28,392 nt of DNA from a virus, in IMG/VR virus record IMGVR_UViG_3300028393_001676, positions 1 through 28,392 of that record; one strand, written 5' to 3'. A program made the translations under genes and the position numbers. The notes beneath the pieces are model-generated. The model saw only the letters and a program-made list of their open reading frames with translations, did no database searches and had not been told where the DNA came from. Positions 1-28,392 of this stretch are shown piece after piece (position 1 is the stretch's first letter; each line of letters starts with the position of its first letter).

Positions 1-295
1 CGCCCATTAATTTATCTGCCAATTTGACTACTTCTTCATCCTCTGGACTAAATCCAACAATGGTTAAATTTTCTGCCCATGGACTTTCTTGTTCAAATGA
101 CACATGACCAGCCGCATCAGCACGGGCCGCCGCAACAGCTAGTCCATAGCGATATTGCATATATGGATCGGTATTTCGCAATTGACGTTGTACCCATACA
201 CCTGGCAGTGCCGCATCCACATCTTTGCTCAAACTGGCAAACTTACCGTGTGACTTGGCACTGGCACTTTCAGGTAAAAATTCTTTTGCTCGCAT
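1..295 (-). CDS. Conserved T4-like phage protein of unknown function (3' end outside window)
   Basis: An open frame starts at the ATG at 293-295 and runs off the left edge, so only about 98 N-terminal residues are visible. It begins MRAKEFLPES and later contains YMQYRYGLAVAAARA, then a charged PEDEEVVKLADKLMG stretch. The same pattern (MRAxxF, YxxYRxGxAxA, acidic ExExV helix) is seen in the last 130 residues of the next upstream gene, so the two are paralogous modules. The start lies one base after the TAA of that gene, which implies translational coupling. No Shine-Dalgarno is obvious. I recall similar small proteins in T4-like marine phages but know no function for them. The frame is clear; the role is unknown. 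Confidence 0.75.
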   Translation of the reverse strand, partial: MRAKEFLPESASAKSHGKFASLSKDVDAALPGVWVQRQLRNTDPYMQYRYGLAVAAARADAAGHVSFEQESPWAENLTIVGFSPEDEEVVKLADKLMG

Positions 296-296
296 A

Positions 297-1592
297 TTAT
301 ATACCGTACTTGTTCTTTTTAGGCTTGGCAACTGCGCTGGCTTTGTTAACGTCTGCCATCTCTTCGCTACGTTTACCACTCCAGTTTTCTATAGTTCCAG
401 CACCTACTTGCAAAGCGGCAGCTTTGACCATTTCATATTCTTCTTCAGTGTAGCTGGAAATCAGCGGGTCTCCTCCGATCCAATTATCAGCTGCCATCTT
501 TGTCGGGTAGTCCGGAGCACCGGCCAGCGCAATACCCATGCGATAATTTTTATACATGCTGCCAGTTGCCATGTTCAAGCCTGGTATTGTGGACGTATTT
601 TTCATGGCTGTTTTTTTCTCAACATCTATGGGTTTTGTTCCGCCCTTGCCCACTGACCCTTCTTTTACAAACTGATGTGCTCGCATTTCTCTTATTATCT
701 TGTTAGCATATTTAATCGAATTTTCTTTGTACATCTGCTGTTGTTTAATCCATTGCTCCAACGAAGCATATTCACTAGAACTAAATTGTGGTTGTACACC
801 TTTGCTGTTGGCATCTTTTATACGTTGTAGATACATTCTTATATGCGGAGGCGGAAGAGCATCGGATAGTTCTTTATCTCTAGCAACTGCGGCTCTTACA
901 TCTGCCAAGCTAGTACTTGGTTTTTTGACCACTTTAGGTGCTTGTTTTGCCAGTAGTGACATTAATCCTTCTGCCGCTGGCTCTATAACCGGTTTTTCTT
1001 TCTTAACTTTCTTAACTTTTTCTGGATGCTGTCCTACTGCGGCAACTACTGTGTCGTAATAGTGTTGACCGTTTACTGCTAAATCTGGATTGGTGCCAGC
1101 GGCTTGATAAAACGCCTTCATATCTCCCGCACGAGCGGCAGTGCGTAATGCAGTGGCACTACTTACACGGGGACTTTCTACGTGTATGATTTTAGCAAAA
1201 TTAAAATAACCATGAGTACTTTCTTTGCCATTGTATTGATGCAGTAGTTTGCCTGCCCATGCCCAATCTTGACTATCTGTAACATAGGCAATGGTAGCGC
1301 CATCGCCTACTTGTTGATATATCTTAGCGGCTAATGTAACAACACTTTGTTCGCCTAGAATGTGTCCTTTGATTTGAGGATCAATAGCAGTCATCCATGC
1401 TGTTTTTAAATCGTATGGCAATGGATCATTAGGACCAATAGTTCCGGGATTAGTTCCAATAAACCATTTGTGACCAGCATGTTTAACGGCATTCCATACT
1501 TCCATGTGTCCTTGATGTGGAGGATTAAAGCGACCAAAGCAAAATGCCGCAGTAGCTTTATGATGCGCTTCGAATAACTGTCTTAATTTCAC
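297..1592 (-). CDS. HxGH-motif nucleotidyltransferase (adenylyl/cytidylyltransferase-like) fused to a phage C-terminal module
   Basis: The 431-residue protein opens with FCFGRFNPPHQGHMEVWNA; HQGH (residues 26-29) is the HxGH signature of the nucleotidyltransferase alpha/beta-phosphodiesterase superfamily. VSSATALR (143-150) resembles the second family motif (ISSTxxR) that binds the nucleotide phosphates. The core spans about residues 14-185 and is followed by a Lys-rich linker (190-225). From residue 303 (MRAHQFVKEG) the C-terminus resembles the small gene immediately downstream. The start is GTG, overlapping the TGA of the upstream gene by four bases (GTGA); no in-frame ATG occurs before the catalytic motif, so GTG is preferred. 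The family transfers NMP to small molecules (NMN, pantetheine phosphate, glycerol phosphate), but the substrate here cannot be read from the sequence. Confidence 0.8.
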   Translation of the reverse strand: MKLRQLFEAHHKATAAFCFGRFNPPHQGHMEVWNAVKHAGHKWFIGTNPGTIGPNDPLPYDLKTAWMTAIDPQIKGHILGEQSVVTLAAKIYQQVGDGATIAYVTDSQDWAWAGKLLHQYNGKESTHGYFNFAKIIHVESPRVSSATALRTAARAGDMKAFYQAAGTNPDLAVNGQHYYDTVVAAVGQHPEKVKKVKKEKPVIEPAAEGLMSLLAKQAPKVVKKPSTSLADVRAAVARDKELSDALPPPHIRMYLQRIKDANSKGVQPQFSSSEYASLEQWIKQQQMYKENSIKYANKIIREMRAHQFVKEGSVGKGGTKPIDVEKKTAMKNTSTIPGLNMATGSMYKNYRMGIALAGAPDYPTKMAADNWIGGDPLISSYTEEEYEMVKAAALQVGAGTIENWSGKRSEEMADVNKASAVAKPKKNKYGI

Positions 1593-2833
1593 TGTGGTGC
1601 CTCCGGTGCTGTAACTGGCTTTTTACCAGGAGCCCATGTTGTAGGAACAATTTTAATGTTGCCGTACTTATGACCTTTTTGTGCATAGCGTACATGACCT
1701 TCGCCGTGTGTATCCCAAATTTCTTTGCGTGGTTGTTGTTTGATGGCGGCATCCACAGTATCTTTCATGTTGCGTATGCCTTTGATTAAAAATAGTATAG
1801 CATCTAATCCGCCAGGATGTGCCTGTATCATGTCAATGATATGCTGAATCTTTTTAGGACTTTTACCTTTACTGGTCATCCAGTTGGTAAATGTTGCGCC
1901 TGAGATAGTACCGAAGTCTTGCTCTGCATTAGCGTGTTTGTTGCTCATGTCATTGAAGAAAGGATAAAATATTCCATTCTTATCAGCATCAGGCAAACTA
2001 TTTAAGAAACCATCTATGACTGCGGCATGTTTATTTGTGTATTCGATCATACCATCTACTGCGCTAATGTCCGCGGCAGGTGCGGCATCTGTATAGATAG
2101 GCCCTTGTACAATAAGTCCCGGTGTGCCATTAAATTCTTCAAAACTATCTTTAGGCTGTTGTGAACGATCGTCTGCACCAAACGATGGAAATGTTGCATG
2201 CCCTACAACCATGACCTTGGCCTGTGTAATACGTTGTCCTAGTTCACTACCAGCGTCTACATGATATGTTGTATTGCTTAATGGGTTGGGGCTAAATTCC
2301 CAAACACCCTGTGGATACTCTGCGGTCTTGGGCGCAAGACGTTTATTAAGAGCAGGATCTACACCAAACAATGCATCTGCATACACAAATCCTACAAAGT
2401 TTTTAGGAGTTGCGGCATCAAATAGCGGATATAAATTACTAAAGTTAGTGGCAAACTGTTGACGCTTTTGTTGCTCTTCAGGAGTTTTGGCATTACCACT
2501 TTGATTGGCAATAAAATCGTACACACCTTCGGCACTGTCGCTCTTAACACCGCGTCCCCATTGGTTGTGTCCAGCAAGTATCAAAGGCCCGCCTTTCTTT
2601 TCACGTCCCCAATATACTTGTGGATTGCCATCCCACTTGCGTCTGACGGTAGTTTGTCCAGCTTTTTCGCTAGCAATTTCTTTAAAGTGGTTAAGTGCTT
2701 CTAGCGTACCATTAACACCTTTGAAAAATACTAAATGCTCTGGATGATTAAAAGGTCTGCCGTACTTTTCCATGCTGTCGTCATTAACAGCAATAGCTTT
2801 GCCTTCATAATAGAACATTTCTCTTAACAGCAC
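1589..2833 (-). CDS. DUF6267-like phage protein with a ligase-type KxDG motif
   Basis: A 414-residue protein resembling a family I remember from T4-like marine phages as DUF6267. RRKWDGNPQVYWG contains K66-W-D68-G69, matching motif I (KxDG) of covalent nucleotidyltransferases (DNA/RNA ligases, capping enzymes), where the Lys takes AMP. Further matches in the right order are GFVYADALFG (about 148-157, motif III-like), EGHV (378-381, motif IV EGxV) and KIV with K394 (motif V-like). This supports a ligase-like fold, but the activity is inferred. The start is GTG at 2833 with an AAGGAT Shine-Dalgarno at good spacing; the alternative ATG is five codons inside. It sits directly upstream of the HxGH nucleotidyltransferase with a GTGA overlap, so the two are probably co-translated. 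Confidence 0.65.
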   Translation of the reverse strand: MLLREMFYYEGKAIAVNDDSMEKYGRPFNHPEHLVFFKGVNGTLEALNHFKEIASEKAGQTTVRRKWDGNPQVYWGREKKGGPLILAGHNQWGRGVKSDSAEGVYDFIANQSGNAKTPEEQQKRQQFATNFSNLYPLFDAATPKNFVGFVYADALFGVDPALNKRLAPKTAEYPQGVWEFSPNPLSNTTYHVDAGSELGQRITQAKVMVVGHATFPSFGADDRSQQPKDSFEEFNGTPGLIVQGPIYTDAAPAADISAVDGMIEYTNKHAAVIDGFLNSLPDADKNGIFYPFFNDMSNKHANAEQDFGTISGATFTNWMTSKGKSPKKIQHIIDMIQAHPGGLDAILFLIKGIRNMKDTVDAAIKQQPRKEIWDTHGEGHVRYAQKGHKYGNIKIVPTTWAPGKKPVTAPEAPQ

Positions 2834-2835
2834 GA

Positions 2836-3201
2836 TTAATCCTTATACTTGCCGTTAGATAGGTGTTCTTTGGTGTCTTCTAACATTTTTTTGCAAATAT
2901 CATTGCAAAGTTTTTCGTCTAACTGTGGGGGTAGCTCGCGGATAGGAAATTTTTTCACATAGGCGTGATAACTGTTTTCTACTGCTGGGCGAAATACTTT
3001 ACTGCTTATTTCACCTTTTTTATCAATACAACGGGTTAGGCTTGGAAATACATGACGACGATATACATCATCATCGTTGTGCATGAAGTGTATTAAGTCT
3101 TCGGCAAGATCAAAGTTTAATTCTCTACCACCACCTTCTACAGGTTTGATAAACTTCATATCGTCGAAGTATTTGCCCTCTAATAGTTCATTTATACGCA
3201 T
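2836..3201 (-). CDS. Small conserved phage protein, function unknown
   Basis: About 121 residues, starting MRINELLEGKYFDDMKF. I chose the ATG at 3199-3201; a TTG four codons upstream would give a longer form but lacks support. The protein is charged and helical in character, with HNDDDVYRRHVFPSL in the middle and ending KYKD. No signal peptide, membrane segment or catalytic motif is recognisable. It lies two bases upstream of the DUF6267-like gene, and a T4-late-type element (GATAAATA) lies 47 bases upstream, so it is probably the first gene of a late unit that includes the two nucleotidyltransferase-like genes. I do not recognise a function. Confidence 0.7.
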   Translation of the reverse strand: MRINELLEGKYFDDMKFIKPVEGGGRELNFDLAEDLIHFMHNDDDVYRRHVFPSLTRCIDKKGEISSKVFRPAVENSYHAYVKKFPIRELPPQLDEKLCNDICKKMLEDTKEHLSNGKYKD

Positions 3202-3247
3202 TTTTAAGCCCAAATTATTAAATCAGCAGAAATCTCTGCGGTTAGAG

Positions 3248-3255
3248 TATTTATC
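3248..3255 (-). promoter_or_regulatory. Candidate T4-type late promoter (GATAAATA)
   Basis: The minus strand reads AAGCGATAAATACTC in the intergenic gap before the gene starting at 3201. T4 late promoters consist of a -10 element TATAAATA read by the gp55 sigma factor, and this matches at seven of eight positions. The same 13 bases AAGCGATAAATAC recur at 16234-16246, before another gene start. Promoter function is inferred. Confidence 0.5.
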
Positions 3256-3269
3256 GCTTTTGCAGGGCT

Positions 3270-3908
3270 TTAGTTTTTAATGATACGCTCTACTTTGCTA
3301 ATACTACCGCCCAAATGCATACGGGCCATAAGCAAATTGTTGTCCCCAGTGACGTAAAAATGTGTGCCACCCCAACTGCGCGGCTTGTGCAGATCTTTAA
3401 CACAACTCTTTGTTAGTTTAAGTTTTTTGTTAGATTCTGCCCACTCCACAAATGCACCATGCTCTTGGGTAGTTTTACCTAGGGTAATACGAAAATCATA
3501 ATTCATTTTGGGCATAATTACAGTGCCCGAATCTAGCGTAGTATTATCCGGCGGCTTACTAATGTATTTCACATGATCCGTGCTAATCTTGGCTAATTTA
3601 TTAATATCCACCAGCTTATTACTGTAGATACTGAGCCATGGACTTTCTACCCTGATGTCTATATCCGACATTTTAGATAATACTTTTTGCAATTGAAAAG
3701 CATAGTCTAAGTCTTCTTGATTACTGATACCACCGTGCCTGTAACCAAATTGATTTGGCTTAGGCTGATGTGGTATTGTAATTTCCAATAAGTTTTTATA
3801 TACAGTATCTAGATCACTGTGCCTAAATAGGCTCGATCCGGCACATGTCAGCACAATTTTGTACTGATATATGCCGTTGAATAGTTTTTTAGTTACCTTG
3901 TACTGCAT
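3270..3908 (-). CDS. Conserved phage protein, function unknown
   Basis: A 212-residue protein beginning MQYKVTKKLFNGIYQYKIV. It starts inside the end of clpA (20-base overlap), so it is likely translated from the clpA message. It is basic at both ends, with HGGISNQEDLDYAFQLQKVL in the middle and SWGGTHFYVTGDNNLLMARM near the C-terminus; the latter resembles a beta-hairpin core but matches no motif I can name. No signal peptide or membrane segment is visible. A role tied to the ClpA/DnaJ/deformylase module is possible from position alone. Confidence 0.7.
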   Translation of the reverse strand: MQYKVTKKLFNGIYQYKIVLTCAGSSLFRHSDLDTVYKNLLEITIPHQPKPNQFGYRHGGISNQEDLDYAFQLQKVLSKMSDIDIRVESPWLSIYSNKLVDINKLAKISTDHVKYISKPPDNTTLDSGTVIMPKMNYDFRITLGKTTQEHGAFVEWAESNKKLKLTKSCVKDLHKPRSWGGTHFYVTGDNNLLMARMHLGGSISKVERIIKN

Positions 3909-6162
3909 GTTCTGCTGTATCTACCATCAGTAATGGAGTCTTAGGCAACTTAGGTTTAGCCGCCAATGAAATTTTACCTTCTTGGACAGTAATAGTTAAC
4001 CAACCACCATTCTTAAGATCTCCGAACAACATCATTTTTGCCAAAGGACGTTTAATTTCTTTGTCGATAACACGTTGTAGCGGACGAGCACCCATCTTTT
4101 TATCAAAGCCGTTGTCGATTAACCAGTTGGTAGCTTCTTTATCAATCTTGATACGGATACCTTTTTCTTTAACTTGGTCACGCATCTCGTCAATAAACTT
4201 ATCTACTACCTTAACAACAGTTTCTTTACCAAGTTTGTTGAATGTAATAACGGCATCTAAACGATTACGGAACTCTGGTGCAAAGAATTTCTTAAGTTCT
4301 TTATCGCTGTAGTCTTTTTCTTGACTACCAAAGCCGATATTGTTCTTTTCAGCGTCCTGCGCACCAGCATTGGTTGTAAGAATTAGCACAATGTTACGAC
4401 AGTCAGCACGTTTGCCGTTTGAACCAGTAATAAAACCATTATCCATCATTTGCAACAATACTGTGCTGACATCTGGATGACTCTTTTCAACTTCGTCAAA
4501 CAACAGAACAGCATTGGGATTCTCTTGAATCTGTGTAATCAGCAAGCCTGCATTTTCTTCAAAGCCAACATAACCTGGAGGGCTACCGATCAGTTTACTG
4601 ATGCTGTGCTTTTCTTGATATTCACTCATATCAAAACGTAACAACTTGGTACCTAAGTGTTTAGCCAGACTTTTGGCCGTTTCAGTCTTACCGCAACCAG
4701 TCGGGCCCATGAATACAAAACTACCAACGGGCTTGTTCTCTGGTTTAAGTCCAGCTTGAGCAACGATAATTTTGTCTACAATTTCTTCAATAGCATTATC
4801 TTGACCAAACACATCGGCATTCACGTTATCTTGCAGTTTGGCAATGCTTGAACTTTCACTTTCCATGATTTGCTCTTCGGGCATAGCAACCATCTTAGCA
4901 AGCTCATATTGAATTTCACGTTCTCCAATAACACGATCATCTGCCATCTTTAAGTTAAAGCGACTACATGCTACGTCGATTAGGTCAATAGCCTTATCTG
5001 GTAGTTTCTTATCAGCTTGATATTTAACGCTTAACTTAATAGCCGCTTGTAGTGCATCATTACGAATCTTGACATTGTGGAATGACTCGTAATACTTCTT
5101 AATACCTTGCAAGATACTGTAAGTCATTTCTTGAGTAGGCTCGTCAACAGTAATGCGTTGAAAACGACGCATCAGCGCACGATCCTTTTCAAAGTGCTTG
5201 CGATATTCTTCCCAAGTAGTACTGGCCACAACTTTAATGTTGCCTTTGCTTAGAGCAGGTTTCATCATGTTAGCGAGATCATTAGCTGAATTACCAGCAG
5301 ATCCTGCGCCAGAGATCATATGTGCCTCGTCGATGAACAGCACAGTCTTACCTTTCTTTTGCAGAGCTTTGATAACATGTTTAAAACGTTCTTCAAAGTC
5401 TCCGCGGTACTTACTGCCAGCCAACATGGCACTAATATCCAAACTGTATACTTTGTATTCTTTTAGGAAATCTGGAACAGCACCCTTGACGATATTATAA
5501 GCAAGTCCCTCTGCTATAGCAGTCTTACCTACACCAGGATCTCCTACAAGAATCACGTTGTTCTTACTGCGACGACCTAAGGCCAAACTAATATTTTCAA
5601 GTTCGTCAATACGTCCAATAACAGGATCAATTTTGTTCTTAGTAACTTGATCGTTAAGATTAGTAGTAAATGCCGCAAGTGCTCTAGTTAGTGTATTGCT
5701 TTCAGGAGCTTCGTCGTCTGAAACTTCTTCAACGCTGTTGTTGATAAAGTCGGCAAATTTATCGCGGTCAATGCCAGCTTGCTGAATATAAAAATGAGCC
5801 CAACTGCGTTTTTCACCCATCATGGCAATAAACACATCTGTACTTTCTATACGTTGACGTCCGTTAAACAACACCTGGGTAAATGCACGATTAAGCACAC
5901 GTTCTACACTTTGTGTCTTGCGAGGTTTGACCACAACATCTTGGACTACTATTTCACCGCAGTTATTGTTCAAATAAGTAGTGAGATTTTTTTTAAGATC
6001 GTCGGCATTGGATCCAAAGTTTTTAATACATTCTTTAAAGTTATCTTCTGATAGCATTGCTAATAGAATATGCTCTATGGTCAGGTATTCGTGATGTAGT
6101 TTTTTTGCAGTTTCAATTGCTTTTTCAAATACTGCTTGTAGGTTATCACTTGGTTCAACCAT
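3889..6162 (-). CDS. clpA: ClpA-type AAA+ unfoldase, ATP-binding subunit of Clp protease
   Basis: The 757-residue length matches full-length bacterial ClpA (about 758). The order is a Clp N-terminal double repeat (about 1-145), AAA+ module 1 with Walker A GDPGVGKT (207-214) and Walker B VLFIDEAH (274-281), then module 2 with Walker A GPTGCGKT (486-493), Walker B LLFDEVE (553-559), arginine-finger region FRNRLD (631-636) and sensor 2 GARPLQR (691-697). An IGF tripeptide (609-611) sits where ClpA/ClpX carry the IGL/IGF loop that docks on ClpP, so this unfoldase probably feeds the host ClpP peptidase; there is no clpP or clpS in the window. The family unfolds substrates using ATP and threads them into ClpP. 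The start at 6162 overlaps the def stop by one base (TAATG). All catalytic motifs are intact. Confidence 0.95.
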   Translation of the reverse strand: MVEPSDNLQAVFEKAIETAKKLHHEYLTIEHILLAMLSEDNFKECIKNFGSNADDLKKNLTTYLNNNCGEIVVQDVVVKPRKTQSVERVLNRAFTQVLFNGRQRIESTDVFIAMMGEKRSWAHFYIQQAGIDRDKFADFINNSVEEVSDDEAPESNTLTRALAAFTTNLNDQVTKNKIDPVIGRIDELENISLALGRRSKNNVILVGDPGVGKTAIAEGLAYNIVKGAVPDFLKEYKVYSLDISAMLAGSKYRGDFEERFKHVIKALQKKGKTVLFIDEAHMISGAGSAGNSANDLANMMKPALSKGNIKVVASTTWEEYRKHFEKDRALMRRFQRITVDEPTQEMTYSILQGIKKYYESFHNVKIRNDALQAAIKLSVKYQADKKLPDKAIDLIDVACSRFNLKMADDRVIGEREIQYELAKMVAMPEEQIMESESSSIAKLQDNVNADVFGQDNAIEEIVDKIIVAQAGLKPENKPVGSFVFMGPTGCGKTETAKSLAKHLGTKLLRFDMSEYQEKHSISKLIGSPPGYVGFEENAGLLITQIQENPNAVLLFDEVEKSHPDVSTVLLQMMDNGFITGSNGKRADCRNIVLILTTNAGAQDAEKNNIGFGSQEKDYSDKELKKFFAPEFRNRLDAVITFNKLGKETVVKVVDKFIDEMRDQVKEKGIRIKIDKEATNWLIDNGFDKKMGARPLQRVIDKEIKRPLAKMMLFGDLKNGGWLTITVQEGKISLAAKPKLPKTPLLMVDTAEHAVQGN

Positions 6163-6653
6163 TACTTTCTTCCCTTTTTCTTTAATAATTTCTTTTTAGC
6201 TAGTGCTAGTTTTAATGGACTAATATGTTCTGTAAAACAAATACCATCCAAATGGTCTAGTTCATGTTGAAAACATCTTGAATCTATTCCAGTTAGTTCT
6301 ATTATACGCTTATTTCCTTGTCTGTCAAGGTATCCGACAGTAATATTATTATGACGTGGAACTTTTAAAAATAATTCCGGAAAGCTCAAACATCCTTCAT
6401 TATCTTCAACCATGTCGTTGTCTCCATGTAAGATATACGGGTTGAACATGCAAAAAGGAACTTGGTCTTTAAGATGTATGGCAAACACTCTTTTGAGTAA
6501 TCCCACTTGGTTTCCCGCAAGACCAATACCTTTACTTTCAATCATAAGTTGAACCATGTCAACTTCGACTTCTTTTGCATTTAAGTCTGTTTCAAAATTC
6601 CAATCTACAGCTTTTTGTTTAAGTATAGGATCAGGAAATTTTACTAATTTCAT
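6162..6653 (-). CDS. def: Peptide deformylase
   Basis: A 163-residue enzyme that removes the N-formyl group from nascent proteins. All three family motifs are visible: motif 1 GIGLAGNQVG (42-51; the usual second Ala is Gly and Pro is Asn), motif 2 EGCLS (86-90) with metal ligand Cys88, and motif 3 HELDH (130-134) with metal ligands His130/His134 and catalytic Glu131. The C-terminus is short and lysine-rich (KKKLLKKKGRK), lacking the longer helix of many bacterial enzymes, as is usual in phage deformylases. The ATG at 6653 lies within the end of dnaJ (23-base overlap) and the stop overlaps the clpA start, so the three are tightly coupled. Deformylase is known as a phage-borne accessory gene in marine T4-like phages. 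Confidence 0.93.
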   Translation of the reverse strand: MKLVKFPDPILKQKAVDWNFETDLNAKEVEVDMVQLMIESKGIGLAGNQVGLLKRVFAIHLKDQVPFCMFNPYILHGDNDMVEDNEGCLSFPELFLKVPRHNNITVGYLDRQGNKRIIELTGIDSRCFQHELDHLDGICFTEHISPLKLALAKKKLLKKKGRK

Positions 6654-7494
6654 CGTTTATCTGACGTAGTTTTGCCACGAGAGCTGGATCTTCTATAGAA
6701 GGTGCTTTAATATTAATTACACTAACAAACCTACCCCTGCCGCCATGGTTTACATTTTGAAATCCATTACCAGCACTGGCAAATTCTACTCCGGATTCCA
6801 CTCCAGGGCGTATATCTAAATCAAGTTTAGTTCCATTGATAATTTTAACAGTTTTTTTGCAACCTATCATTGCTTCAATAGGATTGATATGTACCGTTGT
6901 ATACAAGTCGTCGCCTTGACGTTTGTAATTTTGATCTGGCAATACTACTATAGTAACATTAAGATTACCTCGCGGCGCACCAGGCATACTATCGTCGCCT
7001 AACTCGCCATAGCGAATAGTTTCACCGTGCTGTATACCAGCCGGCACATTAATAACTACAGTTTGAGTCCGACCACTTGGTAATTTATAATTTGCTTCAA
7101 GCTGTTTTCCAACATAAGAATCTAGTAATGTGATCTGACATTGAATATTTAAATCTCGATTGCGTCGCATTTGACCTCGATGTCCGCCAAATATGTCCGC
7201 AAATGGATGACCTTGTGGAAAAGGGCTTCCGCCTCCGAACATATTGCCAAACGGATCAAATGGATTGCCAGTATTGAAGTGGAATTGCTGTCCACCGTAT
7301 TGTCGCTGATGGTCGTATTCAGCTTTCTTTTGTGGATCGCTTAGGTTGTCGTATGCAACACTAATATCTTTGAACTTGGCTTGATCACCACCCTTATCTG
7401 GATGATGTTTATTAGCCAAAGTTCGGTATGCTTTTTTAATTTCGTCCGGGCTAGCATTTTCGTTAATGCCTAGTGTTTGGTAATAATCAGTCAT
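6631..7494 (-). CDS. DnaJ/CbpA-type J-domain co-chaperone (no zinc finger)
   Basis: A 287-residue class B Hsp40. The J domain covers residues 1-65 with the invariant HPD at 31-33, which stimulates DnaK ATPase. A Gly/Phe-rich linker follows (about 70-105, FDPFGNMFGGGSPFPQGHPF), then two beta-sandwich substrate-binding domains (about 115-280, including the GxxIRYGELGDD-type region). There is no CxxCxGxG zinc finger, so it is CbpA-like rather than canonical DnaJ. No DnaK or GrpE is in the window, so it presumably partners host DnaK. First gene of the dnaJ-def-clpA operon, about 25 bases after the predicted start of a perfect sigma70 promoter. A GGAG 14 bases before the ATG is a somewhat distant ribosome site. 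Confidence 0.92.
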   Translation of the reverse strand: MTDYYQTLGINENASPDEIKKAYRTLANKHHPDKGGDQAKFKDISVAYDNLSDPQKKAEYDHQRQYGGQQFHFNTGNPFDPFGNMFGGGSPFPQGHPFADIFGGHRGQMRRNRDLNIQCQITLLDSYVGKQLEANYKLPSGRTQTVVINVPAGIQHGETIRYGELGDDSMPGAPRGNLNVTIVVLPDQNYKRQGDDLYTTVHINPIEAMIGCKKTVKIINGTKLDLDIRPGVESGVEFASAGNGFQNVNHGGRGRFVSVINIKAPSIEDPALVAKLRQINDEISKIS

Positions 7495-7505
7495 AGTCGT
7501 AAAAA

Positions 7506-7549
7506 AGGCTCCGTTAATAATAGTAATTATACTATCTTAAGCGGAGCCT
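7506..7549 (-). terminator. Rho-independent terminator of the lysis operon, containing a promoter in its arms
   Basis: On the minus strand an 8-bp arm AGGCTCCG pairs with CGGAGCCT. Inside it are further matched segments TTAA/TTAA and ATAGTA/TACTAT around a TAAT loop, giving about 18 paired bases with small bulges. The right arm runs into six Ts (7501-7506), the classic intrinsic-terminator layout, placed after the small secreted-protein gene. The same DNA holds the -10 box of the dnaJ promoter. The plus-strand reading has no comparable T tract (only TGTCAA), so termination is mainly for leftward transcription. Confidence 0.7.
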
Positions 7550-7554
7550 GTCAA
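7526..7554 (-). promoter_or_regulatory. Perfect-consensus sigma70 promoter for dnaJ-def-clpA
   Basis: Minus-strand TTGACA (7549-7554) is followed by a 17-base spacer and TATAAT (7526-7531): both hexamers and the spacing match the bacterial sigma70 consensus exactly. The expected start is about 7519, giving a leader of some 25 bases to the dnaJ ATG, with GGAG in it. Such a site would be read by host RNA polymerase without phage factors, suggesting early expression. The inverted repeat GGCTCCG/CGGAGCC brackets the -10 box and could also be an operator. Confidence 0.8.
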
Positions 7555-7563
7555 GTATTTGGA

Positions 7564-7797
7564 TTACTTTTTCTTGTCTGGAACTGCTTCGCCTTCGACT
7601 TTCTTGTGAACTTTGATTTTTTTACAATCTTCGGCTTGCTTGCCAGTTTTCTTATCCATTACTGCCTTGCCTGCTTTGTCCACTTTTGGTGTGCAAACTT
7701 CTTTAGTCTCTCCACCTGCATAAGCCATGCCAGTAGTAGCTACTAGGCAAACTGAATAAATGCCTACAATATATAATGCCGCTAATAATTTTTTCAT
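7564..7797 (-). CDS. Small secreted cationic protein of the lysis region, function unknown
   Basis: 77 residues. I chose the ATG at 7795-7797 because an AAGGAAA Shine-Dalgarno lies six bases upstream and the product then starts with a textbook signal peptide (MKK, hydrophobic core, AYA before GG at 27/28). A longer frame to 7851 would bury this signal and overlap the holin gene. The predicted mature part (about 50 residues) is very Lys-rich with two Cys (VCTPK and EDCKK) that could form a disulphide in the periplasm. It is the last gene of the lysis cassette, just before the terminator. Position suggests an export-related lysis or envelope role, but no function is recognisable. Confidence 0.72.
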   Translation of the reverse strand: MKKLLAALYIVGIYSVCLVATTGMAYAGGETKEVCTPKVDKAGKAVMDKKTGKQAEDCKKIKVHKKVEGEAVPDKKK

Positions 7798-7807
7798 TTT
7801 AATTTCC

Positions 7808-8317
7808 TTATATTGCTGGTTGGCCAAAATCTGGCACAATCTTTTTACCACTTGCAGTTGTGTCTACGGTTGGTGTTGTCCCCCAACTTGCTGGCGGCGT
7901 AAAGCTACTTGCTGTGTTCCCGCCAAGTGGTGCTGACCCAAAACCTGTGCTGGGGGAACTGAATCCTCCTGTTGTAGGTGGGCTAAATGCTGGAGCCCCG
8001 CTCGCAAATCCTGTTGTTGGTGCCGGTACTTGTGCTCCGCCATTGTTTGCTCCGTTTAGTTTTTCTTGTGTACGACCAAATGCCGCGATACCTAACACTG
8101 CACCCATTGCAATGTGGAATAAACCAGCACCTTGCAAGGTCAATGGATTCCATTGTGTAATTTGTGTATGGGTAAATGTTTGTAATAGGCTCCATAAGAT
8201 TGGAAATACAATCATGTCCATGGTACAGACTAGCATATACATCCAGCCCATCATTGGACGCCACTTGGAATTCATCCAATCTTCTTTTTTTGATTCGCTT
8301 GTCACTTGGTCTGCCAT
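7808..8317 (-). CDS. Phage holin (3-TM type) with a low-complexity C-terminal tail
   Basis: A 169-residue protein. Residues 17-50 (KWRPMMGWMYMLVCTMDMIV and following) match the start of the Holin_3TMs family as I remember it (RWRPMxGW/Y followed by a first hydrophobic segment); further hydrophobic stretches are around 22-45 and 63-80. From about 90 to the end it is a Gly/Ser/Pro/Thr/Ala-rich disordered tail, far longer than the few charged residues usual in holins. AGGAG lies seven bases before the ATG at 8317. Holins form inner-membrane lesions that time lysis and release the endolysin; neighbours are spanins and a GH19 endolysin, supporting the call. Confidence 0.78.
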   Translation of the reverse strand: MADQVTSESKKEDWMNSKWRPMMGWMYMLVCTMDMIVFPILWSLLQTFTHTQITQWNPLTLQGAGLFHIAMGAVLGIAAFGRTQEKLNGANNGGAQVPAPTTGFASGAPAFSPPTTGGFSSPSTGFGSAPLGGNTASSFTPPASWGTTPTVDTTASGKKIVPDFGQPAI

Positions 8318-8344
8318 AGTTCGCTCCTGTTGGCTTAATAGTAG

Positions 8345-8352
8345 TATTTATT
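8345..8352 (-). promoter_or_regulatory. Candidate T4-type late promoter (AATAAATA) before the holin
   Basis: Minus-strand AATAAATACTACTATT overlaps the stop of the o-spanin gene and lies 28 bases before the holin start. It fits T4 late TATAAATA except for the first base. It would give the holin an extra late start independent of the upstream lysis genes. Inferred from the motif and its recurrence in the window. Confidence 0.45.
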
Positions 8353-8608
8353 TGATACTGTCAAATATCTTTTTCTGGCTGTTATACCAGTCAATCCAGC
8401 TGTCTACGCTGTCCTTACAAGCATAATATTGCCCGTAATTGTCAACAACTACCGGCAAAACCTCGCTCAACTTGGTAGTTTCCGCTGTTTGTTTCAAATC
8501 AGGGCATGCTACTAACATATCTTTAGGAACATCTGGAAATTTTACAGTTACTGGTACTGTGGTGCAACCTGTAATTAACAATGCAGTTACTATAATAAGG
8601 TGTTTCAT
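8348..8608 (-). CDS. Outer-membrane spanin (Rz1-like lipoprotein)
   Basis: 86 residues with a lipoprotein signal: a short hydrophobic core (LIIVTALLITGC) ending in a lipobox with acylated Cys15. The mature part is Val/Asp-rich and ends WIDWYNSQKKIFDSIK. Its ATG overlaps the stop of the preceding i-spanin-like gene by four bases (ATGA), and a strong GGAGG is placed for it within that gene's end. Adjacent or overlapping i-/o-spanin pairs are typical of Gram-negative phages, where the complex fuses inner and outer membranes in the last lysis step. Sequence similarity among o-spanins is low, so the call rests on lipobox, size and position. Confidence 0.72.
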   Translation of the reverse strand: MKHLIIVTALLITGCTTVPVTVKFPDVPKDMLVACPDLKQTAETTKLSEVLPVVVDNYGQYYACKDSVDSWIDWYNSQKKIFDSIK

Positions 8609-9093
8609 TTTTTAACCTCCTCAATAGTAACACTTCCTTTTTTCATAGGATTTTTAGCGGCATCGTTTAGATCTTTAATTACTTCTGGAGCAACTTTACA
8701 TTCTGCGTCAATAATCTGTGCTTCTTTAACAATACGCTCTTTAACGGTAGTAATGTATTCTTTTCTGATAATTGCTTTCTTTTTACGCTCTTGCTCCAAT
8801 TTAGTATTAACTTGCTGGCTTTCAGCCTCAGCTTTGGCAACTTTTGCTTGAGCTTCTTCTACCTTAGCTCGCCAGCGCATTTCAGTGTCGTATCCGCCAC
8901 GTAACCATACACCCAACACAAGTAATACTACACCAACGGGTTTTAAAAACCTCACGTAATTGCCATAAAAAGGAATCCATCGCCCTAGCCAACTGGCCGC
9001 AATTCCACTAATACCTACAGCAATAATTAACCAATACAACCAGTTGAGTATTGCGTCCGGAATCAGACTAATTATCCACTGAATCTGACCCAT
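8605..9093 (-). CDS. Inner-membrane spanin (Rz-like)
   Basis: 162 residues. Two hydrophobic segments near the N-terminus (about 9-35 and 49-66) are followed by a long charged Ala/Glu/Lys heptad region (about 72-115, coiled coil) and a C-terminal periplasmic part ending in NDLNDAAKNPMKK-type sequence and VTIEEVKK. Standard Rz proteins have one N-terminal membrane segment and a coiled-coil periplasmic domain; two segments here is a variation. It lies between the endolysin and a lipoprotein gene that overlaps it by four bases, which is the classical spanin arrangement. AAGGAT precedes the ATG and also forms the end of the endolysin gene. Confidence 0.68.
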   Translation of the reverse strand: MGQIQWIISLIPDAILNWLYWLIIAVGISGIAASWLGRWIPFYGNYVRFLKPVGVVLLVLGVWLRGGYDTEMRWRAKVEEAQAKVAKAEAESQQVNTKLEQERKKKAIIRKEYITTVKERIVKEAQIIDAECKVAPEVIKDLNDAAKNPMKKGSVTIEEVKK

Positions 9094-9096
9094 ACA

Positions 9097-9726
9097 TTAT
9101 CCTTGTAGAATGTGTAATGCGTGAGTATAATGGTTTTGACGATCTTCTAAGCCCAATGTCCCGCCGTTAATACGTTTGGTCATTGTTAGGATGTCGCCAC
9201 TGTCTGCGTATTGATTTAAATTGTTGGCTTCCCAAAACCAAGCGGCACTTTGTACGCAACCTTCGAATGTAGTTAAGTGTTCGCTTGCTTCGTCTAGCGT
9301 TTGCTCTGTGCTTGCGGCATAACGGCTATAGTTGTCTTTACCAGTTAACTGAATAAGTCCGCGTCCACAAAACTTCCAACCATCGCCTGACTCTTCTGGG
9401 CCGTTGCCCATGCGATTAGCGTATGCTCTATTGGCAATTTTTTCTGGTTGTTGTGCATAGGCATTGGCAACATCCATGTTAGGAAAATAACGTGGCCATA
9501 CTTTACAAAGACTTGCGGCTTTGTAATTTAAATTTTCTTTAATTGCTTTAAAGCCGCCTGACTCGTGTGCGCACTGTGCTAAGAAGGCCGCAACACGTGG
9601 CACTGTATCGATGTCATAGTCTGGAAGTATTTCGCATAACGCTTCAAACCAATGTTCAGCATAAGGGTTTTTACCAATAATTGCTTCGAACTTTGCTTGT
9701 GTAAAATCAAATTTAAAATCGCTCAT
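9097..9726 (-). CDS. Endolysin, GH19 (chitinase-like) muramidase
   Basis: 209 residues starting MSDFKFDF at 9726; this start has AAAGGAAA at correct spacing and follows the previous stop by one base, while a longer frame would overlap it. AQCAHESGGF (E55) and KENLNY (E64) are the two acidic motifs of phage GH19 lysozymes, nine residues apart as in the characterised Salmonella phage SPN1S endolysin; GRGLIQLTGKDNY (121-133) supplies the conserved Thr/substrate segment, and NRMGNGPEESGDGWKFCGRG is family-typical. It cleaves peptidoglycan glycan strands. No signal peptide, so release depends on the holin. First gene of the lysis cassette. Confidence 0.93.
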   Translation of the reverse strand: MSDFKFDFTQAKFEAIIGKNPYAEHWFEALCEILPDYDIDTVPRVAAFLAQCAHESGGFKAIKENLNYKAASLCKVWPRYFPNMDVANAYAQQPEKIANRAYANRMGNGPEESGDGWKFCGRGLIQLTGKDNYSRYAASTEQTLDEASEHLTTFEGCVQSAAWFWEANNLNQYADSGDILTMTKRINGGTLGLEDRQNHYTHALHILQG

Positions 9727-9727
9727 C

Positions 9728-10459
9728 TTATTTCCTTTCAAGGGCAACTGCCCAGCCATTATTTTCAAATATAAATGTATTACTAATTTTATTAATATTG
9801 TAATTCCCAATGACCTTAGTTAAAAACATAACTTCGGCCATATCTTTGCTTTCTAAAACAATTGGGCCTTTAATGCTGTCGTATACTTTGTTTTTATTAC
9901 CACTGGCTACAATATCAAAAGTCACTGTTCCACTATAAGGTCTAGTAAAACTAATGCTTTCATCTATAAGTTTAATTTCGTCAGCATAGCTATTCTTAAA
10001 AAACTCTTGGAAATTATCCATAGTGTTTCGTTTAGTAGCAAGTTCGTAAGAATCTTTATCTTGTGGAACTGCTATATTAATATTTTCAATATTAGCTTCT
10101 TGGCTTTTAAAATTTTTAAAATATCTAAATCGCATGTGATCAAGATTAGCTAATTTTTTAACACCTTCTAATATTTCTAATATTTGTTCAGCAATATGTC
10201 TGCCGCGCTCTAATTCTACAAATACAAAATAACTTCCGTCATCAGTTTCGCCTGCTGTACAATCTGCATCTAGTACAAAACTATATCCCATTTCAATAAA
10301 ATTTTCAAGATCCTTAGCGGCATCTTCGTGTTTGACTTCAAAACTTACAACAACGACTTGATCGTCATCCCCAATTTTACTTTTAAACGCATCGATGCCA
10401 AATACTTTTTTAACCAAGTATTCAAGATCTCCAGCACGTAAACTTTCTGTTAATTGCAT
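9728..10459 (-). CDS. Conserved phage protein of unknown function
   Basis: 243 residues beginning MQLTESLRAGDLEYLVKKVF, with IGDDDQVVVVSFEV next. Sequences of this type are, to my recollection, shared by T4-like phages of marine and freshwater bacteria, without known function. The composition is mixed alpha/beta and acidic; no membrane segment or catalytic motif is visible. A TAAGGA Shine-Dalgarno precedes the ATG. It lies between a Pro/Ala-tailed protein and the endolysin, spaced by eight and one bases, so it is in the same operon. Confidence 0.75.
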   Translation of the reverse strand: MQLTESLRAGDLEYLVKKVFGIDAFKSKIGDDDQVVVVSFEVKHEDAAKDLENFIEMGYSFVLDADCTAGETDDGSYFVFVELERGRHIAEQILEILEGVKKLANLDHMRFRYFKNFKSQEANIENINIAVPQDKDSYELATKRNTMDNFQEFFKNSYADEIKLIDESISFTRPYSGTVTFDIVASGNKNKVYDSIKGPIVLESKDMAEVMFLTKVIGNYNINKISNTFIFENNGWAVALERK

Positions 10460-10467
10460 GTTAATCC

Positions 10468-11055
10468 TTAAACTGGAGCTGGTGCTGGAGCACCACCGGG
10501 CGGAGCAGTCATTCCTGGTGTCGGCGCAGGGCCTGCTCCCGGAGTCATACCTGGTGCAGTTGGTGCCGGTGCGCCTGCGGCATTGGCGGCCACAGCAGAC
10601 TTAGGTGCTTCTGCTGTTTTGCCTTCATTTTTCATCTTGTCCATATAACCTTTGTAGATATCAAATGCAATCTTTTTAGGCATTTGGATTTCTACAATCC
10701 AAATAGGATGACGGTCTAAACGACCTTTTTTGCTGTTAGGACGAATGTCTTCTGCTGTACGAATTTTGCGCGGCTCTATTAAGTGACTCTTTTGATAACT
10801 GATTTTGCAACCTAATTCCATTAGACGCTTACCAGCAGTGGGGTCAGGCATTTTATTTTGCGGCCACATAAACCCAGCTGTGATCCAATGACGATCCACA
10901 CGTGGTCCATAAGCTAATTCGCCTTCTTCCCAGTTTTCGTACACATACGTATCCATCTCGTCTAACACACGTTCAAAGTCTTTAAGCACAGCCAGACTAC
11001 TGTTGTTTTCGTATAAATCTTGTATGTTCTGTATTACGTCTAAAATATCATGCAT
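10468..11055 (-). CDS. Conserved phage protein with Pro/Ala/Gly-rich tail (possible virion protein)
   Basis: 195 residues. The first 150 form a compact charged domain (DTYVYENWEEGELAYGP, HWITAGFMWP, DRHPIWIVEIQMPKK); the last 45 are low-complexity Ala/Pro/Gly/Thr (repeated PG-M-TP and PAP units), probably disordered. It begins with ATG at 11055 next to a second in-frame-independent CAT, without an obvious Shine-Dalgarno. It heads the leftward late operon that continues into lysis genes, and a late-type GCTAAATA lies 26 bases upstream. I recall related proteins annotated as structural in T4-like phages, but this is weak; no domain is recognisable. Confidence 0.68.
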   Translation of the reverse strand: MHDILDVIQNIQDLYENNSSLAVLKDFERVLDEMDTYVYENWEEGELAYGPRVDRHWITAGFMWPQNKMPDPTAGKRLMELGCKISYQKSHLIEPRKIRTAEDIRPNSKKGRLDRHPIWIVEIQMPKKIAFDIYKGYMDKMKNEGKTAEAPKSAVAANAAGAPAPTAPGMTPGAGPAPTPGMTAPPGGAPAPAPV

Positions 11056-11080
11056 GTTGGGTTCCAGAAACTTGTATACT

Positions 11081-11088
11081 TATTTAGC
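11081..11088 (-). promoter_or_regulatory. Candidate T4-type late promoter (GCTAAATA)
   Basis: Minus-strand GCTAAATAAGTATAC, 26 bases before the gene starting at 11055 and in the divergent intergenic region. It matches TATAAATA at six of eight positions and the RNTAAATA pattern seen elsewhere in this window. Confidence 0.35.
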
Positions 11089-11092
11089 TGGT

Positions 11093-11120
11093 TTGAAACG
11101 ATAACATAACAGTTTATTAT
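11093..11120 (+). promoter_or_regulatory. Candidate sigma70 promoter for phoH
   Basis: Plus-strand TTGAAA (11093-11098), a 16-base spacer and TATTAT (11115-11120) match the sigma70 consensus at five of six positions in each hexamer. The only plus-strand gene starts about 97 bases downstream, leaving a leader that holds a hairpin next to the ribosome site. Confidence 0.5.
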
Positions 11121-11184
11121 TCTGTGTATTCGTTAAATAATAGTGTAGGACCTCTGTAGTTATCAGGGCGGTCACTGCAAGTCT

Positions 11185-11207
11185 TACTTTAACCAGTAAA
11201 GTAGGAG
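11185..11207 (+). promoter_or_regulatory. Leader hairpin abutting the phoH ribosome-binding site
   Basis: TACTTTA (11185-11191) and TAAAGTA (11197-11203) form a perfect 7-bp stem with loop ACCAG, directly followed by the GGAG ribosome site (11204-11207). Wobble pairing could extend the stem into the GG. The ATG is at 11217. The layout resembles translational operators of T4-like phages, but the regulator is unknown. Confidence 0.4.
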
Positions 11208-11216
11208 CTAAACTAG

Positions 11217-11936
11217 ATGAGTAAACAACGAGTGAAAAAGCGTTTTACATCAGAAGTTAATATCATTGATTTCCAGCCGTATCTTCCGGCAAAAAAGCAA
11301 CGTGTTAATATTAATGCACGTAATGCTAATCAGAAACTTTATCTTAGCAAATTATACGAAGAATCCACTAGCATAGTACTTGCTATCGGACCTGCCGGCA
11401 CGGGTAAAACCATGCTAGCCGTACAGTTTGGTATTAAATTGTTTCAGGAAGGCAAAGTTGACAGAATCGTGGTAACAAGACCCGCCGTGTCCGTAGATGA
11501 GGATTTAGGCTTCTTACCAGGTGACTTGAATGAAAAGATGGCACCTTGGACAAGACCTATATTCGATGTCTTGGGCGAATATTATCAAAAGAAAGAAATA
11601 GCCAACATGTTGGAGGAAGGTGTTATTGAAATAAGTCCACTTGCTTATATGCGCGGCCGCACATTTAAAAATGCTTATATCGTCGCTGACGAAATGCAAA
11701 ATGCCACAGTTAATCAAATGAAAATGCTACTAACCCGTTTAGGAGAGGGCTCTAAGATGGTAGTGACAGGAGATCTAGCTCAAGCAGATAGAATAAACGA
11801 CAATGGGTTAATTGATTTTTGTAACCTAATTGCCAAAAAAGAATATTTAGAGCACATTGATATTATTCAATTTGATGCTCGTGACATCGAACGCCATAAT
11901 GCCGTGAAGGAGGTGTTAGCGGTTTATGGAGAATAA
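11217..11936 (+). CDS. phoH: PhoH-family ATPase
   Basis: 239 residues. Walker A GPAGTGKT (58-65), Walker B IVADEMQNA (D158, E159) and the sensor-type VTGDLAQAD (183-191) match PhoH, including TRPAV (88-92) and the PGDLNEKM motif (101-108). PhoH is a P-loop ATPase, often part of phosphate-stress responses in hosts and frequent in aquatic phages; its molecular role in infection is unsettled. It is the only plus-strand gene here. It has a candidate sigma70 promoter, an AGGAG site six bases before the ATG, and a strong terminator after the stop shared with the convergent gp44 gene. Confidence 0.94.
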   Translation: MSKQRVKKRFTSEVNIIDFQPYLPAKKQRVNINARNANQKLYLSKLYEESTSIVLAIGPAGTGKTMLAVQFGIKLFQEGKVDRIVVTRPAVSVDEDLGFLPGDLNEKMAPWTRPIFDVLGEYYQKKEIANMLEEGVIEISPLAYMRGRTFKNAYIVADEMQNATVNQMKMLLTRLGEGSKMVVTGDLAQADRINDNGLIDFCNLIAKKEYLEHIDIIQFDARDIERHNAVKEVLAVYGE

Positions 11937-11961
11937 AGCGGCAACGCTTTAGATAGTCATT

Positions 11962-11986
11962 AAAAAGGGCCTTTGCGGCCCTTTTT
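11962..11986. terminator. Bidirectional Rho-independent terminator between phoH and gp44
   Basis: AAAAAGGGCC (11962-11971), loop TTTGC and GGCCCTTTTT (11977-11986) form a 10-bp stem with a T tract on both strands. It sits between the stops of two convergent genes (11936 and 11989), so it can end both transcripts. Confidence 0.9.
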
Positions 11987-11988
11987 TA

Positions 11989-12909
11989 TTAGGATAAATG
12001 ACCTAGTCGGATCAGTGTTGCCGCCAGATTAATTTCTGGATCTGCAACAAACGTATGGTCTACTAGACCTTGTTTAATGATCAAGACAGCTTTGTCTTGT
12101 GTAGCTTCTTCGCCAAACAATGTGATATTATCATACAACCAGCGATAGATATCCTCCATTTCATCTGGACGAGCACGACCGCATAACAATTTCCTAGCAT
12201 CGGAAATCTTACCTGCTTTAAACAATTCAACCATTTCGACTTTATAATCGCTTACTCCACTGTCGCTGGTCTGCGGACTCATCAGTTTGCCTTCCATACT
12301 GTGTTGTTGTAACAGATTAATACACTTACGCAAATCCGGATATACGCTTTTAACATAAGTATCTAAGGTATCTAGATCAAACTCAATATTTTCTTCTACT
12401 AGAATAGTAGCCGCCCGAGCTGTATATTCAGTTTGGTCAATGCTGGCAAAATGCATTTGTTGACAACGACTGTGTAGTGCTGGCACAATCCTGTTAGGAG
12501 TGTTGCAAGTTAAGATAAATCTACTGTGATCACTGTATTCTTCCATGACGCCTTTAAGTGCGTCTTGTGCTTCCGGACTAAGTCGATCGGCTTCGTCTAA
12601 TAACACAACCTTAAATGGGCCAAACGGAATCATTTGCACAAAGTTAGTAATCTTTTCTCTAACAACTTCGCGAATACCAGTATCACGACTAGCATTAACT
12701 TCCAAAATATCAAAGTCTGGAATACCTAGTTCTTGCATCAGAACTTTAGCTAGAGTAGTTTTGCCAATGCCTGGGCTACCGCTTAACAATAAATGTGGAA
12801 TACTGCCATCTTTAATCCATGATTTAATTTGTTTCTTTTGGCCTTCGTCCCTAAACACATAGTCGTCTAGTGTCTTCGGACGATATTTTTCTACCCATAA
12901 CTGCTTCAT
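11989..12909 (-). CDS. 44: DNA polymerase clamp-loader ATPase subunit (T4 gp44 / RFC small-subunit type)
   Basis: 306 residues beginning LWVEKYRPKTLDDYV, a hallmark of RFC/gp44. Walker A GSPGIGKT (44-51), Walker B VVLLDEAD (101-108) and the SRC arginine-finger motif LHSRCQ (145-150) are intact. The protein loads the sliding clamp (gp45) onto primed DNA in the phage replisome. In T4 it is flanked by gp45 and gp62; neither is visible here: the gene ends next to phoH and is preceded by a pyrophosphohydrolase. The ATG overlaps the upstream stop by four bases. Confidence 0.94.
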   Translation of the reverse strand: MKQLWVEKYRPKTLDDYVFRDEGQKKQIKSWIKDGSIPHLLLSGSPGIGKTTLAKVLMQELGIPDFDILEVNASRDTGIREVVREKITNFVQMIPFGPFKVVLLDEADRLSPEAQDALKGVMEEYSDHSRFILTCNTPNRIVPALHSRCQQMHFASIDQTEYTARAATILVEENIEFDLDTLDTYVKSVYPDLRKCINLLQQHSMEGKLMSPQTSDSGVSDYKVEMVELFKAGKISDARKLLCGRARPDEMEDIYRWLYDNITLFGEEATQDKAVLIIKQGLVDHTFVADPEINLAATLIRLGHLS

Positions 12910-13280
12910 TCTGTATCCTTAACAAACTGTTTCAAATTCGGCGGAGTCCAACCAACTGGTTTTAGTACTTTCCCGTCTTCACGCTTACGAACCTTGCCGG
13001 TCTCTTTATCAATCTTAGCAAAGTTTGTATTCATTACTTCCTTCCAGCCGCCTTCTGAATCTGCGCCCATACTATGCATGGCACCAATACATACTACTAC
13101 AATGTCTAGTAGTGCGTCAAGTGTTTCGACCCTGTCCTTGTGATTAAGTGCTAGGACCAGTTCTTTACATTCTTCTTCAATCAATTTAAGATACATGTTA
13201 AATTGATCTTCATTCCAATCACCTACTGTTTGATCGCAGGCTTTCATAAATTTTTCTTGATCGCGAAAAGGATTTGTCAT
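12906..13280 (-). CDS. MazG/PRA-PH-like nucleoside triphosphate pyrophosphohydrolase
   Basis: 124 residues, all-alpha NTP-PPase type. EEECKE (35-40) and ETLDALLDI (52-60, E52/D55/D59) are the acidic metal-binding pattern EExxE...ExxD of this superfamily, and the tail NTNFAKID...GKVLKPVGWTPPNL is typical of phage members related to HisE-like domains. The enzymes hydrolyse (d)NTPs to NMP and pyrophosphate, here possibly cleaning the nucleotide pool or altering alarmone levels; the substrate is not determined by sequence. It overlaps gp44 and its upstream neighbour by four and one bases. Confidence 0.82.
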   Translation of the reverse strand: MTNPFRDQEKFMKACDQTVGDWNEDQFNMYLKLIEEECKELVLALNHKDRVETLDALLDIVVVCIGAMHSMGADSEGGWKEVMNTNFAKIDKETGKVRKREDGKVLKPVGWTPPNLKQFVKDTE

Positions 13281-13507
13281 TATAGTATGTCCGGTGTAAG
13301 TTTTTTAATTTGATCTCGATTTTTTGAAATAGTGTCAACCATATTGTGATAGTCGAGTTCGTCTAAGGCAGTTCGATAAATGCTTAAGGCCTGTGTCATC
13401 ATAATAGCGGCTACAGCCATAGCACCATGTTGTTCCATCATCATGGAAGCAAATTCTAATTGCCTGTGGTAAAGTTCATCCATCTCTGGATCATTGTAAT
13501 TTAACAT
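13280..13507 (-). CDS. Small helical phage protein, function unknown
   Basis: 75 residues, rich in Met and acidic residues (DPEMDELYHRQLEFASMMMEQ), predicted largely alpha-helical. No motif is recognised. The ATG at 13507 has no clear Shine-Dalgarno; it overlaps the pyrophosphohydrolase by one base. It opens the unit with gp44. A weak promoter candidate lies immediately upstream. Confidence 0.6.
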   Translation of the reverse strand: MLNYNDPEMDELYHRQLEFASMMMEQHGAMAVAAIMMTQALSIYRTALDELDYHNMVDTISKNRDQIKKLTPDIL

Positions 13508-13516
13508 ATAGTTTAT

Positions 13517-13544
13517 ATTGTACAGGTGAAAACAGGACTAGTCA
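13517..13544 (-). promoter_or_regulatory. Possible sigma70 promoter upstream of the gp44 unit
   Basis: Minus-strand TTGACT (13539-13544), 16-base spacer, TACAAT (13517-13522). The predicted start would be only a few bases from the ATG at 13507, so a leaderless or very short leader would follow; this lowers confidence. The -35 lies in the loop and stem of the adjacent hairpin. Confidence 0.3.
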
Positions 13545-13555
13545 ATAGTCCTGTT
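13531..13555 (-). terminator. Hairpin terminator after the GroES-like gene
   Basis: AACAGGACTA and TAGTCCTGTT (10-bp perfect stem, 5-base loop) lie just beyond the stop of the GroES-like gene; on the minus strand the stem ends in TTTT then C, a short T tract. Probable intrinsic terminator or processing site. Confidence 0.6.
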
Positions 13556-13571
13556 ACTCGAAGTGAGTGTA

Positions 13572-13991
13572 TTATTTTGGATGGAAATCGTATTCTGGAG
13601 GACTTAAATCAATAGAGGTCAACCCAAACGACAGTTCCTTTGGCTTGTCATCAGCTGACATCAACATACAATTGGTGTCTACACGAAATATTTTGCGTGT
13701 AGTACCGTCAGTTTCTTCCACAGTGATAGCTCTAGTCCAACGACCGTGTTCAATAAGGATCCATTCGCCTACTTTGATATCTTTTTGTTGCGGGCCAACA
13801 GCATATACTCGCCCCCAACGAGGTTTGATACCTTCAGTCTTACCATCATCGCTAGGTATGTAAATACCACCGGCACTAATTTGTTCGTCAAAACTCATGT
13901 CGGTAACAAACACGTTGTCACGTATGGGCAAAATTTTGCCTTGTACTGTGGGTTTAAATCCTACGTGGCCAATACCTTTTGAATCCATCAT
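13572..13991 (-). CDS. GroES-like co-chaperonin (T4 gp31-type)
   Basis: 139 residues. ILPIRDNVFV (20-29) is the GroES opening strand (PLxDRV-like), and SFDEQISAGGIYIPSDDG (33-50) fits the mobile loop ending in a hydrophobic tripeptide (IYI) that binds GroEL. RWGRVYAVGP (58-67) matches the GxVxAVGxG core, and KVGEWILIE (73-81) the VGDxVLF strand. It is longer than GroES (97) and gp31 (111): both an N-terminal lead and a 25-residue C-terminal tail are added. It would cap host GroEL for folding phage proteins, as gp31 does for the T4 capsid protein. The start overlaps the upstream stop (TAATG). Confidence 0.85.
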   Translation of the reverse strand: MMDSKGIGHVGFKPTVQGKILPIRDNVFVTDMSFDEQISAGGIYIPSDDGKTEGIKPRWGRVYAVGPQQKDIKVGEWILIEHGRWTRAITVEETDGTTRKIFRVDTNCMLMSADDKPKELSFGLTSIDLSPPEYDFHPK

Positions 13992-14317
13992 TACTCTTTC
14001 CCTTCTGGATCTTGATCAGAAACATCTTTTTTAACAATAATAGTCGGTGCTACAGGTGGTACTGCAACAACTGGTGCGGGCGGTACTGCACGTATGTTGA
14101 CTTGATCTGGAACTGGTGCTGGAGCATTGCTAGCGGCAATAATTTCTTCACGCTTGCGTACAATTTTTCCACCTGCGCCTAATTCATCGCCACGGGCATT
14201 AACTCGCATGTTGCCAACAGCAGGTGTTGTTTCATTTAAGTTAATTAACTTATTCATATCAATTTCTTTACCTTGCATACTGCGGTAAACAGTTTTTGGT
14301 TGTTCTTTCATTGCCAT
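13991..14317 (-). CDS. Conserved phage protein with Pro/Ala/Val-rich C-terminal half
   Basis: 108 residues. The first 60 carry a compact pattern (YRSMQGKEIDMNKLINLNE, then MRVNARGDELGAGGKIV), which I recall from T4-like phages without a function. The rest is low-complexity (PAPVPDQVNIRAVPPAPVVAV). AAGGAG precedes the ATG at good distance. It overlaps the GroES-like start by one base, suggesting coupling. It could be a virion or assembly protein whose folding needs the chaperonin, but that is only an inference from position. Confidence 0.65.
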   Translation of the reverse strand: MAMKEQPKTVYRSMQGKEIDMNKLINLNETTPAVGNMRVNARGDELGAGGKIVRKREEIIAASNAPAPVPDQVNIRAVPPAPVVAVPPVAPTIIVKKDVSDQDPEGKE

Positions 14318-14341
14318 ATTAATCTCCTTGGATTATAATAG

Positions 14342-14349
14342 TACTTATC
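14342..14349 (-). promoter_or_regulatory. Weak candidate late promoter (GATAAGTA)
   Basis: Minus-strand GATAAGTACTATTATAAT, 25 bases before the gene starting at 14317 and overlapping the previous stop. One base differs from the GATAAATA elements at 3248 and 16234, and the following ACTATT resembles that at 8345. Confidence 0.3.
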
Positions 14350-14848
14350 TCAGGAATTCACGCCAGTCTAAATTATAGGCTAAACTATCTATTTTATGAA
14401 CTCCTATCAAATATAACACATAACTTGCTACACTCGACCCTCTGCCTACACCCCATAGAATTTCTTTTTCTTCTAAAGTATCTACCAAATATTTAAGGTA
14501 GTACAATAAATCCATCATGCCGTGCGCTATAAATGCTTCTAATTCTTCGCTAACTCTGGTTGTTTGTTCTGGAGTAGTACACATTCCGTATAACATTTCT
14601 ACTAGATTTGCACAGTAGTCCTTGGGCATAAACCAAAGTTGTTGACTGGCCCTGTCGTAATCTTGGATATTATTGTGAGTTTCGTATGGCGTAACAAATC
14701 TAAAACCAATTTGTTCTTCTAGTTGTTTTACAGCATCAGTGCGTTCAACAATCATGGTGTCGTCCACATTAAATTGATATCCATTATAAATGGCATCAAA
14801 TAAATCGTGTTCTTCAAAGATTGGATTACTGTATTTGTCTAGGCGCAT
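14345..14848 (-). CDS. Stand-alone DNA polymerase III alpha (DnaE)-like fragment, lacking the catalytic aspartates
   Basis: 167 residues. The last 60 (GMMDLLYYLKYLVD, then WGVGRGSSVASYVLYLIGVH and NLDWREFLR) closely follow the start of the PolC/DnaE palm: YFLIVWDFI, GPGRGSAAGSLVAYxLGIT, DPLxYxLxFERFLNPER. In DnaE the catalytic PDFDID follows directly, but here the protein stops at EFLR. It therefore has the nucleotide-triphosphate-binding GxGRGS loop (GVGRGSS, 133-139) but no catalytic Asp pair, and no PHP, fingers or beta-binding domains. The N-terminal 100 residues are unrecognised. It sits in a cluster with replication genes. It is a real gene rather than a decayed one: ATG at 14848 with AGGT, intact frame, tight spacing. 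Confidence 0.72.
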   Translation of the reverse strand: MRLDKYSNPIFEEHDLFDAIYNGYQFNVDDTMIVERTDAVKQLEEQIGFRFVTPYETHNNIQDYDRASQQLWFMPKDYCANLVEMLYGMCTTPEQTTRVSEELEAFIAHGMMDLLYYLKYLVDTLEEKEILWGVGRGSSVASYVLYLIGVHKIDSLAYNLDWREFLR

Positions 14849-14857
14849 TTACCTAGT

Positions 14858-15088
14858 TTAACTGATATTGATCAGTTTGTCAAGTCCTTTATCACGGCTA
14901 GACATCATTTTTTCATATTCGGCTTGACGTCGTTTGCTTGTTTCTGCTTTATAGGTATCCAGCAAAGTACTTATTTGTTGTTGCACACCAAAATTATTAG
15001 TCAAAAAATACTTTCGAGTTAGATCATTGATTTTATTTTCTAACTCGGAATCTTTTAAAGCACTAAGATCGCCTGCCAATGGATGCAT
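14858..15088 (-). CDS. Small conserved T4-like phage protein, function unknown
   Basis: 76 residues: LSALKDSELENKINDLTRKYFLTNNFGVQQQI then a charged helix. I remember this pattern (LxxLKDxELExKIxDLTRKYF...QQQI) as widespread and well conserved in T4-like phages, without a function. It is strongly helical. The ATG overlaps the stop of the upstream virion protein by one base (TAATG), and it ends nine bases before the DnaE-like gene. Confidence 0.75.
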   Translation of the reverse strand: MHPLAGDLSALKDSELENKINDLTRKYFLTNNFGVQQQISTLLDTYKAETSKRRQAEYEKMMSSRDKGLDKLINIS

Positions 15089-16203
15089 TAATGATACTCG
15101 CCTAAATATTTAATGTAAACATTAGTACCGGCGTCGTATGTCCATGCTTCAATCACTTTGATATTGTTACTAGTACTAGATGTTAATGTTGCAACCGCGG
15201 TAGCAGTTACTCCAGCAGTAGGCGCACTAATGGTAACAGTTGGAGCAACAGTAGTATAACCATCTCCTGCAGAAGTAAGATTAATAGATTTTATTCCGTT
15301 AGATACTGTAGCTTTTGCGTTGACACCCGATCCGCTAATTGCTGTTAAAGTATATGTACCTGGATATGGTCGATTCAATGTACCACTGCTAACTACGGTA
15401 AATGCTGTGATTGCACCTGTACCTTGTGTAATTGTGGCTACTTGTAAAATAACATCGCTGTGTGCATCGATAGCCAATTGATCGCCAACTTGGAAACCTG
15501 TGCCACCAACTGATACAGTTGCACTAACGATTTGATATACAGCCGTTGCTGTAGGGCTAGTACCGCCTGACAATACCGGGCTAGTAAAACTTATGGTTGC
15601 CGGTGTAGTGTATCCAGAATTAGGAGTACTATTAATGTTAGCATTGGTTACTTGAATACTGTCAACTCCTTCGCCTCCTACTGTAAATCCTAAAGTAGTA
15701 GTTCCTGGCAATGTTGGATAATCGGTAGCATAATGAATTGTGCCAGATCGTTCTGTACTAAAACTAACAGTTCTAACTCCAGCGCCGTCGCCAACTAAAA
15801 TAATTTGTATTTTAGCCCATTGACCGGTAGTTGACGGCCAGTTCACAAATGTTAAGGTAGGATTTCCAGCCAGTTTAAATTTTTGTATAGGGCCACTGGT
15901 TAAATCTATATTTGCATTGGCACTGATACCTAACAAGCTACCGTCAAAATATACGCCGTAAAATTGACTATACAATGCATTGTATATTGTACTGCCTAGC
16001 ATGTTATTTTGTACAGTGGTAGTGCCTGTTGCTAAATCTGCTTTTAATATTGTATTAGATTGCAATGCTGTAATTTCTGCTTTGGCAACACCTAGCCCAG
16101 CTGAAATAGCTGTAAAGTTATCTCTAAATCCCTGACTGTTGTTATCTTGTCCGGCAACTGGGTAAGTTGTGTTAATTGCACCGTAATTAATCTGACTGGT
16201 CAT
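15088..16203 (-). CDS. Virion/tail-fibre-type structural protein
   Basis: 371 residues. The N-terminus (INYGAINTTYPVAGQDNNSQ, then GFRDNFTAI) is a module I associate with structural proteins of marine T4-like phages, and it is a divergent cousin of the N-termini of the proteins at 20396 and 20974. Residues 180-345 are Gly/Thr/Val-rich beta repeats of the form SxGxGY...PTVTIxxP, resembling fibre shafts. The end is GTNVYIKYLGEYH. The ATG overlaps the preceding stop by four bases (ATGA). Probably part of the tail fibre or baseplate periphery; exact role unknown. Confidence 0.75.
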   Translation of the reverse strand: MTSQINYGAINTTYPVAGQDNNSQGFRDNFTAISAGLGVAKAEITALQSNTILKADLATGTTTVQNNMLGSTIYNALYSQFYGVYFDGSLLGISANANIDLTSGPIQKFKLAGNPTLTFVNWPSTTGQWAKIQIILVGDGAGVRTVSFSTERSGTIHYATDYPTLPGTTTLGFTVGGEGVDSIQVTNANINSTPNSGYTTPATISFTSPVLSGGTSPTATAVYQIVSATVSVGGTGFQVGDQLAIDAHSDVILQVATITQGTGAITAFTVVSSGTLNRPYPGTYTLTAISGSGVNAKATVSNGIKSINLTSAGDGYTTVAPTVTISAPTAGVTATAVATLTSSTSNNIKVIEAWTYDAGTNVYIKYLGEYH

Positions 16204-19200
16204 ACTGTTATCCTATCGTTTTTGAATACTAGGTATTTATCGCTTGTGTAACCGGTGACAGAATCTATTATATATCGGTCCACGGTGTAATCTAAATCTT
16301 TAAAATCAAACCCGCTATTTTCAATTAATAGCTTTATCCCTGCACTTTTACCCACTAAACAATAACAAATAGGAACGGCAAGCACAAATCCTATTTCTTG
16401 TTTAGTGCCCGGTTGAATACTGCGCATCCATAAAGGCAAATAATTGCGTTCTGTTAGGCCGGTTTGCCCAATACGATACTGCCAATTCGTTATACTACTG
16501 GGGAAAAACTTACTTACATTTGAATTGCTAATTTGATACCCTGTACTATCGGCAGTTACCACTTCTAATGGTCTACTGTTGCTAGGAGCATTTGCAGTCA
16601 AATCCGACAGATTTCTACTCCACAAATTTGGAACACTATCAATAGTTATGGTATCGGACTGATGTCCTCTACTTTTTATAGATGTTGGCAAATGTAATCC
16701 GTTAGGTTCTAATGGGTCTAGCATTTTTAAATAAACAACTTCGTATACCGCTGTTGTAGTTCCCGGCAAGTAAGCTACAGCAGTTTCTACACTATTAAAT
16801 ATAAATCGTTTGCGTTTATGATTAAGCCCCATAGCTGAAGCAAGTTTTGCCGCACTATTGGTTTGGATTCCTGCATAGGCAACCATGCTAAGATTATATT
16901 GTAATCCAAAGTTTGGATCATTTGATCTGTAAATTGATTGTGGCGCAAACACTGTGGTGTTGTTCATAAAACTCTTAAATGCAGTTCGTTGAGTATTATT
17001 CAAGTATGGCTGTACTCGTATGTTACTGTAGGCAATAGCGTTAGGTACATCTATGTTTACTGTAAATGTTCGAGATACCGCACTGTAACCAAATTGATCT
17101 CTAGCTTCTACAGTGAACGAATACGAACGATCAACAGTGGTAGCGGCTACATCGAATGTTAGATTGCCATGGTCAAAGCTGGTTAAGCCCAATATGTGGT
17201 TGGCTGGGTCGGGGAATTGTATAACTTTACCGATTATTTCGCCATCGGTGGTTAAAGTGAGCCCGTTAGGCAACACTCCTTGAGTAACCGTATACAATAC
17301 AACTGCATTTAAAATTGTTGTTGTAGCACTTACCCGTAGCGTAGAAATATAGTTTGCATGAATAGTTCCAAGATTGCTTGGAGTGTTCCAGGTAATTACG
17401 CTGTCTATTTCGCCTATGATTGTTATAGTAAATGTTCTGCTTGAGCTAAGACTATCACCTTTATTACCCGGACGAGTTGCAGTCAACGTAAATGTATAGA
17501 TAGTAGTAATAGCTGGTTGGTACGGAACATTTCCGTATAATTGCGCAGTGTTTAAATCAAAACTCATACCAGGTGGTAGTGAGCATAGTGTGCCTATGTA
17601 AAATATAGTGCCGTCTGGAATATTCTGTAATAATGTAGACGAAATATATACTCTATAAACTCCGTTACCTAAATTAATTACGTTGCTAATTCTATAAGTT
17701 TGTCCGGTCGCTCCAGGAATAATTCCTTCAAAACAAATATATTGTCCTATCGCAATATTGCCTTTAACATTGGTTACTGTAAGATGGTTACTACGAAACG
17801 AATTGTCAGTGTTGGATATATTAATACTGGTAGCACGGACTTCTCGATTAATCACTTCTTGATTATAATATACATTATTATTATCGTACAATGCTACTGG
17901 AATAGTAAGATAGTTACTGGCTCTGAATATACCCAAGTTAGGATTAGATAACCACACTGGCTGACGCAAATAAGTGGCATCTGCGGTAAATCCTTGATTA
18001 CCAACAAATCCATCCAAACTGGTGTTGTCAGCACGGAATGTATCATCACCTACTACAAATATTCTAAAAATTCTCTGAGCTATTTTGTAACCGTCTGTTA
18101 CTGTTACTTTAAACTGGTAGTTGACGTTAAGACTGATAGGCTGACCGTCCGGTAAATTGTAATCATAAAACACATCATCGTAAAAATATGTATCAAATCC
18201 GTTGGTAGACAGTGTGGCAAAGTCGTAGGCTACAGCGTCATAAGTAGATTCGTCGTAGGTGCCTTTTCCGTCCGCTGGTGTAATTTTAAGAGTAGGCTTT
18301 ATGTATCCGGTAATCAATCCAGTGGAGTCCATACTTAGACCTGGAGGCAAAGAACCGTCTCCGGATGCTATGTAATAAGTTAAAATGTTTCCAAGGGCTT
18401 CGTCAAGATCAAATGCTTCTATTTTATAATTTACATAAGTTCTGTCAAGTGCGTACAGTTGTTGATGAATACCTACCGGCAATGCTCCTGCGGCTGTGAC
18501 AAATGTGGGAACATTAACAGCACGGGTAGTTATGCTGAATGTTCTATCAGCAATGCTTACACCATTAGAGGCTCTTATGCAAAATGTAAATGTAGTATCA
18601 GTGGCAACAATATAAGGATAGCCAATGATGTGTGAACCGGATATTTGTAATCCGCCAGGTAAAGCACCACTGATTATATTATAAGTAAATGCCGCTGGAT
18701 CCGTAGCGGGATAATTAACGCCTCCGGCAGTATCAGTTGTAATGTAATCAACACCATTTATAGCAGTAGGCAAATATAAATCAGAACGTTCAACAGCTAC
18801 AAACGCATCGAGTTGCATGCGAACAGTATCAGTGTTTCTAAGTATAATTTTCGATAATGTTTGAGATTGCAACCAGTCAAAGTCTCCAGGTGCCCATGGC
18901 TGGTTTTCCCAGTATAGCGCATCACCATCGCGTAGTCTTATCATCTGGCTTGATATGATATTTTGAAAAGTTTGTCCTACCATAGCACCGGGAACTGGAG
19001 TTTCGGCTAACCCTCCGACCCACAAATCAATATTATTAATATTAGTATATGCAGTTTGTAAAGCGGAAGCTACTACGCTGTCTGTAGTTATTTGACTAAA
19101 TGAAGTGTACGCCGATAATCCTAATGCTGTACGCATTTGATTTAAACTTGGTAATCCAGCATCACGTCCACGTTGTATATTAGTTGCGGCAAGATCCATT

Positions 19201-20396
19201 GCGGCAGGCGGATCATTTAATAAATTACGCAAGTCTTCAATGATATGTACATCTAATTTATTACTGATGTCGCTGGCTAATTTGCGTATAAACCCGTCAG
19301 CACCGCCATTACGTTCAAACTGTGCAGGTGTTAAAAAGAAAGCCTGAGCCAATGTCAAAGACTCTAAAATGTTACCCTGTTCGTCTACACGATCTTGCGC
19401 ACCTGATACAATACTATGACCAAATCTCATTGCTGCCACAGCAAACTCTACAGTTACGCTGGCATCGATATTTGTTTTAAAACCTGTATATGCCGGAATA
19501 GTTGAAGCACCGACAATCTTTGGCAACCATTCTTTATATGTTATATTTTGAAATTCGGCAATAACTATGTTGCGAGCACGTTGATATAATTGTTCTCCAG
19601 TCCATGTTGGATGTAGTACTTTTAATCTGTCAACATGCCAGTTATGTTCTCTGATGAATAGTGTTTGTATAGACGTTAAATCTGGATTTTCTGTGCCTCG
19701 AGGATCTCCAAATACAAAACTATTATTAACAACAGGTGCATATTGTCCATTAGAGCTGGTAGACAATTTGCCAGTAGTTGCAGGTTGACCGCCTTCTCTT
19801 AAATTAATAGGATTTTGAAAAACAGTTGGACCTTGTGATACACCTGGAGGATAGGCAAGTCCATAAACAACACTACAATCTATCCAGCCAGTGACATCAT
19901 TTATTGGCAGTGCTGTATGACCAGCTATACCTGTTCCTGGGGCAATAGCACTACGATTAACTGGAATATGACTTCCGGGAGTTAAATTAGTGTCACCTGC
20001 CGGCACAACAACATCTATGTTAGTACTACCAGGTCGAGCAAATTCTAAATCGTGTGTTAAAAATTGTCCAAATGCATACATGAATCCGCTATATCCAGTA
20101 GGATCAGTTTCTTCACCTTCGTTGACTTGATCCCACACTACTAAATTACTAACAGTGCGAGCATTAGGCAAATCATTACGCATTTGATAAATGCCGTCTA
20201 CATAACTGTTTACAGCATTACGAATAAAAGGGGCACCGGCACTATTTCGTAAAGTAGCAACCGGATGATGTCCTTGCCCGGTATAACTGGGATTAGTTAA
20301 TGCCCCGCCAATAGGTAAGGCAATATTTACTGATGTTTGTTCAGTAAAAGTGCCGAGACTTGCTCCCGACTGTTTTGTCCATACATCTAAAGCCAT
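16200..20396 (-). CDS. Phage structural protein with N-terminal animal-type haem peroxidase domain and Ig-like repeats
   Basis: 1398 residues. About 55-535 matches the peroxidase-cyclooxygenase (animal haem peroxidase) superfamily: distal motif GQFLTHDLEF (110-119; Gln111, His115, Ca ligand Asp116), Ca loop TGWIDCS (169-175), catalytic Arg and haem-ester Glu in GDPRGTEN (R233, E236), LFIREHN (246-252), proximal His327 in RFGHS, NIQRGRD (406-412), WVGGLAE (459-465) and RLRDGDALYWEN. The residue before the distal His is Thr114 where myeloperoxidase has the haem-linking Asp. Residues 540-1130 hold Ig-like (He_PIG-like) repeats with LPxGLxxxxxGxIxG signatures. The last 270 residues (ending DRYIIDSVTGYTSDKYLVF...) resemble large virion proteins of T4-like aquatic phages. 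No signal peptide. It overlaps both neighbours (TAATG, ATGA). The family oxidises substrates with H2O2; the role on a virion is unknown. Confidence 0.9.
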   Translation of the reverse strand: MALDVWTKQSGASLGTFTEQTSVNIALPIGGALTNPSYTGQGHHPVATLRNSAGAPFIRNAVNSYVDGIYQMRNDLPNARTVSNLVVWDQVNEGEETDPTGYSGFMYAFGQFLTHDLEFARPGSTNIDVVVPAGDTNLTPGSHIPVNRSAIAPGTGIAGHTALPINDVTGWIDCSVVYGLAYPPGVSQGPTVFQNPINLREGGQPATTGKLSTSSNGQYAPVVNNSFVFGDPRGTENPDLTSIQTLFIREHNWHVDRLKVLHPTWTGEQLYQRARNIVIAEFQNITYKEWLPKIVGASTIPAYTGFKTNIDASVTVEFAVAAMRFGHSIVSGAQDRVDEQGNILESLTLAQAFFLTPAQFERNGGADGFIRKLASDISNKLDVHIIEDLRNLLNDPPAAMDLAATNIQRGRDAGLPSLNQMRTALGLSAYTSFSQITTDSVVASALQTAYTNINNIDLWVGGLAETPVPGAMVGQTFQNIISSQMIRLRDGDALYWENQPWAPGDFDWLQSQTLSKIILRNTDTVRMQLDAFVAVERSDLYLPTAINGVDYITTDTAGGVNYPATDPAAFTYNIISGALPGGLQISGSHIIGYPYIVATDTTFTFCIRASNGVSIADRTFSITTRAVNVPTFVTAAGALPVGIHQQLYALDRTYVNYKIEAFDLDEALGNILTYYIASGDGSLPPGLSMDSTGLITGYIKPTLKITPADGKGTYDESTYDAVAYDFATLSTNGFDTYFYDDVFYDYNLPDGQPISLNVNYQFKVTVTDGYKIAQRIFRIFVVGDDTFRADNTSLDGFVGNQGFTADATYLRQPVWLSNPNLGIFRASNYLTIPVALYDNNNVYYNQEVINREVRATSINISNTDNSFRSNHLTVTNVKGNIAIGQYICFEGIIPGATGQTYRISNVINLGNGVYRVYISSTLLQNIPDGTIFYIGTLCSLPPGMSFDLNTAQLYGNVPYQPAITTIYTFTLTATRPGNKGDSLSSSRTFTITIIGEIDSVITWNTPSNLGTIHANYISTLRVSATTTILNAVVLYTVTQGVLPNGLTLTTDGEIIGKVIQFPDPANHILGLTSFDHGNLTFDVAATTVDRSYSFTVEARDQFGYSAVSRTFTVNIDVPNAIAYSNIRVQPYLNNTQRTAFKSFMNNTTVFAPQSIYRSNDPNFGLQYNLSMVAYAGIQTNSAAKLASAMGLNHKRKRFIFNSVETAVAYLPGTTTAVYEVVYLKMLDPLEPNGLHLPTSIKSRGHQSDTITIDSVPNLWSRNLSDLTANAPSNSRPLEVVTADSTGYQISNSNVSKFFPSSITNWQYRIGQTGLTERNYLPLWMRSIQPGTKQEIGFVLAVPICYCLVGKSAGIKLLIENSGFDFKDLDYTVDRYIIDSVTGYTSDKYLVFKNDRITV
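16234..16241 (-). promoter_or_regulatory. Candidate late promoter (GATAAATA) inside the end of the peroxidase gene
   Basis: Minus-strand AAGCGATAAATACC, 31 bases before the gene starting at 16203. Identical over 13 bases to the intergenic element at 3248. It also encodes the conserved residues DKY, so coding constraint alone could explain it. Confidence 0.35.
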
Positions 20397-20944
20397 TAGA
20401 TAATTGTTCCAAAATTTACTTGTAGTTGGGGCTTAGGATCTACCAGCTGACCCATGTCAACAGTGTATCCTCTAAAATTAGTGTCAAGACCCGCCGGAGT
20501 TTGTATAGACCCCATGTCAACATTTACAGTACCTGATTCAATAATCATGCTGACTAAAAAAGACAAATTAGGAACATCAATGCCGCGTACTGTAGTTTGG
20601 GTATCGCCTGGCCCGACAATATTGTGTCCAGCTAGATTTAAATTAGCTGACAGTGTGGGAGCAAGATCGTTAGCCAGTCGTGTGTTAGCATGTAAGTTGA
20701 CTGTGGTAGAAGTATTAGTAAACGTAACTGTACTGTCTGTACTAGTTAATGTTTTAAACTGTAAATTCACACCATCACGTGACGCATACACACCGGTGCC
20801 ACTGCCCACGTTGGCTCCGCCTAAAATAGTAAATTCTGTATCTAATGCGGCAAAATTGTCGTTTACTTTAAGAAACGCAGTACGCAAGTCATCGCCAGTA
20901 CCGTCGTTTGCGTAGTTACCTAAGTTAATCTGTTGTAATGGCAT
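20396..20944 (-). CDS. Small virion/fibre-associated protein with the NxxDGTGDDLRTAF module
   Basis: 182 residues. Residues 4-33 (INLGNYANDGTGDDLRTAFL, then KVNDNFAAL) form a module shared with the next protein (INIGTAANSKNGDPLRTAFT, then KVNANFTEL). The rest is Thr/Asn/Val-rich beta structure (TSTDSTVTFTNTSTTVNLHA) with a C-terminal MGSIxxPAGLDTNFRGY segment. Such modules occur at the N-terminus of fibre-type proteins in T4-like aquatic phages and may be a docking or trimerisation element. It overlaps the peroxidase gene by TAATG. GGAG lies before the ATG. Function inferred from context. Confidence 0.72.
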   Translation of the reverse strand: MPLQQINLGNYANDGTGDDLRTAFLKVNDNFAALDTEFTILGGANVGSGTGVYASRDGVNLQFKTLTSTDSTVTFTNTSTTVNLHANTRLANDLAPTLSANLNLAGHNIVGPGDTQTTVRGIDVPNLSFLVSMIIESGTVNVDMGSIQTPAGLDTNFRGYTVDMGQLVDPKPQLQVNFGTII

Positions 20945-20962
20945 GTTCTGCTCCGTTTAGTA

Positions 20963-20970
20963 TATTTACC
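20963..20970 (-). promoter_or_regulatory. Candidate late promoter (GGTAAATA)
   Basis: Minus-strand ACGGTAAATATACTAAACGG lies in the 29-base gap between two virion genes, 19 bases before the start at 20944. It matches the T4 late octamer at six of eight bases and fits RNTAAATA. Confidence 0.4.
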
Positions 20971-20973
20971 GTA

Positions 20974-22182
20974 TTAGACTGCTGTGAATGTTGTTGTCAA
21001 TGCTAATAAGGTAATTGCTGTTGATATCTTATTGCAAGTTCCGTATTGGAATACCGGACCAGTATATAATACCACATTGCCTGCAACACCATTAATAGCA
21101 CGATTGGTTGCTTGTGCGACTGGCACGTTGAATGTACATACACCAAACTGCATACTTGCTGTGCCACTCATTGTGACACCATACGTATTGGCCGCTGTAC
21201 TAGTATTGTTTAGAATACAGTTGCCCATGCCAAATGCCACAGTTCCGCTCAGTGTAATAATTGCACCGGTATCAGCATCGACTACGCTGTTTAATAGTGT
21301 GCCAGTTGAAGCATTGGCATAATTCAATACTTGACCAGTACCGTTGGTTTCAAGATTGTTAATTTTACAATATCCATTTTGAACATCAATCAAATAAGTT
21401 GAACCGCTTGCTCTACTCACTGTGCAATCTGTCAACTCTAATTTGGTAGTTGCTCCGCTGTTGGTCATATACACACAACTGTATCCGCTGGTGTTTTGAT
21501 AAACATAAACCCCCTCTAAGAAAACACGGGCTGGGTTAGTGCCATTCACAACAATACCATGAGCTCCTGTGGCAAGAACAGCCACGTTGAATAGGCCAAA
21601 GTCGTTTGTATTTTTATTAACAGCACCAGGAGTAATTGTAACAGTACCTGTGATCCAAATTGGCACATGGCCTGCATCCGGTGTTGCTCCAATAATGTAA
21701 ATGTGCCCACGTGTCAGTGTTACGTCTTCTGTAGTTGAACCTGATAGCACAATAAATTGTGGGTTAAGAAAAATAGTAGAAGTAGAAGTTGCATCAAAGT
21801 TGGTTAATGTTCCAGCTGTAATCCTTGCTTCGATACCAGCCAGTGCGGCAGTGATGCTTTTGTAAGGTTTTAACAAACTGCCATCGGCTGTATAAGTGTC
21901 AGTTCTAGTTGGATCAACATTCCAAACGTTATCACTATTATTGGTCACAGGAGCAAACAAACTAACTCCATCTCGTTTAATATCACCAACAGTTGACGGC
22001 AATGTCAACACGCCGTCGGATCCTAAGGTCACGGTATAAGCACCATTTGTCAACTGTGTTTCATTTGCCGCGCCAGCATACAGCTCAGTGAAGTTTGCAT
22101 TCACCTTTGTAAATGCCGTGCGCAACGGATCGCCGTTTTTGCTGTTGGCCGCTGTGCCGATATTGATAGTTTGTTTTGCCAT
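20974..22182 (-). CDS. Fibre/tailspike-like protein with predicted beta-helix
   Basis: 402 residues. N-terminal INIGTAANSKNGDPLRTAFT (5-24) is the shared module. SDNVWNVDPTRTDTYTADGS leads into KPYKSITAALAGIEARI, the usual entry into pectate-lyase-like right-handed beta-helices. Residues 150-400 show repeating short beta strands (VFLEGVYVYQN, KLELTDCTVS, YCKINNLETNG, AFGMGNCILNNT, SMQFGVCTFN), consistent with coils of a beta-helix. No catalytic residues can be assigned. The ATG overlaps the upstream stop by one base (TAATG), with AGGGAGA as ribosome site at the end of that gene. Likely a spike, or fibre element that contacts host surface polymers. Confidence 0.78.
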   Translation of the reverse strand: MAKQTINIGTAANSKNGDPLRTAFTKVNANFTELYAGAANETQLTNGAYTVTLGSDGVLTLPSTVGDIKRDGVSLFAPVTNNSDNVWNVDPTRTDTYTADGSLLKPYKSITAALAGIEARITAGTLTNFDATSTSTIFLNPQFIVLSGSTTEDVTLTRGHIYIIGATPDAGHVPIWITGTVTITPGAVNKNTNDFGLFNVAVLATGAHGIVVNGTNPARVFLEGVYVYQNTSGYSCVYMTNSGATTKLELTDCTVSRASGSTYLIDVQNGYCKINNLETNGTGQVLNYANASTGTLLNSVVDADTGAIITLSGTVAFGMGNCILNNTSTAANTYGVTMSGTASMQFGVCTFNVPVAQATNRAINGVAGNVVLYTGPVFQYGTCNKISTAITLLALTTTFTAV

Positions 22183-25100
22183 TACATTCTCCCTACAGCC
22201 ACTTGGATAACTCCGGCTTCACCGTAGTCTTTGTCTTCTAATGCTTTACCAATCACAGCACCTAATGTAGGACTCAATGCCTTGACAGCGTATCCAGGTG
22301 TTGCACTTGTGGTCAACATGTCGCCTTTCTTAACACGACCTACCACTTTAACAGGTACACGGCCGGCCAGTGCGATACAAACTTTTATACCAGTTTGTTC
22401 ACTGTTCATAATGTAAGCTGGATTGGTAGTTACCACACCAGCTGAACGTGTGTCGTTGATTTGACCAGTTGTGGTTACTTCCTTATCACCACCAAACACC
22501 AACACAGTACCAGCTTCGTATTCTTGGTCACCTTCATAGTATTCAGCCAAGTCAGCGTAAGTGGCTTGTAATTTACTTGCACCAACCAAACTCCAGTTGC
22601 CTTGTATGGTACCGGCTGTCAAGTCACCGCCAGTGGTTAATGTCAATGATTTTAATGTAGCCAGGGTCACGTCCCATACACTCGAAGCCTGTACACTCCA
22701 ATTACCAATAACCTGACCAGTTGCACTACTACCACCTGTTGTAAACAAGGTAGACTTTAGTGTGCCGCTACTGGTATCCAGTGTACCATAAGTTGCAATT
22801 ACAGTATTACTTGCGTTACCACCAGTGGCAGTCATGTAGTCAAAATTACCAGGTGTTGTAAATGTCAGCGTAGTTGAATTTAAAGAAACGGCCTTGTAGC
22901 TACCAATCTTTACAAAACCCACGTCAATTTCTTTGTTAGGCCCGGTCCTTAACAAACTGTTGGTGCCATTACCTCCAGCAGTTGTAGTTCCCACCACGCT
23001 GTAGGTATTGTTGGCAGTACTGATTCCGTCATACGTAACAGTCATTACTCCACTTGCGCTGAAATTGCTGTTAATAATACCACCAGCACTTGTAACAACT
23101 TGGCTTGGAGTTACTGTTGTTGGACTAGCAAAACTGCTACCCAAGTTACCTAAAATAGTACCATTACTGATATGTTGAATCTTAACTAGAGGGATACCTG
23201 TAATGGCACTGGTACTAGTTAAATGCGTTATCCAACCATTGGTACTGGTAAACTGACTACTATCAAAACTAGCCAGGCCCAAATTGGCCTGTGCAATACC
23301 AGATGCAGTTGCTTGTGTAGCAGCCGCGTTCATGGACAATTTGCTTTGCGCAATGGCCGCACTTGCACTGACCTGGCTGTTGACAATTACACCTGCGTTA
23401 ATAGCATGTGTAATTACGCCAGTCACACTGTTGAATGATACTGCCACATCACCAGCGGTTGCTGTTGCATTTCTCCATTTGGTCAGTGTAGCATCATAAA
23501 CTAACAATTGTGCATTGGACAAGGCTGATACCTGCACGTCAGTCAATGTTGACAATTTACTGACTAGTGATAGTCCTGAATCTACATATGATTTATTAGC
23601 ACCGTCGGTTCCTAATTCTGGAGTTCCTACGTTTTTAATAGTGTAACCAGACATGTTAAGGCTACCTTTCATGCCTAATCCACCACCAAGGCTTAGATAA
23701 CCATATCCAATTATATTGGACAATGCCACTGGGCTTCCACCGTGATCCAATCCTAAACGTCTGTCAATGTAACCACGAACAGCACTTTGTACACTTACTG
23801 TATCACTAGCGTTGTTGGTCATACCAGTGTCTGTTGAAAACTCACTAACAACAACACCACGTTTGAATCCTAGACCGTCCAAGTTACTTAGGGCAATACT
23901 TGCACTGAATGTAACTGATCCAGTTCCTTGGTCAACTGTAAAGAAACGTCCAACACGGAAGATACCGTTTTGGTCAGTACTCACATAGAACACACGACCT
24001 ACGCCTTCTTCTACGATCTCTTGACTCTGCTGTGCGCTCTTAGCCGGGTTACCATAGATAACTGTTGGCCAGTTGGTAGTTGTGTAGCTACCAGTGCCAA
24101 TGTATAAGAAATCATGTCCAGTAGCACGACATGTACTGATACGTGTGGTAATTTGTCCGCCTTCTGCTGCCGGATATCCTAAACGTAATGTACTTGCTGT
24201 GCCAGCACTAAACGGTTTTCCTAATCCTAATTGAGTACTACTACCTGTAGTATTTTCACTAGTTACTGAAGTAATAGCAGTAAATTGTCCAAGCACTGTT
24301 ACCGCAGTATTAGTTGCATTGGCAAAACTAATTGTACTGCCAGCACCAATCATGGTAATCAAACTTGAAATACTTCCAACAGTTTGACTATTGTTGATAG
24401 TGTATGTTCCAGCACCACCGTTTACACCTGATACAAATGCTGTAACATACGTACCAGAAGTTAAATTAGTGTTTGCACCAGTTATAATTTGTCCCAATAC
24501 AACGGCGCCGGTAGTTAAGGCAGTTACAGTTAAGGTCGTTCCACTAATATATCCTACAAATGTACTGCTAGTAGTTCCTACCGCAGTAATAGTAGCGTTA
24601 CCATTATATCCACTAGGACTAAATCCACTAACTGTGATATTAGTACTAACTCCAGGACTATTACTTTGTGTGGCAAAACTTAGCGTAACCGTTGTTCCGT
24701 CACTGCTTAGATAAGTTGTTTTTATACCCCATGTTCCAGGATTATAAGGATAACTTAGGGTCATGCCAGTAATAGGCCCTGCATTAACGTTTGCTGAAAT
24801 ACTAGAAGTTTGTAATCCTAATACTGGTGTTAGTGACGGGCTTGAGCTTACTGTTACACTCTTGTTACCGGTATCAATACTAGATATGTAGTACATATTT
24901 CCACTAACAATATTACCTAACACTGTTCCACTGATAGCAGTCCAGCTGCCTGTAGATTGTGTAGTGCTAACTAATGGAGTAAGAGTGCTACTACTGCTGA
25001 CTGTAATCTGTTTGTTTACGCTATCGATGGTTGTGATATAGTATGTACTACCAGAACTTATTCCACCAAAACTTCCACCACCCGAGCCGCTCCATGCTCC

Positions 25101-28100
25101 TGCAGAATTGCTAACGGTCAAGGTGTTAACAAGTGCCGCGTCGGTTGCTACTGTTATTTGATTAGTACCACCATTAATTGTTTTAATATAGTAGGTGCTT
25201 CCGCTAGCAACGCCGCCCAGTGATCCGCCGGCAATACTAGTCCATGAACCAGCGCCATTGGTTACACTTATAGCCCCAGTTCCAAAACTTGAACTTACTG
25301 TAATTTGATTGGTACTAATACTGGCAATATAATATGTACTACCCGAAGTAACTCCGCCAAATATGCTATTAGTTACACTGGTCCATCCACTTGTACCAGC
25401 TGTACCGTTACTAAATGTCACTGTAGGAGTCAACGTTGGACTTGTACTTAAAGTAACTTTCGGACTACTAATAGTTACAACATAATATGTAGTGCCGCTA
25501 GTTAATCCACCAAGCACAGATCCAGCGATGCTTGTCCATCCGCTTGTACCACTATTAGTTTGTGTTAGTGTAGTTACAGGAGAAAGTGTCGGGCTTGTAC
25601 TTAAGGTCACTTGGTTGCTGGCAATGCTGGCAATATAATAAGTAGTTCCAGAAATTACTCCGCCCATTTGGCCGCCTGCTGTTACATTCACAGGACCGCT
25701 GGCATTAGACAATGTAACGTTTGAGCCACCATATGAAGCACTCACAGCCAGTTGAGTGCCGTTGGCTAGTAGTTGTGTAATATAGTAATTGTTTGAACTT
25801 AGTAGTCCGCCAACGTTACTACTTACAGTAAACCATTCGCCGATGGCCATGCCGGCTGTGCTAGACACTGTGATTAAATTATTTGCACCACTGATAGCTG
25901 TACTAGATTGTAGTGTGCTGGCGTTAACTGTAAAACTTGTGCCTGTAGTTGGAGTACCACTTGCACTAGCACTTACTGTATATGAACCGATACCACCAGT
26001 GCCTGTTCCAAATGCAACAATGTATAAACCAGCAGTTACGCTTGTTCCAGTAATAAGCATACCTACACTTAGTGAGCCTGAACTAACGTTTGAGACGTTT
26101 AAGGTAGTTGTGGCAAATGTGCCAGTAAACAATGCCTGATTAGCGGCAGTAATATACACACCACTAGTGCTAGTTAAGGCACCACCAGTCAATACCATGC
26201 CTACCGCAAATGTACCTGTTACAGTACCAGTTGGAGTAAACACTGTGCCAGCTGACGGGACAGCCGCGCCGTTACCAATAATACCAGTTGTTGTGCTGGC
26301 AGTAGCAGTAAATGTTGTACTTAATGTTGTTGCTTGACTTGTTGCTGTGAATATAATACTCTGACCCACAGTTAAACCACTAGTGCTACTTAACGTAGCT
26401 AAATTTCCACTGGCACTGGTAGCAGTCAATGTAGCTGTATTAGTGGTTACTACTGTAGGAATAAAACTAGAGCCAACTGATAAACCTGCTGTGCCGCTTA
26501 GGGTAACTGAATTATCCGCACTTGCTGTAGATACAACAGTTGGTGTTTGTGTCACAGAAGTAAACACAATTGGCTGATTGACCACTAGCCCAGAAGTTGA
26601 ACTTAGTGTTAACAGTCCCCCAGAATTAGTTGTAGCAGTTAATGTCGGAGTTTGTGTTACTTGAGTAAACACAATTGGTTCACCTACTACTAAACCTGAT
26701 ACAGTGCTTAATGTTAATAAGTTTCCAGTAGCAGTGGTTGCTGTTAGTAAATCACTTTGCGTAACAGCAGTGAACACAATACTACGTCCGACAGTCAAGC
26801 CAGTAGTTGAACTTAATGTTAACAACCCCCCGCTGGCACTGGTAGCAGTTAATGTTGTGTTCTGAACATTATTAGCAGTAAACTGAATTGGCATTCCAAC
26901 AGTTAATCCTGAAACGCTAGCCAGTGTTGTTCCATTAGTAGTGCCGCTAGTTGCGCTAGCCGTAGTAGAATAAATTCCAGTAATTTGTGCGTAACCATTG
27001 TATAATGGATTGCTATTGTTGCTTACGCGGTAATATGTACCAGCCGCAGGAATATTTGTTAGTGTAAGATTTACACTGGCCAGATACGGACCACTACCTG
27101 ATAAACTATTAAATCCGCTAACTGCTGTAGTAGTACCGCCAGTAAAACTTCCAGGATCAGTGGGATACGCTAGTGTAACTTGTGTAGATATAATACCTGC
27201 ATTAATAACGCTGTTAGTAGTAGGATTACTAGACAATACTGGGGTTAATTCACCGTTACCATAACTAAGTGTAATAGTTGGATTGCTAGTATAACCATAT
27301 CCAGGACTTACCACAGTTACAGAAGCAATAGCACCGTTAGCAACAGTACATGTTGCAATAGCTTGATTAATTGCTCCGCCGCCTGTAATTGTAATAGTAG
27401 GAGCAACTCCGCTGCCATACGATGTTCCGCCACTGGTAATGCTGATTCCACTTAAGGTAGATACCAATGTACTTGTTACAAACGATCCAGCTGGTAACCA
27501 GCATGCCGGGCTAACAATAAATGTGTTGGTATTAGAATTAATACTTTGTATAGTTGTACTTGGCTGGAAAACAGCACCAGTGTTGAGAGAGAACGTTAAT
27601 CCACCAGGAGTACCGCTGGTTACAGTAAGCGCACCGCCTTGAGCAGTTGTTAAAGTAAAACTGGTATTGTTAGAAGTTGCACTAACAGTATAAGTGTTAC
27701 CTGAAATATAACTGGCCCATGTGATTCCAGTTAGAGTACCAGTAACAGTTATAGACATGCCTACCACTAATGCAGTCTGTGCAGACACTACCGACGAAGT
27801 ACATGTGAATGCTCCACCGCCTGCACTTACAACATTGCTTAAAGTTAATGCAGTGCCAGTAACAACCATGCCTACGCTTAGACCTGTTACACTAGCAACA
27901 CTAATTTGAGTTTGATTTTTAACCGTTAAAATTTGATATGTACCGTTGTAACTAGTATTGCTTTGTCCAGACACGGTCATATAACTGTCTACAACTGGTA
28001 ATGTAGTTCTAAATGGTACATCAAAAGTTACCGCAGTATAAGTAGTACCCGTTGGTCCACTGGCCTTACTTACATAGGTCATGGCATTCAACGCAGTACC

Positions 28101-28392
28101 ATCGGCACTGTTGTTATAAACGCTGTTAGGATCTAGAGTTAAATAACCGTTGGCAGCAACACCAAATGTTATAGTACCACTAGGAGTACCTGTTGCTGGC
28201 GCACTTAATACAACTGTTGCTGTAACTGAAGTGGTTCCTGAAAGTGTTACACTACTAACAGTTTGTGTTCCATCAAATCCAGTTCCCGTTACAATTTGTC
28301 CAGCACTAATATTTCCACTAACATTGATAACAACTAATGTATACACATTGCCTACAGCGGTATAGGTTGGGGATAAACCAGTAGCAATAAAT
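22182..28392 (-). CDS. Giant repetitive tail-fibre/virion structural protein (5' end outside window)
   Basis: The frame is open to the right edge: codons upstream of a GTG at 28346 continue as [14 protein letters not shown] without a stop, so the true start lies outside and at least 2069 residues are visible. The body is Ser/Thr/Gly/Val-rich with two tandem repeat arrays (see repeats). It is followed by a conserved module ([39 protein letters not shown]), then [13 protein letters not shown] with ANKSYVD typical of fibres, and a C-terminal domain ([37 protein letters not shown], ending VAVGRM) that recurs at the ends of aquatic phage fibre proteins. A role in host recognition is inferred. It is translationally coupled to the next gene. 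Confidence 0.82.
24820..25815 (-). repeat. Array of about seven ~48-residue repeats (SGxTYYIxxIxxxxxTVS)
   Basis: In the giant fibre gene, successive units share FGGxxSGSTYYIxxI...NQITVSSS, a Pro/Val/Thr stretch and GxxGWTSIxG. Units are spaced by about 140-155 bases and are diverged at DNA level (different synonymous codons), so the array is old rather than a recent slippage expansion. Probably repeated beta domains of the fibre shaft. Confidence 0.8.
26325..26960 (-). repeat. Array of about six 35-residue repeats (105-bp period)
   Basis: Units read [20 protein letters not shown] then TVGxxIVFTxVTQ-x. Spacing is exactly 105 bases between equivalent TAAACACAATTGG-type positions (26561, 26666, 26771). 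Three central units are closer in DNA than the outer ones. A likely shaft-extending element; unit number could vary among related phages. Confidence 0.85.

Follow-up and report, generated by a model that had tools for sequence, protein, structure and literature searches.

What might a phage do with a haem peroxidase? The question is raised by a window of 28,392 nucleotides (the whole of the DNA analysed here, from IMG/VR virus record IMGVR_UViG_3300028393_001676), in which a long reading frame of the fibre region was annotated at first pass as an animal-type haem peroxidase fused to a phage structural-type protein.

The peroxidase domain and its haem pocket

That the domain belongs to the haem peroxidases of the peroxidase-cyclooxygenase superfamily is virtually certain. 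The Pfam profile PF03098 (An_peroxidase) covers residues 37-532 of the window ORF over profile positions 3-530 of 530, scoring 382 bits where 25 is the cut-off, and its E value of 5.3e-114 excludes a chance match. The six signature motifs listed in the first-pass annotation all lie in the protein as it said, namely GQFLTHD (110-116), TGWIDCS (169-175), GDPRGTEN (230-237), RFGHS (324-328), NIQRGRD (406-412), and WVGGLAE (459-465). The span it gave (18792-20234, i.e., residues 55-535) starts about 18 residues late. Nor is the ORF an assembly accident of one record, since an 89-kb contig (locus L002) is the same as the window at 13031 of 13032 bases. The positions of the domain, its key residues, and its surroundings are collected in Table 1.

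Table 1. Features of the peroxidase locus (window coordinates; all on the minus strand)
Feature	Position	Strand	Basis
Scaffold protein with nested peroxidase, 1398 aa	16200..20396	-	ORF; PF03098 and He_PIG
Haem peroxidase domain, residues 37-532	18801..20288	-	PF03098 E 5.3e-114 and 2.2e-117; model superposition
Distal His115; Gln111 just upstream; Thr114 at the usual ester-forming Asp site	20052..20054	-	alignment columns
Distal Arg233 and predicted ester-forming Glu236	19689..19700	-	27/27 phage rows
Proximal haem ligand His327	19416..19418	-	27/27 phage rows
Proximal Asn406 and Arg409 (NIQR)	19170..19181	-	26/26 phage rows covering them
N-terminal anchor with the opening strands of Ig-like domain 1, residues 1-30; pattern W..SG.SLGTF.E..SVN..LP	20307..20396	-	common to peroxidase-free homologues; model strands
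Remainder of Ig-like domain 1 (residues about 566-640) following the peroxidase insert	18477..18701	-	model strands
Further Ig-like (He_PIG type) region, borders approximate	17040..18476	-	He_PIG E 6.1e-19
Conserved scaffold C-terminal domain, border approximate	16203..17039	-	tblastn, HMM
Upstream neighbour, 182 aa, weakly T4 gp9/10 N-terminal-like	20396..20944	-	Pfam E 0.0011 (below cut-off)
402-aa protein, T4 gp9/10 N-terminal-like, baseplate-fibre connector type	20974..22182	-	Pfam E 4.7e-4 (below cut-off)
Giant fibre protein, open at window end	22182..28391	-	C-terminus PHROG 19602
Downstream neighbour, 371 aa	15088..16203	-	phmmer; conserved neighbour

Structure prediction, which had been proposed as a check alongside the profile search, likewise came out in favour of the assignment. 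An AlphaFold2 model built from 85 diverse rows (pLDDT 90.8) has the haem peroxidase fold, and by sequence and predicted fold the haem pocket is intact. In VIA-align the model resembles the Cyanobacterium TDX16 peroxidase 8s6c (Z 48.5, rmsd 2.0 over 493), Dictyostelium peroxidase A (DdPoxA, 6erc; the second-best match, Z 43.8), and lactoperoxidase (LPO) and myeloperoxidase (MPO; Z about 40-43). All four share with the phage domain not only the fold but also the distal Gln-His-Arg-Glu and proximal His-Asn-Arg sets. Gln111, His115, Arg233, Glu236, His327, Asn406, and Arg409 are invariant in all 26 or 27 phage rows that cover them, with the distal Gln111 and His115 (GQxx-HD) kept in 26 of 26.

The exception concerns haem attachment. 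At the position of the haem-esterifying Asp, all 26 covering phage rows have Thr114, whereas 78 of 79 bacterial rows have Asp. This replacement predicts that the phage enzyme holds its haem by a single ester bond, at Glu236. DdPoxA, an accepted superfamily member, would be the precedent, as it also goes without this Asp and has Ile in its place (PMC5787809); the Asp is thus typical of the superfamily but not obligatory. Among the putative Ca-site columns, T169, W171, and D173 occur in 27 of 27 phage rows, and positions 175 (Ser in 20, Thr in 7) and 116 (Asp in 15, Glu in 11; n=26) vary. Each domain has at most one Cys (0 or 1 in 27/27 phage rows), so that no disulphide should be needed for cytoplasmic folding.

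The peroxidase is under purifying selection (dN/dS of 0.154, 0.059, and 0.171 in three pairs with dS 0.13-0.51), and it is probably an active catalyst. A pseudogene was also considered and ruled out by dN/dS values below 0.2 and zero internal stops in 18 of 18.

The scaffold and its probable place on the particle

According to the model, the peroxidase is nested within the scaffold's first Ig-like domain, where it occupies a loop. The N-terminal anchor (residues 1-30), which is common to peroxidase-free homologues, precedes it, with modelled strands at 12-18 and 23-26, and past the peroxidase the modelled strands continue at 571-577, 583-586, 589-592, 601-610, and 615-625. In loci L006 and L170 the anchor runs directly into the rest of Ig-like domain 1 (the L007/L170 anchor match was read by eye; the MAFFT pair misplaced the N-terminus). 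The Ig-like repeats that had been noted after the peroxidase are indeed present, as three He_PIG stretches (E 6.1e-19); Big_13 and pAdhesive_6 both fall under their Pfam cut-offs.

The C-terminal domain of the scaffold is homologous to that of the S8-protease proteins of Atu_ph07 and Phosso (tblastn of residues 984-1398, E 7e-16 and 2e-13; HMM, E 2.4e-25 and 1.7e-23), which also have a similar gene neighbourhood. Yet their subtilase is N-terminal and outside the Ig loop, whereas the peroxidase is nested, and scaffold identity is 23-26%.

Among the genes around the scaffold, both the 182-aa neighbour and the 402-aa protein match PHROG 677 (E 2.8e-6 and 1.2e-8), the C-terminus of the giant fibre protein matches the tail fibre PHROG 19602 (E 1.2e-6), and a homologue of the 371-aa neighbour also lies 3' of the Phosso S8 scaffold gene (phmmer E 8.5e-10). 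Of 28 peroxidase loci examined, 27 have a homologue of the 182-aa neighbour no more than 4.6 kb upstream (L041 begins inside the gene). A homologue of the 371-aa neighbour comes immediately downstream in 23, and the five remaining loci stop short of it. Bacterial contamination is ruled out by these conserved phage neighbours. An Ig-rich protein inside a fibre gene cluster bears out the proposed fusion with a phage structural-type protein, and the scaffold most likely serves in the virion as a fibre or adhesion protein.

Its location can be approached through Atu_ph07, whose scaffold homologue carries Peptidase_S8 (Pfam) and is gp329 (AUZ95088.1) by count along the genome. In PMC6102473, the virion-protein cluster of this phage comprises CDS 284-329, with gp329 as its last gene. 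From these cluster limits we infer that gp329 is present in Atu_ph07 virions and, by analogy, the peroxidase protein would probably be on the virion as well.

Cassette exchange and cellular relatives

The peroxidase behaves as a cassette that is gained, lost, and swapped between related phages. Its scaffold, widespread in large phages, belongs to phages that share synteny with PA5oct, Atu_ph07, and Phosso; in PA5oct itself, the 49-kb stretch that was scanned contains nothing matching the scaffold HMM. The first-pass annotation had suggested looking for the same fusion in other phages, and we found the peroxidase in 41 of 120 viral loci, equal to 33 of the 112 distinct virus contigs fetched, with exactly one copy in 18 of 18 contigs tested. 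Since the remaining 79 of the 120 loci do without it, the peroxidase is dispensable to the scaffold. In a check for other inserted enzymes, Pfam found He_PIG in eight of nine long peroxidase-free scaffolds and nothing in the ninth, and another small N-terminal module is present in 20 of 68 complete-start scaffolds (sorted by a crude text match). Metagenomes 3300009182 and 3300010157 are among 25 used for host prediction (PMC8190135).

In a tree of 90 scaffold rows (peroxidase present in 18, absent from 72), no fewer than 11 gains or losses are required. Starred branches force at least 7 of these, and some of the others lie on unsupported branches. Kept off this tree were loci with an alternative site, a long branch, or cut ends (L039, L126, L127, L019, L041, L184, L200), copies or near-copies (L009, L014, L037, L128, L185, L201, L129, L149, L022, L023, L025, L028, L029, L030), and cut ORFs (L010, L011, L012, L018, L130, L156, L163, L186, L195).

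Pairwise comparisons tell the same story of modular exchange on a fibre-type scaffold, with mosaic borders and gain or loss inside a conserved neighbourhood. The cassette can be there or missing on scaffolds that are nearly the same, near-identical cassettes sit on diverged scaffolds, and one near-identical scaffold bears partly diverged cassettes. Between the window and L003, for example, DNA identity rises from 48-53% immediately ahead of the start codon to 81-100% within the gene as far as about base 1740 (with one 70% block), and falls to 41-71% beyond. L024 and L026 are 76-100% identical over the first 700 gene bases, 66-88% over bases about 720-1860 (one block at 38%), and 83-100% in the scaffold past base 2040, a contrast less clean than in other pairs. 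In four contigs (L039, L126, L127, L128), the cassette occupies an alternative insertion site in the last Ig-like domain. Neither the exchange of the cassette nor its nesting or the missing ester-forming Asp figured in the first-pass annotation.

Among cellular sequences, a contig scan with 8s6c in the alignment confirmed 151 relatives, and the nearest of the 80 kept are Bradyrhizobium peroxidases; nearer ones may be missed, as only these 80 of 151 were retained. They are 43-46% identical to the phage peroxidase (tblastn, among the matches listed) and are placed with the phage clade at SH-aLRT 99. An animal origin was rejected because the nearest relatives found are bacterial, in a tree without animal sequences. 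MopA and the long peroxicins are described as peroxidases with hemolysin-type repeats (PMC6247904), and the bacterial proteins L046, L053, L062, and L061 end in hemolysin-type or similar repeats as judged by eye. Unlike the phage protein, these four keep the Asp and have no Ig scaffold, and the Pfam search of the window protein and five phage homologues found PF03098 and He_PIG but no hemolysin repeat. A haem peroxidase of the same fold is also encoded by a giant virus, Orpheovirus IHUMI-LCC2 (BFVD, TMq 0.66), but this is a eukaryotic virus, the protein is only 23% identical, and at 596 residues it is too short to include the phage scaffold. Being phage-encoded, nested in an Ig-like domain, and having Thr at the Asp position sets the phage peroxidase apart from the other PF03098 comparators.

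Possible roles: oxidation, protection, or adhesion at the host surface

Phage particles carry hydrolases and lyases, and in virion-associated depolymerases and proteases the enzyme domain is exchanged on a fibre-region scaffold. The likeness to the peroxidase cassette is one of function only, as those enzymes are hydrolases or lyases, whereas the peroxidase is a redox haem enzyme. The first-pass annotation knew of no described phage peroxidase system of this kind, and our search of open-licence papers agrees with it, having yielded no description of a protein like this from a phage.

The best explanation, in which our confidence is evenly balanced, is a swappable, catalytic, virion-borne oxidoreductase active at the host surface. 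That surface oxidation is its main role is somewhat less probable than that, and we put forward still a little more tentatively that some large phages bear on the particle an exchangeable peroxidase which, as they adsorb, generates oxidants or radicals at the surface of the host. The host cell would supply the haem, which the enzyme would bind through its one ester bond, and the scaffold would carry the enzyme on the particle. Upon contact with a cell or slime, local H2O2 could then be used to oxidise small donors or surface polymers. Among virion-borne enzymes, the cassette would be the redox equivalent of depolymerases and proteases, traded according to host or habitat in the manner of a receptor-binding module. 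In short, a complete and apparently working peroxidase in a likely fibre protein of a large environmental phage, gained, lost, and swapped among related phages, suggests that the particles of some phages may themselves be a source of oxidation chemistry. If true, this would add redox chemistry to the extracellular abilities of a tailed phage and, to its entry enzymes, a class that is neither hydrolase nor lyase. For a nested haem oxidoreductase, one would also have to ask where a phage protein acquires its haem.

Do such phages oxidise their way to the host surface, or do they protect themselves there? This question is testable. A virion-borne antioxidant, which would remove H2O2 and shield the fibres or the infection site with surfaces left unattacked, is a rather unlikely but the most serious rival. 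The catalytic residues would be equally conserved, and presence and absence differ among close relatives as expected of a habitat-dependent trait. In DdPoxA, which is likewise without the Asp, the redox potential is more negative than in LPO (PMC5787809), and this fits one-electron or weak-donor chemistry. What speaks against protection is the nesting in the Ig-like domain of an adhesion-type scaffold, which favours action at a surface. In addition, peroxidases need a donor to turn over and are poor stand-alone scavengers compared with catalase. The H2O2 in such a case could be photochemical or come from stressed hosts. The same overall conservation is expected under a protective role.

The oxidant reading remains the best of the three functional ideas put forward at first pass; the other two, a non-catalytic adhesin like peroxinectin and a haem lure for host uptake, are together improbable. 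An Ig-like scaffold and the PDB name of 6erc, Peroxinectin A (a eukaryotic structure), would suit them, and peroxinectins (cell adhesion, family 3) pair an integrin-binding KGD-type motif with the peroxidase domain (PMC4420034). The adhesin idea lost ground with the invariant catalytic residues, dN/dS of 0.06-0.17, and a peroxidase domain free of KGD and RGD in the window and 26 further phage rows. The haem lure did so because the conserved Glu236 predicts covalently held haem, poorly suited to delivery. The sole KGD of the window protein, at residue 979 in the Ig region outside the domain, is taken as chance. Just as improbable is an enzyme made and active inside the infected cell whose fibre-like part is not built into virions. 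What speaks against it is that the gene lies within a conserved fibre cluster and that its homologue in Atu_ph07 stands at the border of a cluster of virion proteins.

Fold, active site and origin of the peroxidase

The data support an exchanged enzyme module, predicted to be catalytically competent, on a fibre-type scaffold. In the window protein, the PF03098 profile is matched over its whole length by residues 37-532 (Pfam, E 5.3e-114), after which He_PIG Ig-like repeats follow. The first PDB matches in a sequence search are a peroxidase of Cyanobacterium TDX16 (8s6c, E 3.5e-75) and then Dictyostelium peroxidase A (DdPoxA, 6erc, E 5.8e-66). An AlphaFold2 model of residues 1-640, built on an 85-row alignment (mean pLDDT 90.8, pTM 0.84), superposes on 8s6c with Z 48.5 and rmsd 2.0 over 493 residues, and on 6erc with Z 43.8.

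We compared active sites in 108 aligned rows, namely the window plus 26 further phage rows, 79 rows from bacteria and two PDB chains, leaving out L012, L018 and L060 (too short) and repeat copies of one contig. Gln111, His115, Asn406 and Arg409 are invariant in all 26 phage rows covering them, as are Arg233, Glu236 and His327 in 27/27. The residue preceding the distal His is Thr in 26/26 phage rows versus Asp in 78/79 bacterial rows, and at the distal Ca position 116 the phage rows have either Asp (15/26) or Glu (11/26). According to its published description, DdPoxA likewise lacks this Asp (Ile instead of the phage Thr), forms a single ester bond via Glu236, and oxidizes iodide and thiocyanate rapidly and bromide very slowly, with no oxidation of chloride (PMC5787809). 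A single ester bond and a modest redox potential would be expected of the phage enzyme by analogy.

All 27 phage rows fall into one group of the peroxidase tree (SH-aLRT 100), which is joined by Bradyrhizobium and one Rhodospirillales MAG (SH-aLRT 99; L061, which attaches at this point, was flagged by the program as a long branch). Judged by these sequences, transfer from an alphaproteobacterial source would be the simplest reading, albeit not a proven one.

Nesting and exchange of the cassette

Scaffold homologues without the peroxidase (by Pfam L006, L013, L015, L016, L017 and L019; by sequence also most of the 80 scaffold loci kept) have an N-terminal anchor, W..SG.SLGTF.E..V...LP, that continues directly into ..Y.VISG.LP.GL. 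In L006 both parts make up one He_PIG domain (residues 13-88, Pfam). The window peroxidase sits between these two halves, and in the model strands flank it before (12-18, 23-26) and after (571-625). An alternative site, inside the last Ig-like domain, is used in L039, L126, L127 and L128 (the latter judged by coordinates).

Another small N-terminal module (..Y.I..VGTTDF..IGA..) occurs in the first Ig-like region of L161, L162, L182, L190, L193 and L204; a crude text match finds it in 20 of the 68 scaffolds whose starts are complete. The scaffold homologue L017:1202-4621 has a weak, below-cut-off match to the carbohydrate-binding module CBM_5_12 (E 1.4e-4).

The window protein shares about 96% with that of L003 over residues 1-550 and about 58% beyond. 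Taken in 60-base blocks, their DNA identity rises from 48-53% immediately ahead of the start codon to 81-100% (70% in a single block) as far as about base 1740 and drops to 41-71% thereafter. Similarly, L004 and L007 share about 98% over residues 51-550 and about 52% after residue 600. L007, which has the peroxidase, and L170, which does not, are 94-100% identical in scaffold blocks from residue 601 on. In the pair L024/L026, the DNA of the scaffold and of the upstream region is mostly 95-100% identical and the mid-gene part (bases about 720-1860) only 66-88%, pointing to a partly exchanged cassette. On a scaffold tree with 90 rows, 18 of which have the peroxidase and 72 of which lack it, at least 11 presence/absence changes are needed, and starred branches force at least seven of these. 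Values of dN/dS (Nei-Gojobori script) are 0.154 (window/L003), 0.059 (L004/L007) and 0.171 (L007/L008), and 0.066-0.135 in three further pairs, each with dS above 1.2.

Distribution among viruses

Three virus-contig scans started from peroxidase-bearing queries and a fourth from the scaffold; together they yielded 120 loci. The peroxidase is present in 41 of these, which is no true share since only 80 of the 463 relatives confirmed in the scaffold scan were kept. Without eight double listings, 33/112 distinct contigs carry it, the domain being partial or cut off by the contig end in nine (L010, L011, L012, L018, L041, L184, L185, L200 and L201). All 18 contigs tested have exactly one PF03098 copy. 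Among 50,697 phage records, neither the peroxidase part (E 1e-5) nor a Bradyrhizobium peroxidase query (E 1e-3) found a match. BFVD holds an Orpheovirus haem peroxidase and a Yasminevirus alpha-dioxygenase; an unnamed 308-residue entry (A0A7T7DFZ6) is a partial match, and no named tailed-phage peroxidase is among the 50 matches listed.

Gene neighbourhood and the virion

A homologue of the 182-aa upstream neighbour lies within 4.6 kb in 27/28 peroxidase loci (L041 starts inside the gene), and one of the 371-aa downstream neighbour in 23/28, the other five ending before reaching it. In 16 peroxidase-free loci, these are found in 15 and 16, respectively. Genes upstream of the window scaffold show a weak to moderate similarity to the N-termini of T4 gp9/10 and to fibre proteins. 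In the large phage Atu_ph07, the scaffold homologue AUZ95088.1 bears a subtilase domain and is gp329 by CDS count from ClpA (gp292) and DnaJ (gp293), checked at tail fibre gp327. Of the 131 virion proteins reported in the Atu_ph07 study, most are encoded in three clusters, among them CDS 284-329 (PMC6102473).

We favor a peroxidase acting on the virion, at the host surface. Its main rival is protection against H2O2; an adhesin-only or haem-lure role fits poorly, as the catalytic site is conserved.

The window, a virus record of 28.4 kb, also encodes a clamp loader, DnaJ, peptide deformylase, a GroES-like protein and a phosphoribosyl-ATP pyrophosphohydrolase/MazG-type domain. Its ClpA-like gene is matched in the large phages PA5oct, Phosso and Atu_ph07 (tblastn and phmmer), as are, in similar order, its PhoH, clamp-loader, GroES-like and DnaE-like genes. 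All three keep the polymerase III alpha fragment near the GroES-like gene.

Features of the window and their coordinates
Feature	Position	Strand	Basis or remark
Scaffold protein with peroxidase, 1398 residues	20396-16200	minus	ORF
PhoH-like gene	11217-11936	opposite to other long ORFs	likewise in PA5oct
GroES-like co-chaperonin	13572-13991		Cpn10 match, E 7.6e-7
DNA polymerase III alpha subunit fragment, 167 aa	14345-14848		too short for a polymerase
Giant fibre protein, at least 2069 aa	22182-28391		many similar stretches; open at window end
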